NCBI RefSeq assembly: GCF_022374935.2
Contig: NZ_CP092430.2
Span: 2,294,001-2,358,000 of the forward strand
Origin: Mycolicibacter virginiensis
GTDB taxonomy: Bacteria; Actinomycetota; Actinomycetes; Mycobacteriales; Mycobacteriaceae
Reading direction: 5' to 3'
DNA: 64,000 nt
The notes beneath the pieces are model-generated. The model had not been told where the DNA came from. It was given only the letters and a program-made list of their open reading frames with translations, and ran no database searches. The translations under genes were made by a program, and so were the position numbers. Below, in pieces: positions 1 through 64,000 of this stretch. Every line of letters begins with the position of its first letter. Position 1 is the stretch's first letter.

Positions 1-867
1 GAAGCTCAACCGGATCAACGGACGGCCGATCCAGAACGCCACGATGGTCGCGATGGCCACGTAGACCAGGACGATCAAGAACATCGCCCGCGGAATGTCG
101 AACCCGAACACGGTCAGCGTGCCCGACAGGTTCCACAGGATGGCGGTGAACGACACCACCGTGACCATGGACTGCACGGCGCCGAACAACAGCGTGCTGC
201 CGGTGCCGTTGGCCGGGGCGTTGACGTTGGCGCCGTTGCCCGCGGTGAAGATGTCGATGTCCTGTTGAATACGCTGGTCGGGGTTGTCGATCGCGCCTTC
301 GATGGCTTCGCCGACGGCGGGGTCGAGCGGTGTCTTGACGAAGTGCGCCCGGTAGTAGGCCCGCCCGTCCAACCAGTCACCGGTCAGTCGCTCGGTGAGC
401 CAGCTGCGCCAATTCACCATGAAGTGCTGGGTCAGGTAGATATCAAGCATGACGCGCATCACATGCATTACCGCCATCAGGCTGAAGATGCCGATGGACA
501 TCCAGAATCCATGTACGCCCGAGGCTTTGATGGCTTCGTCGCCCCCGGCGGCGCCCTGGAAGGCGGTCTGCAGCGACGAATACATGTCGTTGCCCTGGAA
601 ACTGAACAACACGTTGAGCCGGACCGCGGTGATCACCGACAGCAACAGCACACCCAGCATCACCCAGACGCGGACGCTGTCACGCCCGGTGAAGTAGGCG
701 CCGCTGATCTCCCAGAACTGGCGTCCCCACCGGGTGCTGAACCGCAGCAGGGCCGCCACGGCCAGCACGCCGACGGCGCTGATGGTCCAGGCCAGTGCGA
801 TCCACACCAGAGAATCGGGCAGTGCATGCGCCCAGTCGATGGACGGCTTGAACACCTTCGAGTCCAC
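1..867 (-). CDS. bacA: BacA/SbmA-type ABC transporter, N-terminal part (cut by window edge)
   Basis: The first 289 codons of a membrane transporter; the rest lies left of the window. The translation has several long hydrophobic segments separated by conserved blocks such as [20 protein letters not shown] and [13 protein letters not shown], the signature of the SbmA/BacA transmembrane domain (M. tuberculosis Rv1819c, known to import cobalamin, bleomycin and other hydrophilic solutes). The ATPase domain expected downstream is not visible. The GTG at 867 is chosen because an AGGAG box at 876-880 lies 8 bases upstream; a second in-frame GTG at 873 sits too close to that box. It is divergent from secA2; the ilvG gene that separates them in H37Rv (from memory) is absent. 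Confidence 0.9.
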
Positions 868-982
868 TGCCACATCTCCTTCACCGCCGAATCGACGTGC
901 CGGCCGGTAGATCAAAAATCCCGTGCGAAACCTACCGCGTAGCGCGGCGCGGCGTCGGATGAGCACCGCCGAAGCAGCCCGG

Positions 983-988
983 TACCGT
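983..988 (+). promoter_or_regulatory. Candidate -10 box of a leaderless secA2 transcript
   Basis: TACCGT fits the mycobacterial TANNNT -10 consensus and ends 6 bases before the GTG at 995, so transcription would begin at or next to the start codon. No Shine-Dalgarno sequence is seen there. This supports the chosen secA2 start. Confidence 0.45.
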
Positions 989-994
989 TGTGCT

Positions 995-3355
995 GTGGCT
1001 AACACCTCCAAGACTGTCTCCGGAACGCGAACCAAGTCGGGTCGGCTCAGCGGGAAATTCTGGAAACTGCTGGGCGCCAGCACCGAGAAGAACCAGAGTC
1101 GTTCGATGGCCGAGGTCACCGCGGCCGGCGAGTACGCCAAGAAGGCCGCTGGGCTCGACGACGAGCAGCTGCGCAAAGCCGCGCAACTGCTGAAACTCAA
1201 GGAACTGGCCGACGCCTCGGACATCCCGCAGTTCTTGGCGATCGCCCGCGAGGCCGCCGAGCGCAGCATCGGGCAGCGTCCGTTCGATGTTCAGCTGCAG
1301 GGCGCGCTGCGGATGCTGGCCGGGGATGTGGTCGAGATGGCCACCGGTGAAGGCAAGACGCTCTCCGGTGCGATCGCCGCCGCCGGATACGCCATCGGTG
1401 GCCGGCACGTGCACGTGGTCACCATCAACGACTACCTCGCGCGTCGTGACGCCGAATGGATGGGCCCCCTGCTCGAGGCCCTAGGGGTCACCGTCGGGTG
1501 GATCACCGAGGACTCCACGGCGGCCGAGCGCCGCGCGGCTTACAAGTGCGATGTCACCTACGCATCGATCAACGAGATCGGCTTCGACGTGCTGCGAGAC
1601 CAGCTGGTCACCGATGTCGACGATCTGGTCTCGCCCAACCCCGATGTGGCGCTGATCGACGAGGCCGACTCGGTGTTGGTCGACGAGGCGCTGGTCCCGT
1701 TGGTGCTGGCCGGCACCACCCACCGGGAGACGCCCCGGATGGAGATCGTGGAGCTGGTCGGACGGCTCAAGCCCGGGGTGGACTACGACTCCGACGAGGA
1801 CCGGCGCAACATCCACCTCACCGAGGTGGGCGCGAACAAGGTCGAGAAGGCGCTCGGTGGCATCGACCTGTACTCCGAGGAGCACGTGGTCTCGACGCTG
1901 ACCGAGGTCAACGTCGCCCTGCACGCCCACGTGCTGTTGCAACGCGACGTGCACTACATCGTCCGCGACGGCAAAGTGCAGTTGATCAACGCCTCGCGCG
2001 GCCGGATCGCCGCCCTGCAGCGCTGGCCGGACGGCCTGCAGGCCGCGGTGGAGGCCAAGGAGGGCATCGAGACGACCGAGACCGGCGAGGTGCTCGACAC
2101 CATCACGGTGCAGGCGCTGGTCAATCGGTATCCGACCGTGTGCGGTATGACCGGTACGGCGCTGGCGGCCGGCGAGCAGTTGCGGCAGTTCTATCAGTTG
2201 GGGGTCTCGCCGATCCCGCCGAATATGCCCAACATTCGCGAAGACGAGGCGGACCGGGTCTACATCACCGCCGCGGCCAAGAACGACGCCATCGTCGCCC
2301 ACATCGTCGAGGTGCACGCCACCGGGCAACCCGTGCTGGTCGGCACCCACGACGTCGCCGAGTCCGAGGAACTGCACGAGCGGCTGCGCAAGCGCGGTGT
2401 CCCGGCGGTGGTCCTCAACGCCAAGAACGACGCCGAAGAGGCCACGGTGATCGCCGAGGCCGGCAAGCTCGGGGTGGTGACGGTGTCCACCCAGATGGCC
2501 GGTCGCGGCACCGACATCCGCCTGGGCGGATCCGAAGAGTCCGACCACGACGCGATCGTCGAGCTGGGCGGGCTGCACGTGATCGGCACCGGCCGCCAGC
2601 ACACGCAGCGCCTCGACAACCAGTTGCGGGGCCGGGCCGGCCGTCAGGGCGACCCGGGATCGTCGGTGTTCTTCTCCAGCTGGGAAGACGATGTCGCCGC
2701 GACCAACCTGGAAGCCAACAAGCTGCCCACCGAGACCGATGACGACGGCCGGATCCTGAGCCCCAAGGCCTCCGGTCTGCTCGACCACGCGCAGCGCATC
2801 GCCGAGGGCAAGCTGCTGGACATCCACGCCAACACCTGGCGGTACAACCAGCTGATCGCCCAGCAGCGCACCATCATTGTGGAGCGGCGCAACACGCTGT
2901 TGTCCACCCCGGCGGCTCGCGAGGAGCTGGCCGAGCTCACCCCGAAGCGCTACGCGGAATTGAAGGAGCAGCTGGGGCAGAACGGGGAGGACGGTGAAGC
3001 CAAACTGGAGAAGATCTGCCGGCTGATCATGCTCTACCACCTGGACCGCGGTTGGGCCGACCACCTCGCCTACTTGGCCGACATCCGGGAGAGCATCCAC
3101 CTGCGTGCCCTGGGCCGGCAGAACCCGCTTGACGAGTTCCACCGGTTGGCGCTCGACGCGTTCGCCTCACTGGCCGCCGATGCCATCGAGGCGTCCCAGC
3201 AGACCCTGGAGACCTCGGATTCGATCGAGTCCGAGCCGGGTATCGACCTGTCGAAGCTGGCCCGGCCCACTTCGACGTGGACCTACATGGTTCGCGACAA
3301 CCCGCTGAGCGACGACAGCATGGACGCGCTGAGCCTGCCCGGGATCTTCCGCTAG
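995..3355 (+). CDS. secA2: Accessory preprotein translocase ATPase SecA2
   Basis: A 786-residue SecA-family ATPase that drives export of a subset of proteins, often lacking classical signal peptides, through the SecYEG channel in mycobacteria. Visible motifs are Walker A in [13 protein letters not shown], Walker B/DEAD-like [13 protein letters not shown], and the helicase motif region [17 protein letters not shown] followed by [15 protein letters not shown]. The C-terminal zinc-binding tail of SecA1 is missing, as is typical of SecA2. The sequence is close to Rv1821 throughout. Start is the GTG at 995, giving an N-terminus that leads into [14 protein letters not shown] as in other mycobacteria; an ATG at 959 in the same frame is possible. 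First gene of a forward run ending 10 bases before pgsA2. Confidence 0.96.
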
Positions 3356-3364
3356 GAGGTCGGT

Positions 3365-3967
3365 ATGGCTGCCGGGTCTGGCACCGAGCAAGTCCAAGAC
3401 CGGGTGCTCACGGTGCCCAACGTGATCAGCCTGGCCCGTCTCGGGCTGATCGGCGTCTTTCTCTACCTCCTGCTGGTCGCGCGGGCGGACGGACCGGCGG
3501 TGGCGACGCTGATGCTCAGCGGCGCCTCGGACTGGGCCGACGGCAAATTGGCTCGGCTGTTGAATCAGTCCTCGGCGCTGGGCGCCCTGCTCGATCCGGC
3601 GATCGATCGGCTGTACATGATCGCCATTCCGGTCGCGTTCGGGGTGCGCGGACTGGTGCCCTGGGCGATCATCGCAACGCTGCTGGCCCGAGACCTGCTG
3701 CTGGCCGCCACGCTGCCGGCGCTGCGGAGTCGGGGGTTGACCGCGCTGCCGGTGACCTATATCGGCAAGGCGGGCACGTTCGCGCTGATGTCAGCGTTTC
3801 CGCTGATCCTGTTGGGACAGTGGGATCAGCTGTGGAGCCGGGTGGTGCTCTCGGCCGGATGGGGTTTCCTGATCTGGGGCCTGGGTATGTACCTGTGGGC
3901 GTTCGTGCTGTACCTGATCCACGTGAGACTGGTGGTCCGCACCATGCCGAAGGTTGCCGGTGGCTGA
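3365..3967 (+). CDS. pgsA2: CDP-alcohol phosphatidyltransferase PgsA2
   Basis: A 200-residue integral membrane enzyme of the family that transfers an alcohol onto CDP-diacylglycerol (phospholipid head-group synthesis). The complete catalytic signature is present: D56, D59-G60, A63-R64, G73, D77 and D81 in the DxxDGxxAR(8)GxxxDxxxD pattern. Several hydrophobic segments follow. Corresponds to Rv1822; the exact lipid product of mycobacterial PgsA2 is not settled, so phosphatidylglycerophosphate synthase is a family-level name only. An AGGAGG ribosome site overlaps the end of secA2 at 3354-3359, indicating co-transcription. Confidence 0.9.
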
Positions 3968-4889
3968 GCCGTTCTTCGCGCTGAGCGGATACGACTCCCA
4001 GGGGGCGGGCGCCCATCAGGCCGGCCGGCCACAGAGATTCGCGGTGCCGTCTCTGCTGCGCTCCCTGCTGTCCGAACATCTCGACCCCGGCTATGCCGCC
4101 GCTGCGGCCAGGCGGGCACGCCGCACCGCGCCCCCGGCGGCCACCGCCCGCGCCGCGGGGTGGGCATGGGAGGCGGTGGCTGCGTTGCTGGTGGCGACGG
4201 TGTTCGCCGTCGCGGTGGCGCAGGCACGGTCGGTGGCCCCCGGGGTGCACGACGCCCAGCAGGTGCTGGCGACCAATGTCCGAGCCGCCGAAGCTGTCAC
4301 CGGCCGGCTGGCCGACAAACGTGACACCTACTCCAACCGTGTCGACGAGTTGCGCCGGCACCGGCTGGCCGACGACGCTCAGGGGCAGCGGGTGCTGGCC
4401 GGCCTGGATGCGCTCAGCCTGGAGGCTGCCAGCACGCGGGTGAGCGGTCCGGGGGTGACCGTCACCGTCACAGACCCCGGAGCCGGGCGAAATCTCTCCG
4501 ACGCCTCCAAACAGCGGGTGTCGGGCAGCCAGCAGATCATTTTGGACCGCGACCTGCAGCTGGTCGTCAACTCACTGTGGGCCAGCGGCGCCGAGGCGAT
4601 CGCCGTCGGCGACGTGCGCATCGGCCCGAATGTCACGATCCGGCAGGCCGGTGGAGCGATCCTGGTCGACAACAAGCCGATCAGCAGTCCCTATGCGCTG
4701 CAAGCCATCGGACCGCCGGGCGGACTGCGCGACGCCTTCGACCGCAGCCCGGGGCTGTACCGGCTACGGCTGTTGGAGGCCTCTTACGGGGTGGTGGTGC
4801 GTGTTGACGGCCGCAACTCGGCCGACATCACCCTGCCGGCCGGATCGGTACGAGATGTCCGGTTTGCCAAACAGATAGGGGCATCGTGA
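3960..4889 (+). CDS. DUF881 membrane protein (Rv1823-like)
   Basis: A protein of 309 residues. A proline/alanine/arginine-rich cytosolic stretch is followed by a transmembrane helix (about residues 60-85), a coiled-coil-like linker and a DUF881 domain with the blocks [33 protein letters not shown] and [12 protein letters not shown]881 proteins resemble cell-division-associated YlxW/YlxX-type proteins of Gram-positive bacteria; the biochemical role is unknown. The GTG at 3960 overlaps the end of pgsA2 by 8 bases; a TTG at 3954 is the alternative. It pairs with the second DUF881 gene at 5307-6080, with the small basic protein gene between them, a conserved actinobacterial arrangement. Confidence 0.85.
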
Positions 4890-4968
4890 CGCAAGCTTGC
4901 GCTGCGGGCCGCGGCTTGGCCGCCGTGGCCGGCACGGGTCGGGTTCGGGAGGCTGGGGTGATGTCGCA

Positions 4969-5301
4969 ATGATCGGTATCGCCGCACTGATCGCCGGCAT
5001 CGTCTTGGGGTTGATCTTTCACCCCAGCGTGCCGGAGGTGGTTCAGCCCTACCTGCCGATCGCCGTGGTGGCCGCGCTGGACGCCGTGTTCGGCGGCCTG
5101 CGCGCCTACCTGGAGCGGATTTTCGACGCGAAGGTGTTCGTCGTGTCGTTCGTGTTCAACGTTCTGGTCGCGGCGCTGCTGGTCTACCTCGGTGACCAGT
5201 TGGGGGTCGGCACACAGCTGTCGACCGCGATCATCGTGGTGTTGGGCATCCGCATCTTCGGCAACGCGGCGGCGCTGCGGCGACGGCTGTTCGGGGCCTG
5301 A
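4969..5301 (+). CDS. Small basic membrane protein (Sbp/DUF1290)
   Basis: A 110-residue hydrophobic protein that starts MIGIAALIAGIVLGLIF and contains IAVVAALDAVFGGLRAYLE and a basic C-terminus (LRRRLFGA), the layout of the small basic protein family located beside ftsZ-linked genes in firmicutes and beside DUF881 genes in mycobacteria (Rv1824). Three or four membrane segments are predicted by eye. The ATG at 4969 is preferred because the family begins directly with the hydrophobic helix; upstream in-frame sequence from 4897 is Gly/Arg-rich and looks non-coding. Function unknown. Confidence 0.82.
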   Translation: MIGIAALIAGIVLGLIFHPSVPEVVQPYLPIAVVAALDAVFGGLRAYLERIFDAKVFVVSFVFNVLVAALLVYLGDQLGVGTQLSTAIIVVLGIRIFGNAAALRRRLFGA

Positions 5302-5306
5302 CACGC

Positions 5307-6080
5307 ATGAGTAGCACCGACCCGCCGTCACACGGCCGCCACGAGCTGCCGCAGCCGCCCCCGCAGAACGGTGTGCCGCCGCCCCGCGGCCGTTCCGGGC
5401 CGCTGTTCAGCGTGCTGGGAATGCTGCTGTGCCTGCTGCTGGGCGTGGCGATTGTCACTCAGGTGCGCCAGAACGACTCCCAGGACGCGCTGGAGACGGC
5501 CCGGCCCGCTGACCTGCTGGTGCTGTTGGACTCGCTGCGCCAACGCGAGGCCACCCTCAACACCGAAGTCGCCGAACTGCAGCAGACGCTCAACGCCCTG
5601 CAGGAGTCCGGCAGCAGTGACCAGGCCGCCATCGAGAACGCCCAAGCGCGCCTGGCCGCCCTGGCGATCATGATCGGCACCGTGGGTGCGGTCGGACCCG
5701 GTGTCGTGATCACCGTCGACGATCAGGCCCGCGGGGTGGCACCCGAGACGATGCTCGACGTGATCAACGAGCTGCGGGCGGCCGGTGCCGAGGCGATGGA
5801 GGTCCGCGACGGCACTAAGGCGGTGCGCATCGGGGTGGATTCGTGGGTTGCGGGCACGCCCGGTGCGCTGGAGTTCGACGGAACGCCTCTGACGCCCCCG
5901 TATTCTGTTCTGGCGATTGGGGATCCCCCCACCTTGGCGGCGGCGATGAACATTCCCGGCGGGGCCGTCGACAGCGTCAAGCGGCTTGGCGGCGCGATGA
6001 CCGTGCAGCAGGCCGACCGCGTTCAGGTGACCGTGTTGCGACAACCGAAACCCCGCCAATACGCTCAGCCAGTCAAGTGA
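5307..6080 (+). CDS. DUF881 membrane protein (Rv1825-like)
   Basis: A protein of 257 residues: a proline-rich cytosolic N-terminus, one transmembrane helix ([18 protein letters not shown], about residues 33-50), a coiled coil with [20 protein letters not shown] (about 70-115), then a DUF881 domain ([38 protein letters not shown]). It starts 5 bases after the small basic protein gene, so the three genes form one translation unit. Paralogous to the protein at 3960-4889. The extracytoplasmic domain and coiled coil suggest a scaffold in the cell envelope; no enzymatic motif is seen. Confidence 0.88.
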
Positions 6081-6108
6081 GCCCGACAGCGCAAGGAGCA
6101 CGATCACC

Positions 6109-6522
6109 GTGAGCTCGGAAAGCCTAGTTCCATCGGACCTGTACTACACCGCTGAGCACGAGTGGGTTCACCGCACCGGACCGGACACCGTCCGCGTGGG
6201 TATCACCGACTTCGCGCAGGCCGCCCTGGGTGACGTGGTGTTCGTGCAGTTGCCCGCAGCGGGTACCGGGGTCACCGCGGGAGAGGCCTTTGGCGAGGTG
6301 GAGTCGACCAAGTCGGTTTCGGACCTCTACGCACCGATCACCGCGTCGGTGAGCGCGGTCAACGCCGAACTGGACGCCAACCCGCAGTTGGTGAACTCCG
6401 ACCCCTACGGTGCCGGGTGGCTGCTGGAACTTCAGGTGGCGAACGCGGATTCGGCGGCTCTGGACCAGAGTCTGTCGGGACTGCTGACCGCCGATGCCTA
6501 CCGGGCGACGTTGTCGGAATGA
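6109..6522 (+). CDS. gcvH: Glycine cleavage system H protein
   Basis: A 137-residue lipoyl carrier protein that shuttles the aminomethyl intermediate between the P, T and L proteins of the glycine cleavage complex. The lipoylation site is K68 in [16 protein letters not shown], and the family blocks [22 protein letters not shown] and [12 protein letters not shown] are intact. Length is normal. An AAGGAG box at 6093-6098 lies 10 bases before the GTG start. It is separated from its partner gcvP by the garA-MerR group, as in M. tuberculosis (Rv1826), and lacks the riboswitch that precedes gcvP. Confidence 0.96.
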
Positions 6523-6697
6523 CGATTGTTAGCCTGCCTGCCGGGACGCGCCGGGTGTCCGGCGACACGATCCCGCGGTGCGGGGGACATGACGGACCGC
6601 TGCGCGGTACGGTCGACTCAACGATTCAGGGTTGGGCGCAACACATGTCCGGCGGGTGCGACCAGGTAGCAAATCAGCGGCCAGTGAGGAGTAGCGG

Positions 6698-7183
6698 GTG
6701 ACGGAGAAGGACCCGGCAACGGGGCAAGACCAGGCAGGCGATGAGGTCACGGTGGAAACCACATCGGTTTTCCGCGCCGACTTCCTGAACGAACTCGACG
6801 CTCCCTCGCAGGCGGGCGGCGAGAGCCTGACCTCGGGTGTTGAAGGGCTGCCCGTGGGTTCGGCACTGCTGGTCGTCAAGCGCGGTCCCAACGCCGGATC
6901 GCGGTTCCTGCTCGACCAACCGGTCACCGCGGCCGGTCGGCACCCCGACAGCGACATCTTCCTCGATGACGTCACGGTGAGTCGTCGTCACGCCGAGTTC
7001 CGGCTGGAGGGCAACGAGTTTCAGGTTGTCGACGTCGGCAGCCTCAACGGGACCTATGTCAACCGGGAGCCGGTCGATTCGGCGGTCCTGGTCAACGGCG
7101 ACGAGGTGCAGGTCGGCAAGTTCCGCCTGGTATTCCTGACCGGCCCGAAGACGGGTGAGACCGAGGCCGGGCCGGGCAGCTAA
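6698..7183 (+). CDS. garA: FHA-domain metabolic switch protein GarA
   Basis: A 161-residue forkhead-associated protein. GarA binds and controls 2-oxoglutarate decarboxylase, glutamate dehydrogenase and glutamate synthase, and is turned off by PknB/PknG phosphorylation in an N-terminal motif. That motif, [11 protein letters not shown] with T21 and T22, is conserved here, as is the FHA core ([29 protein letters not shown]). The region between residues 5 and 15 differs from H37Rv, as expected for a disordered tail. A GAGGAG box at 6686-6691 precedes the GTG start. The stop overlaps the start of the next gene (TAATG), so translation is probably coupled. Confidence 0.97.
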
Positions 7184-7920
7184 TGACCGCGCCTGACAGC
7201 CCTGAACTGGCCGGGATGTCAATCGGAGCGGTGCTGGACCTGCTTCGGCCGGATTTTCCCGACGTCACGGTCTCCAAGATTCGTTTCCTGGAAACCGAGG
7301 GGCTGGTCATGCCGCAGCGGGCGGCGTCGGGCTACCGTCGATTCAGTGCCTACGACTGTGCACGGCTGCGTTACGTGCTGACCGCACAACGCGACCATTA
7401 CCTGCCGTTGAAGGTGATCAAGGCGCGGCTGGACGCAGAAGCGGACGGCGCGCTGCCGTCGGCGGAGTCGCCGTACCCCACGCCCCGACTGGTGTCGGCA
7501 GGCGGCGAGACCGCCCATGACGGGACGGCGCGGCCTGTGCCGCCGCGGCAGGTGCGGTTGAGCCGGGAGGATCTGCTGCAGCGCTCGGGCGGCGACGACG
7601 CGCTGTTGACGGCATTGGTCAGATCGGGCGTGATCACCTCCGGGGCGGGTGGGCTGTTCGACGAGCACGCGGTGGTGATCGTCCAGTGCGCGCGCGGCCT
7701 GGCCGACTACGGCGTGGAGCCACGGCACCTGCGAGCGTTTCGCTCGGCGGCAGACCGGCAATCCGACCTGATCGCCCAGATTGCGGGCCCGCTGGTCAAG
7801 GGGGGCAAGGCGGACGCACGCGACCGCGCCGACGACTTGGCGCGCGAGGTCGCGGCGCTGGCGATCGCGCTACACACCGCGCTGCTCAAGTCGTCGGTAC
7901 ACGACGTACTGCACGGCTGA
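7183..7920 (+). CDS. MerR-family transcriptional regulator (Rv1828-like)
   Basis: A 245-residue regulator with an N-terminal MerR-type winged helix ([26 protein letters not shown], then the [14 protein letters not shown] wing) and a long C-terminal part of about 150 residues with no metal-binding cysteine cluster, so it is not a classical metal or redox MerR. It matches Rv1828. It shares an overlapping stop/start with garA, suggesting a common role in central nitrogen and carbon control; that link is inference. The effector is unknown. Confidence 0.9.
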
Positions 7921-7994
7921 GGACTAGACTTCGCCTCGGCGGCTCGTTGCGCGGCATGCGGTTTCCGACCGGGGGTTTCGCAGCGAGTCATACT

Positions 7995-8032
7995 GGGACG
8001 ACAGGGACTTGGGACGACAAGGACTTGGGACG
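7995..8032 (+). repeat. 16-bp tandem repeat, 2.4 copies
   Basis: The unit GGGACGACARGGACTT occurs at 7995-8010 and 8011-8026, with GGGACG following. It lies in the 138-base gap before the DUF151 gene and could be a regulator site or replication slippage. A possible -10 box (TAGACT, 7925-7930) lies upstream. Confidence 0.6.
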
Positions 8033-8058
8033 CAGCGAACGCGGAGGGCTGACTGGAG

Positions 8059-8553
8059 ATGGGTGAAGTACGCGTGGTCGGCATCCGCGTCGAGCAGCCG
8101 CAGAACCAGCCGGTACTGCTCCTGCGCGAAGCCGACGGTGATCGATATCTCCCGATCTGGATCGGGCAGGCCGAAGCCGCCGCCATCGCCTTGGAGCAAC
8201 AGGGCGTGGAGCCCGCCCGGCCCCTGACTCACGACTTGATCCGTGACTTGATCGGCGCCCTCGGACATTCGCTCAAGGAGGTCCGAATCGTCGACCTGCA
8301 AGAGGGCACGTTCTACGCCGACCTGATCTTCGACCGCGACATCACGGTGTCGGCGCGCCCGTCGGACTCGGTGGCCATCGCGCTGCGGGTGGGTGTGCCG
8401 ATCTTCGTCGAAGAAGCGGTCCTGGCCGAGGCGGGCCTGCTGATCCCCGACGAGGGCGATGACGAGACCGCCGGCGCGGTACGTGAAGACGAGGTGGAGA
8501 AGTTCAAGGAATTCCTCGATAGCGTGTCGCCCGACGATTTCAAAGCAACCTGA
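8059..8553 (+). CDS. DUF151 (bifunctional nuclease-like) protein
   Basis: A 164-residue protein of the DUF151 family (Rv1829). The characteristic block is LPIWIGQAEAAAIAL near the N-terminus and RPSDSVAIALRVGVPIFVEE in the second half. Plant and bacterial members have been reported to have nuclease activity, and Thermotoga structures show a trimeric fold; the mycobacterial role is not established. The C-terminal 30 residues are acidic. It sits between two MerR regulators, an arrangement conserved from memory in mycobacteria. The ATG start has a GGAGG element about 12 bases upstream. Confidence 0.88.
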   Translation: MGEVRVVGIRVEQPQNQPVLLLREADGDRYLPIWIGQAEAAAIALEQQGVEPARPLTHDLIRDLIGALGHSLKEVRIVDLQEGTFYADLIFDRDITVSARPSDSVAIALRVGVPIFVEEAVLAEAGLLIPDEGDDETAGAVREDEVEKFKEFLDSVSPDDFKAT

Positions 8554-8786
8554 CCCGGCGCGGCGGACTCAGCCTCGTCACAGATCCGTTTCATCTCTCT
8601 GCCGTCGGCGCGACACGCCCAAACGAAAGCAACACGCATAAAACGCGGCACCCATACTTGAACCACGGCGGGAACAACTGCACGGCAGCTCGTCGGACGG
8701 CGTATGCTCACGACCAACTCGGGCAAGAGCAAACGCGGCCACTGGCCAGTCAGTGGCAACGAGCGCGATCGGCGAGAGGAAGCAGC

Positions 8787-9422
8787 GTGGGCGACCAACC
8801 GGGGCAGGAACAGCTGGACTTCACGGGTCAGTCCGACAAGGGCGACCGCGAAGTCCCCGCGGCCCCCTCCAGCGCCGGCCAACCCGTACAGGGCGGCCTG
8901 TTCCCGGACGACTCCGTTCCCGACGAACTCGTCGGTTACCGGGGCCCGAGCGCCTGCCAGATCGCCGGCATCACCTACCGTCAGCTCGACTACTGGGCTC
9001 GTACCTCGCTGGTGGTGCCCTCCATCCGGGGCGCGGCCGGCTCCGGTAGCCAGCGGCTCTACTCGTTCAAAGACATCCTGGTGCTCAAGATCGTCAAGCG
9101 ACTCCTCGACACCGGCATCTCGCTGCACAACATCCGGATCGCCGTCGACCACCTTCGGGAGCGCGGCGTCCAGGATCTGGCCAACATCACGCTGTTCTCC
9201 GACGGCACCACCGTGTACGAATGCACCTCGGCTGAAGAGGTCGTCGACCTGCTGCAGGGCGGCCAGGGGGTGTTCGGTATCGCGGTATCGGGCGCGATGC
9301 GCGAGCTGACCGGCGTGATCTCCGACTTCCCCGGCGAGCGTGCCGACGGCGGCGAGTCGATCGCCGCGCCGGAAGACGAACTGGCCAGCCGCCGCAAGTT
9401 CCGCGACCGCAAGACCGGTTAG
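8787..9422 (+). CDS. MerR-family transcriptional regulator (Rv1830-like)
   Basis: A 211-residue MerR-type regulator. After a disordered N-terminus ending in GLFPDDSVPDELVGYRGP comes the winged helix (SACQIAGITYRQLDYWARTSLVVPS) with the second wing RLYSFKDILVLKIVKRLLD, then a dimerisation helix. No cysteine effector site is present. Very similar to Rv1830, which has been linked to cell-cycle and antibiotic tolerance phenotypes. The GTG at 8787 follows a GAGAGGA box at 8774-8780; in-frame sequence upstream to 8658 does not resemble the family and is excluded. It is followed directly by the glycine riboswitch region. Confidence 0.92.
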   Translation: MGDQPGQEQLDFTGQSDKGDREVPAAPSSAGQPVQGGLFPDDSVPDELVGYRGPSACQIAGITYRQLDYWARTSLVVPSIRGAAGSGSQRLYSFKDILVLKIVKRLLDTGISLHNIRIAVDHLRERGVQDLANITLFSDGTTVYECTSAEEVVDLLQGGQGVFGIAVSGAMRELTGVISDFPGERADGGESIAAPEDELASRRKFRDRKTG

Positions 9423-9488
9423 GGCTCAAAGCCTCGGCGCAGCGGTCGAAAAACCGTTGCTGAATCCTGGTCGACCGGGCCCGACGGG

Positions 9489-9494
9489 TAGTAT
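9489..9494 (+). promoter_or_regulatory. Candidate -10 box of the gcvP riboswitch transcript
   Basis: TAGTAT matches the TANNNT consensus and would place the transcript start roughly at 9500, just ahead of the first aptamer. No convincing -35 element is visible at the usual distance, so the call rests on position and the -10 alone. Confidence 0.4.
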
Positions 9495-9509
9495 TGGGTC
9501 CGCATCAGC

Positions 9510-9722
9510 CTCTCGCGGGAGAGTTCCGTGGCAGCCAGCCGCGGACGCCGAAGGAGCAATACCTCTCCGTCAACCTCTCAGGCACCCGGACCGCGGCCGG
9601 CATTGATGCCTCTGGAAAGCGGTGACGCCCGTACGGGTTACACCCGCCCATGGGGAAAGGCGCCGCAGGCAGCTCGGCGCCGAATCTCTCAGGCGCCCGG
9701 GCCGGGCAGACGACAGAGGGGG
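9510..9722 (+). promoter_or_regulatory. Tandem glycine riboswitch
   Basis: Two consecutive glycine aptamers. Aptamer 1 (about 9510-9620) has GCGGGAGAG, the core CGCCGAAGGAGCAA at 9546-9559, CTCTCAGGCA at 9575-9584 and the closing GCCTCTGGAAAG. Aptamer 2 (about 9621-9722) has the short form with GCGCCGAATCTCTCAGGCG and the closing GACAGAGGGG. These are the hallmark conserved segments of the glycine riboswitch class, which usually occurs as cooperative pairs in front of gcv genes and turns expression on with glycine. The downstream GTCGTCT (9744-9750) can pair with AGACGAC (9708-9714) at the 3' edge of aptamer 2, a plausible expression switch. Fills most of the gene-free stretch before gcvP. 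Confidence 0.93.
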
Positions 9723-9767
9723 AGGACACGAATTCGTCTCGCAGTCGTCTAGCGCCCAGGAGTTCCC

Positions 9768-12599
<2,832 letters not shown>

Positions 12600-12630
12600 G
12601 TCGCCGGCGTTCGGGAAATAGCCAGCAAAG

Positions 12631-12705
12631 TCTCAGCTAGAACCAAAAAGAGTCTAGGATCGCCCTTATCCAATTCATGGTTGAGGTGCGCATCTAGGAG
12701 GACTC
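12631..12705 (+). promoter_or_regulatory. Promoter and leader of first GjpA-like gene (duplicated element)
   Basis: Starts TCTCAGCTAGAACC, contains the -10-like TAGGAT at 12655-12660 and a CTTATCCAATTCATGGTT block, and ends in an AGGAGG ribosome site. The same order of elements, with nearly the same length, recurs before the second GjpA-like gene at 14411-14483, so the gene duplication included its promoter. Confidence 0.55.
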
Positions 12706-14343
12706 GTGCAGGAGCCCCTTTCTCGCTCCTGCGTCACCGCCGGCATCGCACTCGTCGGTGCGGGGATCGTCACGGTCGCTCCGGTTGCGGTGCCGCCACC
12801 GGCCTCCGCGGTTTCCCCTGGCGTGGCGCTGACCACTTCGTACGGCGACCTGTTCTCCAACACCTGGGACAACGTCGAGCGCATCAGTGCACACGCGGAC
12901 TGGTCGGCGATCTCGCAGCTGTTCACCGCGATGTTCTCCAATCCGGTCGGGCTGTTCGATGCGGCCAGCAACTTCACGCTGGCGGTGGACACCGACACCG
13001 CGTCGCTGCCGGCGACGCTCTCGGTGCAGCTGTCGCCGGGGCTGGAGTTGCTGATCGCGGCCCTGGCATCGCACGTGGCGACGCTGGACGCACTGTTCGG
13101 CGTGGTCGACGATCTGGGTGACCCCAGCACCGCGTTCACCGCGCTGTTCAACGCGCCGGCCACGCTGCTCGACGCCCACCTCAACGGCCAGCACAACCTG
13201 TCCTTGCTGGGCGGCATCGTCAGCATCCCGGTGTTCAACGGGGTTCTGGCACCCGAGCAGAACCTGGAGATCGACCTCGATTTGTCCAGGTTGCTGGAGA
13301 TGCTGGGGTTGGGCACTCCGGATCTGAGCAACCTGAACCTCGACGGCGTGATCGACCAGATCCGTCTTGGCACCCTGACCGTGGGGGGACTGCTCAGCGG
13401 CCTGGGTTACGGCGACGAAGGCGTGGGGGACCTGCTGAAGCTGGCCACCAACGTCAGCACCCTGGGAGATCTGCTCGACTTCTTGAGCCTGGGCGACTTG
13501 GGTCTGAGCCGCTACAGCCTGACCGCCCTCTTGGGCGAACTGGGCCCCGACACCGACTTCTACCGCGATCTCGATCTGGACCTCCCGCTCGGCAATTTCG
13601 GGCTGGTCGACGTGCTGAGCGCGTTCGGGATCGACGCCCAGATTCCCGTGGCACTGGGCCAGGTGCTGGTCGGGCTTGGCGACGGCAACCTGGCCGGCGA
13701 ACACCTCGGCAGCCTGCTGTCGGACGTCGGCCTACTCAGCCAACTACTGAGCTGGCTCAATGCGACCGCGGCTGACCTCTTCGACCCCATTCCCCTGCTA
13801 GGGCCCTTGCTGACTGACCTGGTCAGCGACCTCGTGGGGGCCGATGACCTGGAGGCCCTCCTCAACACCTTCACCGTCGGCGATCTGCTGGGCGACCTGC
13901 GCATCGACGACACCGTCAGTTCGCTGTTGGAGAGTGTGGGCAGCGCGTTGATGTTCGTCGGCAACCTGACCGTCGGCGGCTTCCTGGAAGATCTCGGGTT
14001 CACCGATTCCATCGGCGACCTGACGCTGCGCGACGTGCTCAACGGCCTCGGCGGCGCACTCGGCGGCGTACTGACCGATGGCCCGCTCGGGTTGGACCTG
14101 ACCTGGCTGTTGAACGGCTTTGACGTGGGTGACCTGGTCAGTTTTCTGGGGCTCGACGGTTTGTCGCTCAACCTCGGCGACCTCGTCGGAGACTGGGTGA
14201 ACCCCTACCTCGCCGACCTACTCGAGGGCTTCGTCCAGGGGCAGGTGAGCCTGGCCGGCGCCACTGTCGGCTCGTTCGGCGGCACGTTCACCGAACTGTT
14301 CGTCAGCATGCCCCAGCAGCTCCTGGCCATGCTGGGCGCGTAG
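12706..14343 (+). CDS. Secreted leucine/glycine/aspartate-rich GjpA-like protein, copy 1
   Basis: A 545-residue exported protein. A signal peptide (SCVTAGIALVGAGIVTVAPV, with a PPPASA cleavage region) leads into the conserved block TTSYGDLFSNTWDNVERISA, then long runs of degenerate repeats of the type LGLGxLxLxxLLxxLG, ending in VGSFGGTFTELFVSMPQQLL. This organisation matches proteins that automated pipelines name outer membrane porin GjpA (after a Gordonia porin); porin activity for this copy is not shown by sequence. No PE or PPE motif and no transmembrane anchor. Start is the GTG after AGGAGG. I do not recall an equivalent at this position in M. tuberculosis. Confidence 0.8.
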   Translation: MQEPLSRSCVTAGIALVGAGIVTVAPVAVPPPASAVSPGVALTTSYGDLFSNTWDNVERISAHADWSAISQLFTAMFSNPVGLFDAASNFTLAVDTDTASLPATLSVQLSPGLELLIAALASHVATLDALFGVVDDLGDPSTAFTALFNAPATLLDAHLNGQHNLSLLGGIVSIPVFNGVLAPEQNLEIDLDLSRLLEMLGLGTPDLSNLNLDGVIDQIRLGTLTVGGLLSGLGYGDEGVGDLLKLATNVSTLGDLLDFLSLGDLGLSRYSLTALLGELGPDTDFYRDLDLDLPLGNFGLVDVLSAFGIDAQIPVALGQVLVGLGDGNLAGEHLGSLLSDVGLLSQLLSWLNATAADLFDPIPLLGPLLTDLVSDLVGADDLEALLNTFTVGDLLGDLRIDDTVSSLLESVGSALMFVGNLTVGGFLEDLGFTDSIGDLTLRDVLNGLGGALGGVLTDGPLGLDLTWLLNGFDVGDLVSFLGLDGLSLNLGDLVGDWVNPYLADLLEGFVQGQVSLAGATVGSFGGTFTELFVSMPQQLLAMLGA

Positions 14344-14410
14344 CGGCGTTCGTAACACTCGCAGCAGTGCTGCGGGGCGCTGAAAGTACCAGCGAAAAAA
14401 TTCAGTGGAA

Positions 14411-14483
14411 TCTCAAGTTAATCCCTAAAAGGGTTTACGCTGAACTCATCCGAATCGTGATTAACATCATCTGAGGAGAGATC
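14411..14483 (+). promoter_or_regulatory. Promoter and leader of second GjpA-like gene (duplicated element)
   Basis: Begins TCTCAAGTTAATCC, has the -10-like TACGCT at 14436-14441, an ACTCATCCGAATCGTGATT block and a GAGGAG ribosome site. Aligns block by block with 12631-12705. A short dyad, CCCTAAAAGGG, lies just upstream of the -10. Confidence 0.55.
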
Positions 14484-16088
14484 ATGCAACAGCTCACTCT
14501 TCGCCCCTACCTCACAGCCGGTATCGCCGTCGCAGGTGCCGGGATGCTCGCGGTCGTGCCGGTCATGCCCGTAGCTGCGCCGGAGCTCTCACCAGTCGGC
14601 GCGCCTGCTGTCGAGCTGACCACCTCCTACACAGAGTTGTTCACCAACACCTGGGACAACGTGCAGAACATCAGTGCGCACGCCGACTGGTCGGGGATCC
14701 TTCAAGTCTTCACCGCGATGTTCACCAACCCGCTTGGCGTGATCGATGCCGTCACCGACCTCACCCCGACGGTGGACACCGACATCACATCGCTGCCGGC
14801 GACGGTGTCGGTACAACTGGCGCCGGCAATGGAGTTGCTGATCGCCAACCTCGGTTCGCAGGCGGCGACGCTGAACGCGATCAACAGCGTGATCACCGAG
14901 CTGAGTGATCCGGCGACCGCATTCACCGCACTGCTCAACGCGCCCGCCACCGTGCTCAACGCCTACCTCAACGGCCAGGACAACTTGAGTCTGCTCGGCG
15001 GCATCGTCAATATCCCGGCATTCAACGGCATCCTGGCGCCGGAACAGAACCTGGAGGTCGACCTCAACCTGACCAAACTGCTGGACGCCCTGGGGTTGGG
15101 CAACCTCGATCTGACCGATGTCAACATCGCGGCCTTGATCGACCAACTCGGCTTGGGCGATCTGACCCTGGGGGGATTGCTCACTGAGCTGGGAATCAGC
15201 GGTGAGGGCTTGGGTGACCTGCTGAAGCTGGGCAGCAACATCTCCGACCTGGGCGGGCTGCTCGACTTTCTGGGCCTGGGCAACCTCGGGCTGGGCAGCC
15301 TCAGCTTGACCGGCATCCTGAGCGGGTTGGGCCTGGACACCGACGTCGACCTGAACAGCCTGAGCCTCGACGACGTGCTGAACGCGTTCGGCATCAATAC
15401 CGAAATCAACCTCGGCCTGGCTCAATTGCTGACGAATCTGGGTTTCGGAGGTCTGGTCGACTCCTCGCTGGGGTCGCTGCTCGAAGGGCTTCCGGGAGGT
15501 GTGCTCACCGATATCACCGGCCTCCTGAACTCCGTCCTGGCGACCATCATCAACAGCCTGCCGCTGCTCGGGCCCGTTCTGGAAGAGGTTCTCGATGCCG
15601 TCGTCCTTACCCCGCAGAACCTGATCGACGCGCTGAACACCGTCACCTTCGGTGATCTGTTGGGCGGTCAGAGCATTGACGAGACCGTCAGCTCACTGCT
15701 GGGCGCTCTCGGGGTATCGCTGCCGACCGGCGACCTCACTATCGGTGGAATCCTGGAAGGTCTCGGCTTCGCCGACTCCACGGGCGAGCTGACGCTGAGC
15801 GGCTTGCTGGGCGGACTCGGTGGTGGACTGCTCGGACTCGACGTCACCGGACTGTTGAACGGTTTGGATCTCGGTGGTCTGATCGGCGGTCTGGGCCTCG
15901 ACAACCTGCCGCTGAACCTCGGCGACTTGGCCGGCGACCTGTCGAACCTGAACCTCGGTGAGCTGCTTGACGATCTCGGCCTGGGCAACCTGGACCTGGC
16001 CAGCATCAGTGTCGGATCGTTCGGCGGGATGATCACCGAACTGCTGGTCACCGTGCCGCAGCAGATCCTGGACGCGCTGGTCGGGTAG
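14484..16088 (+). CDS. Secreted leucine/glycine-rich GjpA-like protein, copy 2
   Basis: A 534-residue paralogue of the preceding protein. Signal peptide LTAGIAVAGAGMLAVVPVMP, the shared block TTSYTELFTNTWDNVQNISA, then repeats such as LGLGNLDLTDVNIAALIDQL and GDLTLGGLLTELG, and the same C-terminal VGSFGGMITELLVTVPQQIL. The repeat core differs more than the ends, as in a family where ends are under selection. Probably an envelope-surface or outer-membrane-associated protein; a role as porin, adhesin or structural repeat protein cannot be separated from sequence. ATG follows GAGGAG by 5 bases. Tail-to-tail with the next gene, separated by 28 bases. Confidence 0.8.
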   Translation: MQQLTLRPYLTAGIAVAGAGMLAVVPVMPVAAPELSPVGAPAVELTTSYTELFTNTWDNVQNISAHADWSGILQVFTAMFTNPLGVIDAVTDLTPTVDTDITSLPATVSVQLAPAMELLIANLGSQAATLNAINSVITELSDPATAFTALLNAPATVLNAYLNGQDNLSLLGGIVNIPAFNGILAPEQNLEVDLNLTKLLDALGLGNLDLTDVNIAALIDQLGLGDLTLGGLLTELGISGEGLGDLLKLGSNISDLGGLLDFLGLGNLGLGSLSLTGILSGLGLDTDVDLNSLSLDDVLNAFGINTEINLGLAQLLTNLGFGGLVDSSLGSLLEGLPGGVLTDITGLLNSVLATIINSLPLLGPVLEEVLDAVVLTPQNLIDALNTVTFGDLLGGQSIDETVSSLLGALGVSLPTGDLTIGGILEGLGFADSTGELTLSGLLGGLGGGLLGLDVTGLLNGLDLGGLIGGLGLDNLPLNLGDLAGDLSNLNLGELLDDLGLGNLDLASISVGSFGGMITELLVTVPQQILDALVG

Positions 16089-16116
16089 CGCAGCTGGGCG
16101 CCGGCCTGGCGGTGCG

Positions 16117-18234
16117 TCAGCTCAGCAGTGAGTTCAGCGCGCCGGCCAGTTCGGGGGAGTTGGCCCCGCGCAGATTCTGGTACGTGCCACCGGAAAGTTG
16201 TGCCACCGACTGCCACGTGGCTTGGTCGGCGTCCGCGCCGAAGTCGATGACGTTGACCGCCACCGGTCGTTCCGGATCGGTGTTGGCCCGGATGAAGTCC
16301 AGGAGCCCAGGGCCGTCCAATGTCCGGTCGGTGTGCGGACCTGCGGTGATGACCAGTACCGAATTGGCCTGCCCGGGGTGGTAATTGGCCAAGGCCTGGT
16401 TGTACACCAGACGCAGCGTGGTAAAGGACACCGCACCTCCCGGCGTCGAGCTCAGGTCGTTGAGCTCGCTGACCAAGGCCTCCGCGCGAGTCCCGCCGTT
16501 GAGCGGCTCGTCCAGCGGGCCACCGGTCACCACATTGCGGCCCTCGGTGCCGTCGAAGGTCCACAAGCCCACCGACGAATTCGGGGACAGGCCCTTGATC
16601 CGTTGATCGAGCGCCGCGATCACATGGGCCAACCGGCTCTTGCCGCCTTCGTCGGTAGTCATCGACTGGTCGAGCATCACCGTGACGGCCGCACTGCCCG
16701 GCAAGGTGGTCAGGGCGTTGGCCAGGGCGGCGCGCGTTGCGTCGTCGCCGGCCGACAGCGTGTCCGACACCGCCGGGAAGCCGGTTACCTCGCTGCTGGG
16801 CGGTTCGACACCTTCGACGCGGAATCCGGCTTTGGCCAGCTCTGCGAGCTGATCGGGCTTGCGGGCGAAGCGCGCGAACTCGCTGGCGGCGCTGACCTGT
16901 TCCTGCGACAACCAGGACCCGGCGAGCAACACCGTGGGGTAATCGGCGACCGGCACCGGACCCGGCGGCCGCCAGGATGCCAGCTGGGTCGCCGGATCCG
17001 ACAGCGACTGGCCACGGGTGAACAGTTGCTGCTCGGTGGTCACTACCGCGTGCACCGGCGACGCCGCCAGATCTCCCTGGCGCAGAAGCACGTTCAACGC
17101 TTCAGCGAGCGAAGCGTCGGCGAGCTTGGGTTCTCCGCCCGCGAGCCGGTGCACCCCACCGACGCCATCGATGATGGGTGCGCCCTTGGGGGCTACTCCG
17201 GCAGCCACCGCCTCGCCGGCCAGGAAGGCGGCGTCGCCGTTGCCGCCGATCGGCAGCGCCAGCCGCAGCGGGCCCCAGCCGGCCAGCCCGAGATGGCCCA
17301 GCCCGTCCGGGTCGGACTGCAGGTCGGGCAGACTCGCCCAGCTCTGCTTCTGCAGCGCGCTCTTGAGCTCGGGGCGGATCGCCAACAACACCGGTGAGGT
17401 GACCAGAGAACGACTGTCGCTGACCGTTTCCGCGCCGGTGGAGGCCTGCAGCCGGGCCGTGGAGACCGAACTGCCCGGAATCCACAGCGCCGGCCGTTGC
17501 CCGAGTTGCGCGGGCCAGTCGCCGATGAAACCGCTGACCACGGCATCGGAATCGACCGGCTTGACCTGCACCGACACGCAGCGGTCGCCGATCGGCTTGG
17601 CGGTCTTGTTGAACCTGTCGGCGAAGCCCTGTACGTGGTCGGCGATCGTCGGGTCCGCGACGACGGCCACTGTCAGATCACCTGCCGGGCAGTTGCCGGC
17701 GGCGACGGCGGAACGATGCGACAACGAGTTGCCGAAGAACCGCCACAGGATCACCGCGCCAACGATGACGATCACCGACACCAGCGCGGCGATCACACCG
17801 ACGCTGACGCCGCGTGGCCCGGAGTCGTTGCGATGCCGACGCCACCGCTCGAGGTTGCGGTGCCCGCCGCGCGGCTCGTCTTGATCGGCGACCGATGGCT
17901 CGCCGGCCACGCCGCCGATGGCGCCGAAAGGACCGGTGCGGTAACGCGACTCCTCATCAGGCTCACCGCCGCGGCGCATGTACTGCGCCGGGTCGGCATC
18001 GTCGAATCCGGCCTCGAAACGGGCGTCGTATCGCGGCTCGCGATATCCGGCGTCAGCACCGTCGGAGAACGACTCGTCATAGAACGCGTCGTGATAGTCG
18101 TCGACGTAGTCGTCATCGTCCGGGTCGCCGAAGCCGAACAGGTCGGGGCCGTCGGAAAAGTGGCTGTCGTCGGGCTCGCTGCCGCCCACCGGCTCGTCGG
18201 AATCGTCCGGGCCGGGGAAACTGTGCCTACCCAC
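16117..18234 (-). CDS. Membrane-anchored VWA-domain protein (Rv1836c-like)
   Basis: A protein of 705 residues: an acidic, disordered cytosolic N-terminus (residues 1-130), one transmembrane helix (GVIAALVSVIVIVGAVILWRF, about 145-165), an extracytoplasmic domain resembling ABC-type substrate-binding proteins (about 180-500), and a C-terminal von Willebrand factor A domain whose metal site DQSMT fits DxSxT (about 525-700). Matches Rv1836c. Such VWA proteins commonly act as surface adaptors; the ligand is unknown. It follows glcB in the same direction with a 67-base gap, a conserved neighbourhood. GTG start. Confidence 0.85.
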   Translation of the reverse strand: MGRHSFPGPDDSDEPVGGSEPDDSHFSDGPDLFGFGDPDDDDYVDDYHDAFYDESFSDGADAGYREPRYDARFEAGFDDADPAQYMRRGGEPDEESRYRTGPFGAIGGVAGEPSVADQDEPRGGHRNLERWRRHRNDSGPRGVSVGVIAALVSVIVIVGAVILWRFFGNSLSHRSAVAAGNCPAGDLTVAVVADPTIADHVQGFADRFNKTAKPIGDRCVSVQVKPVDSDAVVSGFIGDWPAQLGQRPALWIPGSSVSTARLQASTGAETVSDSRSLVTSPVLLAIRPELKSALQKQSWASLPDLQSDPDGLGHLGLAGWGPLRLALPIGGNGDAAFLAGEAVAAGVAPKGAPIIDGVGGVHRLAGGEPKLADASLAEALNVLLRQGDLAASPVHAVVTTEQQLFTRGQSLSDPATQLASWRPPGPVPVADYPTVLLAGSWLSQEQVSAASEFARFARKPDQLAELAKAGFRVEGVEPPSSEVTGFPAVSDTLSAGDDATRAALANALTTLPGSAAVTVMLDQSMTTDEGGKSRLAHVIAALDQRIKGLSPNSSVGLWTFDGTEGRNVVTGGPLDEPLNGGTRAEALVSELNDLSSTPGGAVSFTTLRLVYNQALANYHPGQANSVLVITAGPHTDRTLDGPGLLDFIRANTDPERPVAVNVIDFGADADQATWQSVAQLSGGTYQNLRGANSPELAGALNSLLS

Positions 18235-18301
18235 GGTGGGTGCGTCCTCTCCGCCTGGTCAGTTGTCCGGCCACGGTGATGTCCATCGGGTCTGCGTTGG
18301 G

Positions 18302-20488
18302 TCAGACACCGGCCTGGGCTTTGAACTCCCGCCGGCGTCGGTGCAGGATCGGCTCGGTGTAGCCGTTGGGCTGCGTGGTCCCGGACAGGATCAGCTCGCG
18401 TGCGGCCGCGAACGCGATGCTGGACTCGAAATCGGGGGCCATCGGCAGGTAGCTCGGGTCGCCGGCGTTCTGGCGGTCTACCGCCGGCGCCATCCGCTCC
18501 AGGCTGGACTGCACGTCGTCGGCGGTGATCACCCCGTGCCGCAACCAGTTCGCCAGCAGCTGCGACGAGATCCGAAGCGTGGCACGGTCTTCCATCAGTG
18601 CCACGTCGTGGATGTCGGGAACCTTCGAGCAGCCCACACCCTGGTCGATCCAGCGCACCACGTAGCCCAGGATCGACTGGCAGTTGTTGTCGACCTCTTC
18701 GCGGATCTCGTCGGGCGCCCACGCCAGACCCTCCGACAGCGGGATGGTCAGCAGCGCATCGATTGTGGCGCGCCGCTTTCCGGCCAGTTCCTTCTGCACC
18801 TCGAACACATCCACCTGGTGGTAGTGCATCGCGTGCAGGGTGGCGGCGGTGGGGGAGGGCACCCACGCGGTGCTCGCCCCCGAGCGCGGGTGGCCGATCT
18901 TCTGGGTGACCATGTCGGCCATCAGGTCGGTCATCGCCCACATGCCCTTGCCGATCTGGGCGTGGCCGGTCAAGCCGGTGGCCAATCCCGCGTCGACGTT
19001 GTTGTCCTCGTAGGCCAGGATCCACGGCTGCGACTTCATGCTCGCCTTGCGGACCATCGGCCCGGCCTCCATCGACGTGTGGATCTCGTCGCCGGTGCGG
19101 TCCAGGAAGCCGGTGTTGATGAACACCACCCGGTCGGCGGCGGCCTTGATGCACGCCCGCAGGTTGACCGTGGTGCGCCGCTCCTCGTCCATGATGCCGA
19201 TTTTGAGGGTCTTCTGCGGCAGGCCCAGGACGTCTTCGACCCGGCTGAACAGCTCGGCGGTGAAGGCGACCTCATCGGGACCGTGCATCTTGGGCTTGAC
19301 GATGTAGATCGACCCGGTGCGGCTGTTGACCAGCGGCCCGGTGTCGTCGGATGCGGTCAGGCCGTGCGAGGCGATCAGCCCGGTGAACAGCGCGTCCTGG
19401 ATGCCCTCGAACACCTCTGCGCCGGCGCTGTTGACGATGGCGTCGTTGGTCATCAGGTGACCCACGTTGCGGACGAACATCAGGCTGCGGCCCGGCAGGG
19501 TCAGGGTGCCCCCGTCCGGTGCCGTGAACTCCCGGTCGGCGGCCAGGGTGCGAGTGAAGCTCTTGTCACCCTTGCTGACCTGCTCGGACAGGTCGCCTCG
19601 GTTCAGTCCCAGCCAGTTGCGGTAGCCGAGCACCTTGTCCTCGGCGTCGACCGCGGCCACCGAGTCTTCGAAGTCCATGATCGTGGTGACCGCCGATTCG
19701 AGCACCACGTCTTTGATGCCGGCGGCGTCGGTGGATCCGATCGGCGACTCCGGGTCGATCAGGATCTCGAGGTGCAGGCCGTGGTGGGACAGCAGCACCG
19801 ACGACGGCGAGGCCGCGTCACCGGTGTAGCCGACGAATTCCGCGGGAGCGGCGACCGCGGTCTCCAGGCCGTCGCCCAGCGTGACCACCAACGCGCCGTC
19901 GTTCACCGCGAAACTCTTGACCTCGGTCCAGGCGCCGTTGGTCAGCGGCACGGAGTCGTCGAGGAACCGGCGGGCGTAGGCGATCACCTTGTCGCCGCGC
20001 ACCTTGTTATACGACGTGCCCTTCTCGGCGCCGTCGTCTTCGCTGATCACGTCGGTGCCGTAGAGGGCGTCGTACAGGGAGCCCCAGCGGGCGTTGGCGG
20101 CGTTGAGCGCGAACCGGGCGTTGAGCACCGGAACCACCAGCTGCGGGCCGGCCTGCGCCGCGATCTCGTCGTCCACCCCGGCGGTGGTGACCGTGAAGTC
20201 CTCGGGTTCGGGCAACAGGTAGCCGATCTCGGTGAGGAAGGCCCGGTACGCCTCGGTGTCCAGCGGCTCGATGACCCGGTGCCGGTGCCACTTATCGATC
20301 TGCGCCTGCAGTTCGTCGCGACGTGCCAGCAACGCCTGGTTCTTGGGCGTCAGATCGGTGACGACTTTGTCCACGCCGGCCCAGAAGCTGTCGGGGTCGA
20401 CACCGGTGCCCGGCAGGGCCTCGTCGGTGATGAAGTCATACAGCACGCGTGCGACCTGCAGGTCGCCCACCGACACCCGGTCCGTCAT
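18302..20488 (-). CDS. glcB: Malate synthase G
   Basis: A 728-residue single-chain malate synthase that condenses glyoxylate with acetyl-CoA in the glyoxylate shunt. Hallmark segments are visible: [29 protein letters not shown], the catalytic region [46 protein letters not shown] and [15 protein letters not shown] sequence near the C-terminus ([15 protein letters not shown]). Close to Rv1837c, slightly shorter at the N-terminus. The ATG at 20488 follows GGGAGG by about 5 bases; upstream codons to 20503 are not needed. It is in the same direction as the VWA protein gene. Confidence 0.96.
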
Positions 20489-20537
20489 GATTTCCTCCCT
20501 CATAGCCGATCTACCACCTTACCGGCAGGTCGCGAGG

Positions 20538-21428
20538 CTATTCGCATCCGGCGATTTCTGTCAGCAGGTCGCACCGATCCAACAGTGCGGCCCGTAGCGG
20601 TGCGGCGCGGTGTGCGATCTCGCTTTGGTGGCGGACGTATTCGGCACGGCCGGCCGCACTTTCGATCGGGATCGGCAGATAGCCGTAATCGCTCAGGTCA
20701 TAGGGGCTGGCGCGCATGTCGATCTCGCGCGCCGACGCAGCCAACTCCAGGCAGGCCAGCTGTAGTTCGGAGTCGACCAGCGGACCCAACTTGTAGCACC
20801 ACTTGTAGATGTCCATGTTGGCATGCAGGCAACCTGGCTGCTCCCAAGCGATTTGGGTGGCCCGGCTCGGCGCCGCGGCGTTGCGCGGCGCCGCGGCCGG
20901 GGTGAAGAAGCGGACCGCGTCGAAGTGGGTGCAGCGCAGGGGGATTGATTCCACCACCGCGTCGATCTCAGCCGCAGCCAGGCGCAGCGGAACATGATCG
21001 TGGCGCACGGCTTGCAGTACTGGGCCGCGATACACCATTGCCCACTCGTGCAGGCCGAAGCAGTTCAGCTGGGCCGGCCGCTCGCCGGTGGCGCGCAACA
21101 GCCGTGCGATGAACGTCACGGTGTCGGCTCGCTCACGCAGGTATTCCGCGGACACGCCGACCTGGCCGCCGCGCACCGCGTACCCGCGCCGTGCGCGATA
21201 GTCGCGCACCGCCTCCGGCCCGGCGAGAGCCACCCCGAAGCCGGGATTCCAGCTGCGCAACTGCGCCGGCCGCAGGCTGTAGTAGCTGAACAGGAATTTC
21301 GGCACCGGGTCGCCGGCCGCGATCCGCCGCAAGAGTGGGGCCAAAAAATCCTCAAGGCGCTGCCGGTATTCCTCGGCCCGGGCCTGCCACTGCCTGCCTT
21401 CCAGAACCCGTTCCGCCAGGTCAAACAC
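20538..21428 (-). CDS. Conserved actinobacterial protein of unknown function
   Basis: A 296-residue soluble protein. Conserved-looking segments are FLFSYYSLRPAQLRSWNPG, FGLHEWAMVY, LRCTHFDAVRFFTP and GCLHANMDIYKWCYKLGP, rich in His, Trp and Cys. From memory, genomes often label this family 3-methyladenine DNA glycosylase, but I see no helix-hairpin-helix or other glycosylase motif, so I do not adopt that function. Its GTG start overlaps the stop of the upstream CBS protein gene by 8 bases, so it is translationally coupled to the CNNM-like pair; it replaces the vapBC and PE_PGRS genes found near this place in H37Rv (from memory). Confidence 0.75.
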   Translation of the reverse strand: MFDLAERVLEGRQWQARAEEYRQRLEDFLAPLLRRIAAGDPVPKFLFSYYSLRPAQLRSWNPGFGVALAGPEAVRDYRARRGYAVRGGQVGVSAEYLRERADTVTFIARLLRATGERPAQLNCFGLHEWAMVYRGPVLQAVRHDHVPLRLAAAEIDAVVESIPLRCTHFDAVRFFTPAAAPRNAAAPSRATQIAWEQPGCLHANMDIYKWCYKLGPLVDSELQLACLELAASAREIDMRASPYDLSDYGYLPIPIESAAGRAEYVRHQSEIAHRAAPLRAALLDRCDLLTEIAGCE

Positions 21429-22491
21429 GGTGCGTCCCGTCGCGAACGGTACCGACCACGTCCTCGACCATGTCTTCGAGGGTCACCATCCCCACCGCCG
21501 TACCGTCCTCGGTGACCGCCAGCGCCAGATGGCTGTTACGGCGCCGCAGTCGTGACAACGCATCGGCCAGCGGCAGAGAGGCGGGGATGCGCGGCAGGGG
21601 GCGCACAACGGCGACGTCCACAACGGCGTCGCCTGCCGCCGCCAACCCGGTCGGGGTCTCGCTGAGCAACAGCACATCCTTGATGTGCAGGTAGCCGACG
21701 AATTCGCCCTGGTCGACAACCGGGAACCGGGAGTAACCGGTCTGGGTGAAAGCCTTTTCGATAGCCGCGACGGTCGGGCCGCGCCCGGTCGCTGCCACCG
21801 GCACGGCCCGAATGTCGCCGATCGGCAGCGCGACATCGGCGACCACCCGGGTGCGGATCTGCAGGGCGCGGGTCAATCGGGTGTATTCCTCCAGGTCGAG
21901 CAGACCCGCCGAGACCGACTCGGCGATCATCTCGCTCAACTCGACGGTGGACACCGTGATCTCCAGCTCGTCCTTGGGCTCGACCCGCATGGCGCGCAGA
22001 GTGATGTTGGCGCACCAGTTGTAGAAGACGATGAACGGCCGGGCAGCGGCCATGTAGACCAGGTAGGGCGGGATCAGCAGCATCGCCGCGGTCTCCGGGC
22101 CCGCCAGGGCGATGTTCTTGGGCACCATCTCGCCCAACAGCAGATGCAGCGCCACCACGATCGTCAACGCGACGACGAACGCCACCGTGTGCAGCAGCGG
22201 ATCCGGGATTCCGGCCAGCCGAAACGCGGGCGCAAGCAGGTCGGCCACAGCCGGCTCACCGATGCGGCCGAGCAGGATCGAGCACACCGTGACGCCCAAT
22301 TGTGCTCCGGCCAACATTCGTGACAGCTGCTCACCGGCCCGGATCACCGTAACCGCACTTTGCCTGCCCTGTTCGGCCAGCGCCTCGAGCCGGTCGCGTC
22401 GTGCTGAGATCAGCGAGAACTCGGCGGCGACGAAGAAGGCGTTCGCCGCGATCAGCAGCGCGGTCAGTGCGATGTTGAACAGATCAGCCAT
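21421..22491 (-). CDS. CNNM/DUF21 membrane protein with CBS pair (Rv1841c-like)
   Basis: A 356-residue integral membrane protein. The N-terminal DUF21 domain (about residues 1-180) has three to four membrane helices including [25 protein letters not shown] and [21 protein letters not shown]. Two CBS motifs follow ([21 protein letters not shown] and [22 protein letters not shown]). Members of the CNNM/CorC family move or sense Mg2+ or other divalent cations. Unlike its neighbour it stops right after the CBS pair and lacks the CorC_HlyC domain. It overlaps the start of the upstream paralogue by 8 bases. Confidence 0.88.
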
Positions 22492-23830
22492 CGCGTGCCC
22501 CCAAGTGGGTGAGCTCCAGCAGGTCGATACGTCGGCCGTCCATCCGGACCACCCGGGCCAGCCAGCGTGGCGGGTGCGCGGAGAGCTCGTCGGGGTCGAA
22601 CGCCGTCAGTTCGACAGTCTCGCCGGCCTCCGGAATGTGGCCGAGCTCCTGCAGTACAAGTCCGCCGATGGTCTCGTAGGAGCCCTCCGGTGCACGGTAG
22701 CCGGTGGCGGCGGCCACCTCGTCGATGCGCAGTAGGCCCGATACCTGCCAACCCCCGCCGGACGCCACCACGTCGGGGGTGGCATCGTCGTGTTCGTCGC
22801 GGACATCACCGACGATCTCCTCGATGAGGTCTTCGACGGTCACCATCCCGGCGGTGCCGCCGTATTCGTCGACGACCATGGCCGCCTGTTGGCCGTTGGC
22901 CCGGATCTGTTCCATCACGGCGTCGCCGTCGAGAGTCGAGGGCACCACCGCGACCGGTTGGGCCACGGTCGTGACCCGGGTGGATGCGCGATCGGCGACA
23001 GCGACCGCGAACACCTGCTTGACGTGAACGATGCCGACGGTGGCATCCAGATCGCCGTCGACCACCGGAAACTTAGAGAAACCGGTGTCGATGGCGACCG
23101 CGGCCAGATCGGCGACGGTGTCGCCGGCCTGCAGACTCACGATCTTCGATCGCGGCGTCATCAGCTCGGCAGCGGTCAGCGCACCGAATCGCAGCGAACC
23201 CTCCACCAAAGCGGCGGTTGTCGGGTCGAGGGCACCGCTGCGAGCCGAATTGCGCACCAGCGACGCCAGCTCACGCGCCGAGCGGGCCGAGGCGAGCCGT
23301 TCGGCGGGCTCGATCCCGACTCGGCGCAGGATGCGATTCGCCGTCCCGTTGGTCACCCTGATCGCGATCGCGAACACCCGGGAGAACAACAGCTGCGGCC
23401 CCGCCACTGCGCGGGCGATCGGCAGCGGGCGCGCCACGGCCAGATTCTTGGGCACCAACTCGCCAAAGACCATGGACAACGACGTGGCGATCACCAGCGC
23501 GAGGGCCAGCGCAACCCCGCCCGTCATCCGCTCGGACAGGCCCACGGCCACCAGCGGGGGGCGCAGCCAGCGGGCCAGCACGGGTTCGGCCAGATAGCCC
23601 GTGGCCAGCGTGGTTATCGAGATGCCCAGTTGGGCGCCGGACAGCTGAAATGACAGCGTGCGGTGGGCGTCTTGGATGTAGGCGTCTCGACGGCCGCCAC
23701 GCTGGGCGTTGGCCTCCACGACGCTGCGTTCCAGGGTGGTCAGGGAGAACTCGGCGGCAACGAACACCGCGGTGCCCAGGGTCAGGATCGCGAACGCCAG
23801 CAGACTGGCCACCGTGACAGCGATGGTCAT
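22484..23830 (-). CDS. CNNM/CorC membrane protein with CBS pair and CorC domain (Rv1842c-like)
   Basis: A 448-residue paralogue of the next gene. DUF21 transmembrane domain ([41 protein letters not shown]), CBS pair ([20 protein letters not shown] and [20 protein letters not shown]), and a C-terminal CorC_HlyC transporter-associated domain (about residues 355-440, with [20 protein letters not shown] and [18 protein letters not shown]). Predicted divalent cation transport or homeostasis. The overlapping starts and stops down to the unknown gene at 20538 make a three-gene translation-coupled operon. Confidence 0.9.
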
Positions 23831-23885
23831 GGCGACATCCTGCGAGCTGTCGCGAAGCCGTTACGCGTGCTCGCGCCCATGGGTC

Positions 23886-25421
<1,536 letters not shown>

Positions 25422-25587
25422 TCAGCCACGCTACCGCCCGCGCGACGACGGCGGCCAGGCGCGGGCACCACCGGACGAAGTTCCCCGCGGGCGTCGAAAC
25501 AAAAATTGACCCTCCGCACCGCCGGATCCGACGCGGCCGGCTCGGCAATTGTCGATCTGCTGGCGCTGATCTGAGGTGCAGCGCACA

Positions 25588-26472
25588 ATGACCGCGATGA
25601 CGAATGCGCCGTGGCGAAGCAGTGTGAGCGAGTGGCAAGACGGTGGCCGGTGGGTGTCGACCGACGCGGGCCGGTTGTTTGTGCGATCAGGTGCGGGGGA
25701 TGGGCCGACTGTCCTACTGCTACACGGCTTTCCATCGTGTTCCTACGATTTCCGGTCGGTCGTGGACCGACTCGCCGGCCGGTCCTGGCTGACGATGGAT
25801 TTCCTCGGGTTCGGCCTGTCGGAGAAACCGCGCCCGCATCGCTACAGCCTGTTCGAGCAGGCCGACCTGGTGGAGCAGGTGGTGGCATCGAGCGCATCGG
25901 GTCCGGTGGTGTTGGTCGCCCATGACATGGGCACCTCGGTCGCCACCGAACTGTTGGCCCGCGATCTCGAGGGCAACCTAACCTTCGACCTGCGACGTGC
26001 GGTGCTGACCAACGGCAGCGTGATCTTGGAGCGGGCCAGTCTGCGGCCGATCCAGAAGGTGCTGCGTGGCCCATTCGGTGCTGTCGCCGCTCGACTGACC
26101 AACCGGCGCAGCTTCGTTCGCGGCTTCGGCCGACTGTTCAGCCCGCAGCACCCGCTGACCCCCGATGAAGCCGCCGCGCAGTGGGCCCTGCTGACCCACA
26201 ACGGCGGAAACCGGATCGCGCACCTGCTCTCGGCCTACCTCGACGAACGGGTGCGGTACGCGCAACGCTGGCACGGCGCAGTGCGCGACTGGCCCAAGCC
26301 GCTGGGCTTCGTGTGGGGCCTGGGCGATCCGGTCGCCACCACCAATGTGCTGGACGGCCTGCGGCAGCTGCGCCCGGCCGCCGACGTCGTCGAGCTGCCC
26401 GGGCTGGGCCACTACCCGCAGATCGAGGACCCGCAGGCGTTCACCGACGGCGTGCTGGGCCTGCTGGTTTAG
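25588..26472 (+). CDS. Alpha/beta hydrolase of epoxide hydrolase/haloalkane dehalogenase type
   Basis: A 294-residue alpha/beta hydrolase. The oxyanion motif is LLHGFPSCSYDF, and the nucleophile elbow VAHDMGTS places Asp, not Ser, at the nucleophile position, as in epoxide hydrolases and haloalkane dehalogenases. The catalytic His is in GLGHYPQIED near the C-terminus. Substrate unknown. From memory a related gene (lipZ, Rv1834) is next to glcB in H37Rv; here the gene sits between guaB1 and gnd1. Start could be GTG 25576, ATG 25588 or ATG 25597. It ends 4 bases before the end of the convergent gnd gene. Confidence 0.8.
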   Translation: MTAMTNAPWRSSVSEWQDGGRWVSTDAGRLFVRSGAGDGPTVLLLHGFPSCSYDFRSVVDRLAGRSWLTMDFLGFGLSEKPRPHRYSLFEQADLVEQVVASSASGPVVLVAHDMGTSVATELLARDLEGNLTFDLRRAVLTNGSVILERASLRPIQKVLRGPFGAVAARLTNRRSFVRGFGRLFSPQHPLTPDEAAAQWALLTHNGGNRIAHLLSAYLDERVRYAQRWHGAVRDWPKPLGFVWGLGDPVATTNVLDGLRQLRPAADVVELPGLGHYPQIEDPQAFTDGVLGLLV

Positions 26473-26476
26473 CTCT

Positions 26477-27925
26477 CTAGACCGGCACTTCGCTGCGATC
26501 GGCGCTCCACAGCGTGTGGAACTTGCCGTCCGAGTCCGTGCGGCCGTAGCTGTGCGCACCGAAGTAGTCGCGCTGGGCCTGGGTCAGCGCGGCCGGCAAC
26601 CGCTCGGTCCGCAGGCCGTCGTAGTAGGCCAGGGCCGAGGAGAAGCCGGGGGCCGGGATACCGAGGCTCACCGCCGTGGTCACCACCCGCCGCCAGGAGT
26701 CGATGGCAGCCTCGACCGCGCTGCGGAAATACGGCGCGGCCAGCAGGCTCACCAGGTCGGCGTCGGTGTCGAAGGCCTCTTTGATGCGGTTGAGGAACTT
26801 CGCGCGAATGATGCAGCCGCCCCGCCAGATGGTCGCCAGGTCTCCCGGGGTCACATTCCAGCCATGCTCGGCGCTGCCGGCCTGAATCTGGTTGAAGCCC
26901 TGCGCATACGCGACGATCTTGGAGGCATACAGCGCCTGGCGGACGTCCTCGGTGAACCGGGCCGCATCCGCGGGGCGTTCGCCGAGGCTTCCGGCGGCCA
27001 GACCCACCGCAGCGCGACGCTGCGGGACCGAGCCCGACAGTGCCCGGGCGAACACCGCCTCGGCGATGCCGGTGACCGGAACCCCCAGGTCCAGAGCAGA
27101 CTTCACGGTCCAGCGGCCGGTGCCCTTCTGCTCGGCTTCGTCGACGATGATGTCGACCAGCGGCTGGCCGGTCTTGGCGTCGACCTGCCGCAGTACCTCG
27201 GCGGTGATCTCGACCAGGTAGCTGTCCAGATCCCCGGCGTTCCACTCGGTGAACACCTCGGCGATCTGCGGTGCGGCCAGGCCCAGCCCGTCGCGCAGCA
27301 GTTGGTAGGCCTCGCCGATCAGCTGCATGTCGGAGTACTCGATGCCGTTGTGCACCATCTTCACAAAGTGCCCTGCGCCGTCCGGCCCGATGTGGGTGCA
27401 GCACGGCACGCCGTCGACGTGGGCTGAGATCTCCTCGAGCAGCGGGCCCAGCGACTCGTAGGACTCTTTGGGGCCGCCCGGCATGATCGAGGGACCGTTC
27501 AGTGCGCCTTCCTCGCCGCCGGAGATCCCGGCACCGACGAAGTGCAGGCCGCGGGCGGCCATCGCCTTCTCCCGGCGGATGGTGTCGGTGTAGAGCGCGT
27601 TGCCGCCGTCGATGATGATGTCGCCGGGCTCCATCGCGTCGGCGAGTTCGTTGATGACGGCGTCGGTGGGGTCACCGGCCTTGACCATGATCAGCACACG
27701 GCGCGGCTTCTCTAGGGCGGCAAGGAATTCCGGAATCGTCTCGCTGCGCACGAAGCTGCCTTCGGAGCCGTAGGCGTCGAGCAGTGCGTCGGTTTTGGCG
27801 ACCGACCGGTTGTGCAGCGCCACGGTGTAGCCATGACGGGCGAAGTTGCGCGCGATGTTGGATCCCATGACTGCCAGTCCGGTCACGCCGATCTGGGCGG
27901 TGCCAACAACTTCCGACGCGCTCAT
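26477..27925 (-). CDS. gnd1: 6-phosphogluconate dehydrogenase (decarboxylating)
   Basis: A 482-residue enzyme of the oxidative pentose phosphate pathway, producing ribulose 5-phosphate and NADPH. Rossmann motif IGVTGLAVMGSNIARNFA, substrate-binding GAGISGGEEGALNGPSIMPGG, catalytic lysine region GAGHFVKMVHNGIEYSDMQ and WRGGCIIRAKFLNRI are intact. Length matches the long NADP-type family and Rv1844c. Downstream of the M56 peptidase and BlaI genes in the same direction with a 55-base gap. Confidence 0.96.
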   Translation of the reverse strand: MSASEVVGTAQIGVTGLAVMGSNIARNFARHGYTVALHNRSVAKTDALLDAYGSEGSFVRSETIPEFLAALEKPRRVLIMVKAGDPTDAVINELADAMEPGDIIIDGGNALYTDTIRREKAMAARGLHFVGAGISGGEEGALNGPSIMPGGPKESYESLGPLLEEISAHVDGVPCCTHIGPDGAGHFVKMVHNGIEYSDMQLIGEAYQLLRDGLGLAAPQIAEVFTEWNAGDLDSYLVEITAEVLRQVDAKTGQPLVDIIVDEAEQKGTGRWTVKSALDLGVPVTGIAEAVFARALSGSVPQRRAAVGLAAGSLGERPADAARFTEDVRQALYASKIVAYAQGFNQIQAGSAEHGWNVTPGDLATIWRGGCIIRAKFLNRIKEAFDTDADLVSLLAAPYFRSAVEAAIDSWRRVVTTAVSLGIPAPGFSSALAYYDGLRTERLPAALTQAQRDYFGAHSYGRTDSDGKFHTLWSADRSEVPV

Positions 27926-27980
27926 GTATTCGCCTCTCGGTGGTAGGTGATTCGATGCCCGGCACGCCGGACGGCGCGGG

Positions 27981-28919
27981 TTACCCCGCGATCAGTCGGT
28001 GCAGCTCGGTGAGCCACGGTACCGCCAGTGCCACCGTGGGCACCGTCAGCACCCCGGCTGCGGCCGAATAGGCGGCAGCGGCCAGCGCTGGACTGTTGCC
28101 CTGCCCCGACAACCGTTGCACGCGCAGCACCGTGTTGGTGCCGCCCGCCGCCAGCGCGCCGGCGGGAACTTTGGTTGCGGCACAGGTCACCAGGGCGCGG
28201 GCCAGCGGAGGGGCGCCGGCCACCCGAACGGCCGCGTCGTCGGCAAGCAGTTCGATCAACAGCCGCACCGCGTCTAGGGCGCTCGCGCTTCGCACGAACC
28301 AGGGGAATGCGGTGTGCACGGCCGAGAACGCCTCGAGTACCAGGTCGTGCCGTGCCCGCAGGTGGGCCCGCTCATGGCAGAGCAGCGCGGCCAACTCGGT
28401 GTCACCGAGCGCGTCCAGCGTGCCGGAACTGACCACCACCCGGCTCCGCACCCCGGGCAAACAGTAGGCGAGTGGCTGCATCACCTGCAGAATGCGCAGT
28501 CCACTGGTGCGCAGGGCGGGCGGGCGGTCGGTGACACTGACCAGGTCGACGAGCATGCGGTGGTGGGCCCGGCGTTGCCGGGTGCGGATCGCGACCCGCA
28601 ACACCGTCCACGTGAGGCGCATCCCGACCATCAGGGTCAACACGAAGACCGCGACGTAGAAGGTCCACAGCCCCCAGCCCAAGCGGTCGAGGGAGCCGAG
28701 GATCGTCGAGGTGGGGCGGCCGTCCGGGCCGGGCATCAGCAGGCGGCTGGCGGTGGCCAGGCCCGCGCTGAACGCGGACAGCACCGCGGCAATGGCGATG
28801 GCCTGCCAGAGCACCAACGCGGCTCGCGGAGCACGGAGCGGCCAGTCAGCGCGCGCCAGCAGGGCGGGTACCGGCCCTACGAGCAACAGCGCGACGATGG
28901 AAAAGGCCAGCGCGGACAC
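27981..28919 (-). CDS. M56 family membrane metalloprotease (BlaR1-like, Rv1845c)
   Basis: A 312-residue membrane protein with four hydrophobic helices and the zinc protease motif LLCHERAHLRARHD (HExxH) between the third and fourth. It corresponds to the protease half of BlaR1/MecR1; the extracellular penicillin-binding sensor domain is absent, so a beta-lactam cannot be sensed directly by this chain. Located 14 bases downstream of blaI in the same direction, the standard repressor/protease pairing, where the protease leads to BlaI inactivation. In M. tuberculosis the BlaI regulon includes blaC and ATP synthase genes. Confidence 0.88.
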   Translation of the reverse strand: MSALAFSIVALLLVGPVPALLARADWPLRAPRAALVLWQAIAIAAVLSAFSAGLATASRLLMPGPDGRPTSTILGSLDRLGWGLWTFYVAVFVLTLMVGMRLTWTVLRVAIRTRQRRAHHRMLVDLVSVTDRPPALRTSGLRILQVMQPLAYCLPGVRSRVVVSSGTLDALGDTELAALLCHERAHLRARHDLVLEAFSAVHTAFPWFVRSASALDAVRLLIELLADDAAVRVAGAPPLARALVTCAATKVPAGALAAGGTNTVLRVQRLSGQGNSPALAAAAYSAAAGVLTVPTVALAVPWLTELHRLIAG

Positions 28920-28933
28920 GCTGTAAGTCTCCC

Positions 28934-29350
28934 TCAGGACGCAGGTCGGCCGCTACCTGGGAGGCGGATGCGATGTTTGGCCTCCAGTTCGTCCAGCGCA
29001 CGACGCAACGCGTCGGCCTCGTCGACGCCGACGCGTTCGACGAAATGCACCAGCGCAGCCCGGCGGTCTCCGGAGTCAGCGGCCTGATCGAGTGCCTCCA
29101 CCATCAGCCCAGCAACCAATTCGTCGCGGCCCCGGACCGGTGTGTAACGGTGTGCACGGTCATCGCGAATCTGCGACACGAGATTCTTCTTGGCCAGTCG
29201 CTGCAGGACTGTCATCACGGTCGTATAAGCCAGGTCGCGCTGCCTTGACAGCGCCTCGTGGACCTCGCGCACCGTCTGAGACTCCGGCGATGACCACAGA
29301 TGGTCCATCACCGCACGTTCCAAGTCCCCTAAATGGGTCTGCTTCGCCAT
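28934..29350 (-). CDS. blaI: BlaI-family transcriptional repressor
   Basis: A 138-residue winged-helix repressor. MAKQTHLGDLERAVMDHLW, the recognition helix region DLAYTTVMTVLQRLAKKNLV and the C-terminal dimerisation helices are nearly identical to Rv1846c. The ATG at 29350 gives this family start; sequence upstream in frame is arginine-rich and not coding-like. A GGGGAG element lies 12 bases upstream. It likely represses itself and the M56 gene; a candidate operator lies about 46 bases upstream. Confidence 0.94.
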   Translation of the reverse strand: MAKQTHLGDLERAVMDHLWSSPESQTVREVHEALSRQRDLAYTTVMTVLQRLAKKNLVSQIRDDRAHRYTPVRGRDELVAGLMVEALDQAADSGDRRAALVHFVERVGVDEADALRRALDELEAKHRIRLPGSGRPAS

Positions 29351-29395
29351 GTTTGTTATCAACTCCCCGGGCAACGGAGCAAGCCTACCCTTAAT

Positions 29396-29412
29396 TACTA
29401 CCGGGCGTCGTA
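29396..29412. promoter_or_regulatory. Candidate BlaI operator
   Basis: TACTAC-CGGGC-GTCGTA, an inverted repeat of two 6-base half-sites with one mismatch, resembles the TACTAC/GTAGTA type of palindrome reported for mycobacterial BlaI. It lies in the divergent gap between blaI and the thioesterase gene, so it could control both. Confidence 0.45.
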
Positions 29413-29484
29413 TCAGAAGCTGAGGGTCTGCTGCGACCCCGGTGTGAGCGGAACGGATCGCCCAGGAGGGCCCAAGCGGGCGTC

Positions 29485-29913
29485 GTGTACAACCATCACA
29501 TGGCAGCCACCGGATTCCCGTCCGACTTCTCCGCGCCCTTCGACTCCGAGATCGGCCTGGTCTACACCGACATCGGCCCGGACGGTGCGCACGCGCAATT
29601 GGAGCTGCAGCCCAAGCTCTGCCAGCCGGCAGGGATCGTGCACGGTGGCGTGTACTGCTCAATCATCGAAAGCGTGGCCAGTGTGTCGGCGCACACCTGG
29701 CTCAACCGCGACGGCGGCGACCCGGTCGGCACCGTCGTCGGGGTCAACAACAACACCGACTTCCTGCGAGCGGTCTCGTCGGGAACCGTCTACGCGGCGT
29801 CCACCCCGATTCATCGCGGCCGGCGACAGCAACTGTGGCTGGTGACGATCACCGATGCCGACAAGCGCGTGCTCGCCCGCGGCCAGGTCCGGTTGCAGAA
29901 CCTGTCGGATTAG
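29485..29913 (+). CDS. Hotdog-fold thioesterase (Rv1847-like)
   Basis: A 142-residue PaaI/YbgC-type acyl-CoA thioesterase. The family core QPAGIVHGGVYCSIIESVAS contains the HGG motif and the catalytic carboxylate region, followed by GVNNNTDFLRAV and the terminal strand GRRQQLWLVTITDADKRVLA. Substrate probably an aromatic or medium-chain acyl-CoA; not determinable here. An AGGAGG element at 29464-29469 is rather far from the GTG at 29485; an ATG at 29500 is the alternative. In H37Rv the urease genes follow; here a repeat block and ndh follow instead. Confidence 0.85.
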   Translation: MYNHHMAATGFPSDFSAPFDSEIGLVYTDIGPDGAHAQLELQPKLCQPAGIVHGGVYCSIIESVASVSAHTWLNRDGGDPVGTVVGVNNNTDFLRAVSSGTVYAASTPIHRGRRQQLWLVTITDADKRVLARGQVRLQNLSD

Positions 29914-29929
29914 ATTCTCGGCGACGCCA

Positions 29930-30106
29930 AACCGCCGCTGTGGCCGATGGCGGTGGTCTGCTGCGCCCGGCTCCGCCGCGCTTGCAACCGCCGCTGTGCC
30001 GATGGCGGTGGTCTGCTGCGCCCGGCTCCGCCGCGCTTGCAACCGCCGCTGTGCCGATGGCGGTGGTCTGCTGCGCCCGGCTCCGCCGCGCTTGCAACCG
30101 CCGCTT
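29930..30106. repeat. 55-bp hairpin tandem repeat, 3.2 copies (site A)
   Basis: Copies at 29930-29985 (56 bases), 29986-30040 and 30041-30095 (55 bases each), then an 11-base partial. Each carries ACCGCC-(11)-GGCGGT, able to form a hairpin, and the segment CGCTTGC. It nearly fills the convergent gap between the thioesterase and ndh genes, the place of the urease cluster in H37Rv. Confidence 0.9.
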
Positions 30107-30110
30107 GCCG

Positions 30111-31496
30111 CTAGCTGACCGCGCGCTCCGCGCCGCGTTGCGCCTCGGCCGCCAGCACTTCGAGCTGCTCCAGACGTGTTCTGGCGAACGCCTGCTGCTC
30201 GGTGATGGTGAGCTGGCCGCGCCGGGTGCTCAGGAAGGTCACGTTCCACGACAGCAGCGTGCTGATCTTGTTCTTGAACCCGACCAGGTAGATCAGGTGC
30301 AGCCCCAGCCAGGCCAGCCAGGCCAGGAAACCGCTGAACTCCAGCGGCCCGATCTTGGTGACCGCGGAGAACCGAGACACGGTGGCCATGGAGCCCTTGT
30401 CCAGGTACTGGAAGGGCTCCCGGTCGGCCGGGTCGGCGCCACCCAGTTCGGCCTTGATGGTGCTGGCGGCGTGCTTGGCGCCCTGGATGGCGCCCTGCGC
30501 CATACCGGGGACACCGTCGATGGCCGCCATATCGCCGACGACGAAGACGTTCGGGTGGCCCGGCACGGACAGGTCCGGCAACACCTTGACCCGCCCGGCG
30601 CGGTCCAGCTCGACGTCAGACTGCTCGGCGAGATCCCGGCCCAGCGGGCTGGCCGACACACCGGCGGACCACACCTTGCACTGGGATTCGATGCGCCGGA
30701 TCTTGCCGTCGGCGTCCTTGACCGTCAGGCCGTTGCGGTCGACGTCGGTGACCATGGCACCGAGCTGGATCTCCACGCCCATCTTCTGCAGTCGCTCGGC
30801 GGCCCGGCGACCCAGCTTCTCGCCCATCGGCGGCAGCACGGCCGGAGCGGCGTCGAGCAGGATCACCCGCGCCTTGGTCGAGTCGATGTTGCGGAATGCG
30901 CCCTTGAGTGTGTAGTTGGCCAACTCGGCGATCTGCCCGGCCATTTCGACGCCGGTGGGGCCAGCGCCGACCACGGTGAAGGTCAGCAGCTTCTCCCGGC
31001 GGGCTTCGTCTCGGGACCGCTCGGCCTGCTCGAAGGCGCTCAGAATGCGCCCGCGCAACTCCAGCGCGTCATCGATGGTCTTCATGCCCGGCGCGAACTC
31101 GGCGAACTGGTCGTTGCCGAAGTAGGACTGCCCGGCGCCGGCCGCGATGATCAGGCTGTCGAACGGGGTGTCGTAGGTGTGGCCGAGCACCTCGGAGGTG
31201 ACGAACTTGCCGGCCAGGTCGATGCGGGTGACGTCGCCGAGCAGCACCTGGGCGTTGCGCTGCTTGCGCAGCACCACGCGGGTGGACGGCGCGATCTCAC
31301 CCTCGGAGAGGATGCCCGTCGCAACCTGGTACAGCAGGGGCTGGAACAGGTGGTGGGTGGTGCGGGCGATCAACTTGACGTCGACGTCGGCGCGCTTGAG
31401 CTTCTTCGCCGCGGTCAGTCCACCGAATCCCGAGCCGATGATGACGACCTGGTGGCGTCGGCTCTGCTGCGCAGTGACTTCAGGCTGGGCGCTCAT
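30111..31496 (-). CDS. ndh: Type II NADH dehydrogenase
   Basis: A 461-residue single-subunit flavoprotein (NDH-2) that passes electrons from NADH to menaquinone without pumping protons. FAD-binding VVIIGSGFGGLTAAKKL, the second dinucleotide motif FTVVGAGPTGVEMAGQ, and VFVVGDMAAIDGVPGMAQGA are intact. The C-terminus has the amphipathic and hydrophobic membrane-anchoring region FSGFLAWLAWLGLHLIYLVG. Matches Rv1854c. GAGGAG lies upstream of the ATG. Confidence 0.97.
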   Translation of the reverse strand: MSAQPEVTAQQSRRHQVVIIGSGFGGLTAAKKLKRADVDVKLIARTTHHLFQPLLYQVATGILSEGEIAPSTRVVLRKQRNAQVLLGDVTRIDLAGKFVTSEVLGHTYDTPFDSLIIAAGAGQSYFGNDQFAEFAPGMKTIDDALELRGRILSAFEQAERSRDEARREKLLTFTVVGAGPTGVEMAGQIAELANYTLKGAFRNIDSTKARVILLDAAPAVLPPMGEKLGRRAAERLQKMGVEIQLGAMVTDVDRNGLTVKDADGKIRRIESQCKVWSAGVSASPLGRDLAEQSDVELDRAGRVKVLPDLSVPGHPNVFVVGDMAAIDGVPGMAQGAIQGAKHAASTIKAELGGADPADREPFQYLDKGSMATVSRFSAVTKIGPLEFSGFLAWLAWLGLHLIYLVGFKNKISTLLSWNVTFLSTRRGQLTITEQQAFARTRLEQLEVLAAEAQRGAERAVS

Positions 31497-31604
31497 GGGA
31501 ATCCGGTTGCTCCTCGACGGTGACTGCGTTCCCCCAATACGCTAGTCGACCTAAAAGGTGCTCACTGCATCCAGTGGTTGTGGGATTAGCCACTCCCGTC
31601 ACAG

Positions 31605-32276
31605 TCAGCCGAAGCAGGCCAGCGCTCCGTGGCCGACGTGCAGTGTCTGGCCGGTGATGTGCCGGGCAGCCGGCGAAGTCAAAAACACCGCGAGGCGGGC
31701 GATTTCGGCGGCCCCGGTGGGCGGCACACGGGTCAGTCCGTCGTAGCCGGGCTGGGCGCCTTCGCCGGCGGCCACCACGTTGACGGTGATCCCGCGGGTG
31801 CCGAACGTGGTGGCCTGGCCGGCGGTCCAGTTCGACAAGGCGGCTTTCACCGCCGCGTCGGCACTGCCGTCGCGGGGGTTCTCCGGCAGCACCGAGATGA
31901 TCGAGCCGCCCGAGCGCAGGTGGTCGCCGATGGTCCCGACGGTCAGCACGGCTGAGAGCACGGTGGCGTCGAGCGCGCTGCGCCAGGCGTTGGCCTGGTC
32001 GGCCAGCGAATAGCCGCGGGGGTCGCCGCCCTGCCAGCGCGGTGCCGGGACGTTGACGATGGTGTCGAGGTGGTGCGGAAACAGCCCACGGGCCTGCAGC
32101 ATGCTCGCCGGGTCGGTGTTGTCGCAGACGACCGCGTTGGCGTCGAGTTCTTTGGCGGCGACTTCGAGCTCGGGGCCCCGCAAGCCGGCGAGCGTCACCT
32201 TGTGGCCAGCCTCGCTGAAACCCTCGGCAATGGTGCGACCCAATTCGGTGTCACCACCGGTGACCAGCACATCCAT
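31605..32276 (-). CDS. SDR-fold protein lacking the catalytic tyrosine (Rv1856c-like)
   Basis: A 223-residue Rossmann-fold protein of the short-chain dehydrogenase/reductase superfamily. The nucleotide motif is DVLVTGGDTELGR, and the C-terminus (SPAARHITGQTLHVGHGALA) is typical. At the YxxxK site the lysine is kept (DAAVKAALSNW) but the tyrosine is replaced by Asp, and the usual NAG strand reads NVPAP. It may therefore be a non-classical oxidoreductase or a binding protein. The same replacement occurs, from memory, in Rv1856c. Divergent from modA. The neighbouring Rv1855c gene of H37Rv is absent. Confidence 0.82.
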   Translation of the reverse strand: MDVLVTGGDTELGRTIAEGFSEAGHKVTLAGLRGPELEVAAKELDANAVVCDNTDPASMLQARGLFPHHLDTIVNVPAPRWQGGDPRGYSLADQANAWRSALDATVLSAVLTVGTIGDHLRSGGSIISVLPENPRDGSADAAVKAALSNWTAGQATTFGTRGITVNVVAAGEGAQPGYDGLTRVPPTGAAEIARLAVFLTSPAARHITGQTLHVGHGALACFG

Positions 32277-32385
32277 CGGTAGATCCTCCTCGTGTTCCGG
32301 GCTATGTTACTGGACGGTAGCCGGTTTGCGGGGCTGGGGCGGAACTCGGCCTAGACACGATCCGGCCACAGTCCGGGGTGCGCCC

Positions 32386-32485
32386 GGCGCCGATCCGCGG
32401 CGCGCTGCTTCGCAGCGCTTGCGATCGCCGCGGTGTTGATGGCGCCGATCCGCGGCGCGCTGCTTCGCAGCGCTTGCGATCGCCG
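32386..32485. repeat. 55-bp tandem repeat, 1.8 copies (site B)
   Basis: GGCGCCGATCCGCGG starts at 32386 and again at 32441, an exact 55-base period; the second copy is interrupted by the modA promoter at about 32486. Contains the perfect dyad GCGCTGCTTCGCAGCGC and the CGCTTGC segment shared with site A. It occupies the space directly upstream of modA. Confidence 0.85.
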
Positions 32486-32486
32486 T

Positions 32487-32492
32487 TAGGCT
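32487..32492 (+). promoter_or_regulatory. Candidate -10 box, leaderless modA
   Basis: TAGGCT (TANNNT) ends 7 bases before the modA ATG, directly after the site B repeat. No ribosome site is seen. Confidence 0.4.
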
Positions 32493-32499
32493 CCCAGCC

Positions 32500-33255
32500 A
32501 TGGGGCGTACCCAGGTGGTCTGCGGGGCGATGGCGGTCATGCTGGCGACGGGAGTGGCCGGCTGTAGCTCGGAGCCGGCGTCCCCGACGATCACGGTGTT
32601 CGCGGCGGCATCCCTGCAGCCGGCGTTCACCGAAATCGCCGAGCAGTTCAAAACCGACAATCCCGGCGTGGCGGTGGCCTTCAACTTCGCAGGATCCTCG
32701 GACTTGGCTACCCAACTGACACAGGGCGCGCGCGCCGACGTCTTCGCCTCGGCCAACACCACCCAAATGGACAAGGTCGCGCAGGCCGGCCTGCTGGACG
32801 CGGCGGCGGTGCCGTTTGCCACCAACACGCTGGTGATCGTGACGGCACCTGGCAATCCGCACGGGGTGCGGTCCTTCGCCGATCTGGCCACACCAGGGCT
32901 CGCGGTGGTGGTGTGTCAGGCGCCGGTCCCATGCGGCGCGGCGACCCACAAGGTCGAAGACGCCACCGGCGTCACGGTGACACCGGTCAGCGAGGAGCCC
33001 GACGTCACCGACGTCCTCAACAAGGTCACCACCGGCCAGGCCGACGCCGGCGTGGTGTACCGCACCGATGCCCAGCACGCTGGAGACAAGGTGGCCACCA
33101 TCGAGTTCCCCGAGGCTGCCGACGCGGTCAACACCTACCCGATCGCGCTGCTGGAGGAAGCGCCTTCGCCCGGGCCGGCCCGCGCGTTCGTCGATCTGGT
33201 CACCGGCGAAGCGGGGCAGAAGGTGCTGCACGCGGCCGGTTTCGGTAAGCCCTGA
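32500..33255 (+). CDS. modA: Molybdate ABC transporter substrate-binding lipoprotein
   Basis: A 251-residue lipoprotein. The signal peptide ends in the lipobox VAGC, with C22 as the lipidated residue. The mature domain shows the ModA features ITVFAAASLQPAFTEIAEQF, FNFAGSSDLATQL, GARADVFASANTTQMD and GQADAGVVYRTDA. It binds molybdate or tungstate outside the membrane and delivers it to ModB. First gene of modABC, equivalent to Rv1857. Confidence 0.95.
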   Translation: MGRTQVVCGAMAVMLATGVAGCSSEPASPTITVFAAASLQPAFTEIAEQFKTDNPGVAVAFNFAGSSDLATQLTQGARADVFASANTTQMDKVAQAGLLDAAAVPFATNTLVIVTAPGNPHGVRSFADLATPGLAVVVCQAPVPCGAATHKVEDATGVTVTPVSEEPDVTDVLNKVTTGQADAGVVYRTDAQHAGDKVATIEFPEAADAVNTYPIALLEEAPSPGPARAFVDLVTGEAGQKVLHAAGFGKP

Positions 33256-33261
33256 CCGGCC

Positions 33262-34053
33262 GTGGTCGGCCGGCCTGATGACCTGCCGGGCTGGGTCTAT
33301 GTGCCCGCCGCGATCGGCGCGGCGTTCGTGGTGCTGCCACTGGTGGGGATCGCAGCGAAAGTCGACTGGCCACATTTCTGGTCGCTGATCAGCAGCCCGG
33401 CTGCCACCACCGCGCTGCAACTGAGCCTGCGCACCGCCGCGGCCAGCACGGCCCTGTGTGTGCTGCTGGGTGTGCCGATGGCGCTGGTCCTGGCACGCAG
33501 CCAGGCCCGGGTGGTGCGCGTGCTCCGGCCGTTGGTGTTGTTGCCGCTGGTGCTGCCTCCGGTGGTGGGCGGAATCGCGCTGCTGTATGCGTTCGGCCGG
33601 CTGGGATTGCTGGGCCGTTATCTGGAGGCCGCCGGCATCCATATCGCGTTCACCACGACCGCGGTGGTGCTGGCGCAGACCTTCGTATCGTTGCCGTTTC
33701 TGGTAATCGCCCTGGAAGGCGCGGCGCGGACCGCCGGCGCCGACTACGAGAGGGTGGCGGCCACGCTGGGTGCCCGGCCCAGCGTGGTGTGGTGGCGGGT
33801 CACGCTGCCGCTGTTGGCGCCCGGCCTGATCTCCGGGGCGGTGCTGGCATTCGCGCGGTCGCTCGGGGAATTCGGGGCGACGCTGACTTTTGCCGGCTCC
33901 CTGGAGGGCGTCACCAGGACATTGCCGCTGGCTATCTATCTGCAGCGCGTGTCGGATGCGGACGCCGCGGCGGCGATGTCGCTGTTGCTGGTGGCTGTTG
34001 CCGCAGTGGTGGTGCTCGTCGTGGGTGTCCGGCGACTGAGCAGCATCGGATGA
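33262..34053 (+). CDS. modB: Molybdate ABC transporter permease
   Basis: A 263-residue permease with about six membrane helices and the EAA-type loop [20 protein letters not shown](R) that docks onto ModC, followed by [14 protein letters not shown], characteristic of ModB/CysT permeases. GTG start 6 bases after modA stop; its stop overlaps the modC start (ATGA), so the three genes are one transcription and translation unit. Confidence 0.95.
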
Positions 34054-35165
34054 GCGCCCAAGCTGGCGGGCTTACGTTGCAGGCGGTCGTCGCCGAACGC
34101 GGCCTGGACGTGCAGTTGAACGTCGAATCGGGCGAAGTGCTGGCGGTCCTGGGGCCCAACGGCGCCGGGAAGTCGACCTTGCTGCATGTGATCGCGGGGC
34201 TGCTGCGACCCGACGAGGGCCTGGTCCGCGCAGGTGATCGGGTACTGACCGACACCCGGGCCGGAGTTCAGGTGGCCACCTGCGACCGCCGGGTGGGCCT
34301 GCTGCTGCAGGATCCGCTGCTGTTCCCGCACTTGAGCGTGGCGGCCAACGTCGCATTCGGATCGCATCATCGGCGTCGCTTCGACCTGCGCCGGGCGCGC
34401 GCCCATGCCCTCGCGGCGCCGTGGCTGCGGGCGGTCGACGCCGAAGGCCTGGCCGCGTGCCGGCCGCGCCGGCTGTCCGGGGGGCAGGCGCAGCGGGTCG
34501 CGATCGCCCGTGCCCTAGCCGCCGAACCGGAAGTGCTGTTGCTCGACGAGCCGTTGGCCGGACTCGACGTGGGTGCGGCGTCTGCGGTGCGCACGGTGCT
34601 GCGCGACGCGCTTGGTGCGGCAGGGCGCACCACCGTGCTGGTCACCCACGACCTGCTCGACGTATTTGCGTTGGCGGATCGGGTGTTGGTTCTCGAATCC
34701 GGGCGGATCGCCGAGATCGGCCGCGCCGCAGAAGTATTGGCCGCACCGCGGAGCCGCTTCGGGGCGCAGATCGCCGGTGTCAATCTGGTCGCGGGGGTGC
34801 TTGACTCCGCCGGCCTATTGCGCACCGGGTGGGGAGAGCAGTGGCACGGCACCACCGACGACGGTGTGGAACCGGGTCGGCCGGCGGTCGCGGTCAGCGC
34901 ACCACGGGCGGTGGCGGTCTACCGGGAGCCGCCGCGCCACGGCAGTCCCCGCAATCTGCTCGAGGTGATCGTGGCCGAGCTCGACGTACGCGGCAGCACG
35001 GTCCAGGTGCGTGGCGTGGAGCAGCCCGATGGAGCGCCGGGACTGGCCGCGGACATCACCGCCGACGCGGCGGCGGAACTGCGTCTGGCGCCGGGGGAGA
35101 CGGTCTGGTTCGGGGTCAAAGCCCAGGAAGTGACGCTGCGTGCGACACACCCCGGCACGGCGTAA
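34050..35165 (+). CDS. modC: Molybdate ABC transporter ATP-binding protein
   Basis: A 371-residue ATPase. Walker [10 protein letters not shown] at residues 35-43, Q-loop LLLQDPLLF, signature [17 protein letters not shown], Walker [13 protein letters not shown] and the switch VTHD are present. The C-terminal third (about 300-371) is a TOBE/Mop-type molybdate-binding regulatory domain with [14 protein letters not shown]. Powers ModAB uptake. Equivalent to Rv1859. Confidence 0.95.
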
Positions 35166-35188
35166 CTTGCGTACCGATGCCAACGCGG

Positions 35189-35194
35189 TAGGTT
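35189..35194 (+). promoter_or_regulatory. Candidate -10 box, leaderless apa
   Basis: TAGGTT ends 8 bases before the apa ATG; no ribosome site is visible between. Suggests a very short or absent leader. Confidence 0.35.
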
Positions 35195-35202
35195 TTTCTG
35201 CC

Positions 35203-36069
35203 ATGAAGCAGGTGGACCTGACCTCCAGGGGAATTCGGGCGATGGCCGCGACCGCGGTCGCCGGTGCGTTGGCATTCGCCCTTGCGGCGCCGGTGTATGC
35301 GGACCCGGTGCCGCCGCCTCCTCCCGCGCCGCCGGCCACCGCGGATGCCCCGCCGGCCGACCCGAACGCCCCGGCTCCGGCCGCCGAGCCTGCGCCGCCC
35401 GAGGTGGGCCGCGTCGACGACGTTGCGGGCGGTTTCAGCTTCGTGCTGCCGGGCGGCTGGGTGCAGTCCGACACCAGTCACCTTGAGTACGGTTCGTCGC
35501 TGCTGAGCAAGAAGACCGGTGAGCCCATGCTGCCGGGTCAGCCGGCGCCGGTGGCCAACGACACCAGGATCGTGCTCGGCAAGCTCGACCAGCGGCTCTA
35601 CGCCAGCGCTGAGGCCGACAACGCCAAGGCCGCCACCCGCCTCGGATCGGACATGGGCGAGTTCTTCATGCCCTACCCCGGCACCCGCGCCAACCAGGTG
35701 AACGCTCCGCTCAACGGGGGCGGTTTGACCGGTAGCGCGTCGTACTACGAGGTCAAGTTCACCGACCCGGCCAAGCCGGTCGGCCAGATCTGGAGTGGCG
35801 TGATCGGTGTGCCGCCGGCCAGTGGCACCGGCCCGCAGACCGAACGGTGGTTCGTGGTGTGGCTGGGCACGGCCAACAACCCGGTCGATACCAACGCGGC
35901 CATCGCGTTGGCGGAGTCCATCCGGCCGTTGGGCGCGACTCCCGCCGAAGCAGCGCCTGCCCCGGCGCCGGGGATTCCGGGAATCCCGGCCCCTGCCCCT
36001 GCTCCGGCGCCTGCTCCCGCTCCGGCGCCTGCTCCCGCTCCGGCACCCGCTCCGGCCCCAGCTGCGTAA
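35203..36069 (+). CDS. apa: Alanine/proline-rich secreted antigen Apa
   Basis: A 288-residue secreted protein homologous to Apa/MPT32 (Rv1860), a mannosylated adhesin that binds fibronectin and lung surfactant protein A. Signal peptide [21 protein letters not shown], a Pro/Ala-rich linker, a folded core ([66 protein letters not shown]) and a C-terminal PAPAPA tail. In DNA the tail is an 18-base repeat rich in GCTCCGGCGCCTGCTCCC and may vary in length between strains. Shorter than the 325-residue H37Rv protein, mainly in the linkers. O-mannosylation is inferred from the family. Confidence 0.93.
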
Positions 36070-36087
36070 TCCCTGCTGATCACGCCC

Positions 36088-36381
36088 ATGGCCGCAAGCT
36101 ATCTCGCTGCTGCACTGTCGACACCGACGTCGGTCAGCTGGCTGGCCTATGTCCTGATCGGCGGCGTCGCCGGCTGGCTGGCGAACCGCATCATGAAGCG
36201 CGGTGGCTCCGGGATTCTGCTCAACGTCTTGATCGGCGTCATCGGCGGATTCATCGGCGGCATGCTGCTCGGCTGGATTGGTGTGGACGTTGAGCACGGC
36301 CGCAGGTGGTTCACCTTCTTCGTCTCGCTGGGCGGGGCCATCATTCTGCTGTGGGTCGTCGGGTTGGCTCGCCGCAGGTAG
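36088..36381 (+). CDS. GlsB/YeaQ/YmgE-type small membrane protein (Rv1861-like)
   Basis: A 97-residue protein with three hydrophobic helices and the family motif LIGGVAGWLANRIMKRGGSG followed by LIGVIGGFIGGMLLGWIG. The family is annotated transglycosylase-associated or stress-response membrane protein, but its activity is unknown. It starts 18 bases after apa and precedes adhA in the same direction. Confidence 0.85.
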   Translation: MAASYLAAALSTPTSVSWLAYVLIGGVAGWLANRIMKRGGSGILLNVLIGVIGGFIGGMLLGWIGVDVEHGRRWFTFFVSLGGAIILLWVVGLARRR

Positions 36382-36414
36382 CCGTCCCGGCTGTCGAACG
36401 CGCACCATAGGTCT

Positions 36415-37443
36415 ATGGCGTCGCAGTTGGCCGGGGTGTCGATGTCGGGATGGCGCGTTCAACGGCCGGGCCCGATAGCCAACCGACCGCTCGAGCGGGT
36501 CAGTACCGCGGTGCCGCGACCGCAGCCGGCAGAACTGTTGCTTGCCGTGCAGGCCTGCGGCGTGTGCCGCACCGACCTGCATGTCGCCGAAGGCGACCTT
36601 GCGGTGCACCGGCCCGGTGTGATCCCCGGCCACGAGGTGGTCGGCGAAGTCGTCGAGGTCGGCGCCGACGTCGGTGACGAGTTCGTGGTGGGGGACCGCG
36701 TCGGTATTGCCTGGCTACGACACACCTGCGGCACCTGTCGCTACTGCCGCCGCGGCGATGAGAACCTCTGCCCGCAGTCGCGCTACACCGGCTGGGATGA
36801 CGACGGCGGCTATGCCGAATTCGCCACCGTGCCCGCAGCTTTCGCGCTGCGCCTGCCCGACGGCTACAGCGACACCGAGTTGGCGCCGTTACTATGCGCG
36901 GGCATCATCGGCTACCGGTCCTTGCAGCGCGCGGACCTGCCCCCGGGCGGGCGGCTGGGGATCTACGGATTCGGCGGCAGTGCGCACATCACCGCGCAGG
37001 TCGCCCTCGCCAGCGGCGCCGAGGTACATGTGATGACCCGCGGCGAACGAGCGCGCGAACTGGCTTTGGAACTGGGCGTTGCCTCGGCCCAGGGCGCCGC
37101 CGATCCGCCACCGGTGCCGCTGGACTCCGCGATCCTGTTCGCCCCGGTCGGCGAGCTGGTGCTGCCCGCCTGCCAGGCGCTGGACGCCGGAGGGACACTG
37201 GCCATCGCCGGCATCCATCTCAGCGACATCCCACCGCTGAACTACCAGCGCCACCTGTTCCGTGAGCGTCAGATCCGGTCGGTCACGTCCAACACCCGCG
37301 CGGACGCCCACGCCTTCCTCGATTTCGCGGCCGCGCACCACATCGACGTGACGACGCCGGTGTACGCGCTGGGCGATGCCGACCGGGCCCTGGCGGACCT
37401 GGCTGCGGGCCGGATCGCAGGTGCGGCAGTGCTGCTGGTCTGA
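36415..37443 (+). CDS. adhA: Zinc-dependent alcohol dehydrogenase
   Basis: A 342-residue medium-chain dehydrogenase. Catalytic zinc ligands occur in [10 protein letters not shown] and PGHEVVGEV, the structural zinc site is [15 protein letters not shown], and the Rossmann motif is [16 protein letters not shown]. Highly similar to Rv1862. Oxidises alcohols or reduces aldehydes with NAD(P); the natural substrate is unknown. Its stop codon TGA contributes the first two bases of the repeat block at 37442. Confidence 0.94.
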
Positions 37444-37631
37444 ACCGCGGGGCTGACGCGGCGGTCCCAGTTTCGGCTCTCCTTCGTCGAGCCTCGCTGA
37501 ACCGCCGGGGCTGATGCGGCGGTCCCAGTTTCGGCTCTCCTTCGTCGAGCCTCGCTGAACCGCCGGGGCTGATGCGGCGGTCCCAGTTTCGGCTCTCCTT
37601 CGTCGAGCCTCGCTGAACCGCCGGGGCTCAG
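37442..37631. repeat. 58-bp hairpin tandem repeat, 3.3 copies (site C)
   Basis: Copies at 37442-37498 (57 bases), 37499-37556 and 37557-37614 (58 bases), then a 17-base partial. Each contains ACCGCC-(11)-GGCGGT and the run CAGTTTCGGCTCTCCTTCGT. Reverse-complemented, the unit is clearly the same as that at 43721-43948. It runs from the adhA stop codon into the stop codon of the convergent CPBP gene, so it may act as a bidirectional terminator. Confidence 0.92.
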
Positions 37632-38395
37632 CCAGAGACCTGCCACACCAGCGCGGCGGCCAGCGCACCGACCCCGTTGAGTGACCAATGCAGTGCGATG
37701 GGTGCGATCAGGCTGCCGCTGCGTCGTCGCAACCAGCTGAACACGAAGCCCGCAGCCCCGGTGGCCAGCACCGCGAGCGTCACGCCGGCCAGCATGCCGA
37801 AGAACCCGCCCCCGAGAACGCGCGTGAAACCGACGTTGCTGCTGGTCAGGCCCAGCGATGTGGCGACATGCCACAATCCGAACAGCAAGGAGCCGGCCGC
37901 GGCCACTCCGCGAAACCCCCACGCCCGGTGCAGCGCGCCGTGCAGCGCGCCGCGGAAAGCCAACTCCTCGGGGATCACGGTCTGCAGCGGGATGACGACC
38001 ATCGATGCCACCAGCGCACCCGAGACCGTGGCGTAGTGGTTGTTCAAGAACATCGGCCGGGTCACGGGCAGCATCACGCCGATCGCGATCACCGACACCA
38101 CGACTACTACCGCGGCCAGTGCGTAGCCGAACCCCGATTTCCAATGCGCGCGGCCCAGGCCGAGCTCGCTCCAGGTCAGGCCGTTATAGCGGACCAGGGC
38201 GATCAAGCCGATCGCGGTGGCCGGGACGGTGGCGACCGCAGCCCACGGGGTAGTGAAGTGGGCGATCAAATTGGCAAGCGCGAGCACCACCACGACGACG
38301 GCGACGTCGACGAAGGCGCGAAAGTGATTCAGCGCCGAGAGTTGCGACACCAATGGGTGCCGCCCCCAGGGCACCGCGAACTCGTGGCCAGACAT
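37628..38395 (-). CDS. CPBP-family intramembrane metalloprotease (Rv1863c-like)
   Basis: A 255-residue membrane protein with about seven helices. The three motifs of the CAAX protease and bacteriocin-processing family are present: IPEELAFRG (EExxxR type), SLLFGLWH and IALHWSLNG. Members are glutamic or metallo-type intramembrane proteases or immunity proteins. The substrate is unknown. Its C-terminal codons touch the repeat array at site C. A leaderless promoter is predicted just upstream. Confidence 0.88.
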   Translation of the reverse strand: MSGHEFAVPWGRHPLVSQLSALNHFRAFVDVAVVVVVLALANLIAHFTTPWAAVATVPATAIGLIALVRYNGLTWSELGLGRAHWKSGFGYALAAVVVVVSVIAIGVMLPVTRPMFLNNHYATVSGALVASMVVIPLQTVIPEELAFRGALHGALHRAWGFRGVAAAGSLLFGLWHVATSLGLTSSNVGFTRVLGGGFFGMLAGVTLAVLATGAAGFVFSWLRRRSGSLIAPIALHWSLNGVGALAAALVWQVSG

Positions 38396-38403
38396 TGCAC
38401 CGA

Positions 38404-38409
38404 ATTCTA
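38404..38409 (-). promoter_or_regulatory. Candidate -10 box, leaderless CPBP gene
   Basis: On the minus strand TAGAAT ends 8 bases before the ATG at 38395, with no ribosome site. Confidence 0.4.
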
Positions 38410-38482
38410 CGCGCGACGGCGCGTTGGGGCCTGGGCGTCGTCAGGGACGCCTAACCGCCGGGCTTGATTCGCTTGATTCGGG

Positions 38483-38893
38483 CTACTTGGGCCCGTGGGT
38501 CTCGCACAGCACGCGCGCCGGGTTGCCGGTGGCGGTGTTCTCGCTGACCACCTTGCCGTTCACGGTGACGGTACAGGTCAAGGCACCAGGACCGGCGCTC
38601 TGCGCGCTCAGCGAGTACGAGGACGGACTGGTTGCGTTCGTCATCGAGCCGGTCAGCTGAATCGACCACGGCAGCGGGGCGTTGGTGGCGTGCGCCTGAC
38701 CGTTCTGGCCTTGGTAGGTGATGTAGCTGGCGACCCCGGTACCGGTGAGGTCGTAGCGGACCGGCACCTTGGTGTGGTCCGGCGTCGCGCCGGCCGCCCC
38801 GGCGCCGGCCATGGTGGCCGACGCGACGAGGGCGCCGAGCAGCAACGACATCGCCTTGCGGGGCATCCGGACCGGTGCGGGGTGAGCAGTCAT
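38483..38893 (-). CDS. MmpS-like secreted protein
   Basis: A 136-residue exported protein: signal peptide (KAMSLLLGALVASATMAGAG) and a single MmpS-type beta-rich domain with YDLTGTGVASYITYQGQNG, LPWSIQL, the paired-cysteine strand ALTCTVTVNGKVVSENTATG and VLCE. MmpS proteins are periplasmic partners of MmpL lipid or siderophore exporters; no mmpL gene is nearby, and the usual N-terminal membrane anchor is replaced by what looks like a cleavable signal. It lies just downstream of the phosphoketolase gene in the same direction, where H37Rv has Rv1864c and Rv1865c (from memory). Confidence 0.82.
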   Translation of the reverse strand: MTAHPAPVRMPRKAMSLLLGALVASATMAGAGAAGATPDHTKVPVRYDLTGTGVASYITYQGQNGQAHATNAPLPWSIQLTGSMTNATSPSSYSLSAQSAGPGALTCTVTVNGKVVSENTATGNPARVLCETHGPK

Positions 38894-38898
38894 GGCCG

Positions 38899-41313
38899 TC
38901 ACCTTATCTCGCCGCTGTTCGGCTCTGCGCCCGATCGCCATGTCCAGTTGGTGATCCGGGGATCGTCCTCCCCGTGCTCGCGGGTGTAGAGCCGCGCGGC
39001 CATCCGCGCATCGACCATCTGCTGGCGCAGTACCGCATGGCGACCGCCCAATCCGGGCACCCGATCGATCACGTCCATCACCAAGTGGAAACGATCCAGA
39101 TCGTTGAGCATCACCATGTCGAACGGCGTTGTGGTGGTGCCGCGTTCGCGATAGCCGCGCACATGCATCTGATCGTGATTCGCCCGCGAGTAGGTCAGTC
39201 GGTGGATCAACCAGGGGTAGCCGTGGTAGGCGAAGATCACCGGCTTGTCGCGGGTGAACAGCGCATCGAATTCGGTGTCCGGCAACCCATGCGGATGTTC
39301 GGTCGTCGGTTGGAGGCGCATGATGTCGACGACATTCACCACACGCACGGCGAGGTCGGGCAGTTCGTCGCGCAGAATGTCTGCGGCGGCCAGGGTTTCC
39401 AGCGTGGGAATATCCCCGGCGCACGCGAGCACCACGTCCGGCTCGCCGGTGGTGGTGCCGGCCCACTCCCAGATACCCAGACCACGGGTGCAGTGCGCCA
39501 CCGCCGCCGGCATATGGAGGTAGGCCAGCGCCGGCTGTTTGCCGGCGACGATCACGTTGACGTAATTGCGGCTGCGCAGGCAGTGATCGGCCACCGACAG
39601 CAGCGTGTTCGCGTCCGGCGGCAGGTAGACCCGCACCACCTCGGGCCGCTTGTTGGCCACCAGATCGATGAACCCAGGATCCTGGTGTGACGCCCCGTTG
39701 TGGTCCTGGCGCCAGACGTGGGAGGTCAGCAGATAGTTCAGTGAGGCGATCGGTTGGCGCCACGGAAGTTCGCGGCTGACGGCCAGCCATTTGGCGTGCT
39801 GGTTGAACATCGAGTCGACGATGTGCACGAACGCTTCATAGCAGTTGAACAGCCCGTGCCGACCGGTCAGCAGATAGCCCTCCAGCCAGCCCTGGCACAG
39901 GTGCTCCGAGAGCACTTCCAGGACTCGCCCGTCCGGGGCCAGGTGATCGTCACCGGGGAGGGTCTCCGACAACCAGACCCGGTCGGTCGTGTCGAAGACC
40001 GCCGAGAGCCGGTTGGAGGCGGTCTCGTCGGGCCCCATCACCCGGAAGCGGTCGCGGTTGCGGTTGATGACGTCGCTCAGGAACGCGCCGAGCACCCGGG
40101 TGGCCTCGTGCAGTTCGGTGGCGGGCCGGGACACCGGCACCGCGTAGTCGCGAAAATCAGGCAGGTCCAGATCGCGGAGCAGCTGCCCTCCATTGGCATG
40201 CGGGTTGGCGCTCATCCGCCGGCCCCCGCGCGGCGCCAGCGCCGACAGCTCGGGCAGCAGGCGCCCGGAGGAGTCGAACAGCTCCGCTGGGCGGTAGCTG
40301 CGAAGCCATTCCTCCAGTTGGCGGCGGTGCTCGGGGTCGGTACGGGTCTGCGCGAGCGGCACCTGATGTGCCCGCCAGGTTCCCTCCACCTGTTGTCCGT
40401 CGACCACTTTCGGGCCGGTCCAGCCCTTCGGGGTGCGCAGCACGATCATCGGCCATACCGGCCGCATCGACGAGCCCTCGGTGCGCGCGGTGCGCTGGAT
40501 CGCCGCGATGTCGTCGAACGCGTCATCGAGTGCGGCGGCGAGCAGCTGATGTACGACGGCGGGGTCGTCGCCGGCGACGGTGATCGGCCGGTACCCGTAA
40601 CCGCGCAGCAAAGCCTCCAATTCCGGCTGCGGAATGCGGGCCAGCACAGTGGGATTGGCGATCTTGTAGCCGTTGAGATGAAGAATCGGCAGCACCGCGC
40701 CGTCCACGGCGGGGTTGAGAAACTTGTTCGAGTGCCAGCTGGCCGCCAGTGGTCCGGTCTCGGCCTCGCCGTCGCCGATCACGCAGGCGACCACCAGTTC
40801 GGGGTTGTCGAAGGCCGCGCCGAAGGCATGCACCAGCGCGTAGCCGAGCTCGCCGCCCTCATGGATGGAGCCCGGCGTCTCGGCCGCCACGTGGCTGGGG
40901 ATGCCGCCGGGAAAAGAGAACTGCCGGAATAACTTCCGCAGCCCGTCGACGTTCTCGCCGATGCCGGTATAGACCTCACTGTAGGTGCCCTCGAGATAGG
41001 CGTTGGCGACCAGTGCCGGACCGCCGTGGCCGGGGCCGGTGACGAAGATGACGTCGGCGTCGCGGTCGCGGATGATCCGGTTGAGATGCAGATAGAGCAG
41101 ATTGAGCCCTGGGGTGGTGCCCCAGTGCCCGAGCAGTCGGGGCTTGACGTGCTCGGCCCGCAGCGGTTCGGACAGCAGGGGATTGTCCAGCAGATAGATC
41201 TGGCCTACGGAGAGGTAATTCGCGGCCCGCCAGTAGGCATCGAGGCGGGCCAGTTCATCGTCGGAGAGTGTGGGCTTAGGTGGAGTCGCGTTGGCTGCAC
41301 TCACCTTTTCCAT
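38899..41313 (-). CDS. xfp: Xylulose 5-phosphate/fructose 6-phosphate phosphoketolase
   Basis: A full-length 804-residue thiamine diphosphate enzyme that cleaves xylulose 5-phosphate or fructose 6-phosphate with phosphate to give acetyl phosphate. Hallmarks are [35 protein letters not shown], the ThDP motif [46 protein letters not shown] and [17 protein letters not shown]. The ATG at 41313 gives a normal-length N-terminus; codons upstream in frame overlap the divergent CoA-transferase gene. I recall no counterpart in H37Rv. It would need acetate kinase or phosphotransacetylase elsewhere to feed acetyl-CoA. Confidence 0.95.
38901..38906 (-). promoter_or_regulatory. Candidate -10 box, leaderless MmpS-like gene
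   Basis: TAAGGT on the minus strand ends 7 bases before the ATG at 38893 and lies within the last codons of the phosphoketolase gene, giving the small gene its own start site. Confidence 0.35.
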
Positions 41314-41349
41314 TGTCGCGCCCAACTCCGAACGCGGCAACCGATTCAT

Positions 41350-41355
41350 TACCCT
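41350..41355 (+). promoter_or_regulatory. Candidate -10 box, leaderless CoA-transferase gene
   Basis: TACCCT ends 7 bases before the GTG at 41363 in the 49-base divergent gap with xfp. Confidence 0.4.
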
Positions 41356-41362
41356 GACTCCC

Positions 41363-43963
41363 GTGCTGCTGAAATCGGTTCGTGTGCTCGATCTGGCCGG
41401 CGGCGACGCCGACGCGGTCACCCGGTTGCTCGCCGACCTGGGAGCCGACGTGCTCAAGGTGGAGCCCCCCGGCGGTAGCCCGGCGCGGGCCGCGGCTCCA
41501 CTGCTGGGCGGTGCGAGCATCGCGTTCGCGCTGCACAACGCGAACAAGCGCAGCATCACCTTGGACCCCGCCGAGGAGCGGGACCGCCGCCGCTTCGACG
41601 AGTTGGCCGGTACCGCCGACATCGTGGTGGACAGCGGCCTGCCAGGACGTGCGACGGCGTTCGGGACCTCCTGCGCCGAACTGGCCGACCGATTCGCTCA
41701 CCTGGTGACAATGTCGGTCACCGATTTCGGGACGAGCGGTCCGCGAGCACAGTGGCAGGCCACCGACGCGGTGCTCTACGCACTCTCCGGCGCCCTGTCT
41801 CGGTCGGGTCCCACCACCGGGACCCCGGTGCTGCCGCCGGAGGGGATCGCCTCGGCGACTGCGGCGGTACAGGCCGCCTGGGCTGTGCTGGTCGCCTATT
41901 TCAACCGGTTGCGCTGCGGATCCGGCGATTACATCGACTTTTCCCGGTTCGACGCGGTGGTCACCGTGCTCGACCCGATATTCGGCGCGCACGGCCAGGT
42001 CGCCGCGGCCCAACGTGCGTCGAGCCGGTGGCGTGGGAGGCCCCGCAACCAGGACGCCTACCCGATCTATGCGTGCCGCGACGGCTACGTCCGACTGTGC
42101 GTCATGTCCCCGAGGCAGTGGCGCGCACTGTGGAGCTGGCTGGGGGAGCCGGCCGAGTACGCCGATCCCAAGTTCGGCGTGATCGGCGAGCGGTTCGCTG
42201 TTTGGCCGCAGATCAGTGCCCTGATCCGTGCACTATTCGCCGGCCAGGACATGGCCGATCTGGTCACTGCCGGGCAATCTCGCGGTGTCCCGATCGCCGC
42301 GGTCGGCGATCCGGCGCAGGTACTGGCCGAAGAACATTTCGCGGTCGCGCAAGCGGTCACCCAGGCCGAGCTGGCTCCGGGGCTGCCCGCGGTGATCCCG
42401 ACCGGCTACTACGTAGTCGACGACCAGCGCGCAGGATTTCGGACCCCCGCCCCGGCCGTCGGCGAAACAGCGGCCGGATGGCTGGCCGAACCGTTGACGG
42501 AGCCGACGGTGCGCGGTGCGGTCGGCGCCCGGCCGTTCGAGGATCTACGGATCGTCGACCTGGGTGTGATCGTTGCCGGCGGGGAAGCGAGCCGGCTCTT
42601 CGGCGACCTGGGCGCCGAGATCATCAAGGTGGAGAGCGCTGCCTACCCCGACGGGCTGCGGCAGGCCCGCCCCGGATCGGCGATGAGCGAGTCGTTCGCT
42701 TGGACGCACCGCAACAACTCCGGACTCGGCCTGGATTTGCGCAGCCCGGCCGGCAAGGAGATCTTCACTCGTCTGGTCGGCGCGGCGGACGCGGTGTTCG
42801 CCAACTTCAAGCCGGGAACGCTTGCCGCCCTTGGCTTTTCTTACGATGCACTGCGTGAGATCAACCCGCGAATCGTCCTCGCTGAGAGCAGCGCCTTCGG
42901 CGAATCCGGGCCGTGGAGCGACCGGATGGGCTATGGCCCACTGGTACGTGCCACCACCGGGGTCACCGCCCTGTGGACGGCCCCCGAAGGGGCCAGCGAC
43001 ACCGAACGCCACCCGTTCTACGACGCCACCACGGTCTTCCCCGATCATGTGGTTGCGCGGGTCGCCGCGATCGGGGCGCTGGCGGCGCTGATCGGGCGTC
43101 GGCGCACCGCCTCCGGCAGTCACGTCCACGTGTCGCAGGCCGAGACCGCCGTCAACCAACTCGACACCAGCTACGTGGCCCGCGCCGCGGGCCCATCGGT
43201 CCAGCCGGACACCGCCGTGGACCTGGTCTGCCCGTGCACCGGCGATGACGAATGGTGTGTGATCTCGATCCGGACCGACCCCGATATGCGTGCTGTCGCT
43301 ACGGTTTTCGGTGATGGCGGATTGGCCGACGAGCCACGCTTCAGCACCGGATCCGGTCGCCTGGCTCACCGTGCGGAGCTGGCTGCAGCGTTGGGTCGCC
43401 ACACCATGGCCCACTCCCCGGCCGGGGTGGCCGAACTGCTGCAGGGACGCGGCGTGGCCGCCGCGCCGATGAACCGGCCGCCCGATGTCGCCGACGACCC
43501 CCAACTGGCCCACCGGGCGGTGTTCGCGCCCATGACGCATCCGCTGATCGAGCACCCGCTGCCAGCCGAAACCGGTCCCGCGCCCTTCCGCAACATCCCG
43601 GTGGCACCGCAGCGGCCCGCACCGCTGCCCGGTCAGGACACTCGGGAGATCTGCCGGGCCGTGCTCGGACTCGACGACGGCGAGATCGAGAAGCTGATCG
43701 CCGACGGTGTGCTGTTCACCGGCGGTTCAGCGAGGCTCGACGGAGGAGAGGCGAAGCTGGTTCCGCCGCAGGAACCCGGCGGTTCAGCGAGGCTCGACGG
43801 AGGACAGGCGAAGCTGGGACCGCCGCAGGAACCCGGCGGTTCAGCGAGGCTCGACGGAGGAGAGGCGAAGCTGGGACCGCCGCAGGAACCCGGCGGTTCA
43901 GCGAGGCTCGACGGAGGAGAGGCGAAGCTGGGACCGCCGCATGAACCCAGCGGATTAGTCTGA
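41363..43963 (+). CDS. Double-domain class III CoA-transferase with C-terminal repeat tail
   Basis: An 866-residue protein made of two CaiB/BaiF-type CoA-transferase domains (about residues 1-390 and 395-780), as in Rv1866. The second domain keeps the expected pattern (VVDLG-type start, [15 protein letters not shown] [20 protein letters not shown], and [19 protein letters not shown] with Asp at the catalytic position); in the first, the matching stretch [19 protein letters not shown] has no Asp. The family ends near residue 786; here a tail of four 19-residue repeats, [19 protein letters not shown] and variants, follows and ends SGLV. GTG start with a leaderless promoter. Ends 5 bases before the thiolase-like gene, a probable functional partner in acyl-CoA metabolism. 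Confidence 0.88.
43721..43948. repeat. 57-bp tandem repeat, 4 copies, inside a coding sequence (site D)
   Basis: Copies at 43721-43777, 43778-43834, 43835-43891 and 43892-43948, nearly identical, each with ACCGCC-(10)-GGCGGT across the unit junction except that the first copy reads TTCCGCC. The unit is the site C repeat in reverse orientation, shortened to 57 bases so that it keeps the reading frame (19 codons). Confidence 0.95.
43956..43961 (+). promoter_or_regulatory. Candidate -10 box, leaderless thiolase-like gene
   Basis: TAGTCT ends 7 bases before the ATG at 43969 and overlaps the last codons of the CoA-transferase gene. If real, the thiolase-like gene has its own start site in addition to read-through. 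Confidence 0.35.
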
Positions 43964-43968
43964 CGTCC

Positions 43969-45447
43969 ATGCCTGTCGACCCCCGGACACCGGTGCTGAT
44001 CGGCTACGGCCAGGTCAACCACCGCGACGACACCGACGCGATAGAACCCGTCGATCTCATGGCGACCGCGGCACGCCATGCCGCTCACGACCGGGTGCTG
44101 CGCGCGGTCGACTCGATTCGGGTGGTGAACCTGCTTTCCGCGCGTTACCGCGATCCAGGCGCACTGCTCGGACAACGGATCGGGGCGCAGCGCCCCGCCA
44201 CCCGGTACAGCCCGGTGGGCGGCAACGTGCCGCAGTCCCTGGTGAATCAAGCCTGCCGGGATATTCGCGACGGCCGCGCCGGTGTCGTGCTGGTGGCAGG
44301 CGGCGAGACGTGGCGCACCCGAACCAGGCTGCGGCGTGCCGGCGGGAAACTGGTGTGGACGCAGCAGGACGACTCTGTCCCGATAGCCCAGTGTGAGGGC
44401 GAGGACGTTCCGATGGTCGGCCCGGCCGAAGAGCGCATCGGGTTGGACAGGCCCGCCTACGTCTACCCGTTGTTCGAACAGGCGTTGCGGATCGCCGCGG
44501 GGGAGAAGGTCGAAGACCACCGTCGGCGCATCGGTGAACTGTGGTCTCGATTCAATGCGGTCGCCGTCGACAACCCGCACGCCTGGATCCGGAACCCCGT
44601 GGCCGCGGAGGAGATCTGGCAGCCGAGTCCGAAGAACCGGATGATCAGCTGGCCCTACACCAAGTTGATGAACTCCAACAACATGGTCGATCAGGCGGCC
44701 GCGCTGGTGCTCACCTCGGTTCAGACCGCCACCGAGTTGCGGATCCCCACCGAGAACTGGATTTTCCCGCAGGCCGGTGCCGACGCCCACGACACCTATG
44801 CCATTGCCAATCGCGCCGAACTGCACCGATCGCCGGCGATCCGGATCGCGGGGGCCCGGGCATTGGAGTTGGCCGGGGCCGCCGGAATCGGCGAGATCGA
44901 TTACGTCGACCTGTACTCGTGCTTCCCGTCTGCGGTGCAGGTCGCGGCGGCCGAACTCGGGCTGCCCATCGACGATCCCGACCGGCCGCTCACCGTGACC
45001 GGCGGGCTCACCTTCGCCGGTGGTCCGTGGAACAACTACGTCATGCATTCTATCGCCACCCTGGCCGAACTGCTGGTGGCTAATCCCGGGCGGCGCGGGC
45101 TGATCACCGCCAACGGCGGCTACCTGACCAAGCACAGCTTCGGCGTGTACGGAACGCAGCCGCCGCCCGAGGGATTCCGTTGGGAGGACGTACAACCCGA
45201 GGTGGACGCGCAGGCCACCCGGCCCTCGGTGGTGCAGTGGCAGGGGATCGGTGCGGTGGAGTCCTGGACCACACCGTTCGATCGTGACGGGCGCCCGTTG
45301 CAGGCGTTCCTGGCGGTTCGCACGCCCGACGGTTCGCGGACCCTGGCGGTGGTGCGAGACCCGGATGCCGCCGAGGCGACGGTGCGCGAGGACATCGCCG
45401 GTGCCGCGGTCGACGTCCACGAAGACGGCACCGCGACGCTGCGCTAG
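43969..45447 (+). CDS. Thiolase-like acetyl-CoA acetyltransferase family protein (Rv1867-like)
   Basis: A 492-residue thiolase-superfamily protein. N-terminal PVLIGYGQVNHRDD, middle ACRDIRDGRAGVVLVAGGETW, and the thiolase C-terminal features DYVDLYSCFPSAVQVAAAELG, TVTGGLTFAGGPWNNYVMHS and GLITANGGYLTKHSFGVYGT (catalytic His/Cys-like region). The nucleophile cysteine of classical thiolases is not obvious in the N-terminal half, where NQACRDI is the only Cys near that place. A C-terminal beta domain of about 80 residues follows (DGRPLQAFLAVRTPDG). Probably acts with the CoA-transferase. Its stop overlaps the convergent reductase stop by 2 bases. Confidence 0.85.
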   Translation: MPVDPRTPVLIGYGQVNHRDDTDAIEPVDLMATAARHAAHDRVLRAVDSIRVVNLLSARYRDPGALLGQRIGAQRPATRYSPVGGNVPQSLVNQACRDIRDGRAGVVLVAGGETWRTRTRLRRAGGKLVWTQQDDSVPIAQCEGEDVPMVGPAEERIGLDRPAYVYPLFEQALRIAAGEKVEDHRRRIGELWSRFNAVAVDNPHAWIRNPVAAEEIWQPSPKNRMISWPYTKLMNSNNMVDQAAALVLTSVQTATELRIPTENWIFPQAGADAHDTYAIANRAELHRSPAIRIAGARALELAGAAGIGEIDYVDLYSCFPSAVQVAAAELGLPIDDPDRPLTVTGGLTFAGGPWNNYVMHSIATLAELLVANPGRRGLITANGGYLTKHSFGVYGTQPPPEGFRWEDVQPEVDAQATRPSVVQWQGIGAVESWTTPFDRDGRPLQAFLAVRTPDGSRTLAVVRDPDAAEATVREDIAGAAVDVHEDGTATLR

Positions 45448-46646
45448 GTGGTCAGCCGGTCCGGATTGACGGGCGCTTGGGCGTTGATCAGCGCCTTGAT
45501 GTCGTCGAGCCCGTCCCAGATGTTGACGTTCATCCCGGCCAGCACCCGGTTGTCGTCATCGAGCCAGAAGCTGGTGTATTCGCGGCCTGCGGGATCACCG
45601 CGAAACACCACGCGGGCGTAGCGCGGCGCGTAGCCGACATACTCCATCCCGAGGTCGTATTGGTCGGTGAAAAAGTAGGGCAGCTCGGTGTATTCGGCGG
45701 CTTCGCCGAGCATGCCGGACGTAGCGACCGCCGGTTGTTTGAGGGCGTTGGCCCAGTGCTCGGTGCGGATTCGGGTGCCGAACAACGAATGCTGCGCGGC
45801 CGCGATGTCGCCGACGGCATAGATGTCGGGGTCGCTGCTACGCAGCCCGGTGTCCACGAGCACTCCGCCGTCACCGGTGGATAGGCCGGCGTGCTGGGCC
45901 AATTCGATGTTGGGCTGGGCGCCGACCGCGACGAGCACCGCGTCCGCGCGGATCTGCGAGCCGTCGCCCAGTCGCAGCCCGGCGGCGGCACCGCCGGCAG
46001 TGGTGATCTCGGCGACCGTCGCCCCGGTACGCAGGTCCACACCGTGCTCGCGGTGCAGGTCGGCGAAGACCGCGGCGTTCTCCGCGCCGAGGCCGGCCAG
46101 CAGCGGCAGCGCGGCACTTTCGACCACGGTGACGTCGACGCCGCGCTGGCGTGCGGCGGCGGCCACCTCCATACCGATCCAGCCCGCACCCACCACCGCC
46201 AGCGAATCACCGCTCGCCAGCACCGAATCCAGCGCCGAGGCGTCCTCGACAGTCCGCAGATAGTGCACGCGGGGGGCGTCGGCTCCCCGGATCGGTAGCC
46301 GCCGCGACCGTGACCCCGTCGCCAACAGGAGCTTGTCGTAGCCGAGGCTGGCGCCGTCGGCCAGCGTGACGTTGTGACCGGACGGATCGACACTGACGAC
46401 GCGGTTGCCCAGCCGCAGGTCGATCTCGTGTTCGTGGTACCAGGACCGGGGTTTCACCGTGAAGTCTTCGAGGGTCTTCTTGCCCGCGAGGAATTCCTTG
46501 GACAGTGGCGGCCGCTCGTAAGGCAGCTGGTGCTCCTCCCCGATAAGCACGATCGTTCCGTCGAAGTCCTTGTCGCGGAGGGCTTCGGCGGCCTTGGCCC
46601 CCGCCAGACCGGCACCGACGATCACGAACGCGGCCGATGTAGACAC
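45444..46646 (-). CDS. FAD-dependent ferredoxin/rubredoxin-type reductase (Rv1869c-like)
   Basis: A 400-residue pyridine nucleotide-disulphide oxidoreductase-type flavoprotein. FAD motif FVIVGAGLAGAKAAEALR, PYERPPLSKEFLAG, the NAD motif LAVVGAGWIGMEVAAAARQ, and DIYAVGDIAAAQ are intact; the C-terminal reductase domain carries RTEHWANALKQ, the signature of ferredoxin reductases that serve P450 and dioxygenase systems. No ferredoxin or P450 gene is adjacent. ATG 16 bases downstream of the endonuclease-III-like gene end, same direction. Confidence 0.92.
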   Translation of the reverse strand: MSTSAAFVIVGAGLAGAKAAEALRDKDFDGTIVLIGEEHQLPYERPPLSKEFLAGKKTLEDFTVKPRSWYHEHEIDLRLGNRVVSVDPSGHNVTLADGASLGYDKLLLATGSRSRRLPIRGADAPRVHYLRTVEDASALDSVLASGDSLAVVGAGWIGMEVAAAARQRGVDVTVVESAALPLLAGLGAENAAVFADLHREHGVDLRTGATVAEITTAGGAAAGLRLGDGSQIRADAVLVAVGAQPNIELAQHAGLSTGDGGVLVDTGLRSSDPDIYAVGDIAAAQHSLFGTRIRTEHWANALKQPAVATSGMLGEAAEYTELPYFFTDQYDLGMEYVGYAPRYARVVFRGDPAGREYTSFWLDDDNRVLAGMNVNIWDGLDDIKALINAQAPVNPDRLTT

Positions 46647-46662
46647 GTCTGGTCCTCTCTCG

Positions 46663-47298
46663 TCATTCGGTCAGACGCTCGCGGACACCGGCATCGGCGG
46701 AGTAGCGCACCAGGGCTGCAGCCAGTTCGGCATTGCGTCCCTGCGACAGTGCGCCGAGTTGTTTCGCGTCACTGGGCAAGCCGAGATCGCGCGCGGCATC
46801 CAGGGCGCGGTCGTCGAACGTGGAGCGGGCCCAGGGCCAGACGTCCTGGACCTCACGGAGAAAGATGCTCGCACCCACATCACCGATTCCCTTGAAGGAC
46901 GTCAGTGCCTCGGCGGCCGCCGCGATATCGCGTCCGCTGCGTTCCGCCAGCAGCCGGAGATCACCGCCATAGTCCGACTGCACCGCCTCGGCCAATTCGA
47001 CCAGCATGGTGGCTGAGCTCTCGTCGTAGCGGCGGTAGTGCGCCCGGCCCATCGCATCGATCAGCGTTTGTCGATCGGCTTCGAGCACCTTGTGCGGCGT
47101 GCGCAACCCGCACTTGAACAGCTCGCGGGCGGCGCGGGCCGCGATGCTGGAGTCGATGGGCTTGCTGGCCAGCATGCACAGCATCAACAACTGGAACAGC
47201 GGCATGGGTTGGTTGCGCAACCGGATTCCGGCCTCTTGGGCATAGGTCGTACCCGCACGCCGCAGCAGTCGGCGTACCAGTTCCTTGTGGGCAATCAC
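46663..47298 (-). CDS. Endonuclease III-like HhH-GPD family protein (Rv1870c-like)
   Basis: A 211-residue helical protein with a helix-hairpin-helix-like segment ALTSFKGIGDVGASIFLREV and a following aspartate region STFDDRALDAA, arranged as in HhH-GPD DNA glycosylases, but without the cysteine cluster of endonuclease III. The length equals that recalled for Rv1870c. A base-excision role is a fold-level inference; no catalytic lysine at the glycosylase/lyase position is evident. Separated by 63 bases from the RyR-domain gene. Confidence 0.75.
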   Translation of the reverse strand: MIAHKELVRRLLRRAGTTYAQEAGIRLRNQPMPLFQLLMLCMLASKPIDSSIAARAARELFKCGLRTPHKVLEADRQTLIDAMGRAHYRRYDESSATMLVELAEAVQSDYGGDLRLLAERSGRDIAAAAEALTSFKGIGDVGASIFLREVQDVWPWARSTFDDRALDAARDLGLPSDAKQLGALSQGRNAELAAALVRYSADAGVRERLTE

Positions 47299-47361
47299 AG
47301 CAGCGCATATACCCGGATTCGTCGCAGCGAAAACCGGGCATGACTAGCGGGTGCGCAAGCG

Positions 47362-49176
47362 CTAGTGCGAAAGGCTGCGCGCCGGATATCTCGGTGCGGT
47401 CTGCGCTACGTCGATGATCTCCAGGCCGACAGCCGCCAGCATCTCCGGGATCGCCCGCACGAAGATCCGGTCGACCTCGGCGACCTCGGGTGGCAATTGC
47501 TCCATCGGCACCAAGTGCGGGTCCTTCTTGAGCACCGGGTCCTCGTCGCCCAGAGTCCAGCCGGCGTCGAGCTTCTCCTGCATCCACCGGTCGTGCTCCA
47601 TGGTGCCCAGCTTGTCCATCTCGTCGTCGGTGAACTGGAAGTCGCGGGCATGCCAGTTGCGCAGTGGAGCGATCACGCAGCCGATGCTGCGCAGCTTCAC
47701 CCCGATGTGGCGGGCCTGGGCACGGCTGGAGTCCTTGAGCGCATCCGCCAACTCCGGCCAGGGCGGCGGCGCCGGCGCGCCCGCGGGTTGCATCAGGCAG
47801 TAGCGCCGGTGGATCTCGTGGGCAACGGCCTCCAGTGATCCGCCCTCGACGAGCTCAACGGTGCAGGTCTCCTGCAGGGTCCGGAAGACCGTGACACCGG
47901 AGCCGCCGAGCGCCTGCTCCTCGAGCAGGTCGGCCACACCGTAGGCGCGTGAGATTGTCGTGACCACCGGCACCGCGTTGTCGAGCGCGCGGCGCAGGTT
48001 CAACGCCGACTCGACGTTGCGTTCGTCGTGATAACCGGTCACATAGGCCTGGGTAACCGGCCAGTCGGTGTCCTGCGCCACCCGATCGATGTCGCGTACC
48101 GAGGCGGGCGAGCAGTGGAATTCGCAGACTTCCTCGAGGGCGGGGTGGTTGGACACCAGCTTGGCCACCTTGGCCGCGGCCTGGTCGTCGATCACGGTCA
48201 CCCGCAGTGGTTGGTCGTCCACGCGTTCTTCGTGCCATTGGCGGGCTGCCTGAAACACCAAACCCGATCCGACACCGTCAAGGTGGGCGACGGCGATGTG
48301 GGGACGCTGCACGATCGTCACCGGATGTTCGGCTAGCAGCAGCCGAGCGCCGACGGTGTCGATGTTGAAGAAGTCGACGGCCAACCGGTCATCGCCGCGA
48401 TTGAACTCCGCGAGTCGTAACAGCACGCACAACCCGGGGTCCTCAATGCGCGCCAGGCAGCGCAAGTGGTCTTTGCTCGAGCGCCCGAAGATCCTGCGTG
48501 AACTCTTGGAGTCATCGGCCAGACGGCGTGCCAGCGTGACGATTTCGGTGTTGGCAACGCTGTCTGAAGTCACCGCGAGCAGCCGGGCTGCGCGCCGTAC
48601 TCCCGCTGATTCAAGGGTCGCGCTGAGCTGGGCATCTCCGATGACGACCGGGAATCCCCAGTTGCGGCAAGTCTTGATTCGAGGGTTGGCCTCGTCGGAC
48701 TCGATCACAACGGCCCGGTATCCCGCGGCACGGAGCTCGCGGACGAACTCAAACCCGGCGTAGCCCAGACCGCAGACCACCACATGCCCGTGCTTGAACG
48801 GGATAAGCAGTTGCTGCACCCGGTCCCGAAACATCGACACCAGTGCTATGAGCGCCGCCCAGCCGGCTACCACCGGTGCCAGGAAGCGTGCGATGTCCAG
48901 GGCCGGGCCGACATGGTTCTCCGGTTGCGGAGCCGCGTGCAGGAAGAACAACTTGACCGCGCCATAGACCGCGTCGGAGTACGAATGCTCGCCGCCCTGA
49001 TAGGAGCCGTAGCCCCAGAACCCCAGCGCGAAGGCAACGATCCCCGCCGGGATCAGCAGCCAGTACCAGTGTGGATCAGTCAGTCCGGTCAGCACCTTGT
49101 GCTGCAGGGTCTCCGGCGGCGGGGCTTCGCGCCCGGGCTTGGCCGGAGCACTCGGTTCGGCCGCACGACCGGTCAT
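47362..49176 (-). CDS. Membrane protein with two TrkA-N/RCK-like domains and a C-terminal RyR domain
   Basis: A 604-residue protein. Disordered N-terminus, membrane helix 37-57 (WYWLLIPAGIVAFALGFWG), a hydrophobic segment 66-80, helix 94-115 (RFLAPVVAGWAALIALV), then a Rossmann TrkA-N/RCK domain (HVVVCGLGYAGFEF, G136-G138-G141, acidic D161), a second Rossmann-like domain (LRVTVIDDQAAAKVAKLV), and a RyR-type repeat at about 520-585 (MEHDRWMQEKLDAGWTLGD, then DPHLVPMEQLPPEVAEVDR). The layout recalls two-helix potassium channels, but no TVGYG filter is seen between the helices. GGGAGG sits 8 bases before the ATG at 49176. Divergent from the TIR gene, sharing a 170-base control region. I recall no H37Rv counterpart. 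Confidence 0.85.
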   Translation of the reverse strand: MTGRAAEPSAPAKPGREAPPPETLQHKVLTGLTDPHWYWLLIPAGIVAFALGFWGYGSYQGGEHSYSDAVYGAVKLFFLHAAPQPENHVGPALDIARFLAPVVAGWAALIALVSMFRDRVQQLLIPFKHGHVVVCGLGYAGFEFVRELRAAGYRAVVIESDEANPRIKTCRNWGFPVVIGDAQLSATLESAGVRRAARLLAVTSDSVANTEIVTLARRLADDSKSSRRIFGRSSKDHLRCLARIEDPGLCVLLRLAEFNRGDDRLAVDFFNIDTVGARLLLAEHPVTIVQRPHIAVAHLDGVGSGLVFQAARQWHEERVDDQPLRVTVIDDQAAAKVAKLVSNHPALEEVCEFHCSPASVRDIDRVAQDTDWPVTQAYVTGYHDERNVESALNLRRALDNAVPVVTTISRAYGVADLLEEQALGGSGVTVFRTLQETCTVELVEGGSLEAVAHEIHRRYCLMQPAGAPAPPPWPELADALKDSSRAQARHIGVKLRSIGCVIAPLRNWHARDFQFTDDEMDKLGTMEHDRWMQEKLDAGWTLGDEDPVLKKDPHLVPMEQLPPEVAEVDRIFVRAIPEMLAAVGLEIIDVAQTAPRYPARSLSH

Positions 49177-49246
49177 CGGCGTTTCTCCTCCCGCGCTTTC
49201 TTTGCTGGGCCTGCTCGGCCCATCGCAAAAGCGCTCTGTTCTCTCG

Positions 49247-49253
49247 TACACTA
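49247..49253. promoter_or_regulatory. Candidate overlapping -10 boxes for the divergent TIR and RyR genes
   Basis: TACACTA reads TACACT forward (TANNNT) and TAGTGT on the minus strand, so one 7-base element could serve both directions. Leaders would be about 90 bases toward the TIR gene and about 65 toward the RyR gene. Confidence 0.3.
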
Positions 49254-49270
49254 ACCCGGACGCAGGACGA

Positions 49271-49280
49271 CCGATATCGG
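49271..49280. promoter_or_regulatory. Perfect palindrome CCGATATCGG, possible operator
   Basis: A 10-base perfect palindrome about 20 bases from the candidate shared -10 element. It would cover the -35 region of the minus-strand promoter. No regulator gene is adjacent. Confidence 0.3.
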
Positions 49281-49346
49281 CCTTCAGTCTGACAAACTGG
49301 AGAGCAATTCGGTCCGCTTCTGCGCATGCCGGCCCTGGAGAGGATC

Positions 49347-50828
49347 ATGCTGTTTGTCAGTTACGCCAGCCAGGATCGCGCGTTGGTCGATCCGCTGGTT
49401 TCCGTCCTGCGCAGCGCCGACCAGCACGTGTGGCTGGACGAAGAACTGGGCGGTGGCGAGGCGTGGTGGCAGACAATCCTGGACCGGATCCGGTGTTGCT
49501 CGGTGTTCGTCGTCGCGTTGTCCAACAACTCATTGCGGTCCAAGCCTTGTCAGGCGGAGTTGGCCTATGCGCGGGCGCTGCAACGCCCGGTTCTGCCGGT
49601 GCAGATCGGCCCGGTCGACAGTGTGCGTGTCACCCCACTGGCCGCGACCCAGGTCATCGACTACCGGATGCGTGACGCCGCCGCCCACGCTCGATTGGTC
49701 GCCGCCCTGCAGAGCCTGTCGCGCCGTGCCGTACCGCTGCCTGCACAGTTGCCGGAGGAACCAATGGTGCCCTTCGCCTACCTGATGCGGCTTTCCTCGG
49801 AGCTGTCGGGACCCGAGCTGAGCTACCACAAGCAGGGCGAACTCCTCTTGGAGCTTCGGTCGCGGCTCGACGAGGACTGTCACGATCCCACCGTCCGCAA
49901 TGACATCGTCCAGCTCCTGTGCCGGTTGCGTGACCGGCCGGACGTCACCGTGCGAACCCGAGCCGACGTCGACGCGGTTCTGGCCGCTAACGACCCGAGC
50001 TTCACTGCCGCTACCGTCGGCATGCCGGTCGCCGCGGTAACCGGGCCGCGGCCCGTGATCACCCGCCCGGCGCCCGACGTAGCGCGGGCCGGTACGGACG
50101 GTTCGGATCGCGTTGACGCCGACCCGCGGCATCGGGGTGGACCGGTGAAGAAGCTGCTGCTCGCCGGCGCCGCCGTGGCGGTGGCGGTGGCCGGTGCGCT
50201 GGCATTCGGACTCACCCGCACGCCACCCGAGTTGCCGACACCGAACCTGGCCGCTGACGATGACGTACAGGCCGTAATGGCAACCCCCGCAATGGAGACC
50301 GTGCAGGCCGACCTCGAAGCGCTCAAGCCGGCCGGATCAATAGCGGCGTCAGAGCCGGAATGCCTGGGTGTTCTGTACCCGGGCTTGGACTCGGATTACC
50401 GGGACACTCAGGTCCAGCGGGCGGCGTGGAAGGTGCTGGAAGAACCGGGCGGCCTGCAACGGGCCGGCGTCAACGGCCGGCCTTTCGTGGACCAGGACAT
50501 TGTGGCCTTCGCCCCGAACTCCGGGCGGGCTGCGGCTTTCGTCGAGCAGTCGGTGGCGCGGTGGCAGGCCTGTGCGGGCAAGACGGTCACCGTGACCTAT
50601 CCCGACCACAACACCTACACCTGGACTATCGGGGACACCGTCGGTGGCGCACCGCGGATCTCGCAGACCTACACCCTGGGCTCCGAGGCATACAGCTGCC
50701 AGCGGGTGCTCAATGCGGTAGCTGACACGGTGATCGACGTCAAAGCCTGCGGCGCGCACATCACCGACGAGGCGGATGCGCTCAACGACGTGATCGCCGC
50801 GCTGGTGACGCGGGCTCCCGCGTTCTGA
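49347..50828 (+). CDS. TIR domain protein with transmembrane helix and PknH-type sensor domain
   Basis: A 493-residue protein with an unusual architecture. Residues 1-125: a TIR domain of the TIR_2 type (MLFVSYASQDRALVDPLV, then GGGEAWWQTILDRI, VVALSNNSL, and CQAELAYARAL with E71 as the candidate NADase glutamate). Residues 135-265: helical and disordered linker. Residues 268-290: membrane helix [20 protein letters not shown]. Residues 291-493: an extracytoplasmic domain with four cysteines (PECLG, WQACAGK, YSCQRVL, VKACGA) matching the PknH C-terminal/LpqQ-type sensor fold. GGAG at 49337-49340 supports the ATG at 49347; ATG 49326 is the alternative. Convergent with lldD2. Confidence 0.87.
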   Translation: MLFVSYASQDRALVDPLVSVLRSADQHVWLDEELGGGEAWWQTILDRIRCCSVFVVALSNNSLRSKPCQAELAYARALQRPVLPVQIGPVDSVRVTPLAATQVIDYRMRDAAAHARLVAALQSLSRRAVPLPAQLPEEPMVPFAYLMRLSSELSGPELSYHKQGELLLELRSRLDEDCHDPTVRNDIVQLLCRLRDRPDVTVRTRADVDAVLAANDPSFTAATVGMPVAAVTGPRPVITRPAPDVARAGTDGSDRVDADPRHRGGPVKKLLLAGAAVAVAVAGALAFGLTRTPPELPTPNLAADDDVQAVMATPAMETVQADLEALKPAGSIAASEPECLGVLYPGLDSDYRDTQVQRAAWKVLEEPGGLQRAGVNGRPFVDQDIVAFAPNSGRAAAFVEQSVARWQACAGKTVTVTYPDHNTYTWTIGDTVGGAPRISQTYTLGSEAYSCQRVLNAVADTVIDVKACGAHITDEADALNDVIAALVTRAPAF

Positions 50829-50844
50829 GCGAAGTACGCAACCG

Positions 50845-52083
50845 CTACCGGCGCGGCACCAGTCGCTGTAGCTGGGTGACATGCTGTGGTGTCAGTTCAG
50901 CGAGTTCGCTGACCCCGAGCAACCGCATGGTGCGCCGGATCTGTTCGGCGAGGATTTCGATCACGCGGTGCACACCGGCCTGCCCACCGGCCATCAGGCC
51001 ATAGAGGTAGGCCCGGCCGATCAGGGTGCAGCGGGCACCCAGCGCGACCGCTGCCACGATGTCGGCGCCCGACATGATGCCGGTGTCCAGCAGGATCTCG
51101 GTGTCGGCCCCGACCTCGCGCACCACTTCGGGCAACAGCTGGAACGGCACCGGCGCTCGATCGAGCTGGCGGCCGCCATGGTTGGACAACACGATGCCGT
51201 CCACACCGCGATCGACCACCGCGCGGGCATCGTCGAGGCTCTGGATGCCTTTTACGACGAATCGGCCCGGCCATTGTGACTTGACCCAGGCCAGATCGTC
51301 GAAGGTGAGGCTCGGATCGAACATGGTGTCCATGTACTGCGCGACGGTGCCCGACCATCGGTCCAGCGACGCAAAGGACAACGGTTCAGTGGTGAGCAGG
51401 TCGAACCACCAGGCCGGATGCACCGCGGCATCGGCGACCGTGCGCAGCGTCAGCGCCGGTGGGATGGACATGCCGTTGCGGGAGTCGCGTCGCCGCGCTC
51501 CGGCGACCGGACAGTCGACGGTGGCCAGCAGGGTGTCGTAGCCGGCTTCGGCGGCGCGGCGCAGCAGCGCCATCGACCGGTCGCGGTCATGCCACATGTA
51601 CAGCTGAAACCAGCGGCGGGCCCCGGGGGCGGCCGCCGCGACATCTTCGATCGAGGCGGTGCCCAAGGTCGACAGCGCGAACGGGATACCGGCGGCCTCG
51701 GCGGCGCGGGCGCCGGCCAGCTCGCCCGCGGTGTGCATCAGCCGGGTGAAGCCGGTCGGTGCGATCGCGAACGGCAACGCCACCGGCGCGCCGAGCACCT
51801 CGCGGCTGGTGTCGACCTTCGAGACATCGCGCAGGATGGCCGGATGAAACTCGATGTCCCGGAAGGCCTGTCGGGCTCGTTCCAGCGAGATCTCGTCTTC
51901 GGCGGCGCCGTCGGTGTAGTCGAAGGCGGCTCGGGGGGTGCGTCGTTTGGCGAGCAGACGTAGGTCTTCGACGGTCAATGCGGTCTCAAGCCGGCGCGCG
52001 GTGCGATTCAATCGTGGCCTGCGGAAACGGATCAGTGGCGCAAGTTCACCGATCCTGGGAACCCGTCGCTTGATCGCCGACAT
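50845..52083 (-). CDS. lldD2: FMN-dependent L-lactate dehydrogenase (quinone)
   Basis: A 412-residue alpha-hydroxy-acid oxidase family enzyme that oxidises L-lactate to pyruvate and feeds the respiratory chain. FMN-barrel motifs [42 protein letters not shown], the catalytic [12 protein letters not shown] and [20 protein letters not shown] are intact. Matches Rv1872c, reported essential for growth on lactate. AAGGAG precedes the ATG. It follows the TIR gene tail-to-tail with 16 bases between. Confidence 0.95.
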
Positions 52084-52131
52084 CGCTGACTCCTTCCCTG
52101 CTGTACGTCGAACTGTGCCACGGTTGATGTC

Positions 52132-52602
52132 ATGGCCGGAACCTCCGACCCATTCGGGCTACAGCGTTTCGTCGACGCACAGGCCGGTGTGTACGACACT
52201 GTGGTCGCCGAACTGCGCGACGGCCGCAAGCGCAGCCACTGGATGTGGTTCGTGTTTCCGCAGCTCTCCGGCTTAGGGGCCAGCGCGATGGCGCAGCGTT
52301 ACGGCATCGCGTCGCCCGCCGAGGCACGCGCGTATCTGGCTCACGCCGTGCTGGGGCCGCGGCTGCGGGAGTGCGTGGGCTTGATCAACGCGGTGAGCGG
52401 CCGGTCCATCGAGGAGATCCTGGGCTGGCCCGACGACATCAAGCTGCGGTCCTCGATGACATTGTTCGGGCGGGCGTGTGAAGGTGGTGGCCACGTCGGC
52501 CGGTGCTGCTGCCGCGACTTTCGTGAGGTACTGGACCGCTATTACGACGGGCAGGAGGATCCGGTGACCCTGGACCGACTGGCGTGGCTTGCCCGAGGGT
52601 GA
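52132..52602 (+). CDS. DUF1810 family protein (Rv1873-like)
   Basis: A 156-residue soluble protein. The family blocks [29 protein letters not shown] and [12 protein letters not shown] are complete, and a Cys-rich [14 protein letters not shown] is near the end. The family fold is largely helical with unknown function; a link to calpastatin-like proteins in databases has little basis. Divergent from lldD2 with a 48-base gap, convergent with the deaminase gene. Confidence 0.88.
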
Positions 52603-52605
52603 GGA

Positions 52606-53088
52606 TTACCGATTTTGGTAGCGGGCCCTAAACAGCGCCTTCAAGTCCTGTTCGAACTCCGGTGCCGGCCCGTCGACCACCGCGTGCGGGGCGACTGCGG
52701 TGATCGGCAGCGGGGCGACCGGGGCCGCCGGCACCTGCAGCTCGCGCAGCCATTCGGTCAGTTGCGCCGCCGATGAGGCGTAGACGATCCGGCCCAGTCC
52801 GACCCAGGCGTGGGCCGCGGCGCACATCGCGCAGTGTTCGCCGGAGGTGTAGACGGTGGTCTGGATGCGTTGCGCTGGAATGAGATTGGCTACCGCCCAC
52901 TGGGCGATGGTGAACTCGGGATGGCGGGTGGCATCGCCGTCGCCGGCCCGGTTGCGGTCCTCGAAGAGCACCGTGCCGTCGGCGTCGACCAACAGCGATC
53001 CGAACGGATCGTCGCCGTGTATCAATGCCTCGCCGGCCAATTCGACGCAGCGGGCCAGATAACCACGGTCGGCATCGCTGAGCGTCAC
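52606..53088 (-). CDS. Cytidine/deoxycytidylate deaminase-family zinc enzyme
   Basis: A 160-residue deaminase. Zinc and proton-shuttle motifs are HPEF (HxE type, with Glu as shuttle) and EHCAMC, where the family normally has PCxxC; His replaces Pro but both zinc cysteines remain. It resembles guanine deaminase and tRNA-adenosine/nucleoside deaminases; the substrate cannot be assigned. A C-terminal extension of about 40 residues is proline-rich. Same direction as ahpD but separated from it by a strong hairpin. Confidence 0.82.
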   Translation of the reverse strand: MTLSDADRGYLARCVELAGEALIHGDDPFGSLLVDADGTVLFEDRNRAGDGDATRHPEFTIAQWAVANLIPAQRIQTTVYTSGEHCAMCAAAHAWVGLGRIVYASSAAQLTEWLRELQVPAAPVAPLPITAVAPHAVVDGPAPEFEQDLKALFRARYQNR

Positions 53089-53103
53089 GAGAGCAAAGTC
53101 TAC

Positions 53104-53134
53104 GGCGCGCGCCGGGCATCGCCCGGCGCGCGCC
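53104..53134 (-). terminator. Strong hairpin terminator after ahpCD
   Basis: GGCGCGCGCCGGGC-ATC-GCCCGGCGCGCGCC, a perfect 14-bp stem with a 3-base loop, 17 bases beyond the ahpD stop codon on the minus strand. It lacks a long U tract, as is usual in mycobacteria. Confidence 0.75.
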
Positions 53135-53151
53135 GATAGGGACTGGAACGC

Positions 53152-53688
53152 CTAAGTAGCAGTTGGGTCGGCGCTGGCGGCGAAGACCGCCTGCGCCACC
53201 CCAGCCACGATCGAGGCGACCTTGAGAGCTTCCAGTACCGCTTCGCGGCCGACGCCCGCCTCCCGGACGACCTGTTCGTGGGAGGCAACGCACGCCTGGC
53301 AGCCGTTGATGGCCGAGACTGCGAAGCTCCACAGTTCGAAGTTGGCCTTGTCGACCCCCGGGTTGCCGATGATGTTCATCCGCAACCCGGGCCGCAGGTC
53401 GTCATAGCTGCCGTCCAGGAAGTGCCGACCACGGTAGAACACGTTGTTCATGCCCATGATCGACGCGGCGCCCAGGGCGGCCTGATAGGCCTCCGCCGAC
53501 AGGTTGTCGGCGGCCTCGGCCCCGATCTCGGCCAGCACTGTGGCGTTGCGGGTGGCCGCGGCAGTGGCCAGCAGGCTGCCCCAGAGCTGCTCTTCGTTCA
53601 GGACCGTGGTGCGGGCGATCGAACCCAGGTTGAGCTTGAGGTCCTTGGCGTACTCCGGGATCGCGTTCTTGAGGTTCTCAATACTCAT
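53152..53688 (-). CDS. ahpD: Alkyl hydroperoxide reductase AhpD
   Basis: A 178-residue disulphide reductase that recycles AhpC in mycobacteria, passing electrons from dihydrolipoamide-based carriers. The active CxxC is C130 and C133 in [13 protein letters not shown], with H137, as in Rv2429. Length is normal. It lies 64 bases downstream of ahpC and ends at a strong terminator. In M. tuberculosis this pair is at Rv2428-Rv2429, a different chromosomal place from memory. Confidence 0.95.
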
Positions 53689-53752
53689 TGGCGCTGTTCC
53701 TCCTCATCCTGGCGCCCGACATCACCGCGAGTGCGATTCATACGGCTGCGAT

Positions 53753-54340
53753 CTACAGGGATTCTTTGAGCAGTTCGCCGACGTTGAGGGTCGCCTCGCC
53801 CTTCTTCCAGTTGCAGGCGCACAGCTCGTCGGACTGCAGCGCGTCCAGCACCCGCAGCACCTCGTCGACGTTGCGACCCACCGAACCCGCCGTCACCGAG
53901 ACGAACTGAATCTCGTTGTTGGGGTCGATGATGAAGGTGGCCCGGTCGGCGACGCCGTCGGAGTTGAGCACACCGGTGGCGGTCACCAGTTCGCGGTTGA
54001 GGTCCGACAGCATCGGGAACGGCAGCGTCTTGAGGTCCTCGTGCTGGGCGCGCCAGTTGTAGTGCACGAACTCGTTGTCGGTCGAGGCGCCGAGAATCTG
54101 GGCGTCGCGGTCGGCGAACTCGTCGTTCAGCTTGCCGAACGCCGCGATCTCGGTGGGGCAGATGAAGGTGAAGTCCTTGGGCCAGAAGAACACCACGCGC
54201 CACTTGCCGGCGTAGTCATCGCTGGTGATGGTGGTGAAGAAGTCGTCGGGCCCGCTCGCGTCGACCTTCGACAGATCGCCCGGGATCAAGGCGGTGAGCC
54301 GGTAGGACGGGAACTGCTCGCCGATAGTCAACAGTGCCAT
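53753..54340 (-). CDS. ahpC: Alkyl hydroperoxide reductase AhpC (peroxiredoxin)
   Basis: A 195-residue 2-Cys peroxiredoxin that reduces organic peroxides and peroxynitrite. Peroxidatic C61 is in FTFICPTEI, and the resolving cysteines are in DELCACNWKKGEA, all as in M. tuberculosis AhpC. AAGGAG is 4 bases before the ATG at 54340. Divergent from oxyR across a 116-base control region, so likely induced by OxyR on peroxide. Confidence 0.96.
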   Translation of the reverse strand: MALLTIGEQFPSYRLTALIPGDLSKVDASGPDDFFTTITSDDYAGKWRVVFFWPKDFTFICPTEIAAFGKLNDEFADRDAQILGASTDNEFVHYNWRAQHEDLKTLPFPMLSDLNRELVTATGVLNSDGVADRATFIIDPNNEIQFVSVTAGSVGRNVDEVLRVLDALQSDELCACNWKKGEATLNVGELLKESL

Positions 54341-54443
54341 GACACTCCTTGTGATGTGAGATTTCTGCATTCGGGGCGCGTTCGACGCCCGCACGCTCCA
54401 TCGTGCCCTATCTGAATTAAAAATAAAAGGTGATGCCACGCAC

Positions 54444-54449
54444 TATAAT
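54444..54449 (+). promoter_or_regulatory. Perfect -10 box for a leaderless oxyR transcript
   Basis: TATAAT ends 7 bases before the oxyR ATG, placing the transcript start at the A of the start codon. No ribosome site is present. Confidence 0.55.
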
Positions 54450-54450
54450 T

Positions 54451-54465
54451 ATCGGCATGACCGAT
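54451..54465. promoter_or_regulatory. Candidate OxyR binding site overlapping the oxyR start codon
   Basis: ATCGGC-ATG-ACCGAT is an inverted repeat of the ATC-N9-GAT (T-N11-A) type described for mycobacterial oxyR-ahpC regions (cttATCggc-N3-gccGATaag). It covers the transcript start of oxyR, so binding would repress oxyR and could activate ahpC from about 110 bases away. Confidence 0.6.
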
Positions 54466-55389
54466 GCAAGCTATCAGCCGACGCTCGCCGGCCTGCGGGC
54501 ATTCACCGCCGTGGCCGAGAAGCACCACTTCAGTCTGGCGGCGGCCGGGCTGGGCCTGAGCCAGTCGACACTGTCGCAGGCGCTGTCGTCGTTGGAGGCC
54601 GGGTTGGGCGTCCAACTGATCGAGCGCTCCACACGGCGGGTTTTTCTGACCGCCGAGGGGCAGCAGTTGCTGCCGTACGCCCACGCCGTATTGGATGCGG
54701 CGGCGCAGTTCTCGGCGGCCGCCGCCGGGGTGGCCGACCCGCTGCAGGGTGCCATGCGGCTCGGCCTGATCCCGACAGTGGCGCCGTATGTGCTGCCCGC
54801 CGTGCTGGCGGGATTGTCCGAGCAACTACCGGACCTGAATCTGCGAGTGATCGAAGACCAGACCGAACGGCTGCTCACCGGACTGCGGGAGGGTGCGGTC
54901 GACGCGGCCGTGATGGCGTTGCCGGCAGAGGTGGCCGGGCTGACCGAAATACCGATCTACGACGAGGATTTCGTGTTGGCGCTGCCGCCCGGCCATGCGC
55001 TGGCCGGCAAGCGTCGGGTAGCGCCGACAGTGCTGGCGGACCTACCGTTGCTGCTGCTCGACGAGGGCCACTGCCTGCGTGACCAGACCTTGGAGATCTG
55101 CCGTAACGCAGGAGTGCGTGCCGAGTTGGCCACCACCCGCGCCGCATCGCTGGCCACCGCGGTCCAGTGCGTCAACGGTGGACTGGGGGTGACGTTGATC
55201 CCGCAGACCGCGGTGGCGGTCGAAGCGGAGCGCAACGGCCTGGCATTGGCCTATTTCGCGCCGCCGGCGCCCGGCCGGCGGATCGGGCTGGTATTTCGCA
55301 CCTCCAGTGGACGCGACGAGTCCTATCGGCGGTTGGCGGGCATCATCGGCCACGTCGTTGCCGCGGGCCACCAGGTCGAGCTGGTCTGA
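54457..55389 (+). CDS. oxyR: Peroxide-sensing LysR regulator OxyR
   Basis: A 310-residue LysR-type regulator with an N-terminal winged helix ([20 protein letters not shown], then [20 protein letters not shown]) and the redox domain containing C206 and C215 in [18 protein letters not shown], nine residues apart like C199/C208 of enteric OxyR. Fully open, in contrast to the multiply mutated oxyR pseudogene of M. tuberculosis. The ATG at 54457 gives the family start and fits the leaderless promoter. Controls ahpC and itself. Confidence 0.95.
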
Positions 55390-55423
55390 GTAGCGTCGCG
55401 GTCGCGGCCCGGTGGGCGGCGTT

Positions 55424-55429
55424 TAGGCT
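55424..55429 (+). promoter_or_regulatory. Candidate -10 box, leaderless enoyl-CoA hydratase gene
   Basis: TAGGCT ends 6 bases before the GTG at 55436; identical in sequence and near-identical in spacing to the modA element. Confidence 0.4.
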
Positions 55430-55435
55430 GCACGG

Positions 55436-56203
55436 GTGATCCTGACGATCGAAGAAGAGAACCGGGTTCGGACTCTCACGCTTAATCGCCCCGATGCCCT
55501 CAACGCGTTCAACGAGGCGCTCTACGACGCCACGGCCGAGGCGTTGCTCGCCGCAGCCGACGACCCCGACGTCGCGGTGGTCCTGATAACCGGGGCCGGG
55601 CGGGCATTCAGCGCCGGCACCGACCTGGCCGAGATGCAGGCCATGGTGACCGATCCGGATTTCGTTCCCGGTAAACACGGCTTCCGCGGTCTTATCGCGG
55701 CGCTGGGGCAATTCCCGAAGCCGCTGATCTGCGCGGTCAACGGCCTCGGTCTGGGGATCGGAACGACGATCCTGGGCTTCGCCGACCTGGCGTTCATGTC
55801 ATCGAGCGCGCGACTGAAGTGCCCGTTCACCAGCCTGGGGGTGGCGCCGGAGGCGGCCTCCTCCTACCTGCTTCCGCGATTGATGGGACGGCAGAACGCG
55901 GCCTGGCTCTTGATGTCCTCGGAGTGGATCACCGCGGACGAGGCGCTGCGGATGGGCTTGGTCTTCGCGGTCTGTGAGCCGGAGGAGCTACTGGGCGAGG
56001 CCCGTCGGCACGCGGAAGTCCTTGCATCCCGGCCTATTTCGAGCCTCATGGCGGTCAAGAGTGCGATGGTCGAGCCGACTAGGGCAGAGACCCTGGCCGC
56101 GGTTGAGCGGGAGAACGCGTTCTTCGCCGAGCTCTTGGGTGGTCAGGCCAACGCCGATGCGCTGGCCGAGTTCACCGGCCGGCGAGGCGGCGAATCAGTG
56201 TGA
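55436..56203 (+). CDS. Enoyl-CoA hydratase/isomerase family protein
   Basis: A 255-residue crotonase-fold enzyme. VRTLTLNRPDALNAFNEAL, the oxyanion loop GAGRAFSAGTDLAEM, AVNGLGLGIGTTILGFADL and FTSLGVAPEAASSYLLPRLMG are family blocks. Of the two hydratase glutamates, only one position is filled (PEAASS), and the other reads GIG-T, so an isomerase or other crotonase activity is equally possible. GTG start. Its end overlaps the convergent bfd gene by 9 bases. Confidence 0.88.
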   Translation: MILTIEEENRVRTLTLNRPDALNAFNEALYDATAEALLAAADDPDVAVVLITGAGRAFSAGTDLAEMQAMVTDPDFVPGKHGFRGLIAALGQFPKPLICAVNGLGLGIGTTILGFADLAFMSSSARLKCPFTSLGVAPEAASSYLLPRLMGRQNAAWLLMSSEWITADEALRMGLVFAVCEPEELLGEARRHAEVLASRPISSLMAVKSAMVEPTRAETLAAVERENAFFAELLGGQANADALAEFTGRRGGESV

Positions 56204-56431
56204 TCCGACGGGGCTGATGTCCAGCGCGAGATGCCGCAGCGCACCGTTGTCGGCAGTGCGGGGCGCCGCGGCCAGGGTGGCCTCGATGATGCCGCGCACG
56301 GTGCAGCGGCACCGGCCGCAGTCGCCACCCGCGCCGCACATCGCGGCAACCTCTTTCGACGTCGACGCCCCGGCGGCGACGGCGTCGGACACCATCTGAT
56401 TGGTGGCTCCGACACACAGGCATACGTACAT
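56195..56431 (-). CDS. bfd: Bacterioferritin-associated ferredoxin-like [2Fe-2S] protein
   Basis: A 78-residue protein with the Bfd fold: C4 and C6 (MYVCLCVGAT) and C38 and C41 (GAGGDCGRC) form the CxC...CxxC cluster site. An additional C32 and C43 are present, and a 30-residue tail follows. Bfd donates electrons to ferric iron in bacterioferritin to release it. It is 9 bases downstream of the gene at 56441 in the same direction and close to divergently transcribed bfrA, so function and iron control fit together. Confidence 0.9.
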   Translation of the reverse strand: MYVCLCVGATNQMVSDAVAAGASTSKEVAAMCGAGGDCGRCRCTVRGIIEATLAAAPRTADNGALRHLALDISPVGSH

Positions 56432-56440
56432 GCGATACCC

Positions 56441-57136
56441 CTACCGACCCTCGCCCACGGGCGCCATCAGATCGATCGAGGTGGCGACCTTCCCGACGAA
56501 CGGCCCGGGGTAACCACCGATTCCGATGCCGGACATCCACTCCGCGGCGGTGTCCGGGTGGTCGATCCATCGCTGTGCACTTGCCGCACTGTCGATTTCC
56601 AGCAGTGTCATCACCTCATGTCCGTCATCGACCGCTTGATACACCCACACTTTGCGCACTCCCGCGCCGGCGAACCGGTCCAATCCGGCGTGCACCTTGG
56701 CCATCAGGTCCGCGGGGTCGGCGACGGTGGCAACCGCGCCGACGATCACCTCCGAACGGTCCTGTTCGTCAACCGACGTGGCCAGGTTGATCTTTTCGAT
56801 AACCTCGCCGGCGAAGATCGCGGGCAGATCGTTGACCCCGGAGCGGTCGAACCATTCGAAGACCGCGGGGGAGCGCAGGAGCTCCTTGACCGAGACTCGG
56901 TGCCGCAGGCCGATGGTGACCAGCACCCGGTCCGGCTCGAACTCCGAGGTGTAGAGCACGGCATGGCGGGCACCCAAGTCGACGAGCGGGGAATGGTCCC
57001 GCTGAATCAGCGACCATGTCCGACCTACGTCGTCGACTCGGTAGTCCAGCGCCAGCACCAGCGAATGCGGATCGTTGCGGTGAGACATGCCGCTGCCCGA
57101 AATGCCGACACGATTGCCGGGCGAAACAAGTCTCAT
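56441..57136 (-). CDS. Conserved mycobacterial protein of unknown function, predicted iron-regulated (Rv1874-like)
   Basis: A 231-residue soluble protein. Two similar halves of about 100 residues resemble dimeric alpha-beta (ABM-like) folds, e.g. HAVLYTSEFEPDRVLVTIGL and RKVWVYQAVDDGHEVMTLLE, each followed by SVKELLRSPAVFEWF or AQRWIDHPDTAAEWM. No catalytic motif is recognised. The ATG at 57136 is chosen because a -10 box lies 8 bases upstream and because the length then agrees with that recalled for Rv1874; ATG 57088 is possible. The predicted IdeR box covers its promoter, suggesting repression by iron together with bfd. Confidence 0.75.
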   Translation of the reverse strand: MRLVSPGNRVGISGSGMSHRNDPHSLVLALDYRVDDVGRTWSLIQRDHSPLVDLGARHAVLYTSEFEPDRVLVTIGLRHRVSVKELLRSPAVFEWFDRSGVNDLPAIFAGEVIEKINLATSVDEQDRSEVIVGAVATVADPADLMAKVHAGLDRFAGAGVRKVWVYQAVDDGHEVMTLLEIDSAASAQRWIDHPDTAAEWMSGIGIGGYPGPFVGKVATSIDLMAPVGEGR

Positions 57137-57137
57137 G

Positions 57138-57156
57138 TTAGTAGAGTCTAACCTAA
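57138..57156. promoter_or_regulatory. Candidate IdeR (iron) box
   Basis: TTAGTAGAGTCTAACCTAA matches the 19-base consensus TTAGGTTAGGCTAACCTAA at 15 positions. It covers the -10 of the leftward gene and lies 216 bases upstream of bfrA, whose M. tuberculosis counterpart is activated by IdeR. Confidence 0.65.
57145..57150 (-). promoter_or_regulatory. Candidate -10 box inside the IdeR box
   Basis: TAGACT on the minus strand ends 8 bases before the ATG at 57136, predicting a leaderless transcript whose start site is masked when IdeR binds. Confidence 0.45.
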
Positions 57157-57371
57157 GTAAGGCGCACCTTGCGCGGGTCCGGTGATGTACGGCGATCTCC
57201 CACTCGCCCGAAGACCCAGAGCGGTGCGGCGATTCGACGCGCCGAGACGCGGGTAAACAGCCCACTGCAAGCGATGGCCTGCACTAGATTGAATTTGGCG
57301 CGTTACGGCGATGATTCAAGCCCCGTCCGTCGCGGCCGGCATGCGAGGTTCTTCACATCAGAGGAGAGATC

Positions 57372-57851
57372 ATGCAAGGCGACCCCGAGGTTCTCAAACT
57401 GCTCAACGAGCAGCTGACCAGTGAGCTCACCGCGATCAACCAGTACTTCCTGCACGCGAAGATGCAGGACAACTGGGGTTTCACCGAATTAGCCGGCCAT
57501 ACCCGCGAAGAATCGATGGAGGAGATGCGCCACGCCGAGACCGTCACCGACCGGATTCTGGTGCTCGGCGGCCTGCCGAATTATCAGCGCATCGGGTCGC
57601 TGCGCATTGGACAGACGCTGCGGGAACAGTTCGAAAGCGACCTGGCGCTGGAAATTGACGTGCTGAACCGGTTGCGGCCCGGCATCGTCATGTGCCGTGA
57701 GAAGCAGGACAGCACCACCGCCCAGATTCTTGAAACCATCCTCGCCGACGAGGAATCGCACATCGACCACCTGGAAACCCAACTGGAGCTGATGGACAAG
57801 CTCGGCGAGGCGCTGTACTCGGCACAGTGCGTCTCCCGCCCGCCGTCGTGA
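57372..57851 (+). CDS. bfrA: Bacterioferritin BfrA
   Basis: A 159-residue haem-containing ferritin forming 24-subunit iron-storage shells. Ferroxidase ligands E18, E51, H54, E94, E127 and H130 and the haem ligand M52 (EESMEEMRHAE) are all conserved, as is the length of Rv1876. GAGGAG precedes the ATG by about 6 bases. The 215 bases between the IdeR box and this gene show no other clear element; activation by IdeR from a distance is inferred from M. tuberculosis. Confidence 0.96.
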   Translation: MQGDPEVLKLLNEQLTSELTAINQYFLHAKMQDNWGFTELAGHTREESMEEMRHAETVTDRILVLGGLPNYQRIGSLRIGQTLREQFESDLALEIDVLNRLRPGIVMCREKQDSTTAQILETILADEESHIDHLETQLELMDKLGEALYSAQCVSRPPS

Positions 57852-57867
57852 TCGGCGCAGCCGGAGT

Positions 57868-59913
57868 ATGACCGCATCGACGCCGGTCGCCGACGATGTG
57901 CGACCTGCGCCGGTAAGTCCGCACCGCCGCAATCTGATCTTCCTGGCGATCGTGTTCGGCCTGCTGATGGCCGCGCTGGACCAGACCATCGTGGCGACCG
58001 CCTTGCCGACGATCGTCTCGGATCTGGGCAACGCCGGGCATCAGTCGTGGGTGGTGACGAGCTACCTACTGACGTCCACGATCGCGACGATCCTGGCCGG
58101 CAAGCTCGGCGACCTGTTCGGCCGCAAGCGGGTGTTCCAGGCCGCCGTGGTGTGTTTCGTCGCCGGATCGGTGCTGTGTGGGTTGTCCGCCTCGATGGGG
58201 ATGCTGGTCGCCGCGCGGGCGCTGCAAGGCATCGGCGGGGGCGCCATCACCGTCACCGCCGCGGCTCTCATCGGTGAAGTCATTCCGCTGCGTGACCGGG
58301 GCCGCTATCAGGGCATGCTGGGCGCGGTTTTCGGAGTGACCACGGTCATCGGCCCGCTGCTGGGCGGGTATGTCACCGACTACCTCACCTGGCGCTGGGC
58401 GTTCTGGATCAATCTGCCGATTTCGGTGGTCGTGTTGCTGGTGGCCGGCGTCGCGATCCCGGCCTTGGCGGGCCGCGCCAAGCCCGTCATCGACTACGCC
58501 GGAATCGTCTTGATCGGGTTGGGTGCCACGGGATTGACACTGGCCACCAGCTGGGGCGGCAGCCGCTACCCCTGGGGGTCAGCGGCGATCATCGCGCTGT
58601 TCGGCGGGTCCGTGGTGGCGCTGGCGCTGTTCGTCTGGGTGGAGAACCGGGCCGCGGCGCCCATCCTGCCGACCCGGCTGTTCGCCGACCCGGTATTCGC
58701 GGTCTGCTGCGTGCTGGCGTTCGTCGTCGGCTTCGCGATGCTGGGCGCGCTCACCTTCCTACCCACCTTCATGCAGTACGTCGACGGTGTCTCGGCGATC
58801 ACCTCGGGCCTGCGCACCCTGCCGATGGTGGTGGGGATGTTGGTGACCTCCACCGGCAGCGGGGCCCTGGTGGGCCGGACCGGCCGTTACAAGATCTTTC
58901 CGGTGGTCGGCACCGCGCTGATGACGATCGCGTTCGCGCTGATGTCGCAGATGAATGCCGCCACCCCGGCGCTGCTGCAGTCGGTCTACCTGGTGATCCT
59001 GGGAGCCGGTATCGGGTTGTCGATGCAGGTGCTGGTGCTCGTCGTGCAGAACACCTCGAGCTTCGCCGACCTCGGCGTGGCCACCTCCGGGGTCACGTTC
59101 TTCCGGACCATCGGCAGCTCGTTCGGTGCCGCGGTGTTCGGGTCGCTGTTCGTGAACTTCCTGGGCCACCGGCTCGGACCGGCACTGAGCAGCGCCGGAC
59201 TGGCCGCCGGTGCGGCCGACTCACCTGAGGCGGTGCGCCGCCTGTCGCCACAGCAGGCGGAGCCGATTGTGGCGGCCTATGCCGACTCACTCGGACAGGT
59301 GTTCTTGTGCGCCGCACCGGTCGCGCTGCTCGGATTCGTGCTGGCTCTGTTCCTGCGCGAGGTCCCGCTCAAGGAGCTGCGCGACAGCGCGGTCGACCTG
59401 GGCGACGGGTTCGGCATGCCCACCAACGCGTCGTCGGACGATCTGCTGGAGAACGCGATCGGGCGACTGCTGCACAACGAACCCGGGATGCGGCTGCGCT
59501 CCATCGCGCTGCGGCCGGACTGTCAGCTCGACGTCGCCGGGCTGTGGACGGTGCTGCGGATCTACCGGTACACGCAGGTGTTTCGGACCGCGCGGCTCAG
59601 TGACATCGGCAAGCGCCTCCGGGTGCCTTATGAGATCCTCGAACCCACCGTCGACCAGCTGGTGTCTCACGGCTATGTGTTGCGCGAAGGCGACCACCTC
59701 GGTCTCACCCGCGCCGGTCTGCGCCAGGTCGGGTTCGTGTCCTCGCTGGTACAGGACTGGGTGGTCGACAAACTGGCTCGTTCGCCCGGGTTCGAGGGCC
59801 GACCGGATCGCGCCGAGGTCTCAGCCGCGCTAGAGCGGATCGCACGCCGGGCCATCATCGATCCCGACGACGCGGGGGAGTCGGCGGAGTTCAGCAGCAC
59901 TGCCCACGGTTGA
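57868..59913 (+). CDS. DHA2-type 14-TM drug/proton antiporter with C-terminal winged-helix-like domain (Rv1877-like)
   Basis: A 681-residue major facilitator. Motif D1 LDQTIVATALPTIVSDLG, motif A GKLGDLFGRKRVFQ and motif C GAVFGVTTVIGPLLGGYVTD mark the 14-helix drug:H+ antiporter group; membrane helices run to about residue 505. The remaining 175 residues are cytosolic and include a segment like a winged helix (LSDIGKRLRVPYEILEPTVD, then SHGYVLREGDHLGLTRAG). Substrates unknown. It starts 16 bases after bfrA in the same direction. H37Rv Rv1877 (687 residues) has the same architecture from memory. Confidence 0.9.
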   Translation: MTASTPVADDVRPAPVSPHRRNLIFLAIVFGLLMAALDQTIVATALPTIVSDLGNAGHQSWVVTSYLLTSTIATILAGKLGDLFGRKRVFQAAVVCFVAGSVLCGLSASMGMLVAARALQGIGGGAITVTAAALIGEVIPLRDRGRYQGMLGAVFGVTTVIGPLLGGYVTDYLTWRWAFWINLPISVVVLLVAGVAIPALAGRAKPVIDYAGIVLIGLGATGLTLATSWGGSRYPWGSAAIIALFGGSVVALALFVWVENRAAAPILPTRLFADPVFAVCCVLAFVVGFAMLGALTFLPTFMQYVDGVSAITSGLRTLPMVVGMLVTSTGSGALVGRTGRYKIFPVVGTALMTIAFALMSQMNAATPALLQSVYLVILGAGIGLSMQVLVLVVQNTSSFADLGVATSGVTFFRTIGSSFGAAVFGSLFVNFLGHRLGPALSSAGLAAGAADSPEAVRRLSPQQAEPIVAAYADSLGQVFLCAAPVALLGFVLALFLREVPLKELRDSAVDLGDGFGMPTNASSDDLLENAIGRLLHNEPGMRLRSIALRPDCQLDVAGLWTVLRIYRYTQVFRTARLSDIGKRLRVPYEILEPTVDQLVSHGYVLREGDHLGLTRAGLRQVGFVSSLVQDWVVDKLARSPGFEGRPDRAEVSAALERIARRAIIDPDDAGESAEFSSTAHG

Positions 59914-59917
59914 CCGC

Positions 59918-59923
59918 TAGCAT
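59918..59923 (+). promoter_or_regulatory. Candidate -10 box, leaderless CMD-family gene
   Basis: TAGCAT ends 8 bases before the ATG at 59932, just after the MFS stop codon. Confidence 0.35.
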
Positions 59924-59931
59924 CGCCAAGT

Positions 59932-60426
59932 ATGAGCCGAATCGGGACGTTCGCCGCAGACGACGTGATGGGCTGGATGGTCAAATCACCTGACCTGGCA
60001 GCGGGAATCGGCGGATTCAGTACAGCGGTCTACACCAAGGGCCGGTTGCCGATGCGCACCCGCGAGCTGGCCCGGATGGTGATCGCCTTCGACAACGAGT
60101 GCACGGTGTGCGTCAACACCCGTGACGCCGACGGCCCGGCGGCGGGGGTCGACGAGGAGCTCTACGAGCACGTGTCGCAGTGGCGCACCTGGCCGGGCTA
60201 CAGCCCGCAGGAGCGGCTCGCCGCCGAGTTCGCCCATCGCTTCGCCACTGACCACACCGGCCTGCGCGACGACGAGGACTTCTGGTCGCGCTGCGCCGAG
60301 CACCTCAGTGACGAACTGCTGGCCGACCTCGCGCTGTCGTGTGCGCTCTGGCTTGGTATGGGACGGCTGCTTCGCACGCTGGACATCGGACAGGCCTGCG
60401 CACTGACCCTGCCCAGCAGGGCCTGA
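59932..60426 (+). CDS. Carboxymuconolactone decarboxylase/AhpD-like family protein
   Basis: A 164-residue helical protein of the CMD superfamily. MRTRELARMVIAFDNECTVCVNTR contains a CxxC (ECTVC) in the position of the AhpD redox pair, and LGMGRLLRTLD ends the fold. A peroxidase-associated disulphide reductase activity is likely but unproven; the histidine that follows CxxC in AhpD is not at the same place. glnA3 occupies this location in H37Rv from memory. Convergent with the NTF2-like gene, 7 bases apart. Confidence 0.83.
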   Translation: MSRIGTFAADDVMGWMVKSPDLAAGIGGFSTAVYTKGRLPMRTRELARMVIAFDNECTVCVNTRDADGPAAGVDEELYEHVSQWRTWPGYSPQERLAAEFAHRFATDHTGLRDDEDFWSRCAEHLSDELLADLALSCALWLGMGRLLRTLDIGQACALTLPSRA

Positions 60427-60433
60427 TTCCAAC

Positions 60434-60883
60434 TCAGATCAGGCCGGTGGCGTCGAATATCCACGACATGTCGGCCTCGGCAAAGTCTTCCAGCCAGGTC
60501 GGCGGCGCATGGGCCGTCAGGCCGGCCATGTCCCAATAGTCTTTCCACAGCGTGATTTTTCCGTCGATCACCTGGTGCACAGTGACGAAACGCAGCAGCG
60601 CGGTCTCCCCGGTGGCCCAGTTCCACGTTTCAGAGTGCTCGTAGAGCACGTCGGCGCCTTCGGCGACCAGCAGGCCCGGATGGTTCTCGTATCCGGCCAG
60701 CGGCTCCAGACCGATCTTGAGGCGCTTGACGATGTCGTGTGGCCCGCGGGCGGCTGCAGCCGGACCCACCGGCATGTCGACATAGATGCAGTCTTCGGCC
60801 AGAAAGGGTTTCACCGCGTCCCAGTCGCGACGCGATAATGCCTGCCACATCTCGGTGACGATGTGTTTGACGTCAGCCGGCAT
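60434..60883 (-). CDS. SnoaL/NTF2-like protein
   Basis: A 149-residue alpha+beta barrel protein of the SnoaL-like/NTF2-like superfamily. Typical features are VTEMWQALSRRDWDAVKPFLAEDCIYVDMP and the strands RFVTVHQVIDGKITLWKDYWDM. Members include limonene-1,2-epoxide hydrolase and polyketide cyclases; DKITLWRDYFD-like sequence hints at the epoxide hydrolase branch, without full conservation of its Asp-Arg-Asp triad. AAAGGGG lies upstream of the ATG at 60883. Confidence 0.8.
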   Translation of the reverse strand: MPADVKHIVTEMWQALSRRDWDAVKPFLAEDCIYVDMPVGPAAAARGPHDIVKRLKIGLEPLAGYENHPGLLVAEGADVLYEHSETWNWATGETALLRFVTVHQVIDGKITLWKDYWDMAGLTAHAPPTWLEDFAEADMSWIFDATGLI

Positions 60884-60970
60884 GCCGATGCCCCTTTCCG
60901 GAGAAGCACATGACACGCCGAAATATACGCCGCCGTTGGACAGGTGCCCGGGAGGGGCGGGCGCGGAGTT

Positions 60971-60976
60971 TAGAGT
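60971..60976 (+). promoter_or_regulatory. Candidate -10 box, leaderless CocE-type gene
   Basis: TAGAGT ends 6 bases before the ATG at 60983. Confidence 0.4.
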
Positions 60977-60982
60977 CTGGGC

Positions 60983-62944
60983 ATGGCTGATCGGCGGACG
61001 GCGCGAAGGGTCGGATGGGTGCTGGCAGCAGCCGCTGCAGCGGGGGCAGCAGGTGTCGCACTGCGCAAGCCCCGGTCGGCCGTGCGGGTCCGCCGGAGCA
61101 GCCCGTCGCCGTTGAGCCCGGAGTGGACCGCGCCGCCCGCGCGCTACGGCGTCGGGATTCGGCGCAACGTCGCTGTGAAGATGAGCGACGGAGTCGTGCT
61201 GCGCGCCAACATCCATTACCCCACCGTCCCCGAGACTGGCGCGCCCGCCGAAGGACCGTTCCCGGTGCTGTTGTCGGTGACCCCCTACGGCAAGTTGGCA
61301 CCGCCGCCGGCGGCGCAGATCGGCGGCGGTCCGTCACCGCATCTGATTCGGCGGGGCTACATCGAGGTGATGGTCGACGTCCGTGGCACCGGGGCATCTG
61401 GTGGCTCGTTCGAAATGTTCGGCGCGGACCAGACGCGCGACGGTGTCGAGCTGGTCAGCTGGGCCTCCACGCTGCCCAACGCCAATGGGCGCGTCGGCAT
61501 GTTCGGCATCTCCTACCTGGCCATCAACCAGCTGTTCACCGCGGCCGCGGTCGGCCCGGACTCTCCGCTCAAGGCGATCTTCCCGGTGATGGCCGCCAAC
61601 GACTTCTATCGGGATGCCGCCGCGATGGGCGGGGTATCGCACCTGCGGACGGTGCGCGCCTACGGCTCGATCTACGCATTGCTCAACGTGATCAACCCGG
61701 CGCTGGAGTTCTTCACCCCGGGGAGTCATTCGCGGCCCCGGGCCGGCGGGCTTGCCGCGGTACGCCAGCGCGGTAAAGATCAGCGCAGCTACTTCGGACC
61801 GCTGATCGCCGAGGCGCGCACCGGTGGCGACGCCGCCTACGACGGGCCGTTCTGGGACGACATGCGACCGGACTTGGTGCTGCCGGAGATCGCCGCCAAC
61901 AACGTGGCTGTCTTCCTCACCGGTGGCTGGCACGATGCCTTTCAGCGCGGCGCACCGCTGAACTACGCGGCGTTGCAGAACGCCTACACCGGCCGCCCGC
62001 CCAATGCGGCGATGCAGCCCGGGCAGCCCCTGACCGACCGCGTCAAACTGATGATGGGGCCGTGGTACCACGTTTCGGATTACGACGGTCTGCACCTGTT
62101 GGATCTGCAGCTGCGCTGGTTTGACTACTGGCTGAAAGATGATGCGGCGGCAGCTATCTCGGGCTCACCGTTCACCTTCCAGGCGATAGGCGACCGCCGC
62201 TGGTTCCACACCAGGGAGTACCCGATTCCCGAGGCGACACCGACCCGGCTCTACCTGTCCCACGCCGGCCGGCTGACTGCCGACGCCCAGGAGGAGCAAA
62301 GCCTGGCCGCGTTGCCGTACCGCTCGCACGGTCCGGTATCGGGGCGCAGCCTCGAACAGTGGTCGTTGGGGCTGAACAGTTTCGCCACCGCCGCAGCGGG
62401 CGGCCGCACCCGTCACGACCAGGACAACCGCCGGGTGCAGCGCGGGGCGCTGACCTACACCACTGAGGCATTCGACTCGCCGACCCTGATCGCCGGCCCG
62501 ATCACGCTGCGCGTGCAGGCGACCGCCGACACCACCGAGACACTGTGGGTCGCCCACCTCGACGATGTTGCGCCGGAGGGCGTCAATCGGCCGCTGACGC
62601 TGGGGGCGCTGCTGGGCTCACACCGCGAGTTGGACCCGGACCGGACCTGGTACCTGCCGGATGGCACCGTGCTGCGCCCGCATCACATCAGCACGCGGTC
62701 TGCGATGCGACCGGTGGAGCCAGGGGAGTTGACCGCCTACGACATCGAGATCTTCCCGACCGCAGCGCTGATCGCGCCGGGGCATCGGTTGCGACTGACG
62801 GTGACCACCTACGATTTCCCGCACTTGGTTCCAACCGCGGCTACCCGACAGGCGTTGGCGGGTGGGCTCTACCAGGTGCATCAGGGCGGTCCCACCCCGT
62901 CATTCCTGCTGCTGCCGTTGGCCGACCCGGACAGCCTGGACTGA
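60983..62944 (+). CDS. CocE/NonD-family serine hydrolase (Rv1835c-like)
   Basis: A 653-residue X-Pro dipeptidyl-peptidase S15/CocE-type hydrolase. A twin-arginine-free N-terminal hydrophobic segment (RVGWVLAAAAAAGAAGVAL) may anchor or export it. Catalytic Ser is in MFGISYLAINQ (GxSYxG with the last Gly replaced by Ala), the acid in LTGGWHDAFQRG and the His in GPWYHVSDYDG. The C-terminal jelly roll (GPITLRVQATADTTETLWVAHLDDV) is complete. In H37Rv the related Rv1835c is adjacent to glcB; here it is 40 kb away beside fbpB. Substrate: esters or acyl peptides, unknown. Confidence 0.87.
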   Translation: MADRRTARRVGWVLAAAAAAGAAGVALRKPRSAVRVRRSSPSPLSPEWTAPPARYGVGIRRNVAVKMSDGVVLRANIHYPTVPETGAPAEGPFPVLLSVTPYGKLAPPPAAQIGGGPSPHLIRRGYIEVMVDVRGTGASGGSFEMFGADQTRDGVELVSWASTLPNANGRVGMFGISYLAINQLFTAAAVGPDSPLKAIFPVMAANDFYRDAAAMGGVSHLRTVRAYGSIYALLNVINPALEFFTPGSHSRPRAGGLAAVRQRGKDQRSYFGPLIAEARTGGDAAYDGPFWDDMRPDLVLPEIAANNVAVFLTGGWHDAFQRGAPLNYAALQNAYTGRPPNAAMQPGQPLTDRVKLMMGPWYHVSDYDGLHLLDLQLRWFDYWLKDDAAAAISGSPFTFQAIGDRRWFHTREYPIPEATPTRLYLSHAGRLTADAQEEQSLAALPYRSHGPVSGRSLEQWSLGLNSFATAAAGGRTRHDQDNRRVQRGALTYTTEAFDSPTLIAGPITLRVQATADTTETLWVAHLDDVAPEGVNRPLTLGALLGSHRELDPDRTWYLPDGTVLRPHHISTRSAMRPVEPGELTAYDIEIFPTAALIAPGHRLRLTVTTYDFPHLVPTAATRQALAGGLYQVHQGGPTPSFLLLPLADPDSLD

Positions 62945-62948
62945 GCCG

Positions 62949-63425
62949 CTAGGGCTGCGCGGGCGCTTCTGCGACGTCGCGGATTCGTTCCAGGGTGCGG
63001 CGCATATCGCGAATGTTGTTGCGCTGCCGTAGAAAACCGCCAAACACGTAGTAGTACACGGTGGTCAGGAAGGAATTGGCCAGCTGGAACGATTCGGTGA
63101 CGTCGGTGCCATCCGCAGTGGGGGTGAGCTCGTAACGCCACCGGTTCACCGCGCGGTCACCGGCGAGCACCGCGAAGCCGAAGACCCGATTCGGTTCGCA
63201 CTCGGTGACCCGGCACGTGGTCCAGTACACCGGCCCGATCCCGTTGCGCCGCACATGCCCGCGGAATCGTGCGCCCACCGCGGGACCCTCAGCACCGTCG
63301 AGCCACTGCGCCTCAAAGGTCTCTGGAGAAAACTTCCCGATGTTACGAACGTCGGCCACCAGATCCCAGATCCGCTCGGCCGGGGCCGCCATATGAACTG
63401 TCGCCGAACCCTGCATGTTCGCCAT
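62949..63425 (-). CDS. SRPBCC/polyketide cyclase-like protein (Rv1883c-like)
   Basis: A 158-residue START/SRPBCC fold protein with SATVHMAAPAERIWDLVADVRN, GARFRGHVRRNG, and the long C-terminal helix FLRQRNNIRDMRRTLERIR. Such proteins bind hydrophobic ligands or act as cyclases. It corresponds to Rv1883c, upstream of the fbpB position in H37Rv from memory. The ATG at 63425 gives the family start. Its end lies 5 bases from the convergent CocE-type gene. Confidence 0.85.
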   Translation of the reverse strand: MANMQGSATVHMAAPAERIWDLVADVRNIGKFSPETFEAQWLDGAEGPAVGARFRGHVRRNGIGPVYWTTCRVTECEPNRVFGFAVLAGDRAVNRWRYELTPTADGTDVTESFQLANSFLTTVYYYVFGGFLRQRNNIRDMRRTLERIRDVAEAPAQP

Positions 63426-63470
63426 CCAATCACGTCGGCGACGCCACGGTAACCCCATCGGCGACAAAGC

Positions 63471-63504
63471 ACTGGGCCCCACCCGGAATCGGGTGGGGCC
63501 CAGT
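63471..63504 (-). terminator. Perfect 15-bp hairpin terminator after the antigen 85 gene
   Basis: ACTGGGCCCCACCCG-GAAT-CGGGTGGGGCCCAGT, a perfect stem with a 4-base loop, 18 bases beyond the stop codon on the minus strand, followed by GCTTTGT. It separates this gene from the SRPBCC gene. Confidence 0.85.
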
Positions 63505-63522
63505 GGGATGTCGGTGCAGAAC

Positions 63523-64000
<478 letters not shown>

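Follow-up and report, generated by a model that had tools for sequence, protein, structure and literature searches.

A divergent TIR-sensor and RyR/RCK gene pair in Mycolicibacter virginiensis is probably an unrecognised signalling pair

Thoeris signalling involves the TIR protein ThsB and the signal-gated effector ThsA, and the ThsA effectors are SIR2-SLOG or Macro-TM proteins. A 2026 preprint has reported that 2'cADPR and 3'cADPR, signals made by TIR proteins, are targets of phage proteins with an RyR domain, which bind or cleave them: RyDEP, gp78 of the mycobacteriophage DyoEdafos, is an RyR glycosidase that cleaves 2'/3'cADPR, while two homologues were characterised as sponges (PMC13232231). 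The same work notes that easy tools for the study of Thoeris are nonexistent in mycobacteria, and a link of the R12 domain of animal ryanodine receptors to cADPR-type signals is put forward there as a proposal only (PMC13232231).

Here we analyse a locus in a 64,000-nucleotide stretch of Mycolicibacter virginiensis DNA (the window), in which a TIR gene and an RyR gene are divergently oriented (Table 1). Among the matches listed in the open-licence literature, no paper described a TIR-RyR-TrkA or TIR-PknH pair; RyR, ryanodine, TrkA and RCK all go unmentioned in PMC9503650, and in PMC8195603 ryanodine is confined to the reference list.

Table 1. Features of the TIR/RyR locus, in window positions.
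Feature	Position	Strand	Basis
Left flanking gene	46663..47298	(-)	ORF list
RyR/RCK membrane protein, 604 aa, type A	47362..49176	(-)	ORF; Pfam TrkA_N + RyR; AlphaFold
RyR domain (PF02026)	47416..47619	(-)	Pfam; alignment to RyDEP
Second Rossmann domain, residues about 290-435	47872..48309	(-)	AlphaFold; fold matches
First Rossmann/TrkA_N (RCK) domain, GxGxxG kept	48496..48783	(-)	Pfam; AlphaFold; alignment
Predicted TM2, residues 91-115	48832..48906	(-)	AlphaFold; hydropathy
Pore-like helix, residues 66-78	48943..48981	(-)	AlphaFold; alignment
Predicted TM1, residues 36-58	49003..49071	(-)	AlphaFold helix (pLDDT about 60); hydropathy
Divergent intergenic region, 170 bases	49177..49346		ORF boundaries
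CTCGTACACTAACCC block	49243..49257	(+)	Invariant in 7 aligned divergent loci
TIR - linker - TM - PknH_C sensor protein, 493 aa	49347..50828	(+)	ORF; Pfam; structure model
TIR domain (PF13676)	49353..49697	(+)	Profile; alignment; fold
Helical linker, residues 144-215, family-conserved	49776..49991	(+)	Alignment; model
Single predicted TM, residues 270-288	50154..50210	(+)	Hydropathy; low confidence in model
PknH-like extracellular domain, four invariant Cys	50247..50801	(+)	Pfam; alignment; fold matches
Right flanking gene, FMN-dependent dehydrogenase	50845..52083	(-)	ORF list

Architecture of the two proteins

An earlier, sequence-only reading of this DNA had described two membrane proteins facing away from a common 170-base region, one joining a TIR domain to an extracytoplasmic sensor and the other joining two Rossmann domains to an RyR domain. 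The open reading frames confirm this arrangement, and the domain orders are TIR - helical linker - TM - PknH-type sensor and TM - pore-like helix - TM - RCK - RCK - RyR, respectively. The TIR and RyR/RCK folds assigned in that reading were likewise upheld by fold analysis. In the first protein the TIR fold (PF13676) was recovered, and E71, present in all 121 rows of the alignment, occupies the same column as the Glu of AbTIR and Cat1, which we take to be the catalytic Glu of NADase TIRs. A PknH_C fold with its Cys pairs lies behind the TM segment; this PknH-like domain has fold matches to TiME as well.

The AlphaFold model of the RyR/RCK protein (mean pLDDT 80.2, pTM 0.74) has fold matches of the GsuK/MthK/CASTOR type, its 2TM-RCK-RCK part resembling GsuK. 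The TM-pore helix-TM unit followed by RCK domains was found both in this model and by profile alignment to two 2TM channels; the second Rossmann domain was missed by Pfam. A TVGYG-type selectivity filter is absent, as the window protein has FLHAAPQPE after the pore-like helix, where K+ channels of the genus carry TVGYGD/TTGYGD. In 26 of 118 rows the N-terminal region does contain strings of the form G-Y/F/L-G, and all ten of those listed fall at the end of TM1, a position for which GYG strings were rejected as a selectivity filter. Given the missing K+ filter and a pLDDT of only about 50-66 across the TM part of the model, pore function stays a candidate only, and the modelled 2TM region is best described as pore-like and a candidate pore.

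Between the two genes, the CTCGTACACTAACCC block contains TACACT (+) and TAGTGT (-), which are -10-like on both strands, and it has a single exact copy in the 4.98-Mb genome; by its sequence it may be promoter-like. As for the flanking genes, we take the left one to be Rv1870c-like and the right one is presumably lldD2-like, with the Pfam family FMN_dh found on the gene adjoining the TIR piece in genome G129.

Linkage and location of TIR and RyR genes

Across 148 genomes of the genus, 63 of the 69 RyR matches lay no more than 8 kb from a listed TIR_2 match, against 0.45 of 69 expected from random placement, and chance adjacency was therefore rejected. Nearly all RyR-bearing genomes (59/60) were also in the TIR listing, and at five further RyR loci of the genus a TIR was present in the retrieved stretch every time (5/5). 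Viewed from the other gene, an RyR partner was next door at 48 of the 53 named TIR-PknH_C-class loci and was not found at the other 5. TIR and RyR kinds thus co-occur widely, as would be expected if, in line with the sequence-only reading, they form a pair.

The form of this association varies. Divergent, tandem and convergent orders all occur, and some neighbours within the 8 kb are separated by intervening genes (three at one locus). The RyR partners of the TIR-PknH_C class are of two types, A and B, and when partner label B is mapped onto the TIR tree it takes 3 changes, 2 of them forced by well supported branches; the kind of partner has therefore switched while adjacency stayed. Other RyR proteins of the genus, of the same class as these partners, were also found near TIR-nSTAND1-WD40 proteins (5/5 of those of about 1400 aa tested).

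The linked genomes are related members of a single GTDB genus, such that the linkage counts are non-independent, and beyond this genus the association is weak: a TIR neighbour was seen at 3 of 21 RyR loci elsewhere in the order and at 2 of 11 in a phylum set, several of these on short contigs. The idea that all RyR-RCK proteins work with TIR accordingly fails outside the genus, where most examined RyR loci had no TIR. These observations could also suggest that the adjacency is a by-product of shared ancestry without functional link. We consider this highly improbable, since the two genes stay adjacent when their orientation or location differs, or when the type of RyR partner or of TIR sensor has changed, and this adjacency exceeds the random expectation given above. 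Because the pair is kept together across related species, we conclude that the TIR and RyR genes are probably an unrecognised signalling pair, and possibly an anti-phage one.

The genomic setting of the pair speaks to what it might respond to. In sister species, type A pairs are bordered by the same genes. Type B pairs sit, in many species, among genes whose sizes recur, which would fit one fixed place, though this was judged by gene size only. The RyR protein had no match in a plasmid collection, and a pattern-based scan of viral contigs gave no RCK-RyR relatives and two RyR-only matches; six phage records match the RyR part only. The suggestion that the pair is a mobile defence cassette was thus not borne out, as the type B place seems fixed and neither the plasmid search with the RyR protein nor the viral scan supports a plasmid- or virus-borne element. 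The sequence-only reading had the pair replacing Rv1871c; a 126-aa gene that adjoins the pair in M. kyorinense, considered as a candidate Rv1871c, matched 57 of 60 genomes, often strongly, but its best match in the window's own genome reached only E 1.1e-5.

This stable location would also suit a role in envelope or osmotic stress rather than defence, in which the PknH-type domain senses a small molecule of the cell envelope, with the pair acting to adjust ion balance or dormancy. The RCK fold is that of ion-control proteins, and the PknH sensor has been suggested to bind a small ligand (PMC3601408). On the other hand, RyDEP, the RyR protein of a mycobacteriophage, breaks down TIR signals (PMC13232231), and RyR proteins of the same class adjoin the TIR-nSTAND1-WD40 proteins described above. 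The STAND architecture of the latter is typical of invader sensing. On balance, we regard a pure stress role as rather unlikely.

Ligand residues and a possible signalling mechanism

The PF02026 profile scores 34 bits on the RyR/RCK protein (cut-off 27.4), and the A2 profile matches animal RyR1/2/3 chains. In alignment, H75, W78 and D117 of RyDEP correspond to H528, W531 and D569 of the window protein, such that three of the four RyDEP ligand residues are kept but the phosphate-binding His is not. Among the window protein and 120 type A homologues (121 rows), H528 and W531 are present in 121/121 and D569 in 116/121. RyDEP H100 is replaced by D552 in the window, and just 3 of the 121 type A rows have His there; H554 had been considered as its counterpart and was dropped, as the alignment places D552 there. 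In type B proteins the H100 column is His in 4/4 examined, and the D117 column of four such proteins reads N, D, D, E.

From the observed linkage and domains we infer a TIR-to-RyR two-gene membrane signalling module, a reading that we hold at about an even chance and in which trigger, catalysis, signal, binding, gating, ion flow and phage role are all conditional. The PknH-type ectodomain would bind an envelope or outside ligand and cause the cytosolic TIR domains to cluster; clustered TIR would then cleave NAD+ to an ADP-ribose-type signal (2'cADPR, 3'cADPR or a closely related molecule), which the RyR domain of the partner could bind. The tandem RCK (gating-ring) domains might relay this binding into a change of state of the 2TM pore-like domain, and a cell under phage attack or envelope stress would then leak ions, arrest or die. 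The sequence-only reading had likewise proposed that the TIR protein makes a nucleotide that the RyR/RCK protein reads. This is strengthened by the RyR domains that bind or cleave 2'/3'cADPR (PMC13232231) and weakened by the loss of the RyDEP H100 residue.

The same residues allow the opposite logic, an off-switch, where the TIR domain harms the cell as an NADase or by making a signal, the RyR protein hydrolyses or soaks up cyclic ADP-ribose, and the membrane part only positions it. Both RyDEP catalytic residues are matched (H528 and D569), RyDEP itself is a glycosidase with two sponge homologues (PMC13232231), and toxin-antidote pairs are likewise very tightly linked. However, a sponge needs neither a tandem RCK gating-ring fold nor a TM-helix-TM start, the D117 column varies in type B as noted above, and the five TIR-PknH_C-class loci where no RyR partner was found persist. 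We therefore judge an off-switch to be unlikely.

Comparison with known systems

If the two-gene module is correct, the pair would be, by its sequence, a newly recognised variant of TIR/Thoeris-like signalling. Where Thoeris has ThsA, the effector here would be the RyR/RCK membrane protein, and where Thoeris has the ThsB TIR, the TIR protein here carries an extracellular PknH sensor in addition. No ThsA-type domain (SIR2-SLOG/Macro) was found on the RyR partner with Pfam (E up to 1) or PADLOC (E up to 0.1), and PADLOC gave no match for the RyR proteins tested (the window protein, one Nocardia-like and one type B). Relative to mycobacterial PknH-type receptor kinases, the cytosolic output is TIR instead of a Ser/Thr kinase. 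The RCK channels GsuK, MthK and CASTOR-DMI1 differ from the RyR/RCK protein, a putative channel, in that the latter is without a TVGYG filter and has an extra C-terminal RyR domain.

RyDEP and the phage anti-Thoeris RyR proteins share with the window protein a homologous RyR domain (PF02026) in which H75, W78 and D117 are matched. However, the window RyR belongs to a host gene, is fused to RCK and TM segments and lies beside a TIR gene, with H100 replaced in type A. The pair offers a concrete candidate for a host receptor of TIR-made cADPR signals in mycobacteria, one of whose phages is already equipped with an enzyme that breaks such signals down (PMC13232231). If this holds, TIR signalling would gain a receptor facing outwards and an effector resembling a channel.

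Animal ryanodine receptors are likewise channel-type proteins with a cytosolic RyR domain (R12), whereas the window protein is small, of the 2TM-RCK kind, and has a single RyR repeat. A more ambitious possibility, which we offer tentatively, is that the pair is a bacterial equivalent of cADPR signalling to ryanodine receptors: cyclic ADP-ribose from a TIR-output envelope receptor would open an RyR-gated RCK-ring pore, PknH_C (outside) and nSTAND1-WD40 (inside) sensors would be swapped on a constant TIR-RyR core, and RyDEP-like phage proteins would be decoys of the host receptor domain. The pair also suggests that the R12 domain of the animal RyR calcium channels may have its origin, or a parallel, in a nucleotide-sensing module of bacteria.

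Linkage of the TIR and RyR/RCK genes

The genome that carries the window is mycobacterial, with 4.98 Mb in one contig and a single match to the TIR_2 profile. The two window genes diverge across a gap of 170 bases, and the nearest relative of the TIR protein comes from Mycolicibacter heraklionensis (99% over 229 columns).

Coordinates of the divergent gene pair and of the conserved block between them
Feature	Position	Strand	Architecture
TIR protein, 493 aa	49347-50828	+	N-terminal TIR, conserved helical linker, one TM segment, PknH-type extracellular domain
RyR/RCK protein, 604 aa	47362-49176	-	TM / short helix / TM start, two Rossmann domains, C-terminal RyR
15-base block CTCGTACACTAACCC	49243-49257		

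The sequence-only reading had proposed that these genes belong together, and the pair is indeed real and linked. In a sample of 148 genomes of the GTDB genus, the RyR profile (PF02026) gave 69 listed matches in 60 genomes, while TIR_2 (PF13676) matched in at least 79 genomes, 150 listed matches being used for distances. A listed TIR lies within 8 kb of at least 63 of the 69 RyR matches and within 5 kb of at least 55, against an expectation of 0.45 of 69 under random placement (genome sizes rounded). A distance of up to 8 kb does not always mean adjacency, as locus L211 has three intervening genes. Gene order, judged by the nearest listed match, is tandem in 39 cases, convergent in 16 and divergent in 8. 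There were six misses: in genome G120 the nearest listed TIR is 28.9 kb away; in G147 (twice), G032 and G041, whose assemblies are fragmented, there is no TIR among the matches listed on the same contig; and in G088 remnants of a TIR-class gene and an RyR gene lie side by side.

The nearest listed TIR shares the window protein's architecture (the TIR-PknH_C class) in 40 of the 63 cases and falls outside this class in 23 (hand-picked). Thirteen of these 23 have frames of ~1400 aa, and all five tested proteins of that size contain nSTAND1 and WD40. Viewed from the TIR side, 40 of the 45 genus-sample matches assigned to the class have an RyR neighbour, a few of the 45 being without an intact sensor (e.g. 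G107, G142:C1:3295445); the five with no RyR neighbour are G147:C9, G147:C345, G109:C1:2292696, G142:C1:3295445 and G043:C182. A TIR was also present in the stretch fetched for each of five further genus loci (L237-L241).

Decayed remnants of the class occur at L183 and in G114, G074 and G088, Mycobacterium lepromatosis among them. At L106 and L107, the TIR with its helical linker also heads proteins of ~1345 aa that have no PknH sensor match.

Partner kinds and the divergent control region

A search for relatives found 98, of which 80 were kept, in 78 loci. The TIR-PknH_C class accounts for 53 loci (L122-L174), with part of the sensor missing in L154 and L168, and with L126 truncated by a contig end. 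The named-genome set and the genus sample overlap and are not independent of each other. An RyR/RCK gene adjoins the TIR gene in 48 of the 53 and not in L131, L138, L140, L147 and L154, L131 and L147 being short contigs. The partners are of two kinds: type A, the window protein's kind, of ~600 aa, and type B, mostly ~780-830 aa, with additional TM segments, an RyR domain and an end that resembles PGDYG. In a tree of 54 TIR rows (16 with type A, 33 with type B, 5 with neither), label A requires three changes and label B also three, two of the latter forced by starred branches, and a divergent type B clade of four sits inside the type A rows with strong support. These changes and the nested clade indicate that adjacency persisted while order, place and partner kind changed. 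At one locus (L110:4926-9155), type A and type B genes are neighbours on one contig.

Seven of the named type A loci are divergent. Both genes that flank the pair in the window were recognised in four of these (L122, L123, L127 and L128) and one in the other three (L124, L125 and L126). One of the two is also present at the tandem loci in M. kyorinense, M. koreensis and M. acidiphilus. The block CTCGTACACTAACCC is invariant in the seven divergent Mycolicibacter loci, an inner 13-mer occurs in 13 of the 250 loci searched, each one a divergent type A stretch, and the 15-mer has a single mismatch-free copy in the window's own genome. Since the block contains a -10-like hexamer on each strand, the gap likely holds a single shared two-way promoter.

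RyR genes outside the genus

Beyond the genus the TIR-RyR link is weak: of 21 RyR loci from the order (L216-L236), 3 had a TIR, as did 2 of 11 phylum-set loci (L200-L210, several on short contigs). The latter count leaves out one hit with E 8e-3 that lies at the L207 edge. A gene of ~170 aa without a Pfam match lies in the neighbourhood of 12 of the 20 loci L216-L235 (one representative tested), and in some order loci a NACHT-HEAT (DUF4062-NACHT-HEAT) or AAA (AAA_16/BrxD-like) protein is beside the RyR gene (one representative of each tested). With few TIR neighbours and these other neighbours outside the genus, the RyR-RCK protein either predates its TIR pairing or has a wider distribution.

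In other families of the order (L216-L231), the ~170-aa, NACHT-HEAT and AAA proteins are other possible sensor partners of RyR-RCK. In another such family, a stand-alone 119-aa RyR frame overlaps a TIR - PNP_UDP-like frame (L210:7929-10512). A 913-aa RyR-RCK homologue, P0025, has protein-kinase domains in its precomputed Pfam list and is perhaps a fusion, and an RyR protein at L201:4032-6011 carries TPR repeats and a weak SLOG/LSDAT-like match.

Ligand residues and comparison with Thoeris

TIR residue E71 is present in 121/121 rows and shares an alignment column with AbTIR and Cat1, whose glutamate there we take to be catalytic. Four ectodomain cysteines are likewise kept in 121/121 rows. The PknH sensor, as published, contains two disulfides together with a cleft for which small-molecule binding has been suggested (PMC3601408).

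A comparison for the RyR domain is provided by RyDEP (gp78 of phage DyoEdafos), which cleaves 2'cADPR/3'cADPR. According to a May 2026 preprint, RyDEP holds its ligand by H75, W78, H100 and D117, stable complexes with 2'cADPR/3'cADPR were formed by six of the eight homologues tested, and no cleavage was seen with the other tested homologues (PMC13232231); its main text does not contain the whole words potassium, TrkA or membrane. Our alignment confirmed the four residues in gp78 and placed H528, W531 and D569 of the window protein at H75, W78 and D117. Across the window protein and the 120 homologues listed of 232, these columns hold H in 121/121, W in 121/121 and D in 116/121, and a His stands at the H100 place in 3/121. 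Of type B, four proteins were examined; all keep H75, W78 and H100, and their D117 column reads N, D, D and E. Because three of the residues are kept and the H100 place is changed, the RyR/RCK ligand is probably of the ADP-ribose kind, though it may not be identical to RyDEP's. RyDEP relatives also occur on 11 viral contigs (L261-L271), one of them 99% identical.

Searches of phage, plasmid and defence databases did not place the pair in defence. The most likely reading is that a putative ADP-ribose signal made by the TIR protein is read by the RyR/RCK protein as a putative membrane effector. On this reading the pair would work much as Thoeris does; it is nevertheless not a member of that system, since its effector is unlike the Thoeris effector.
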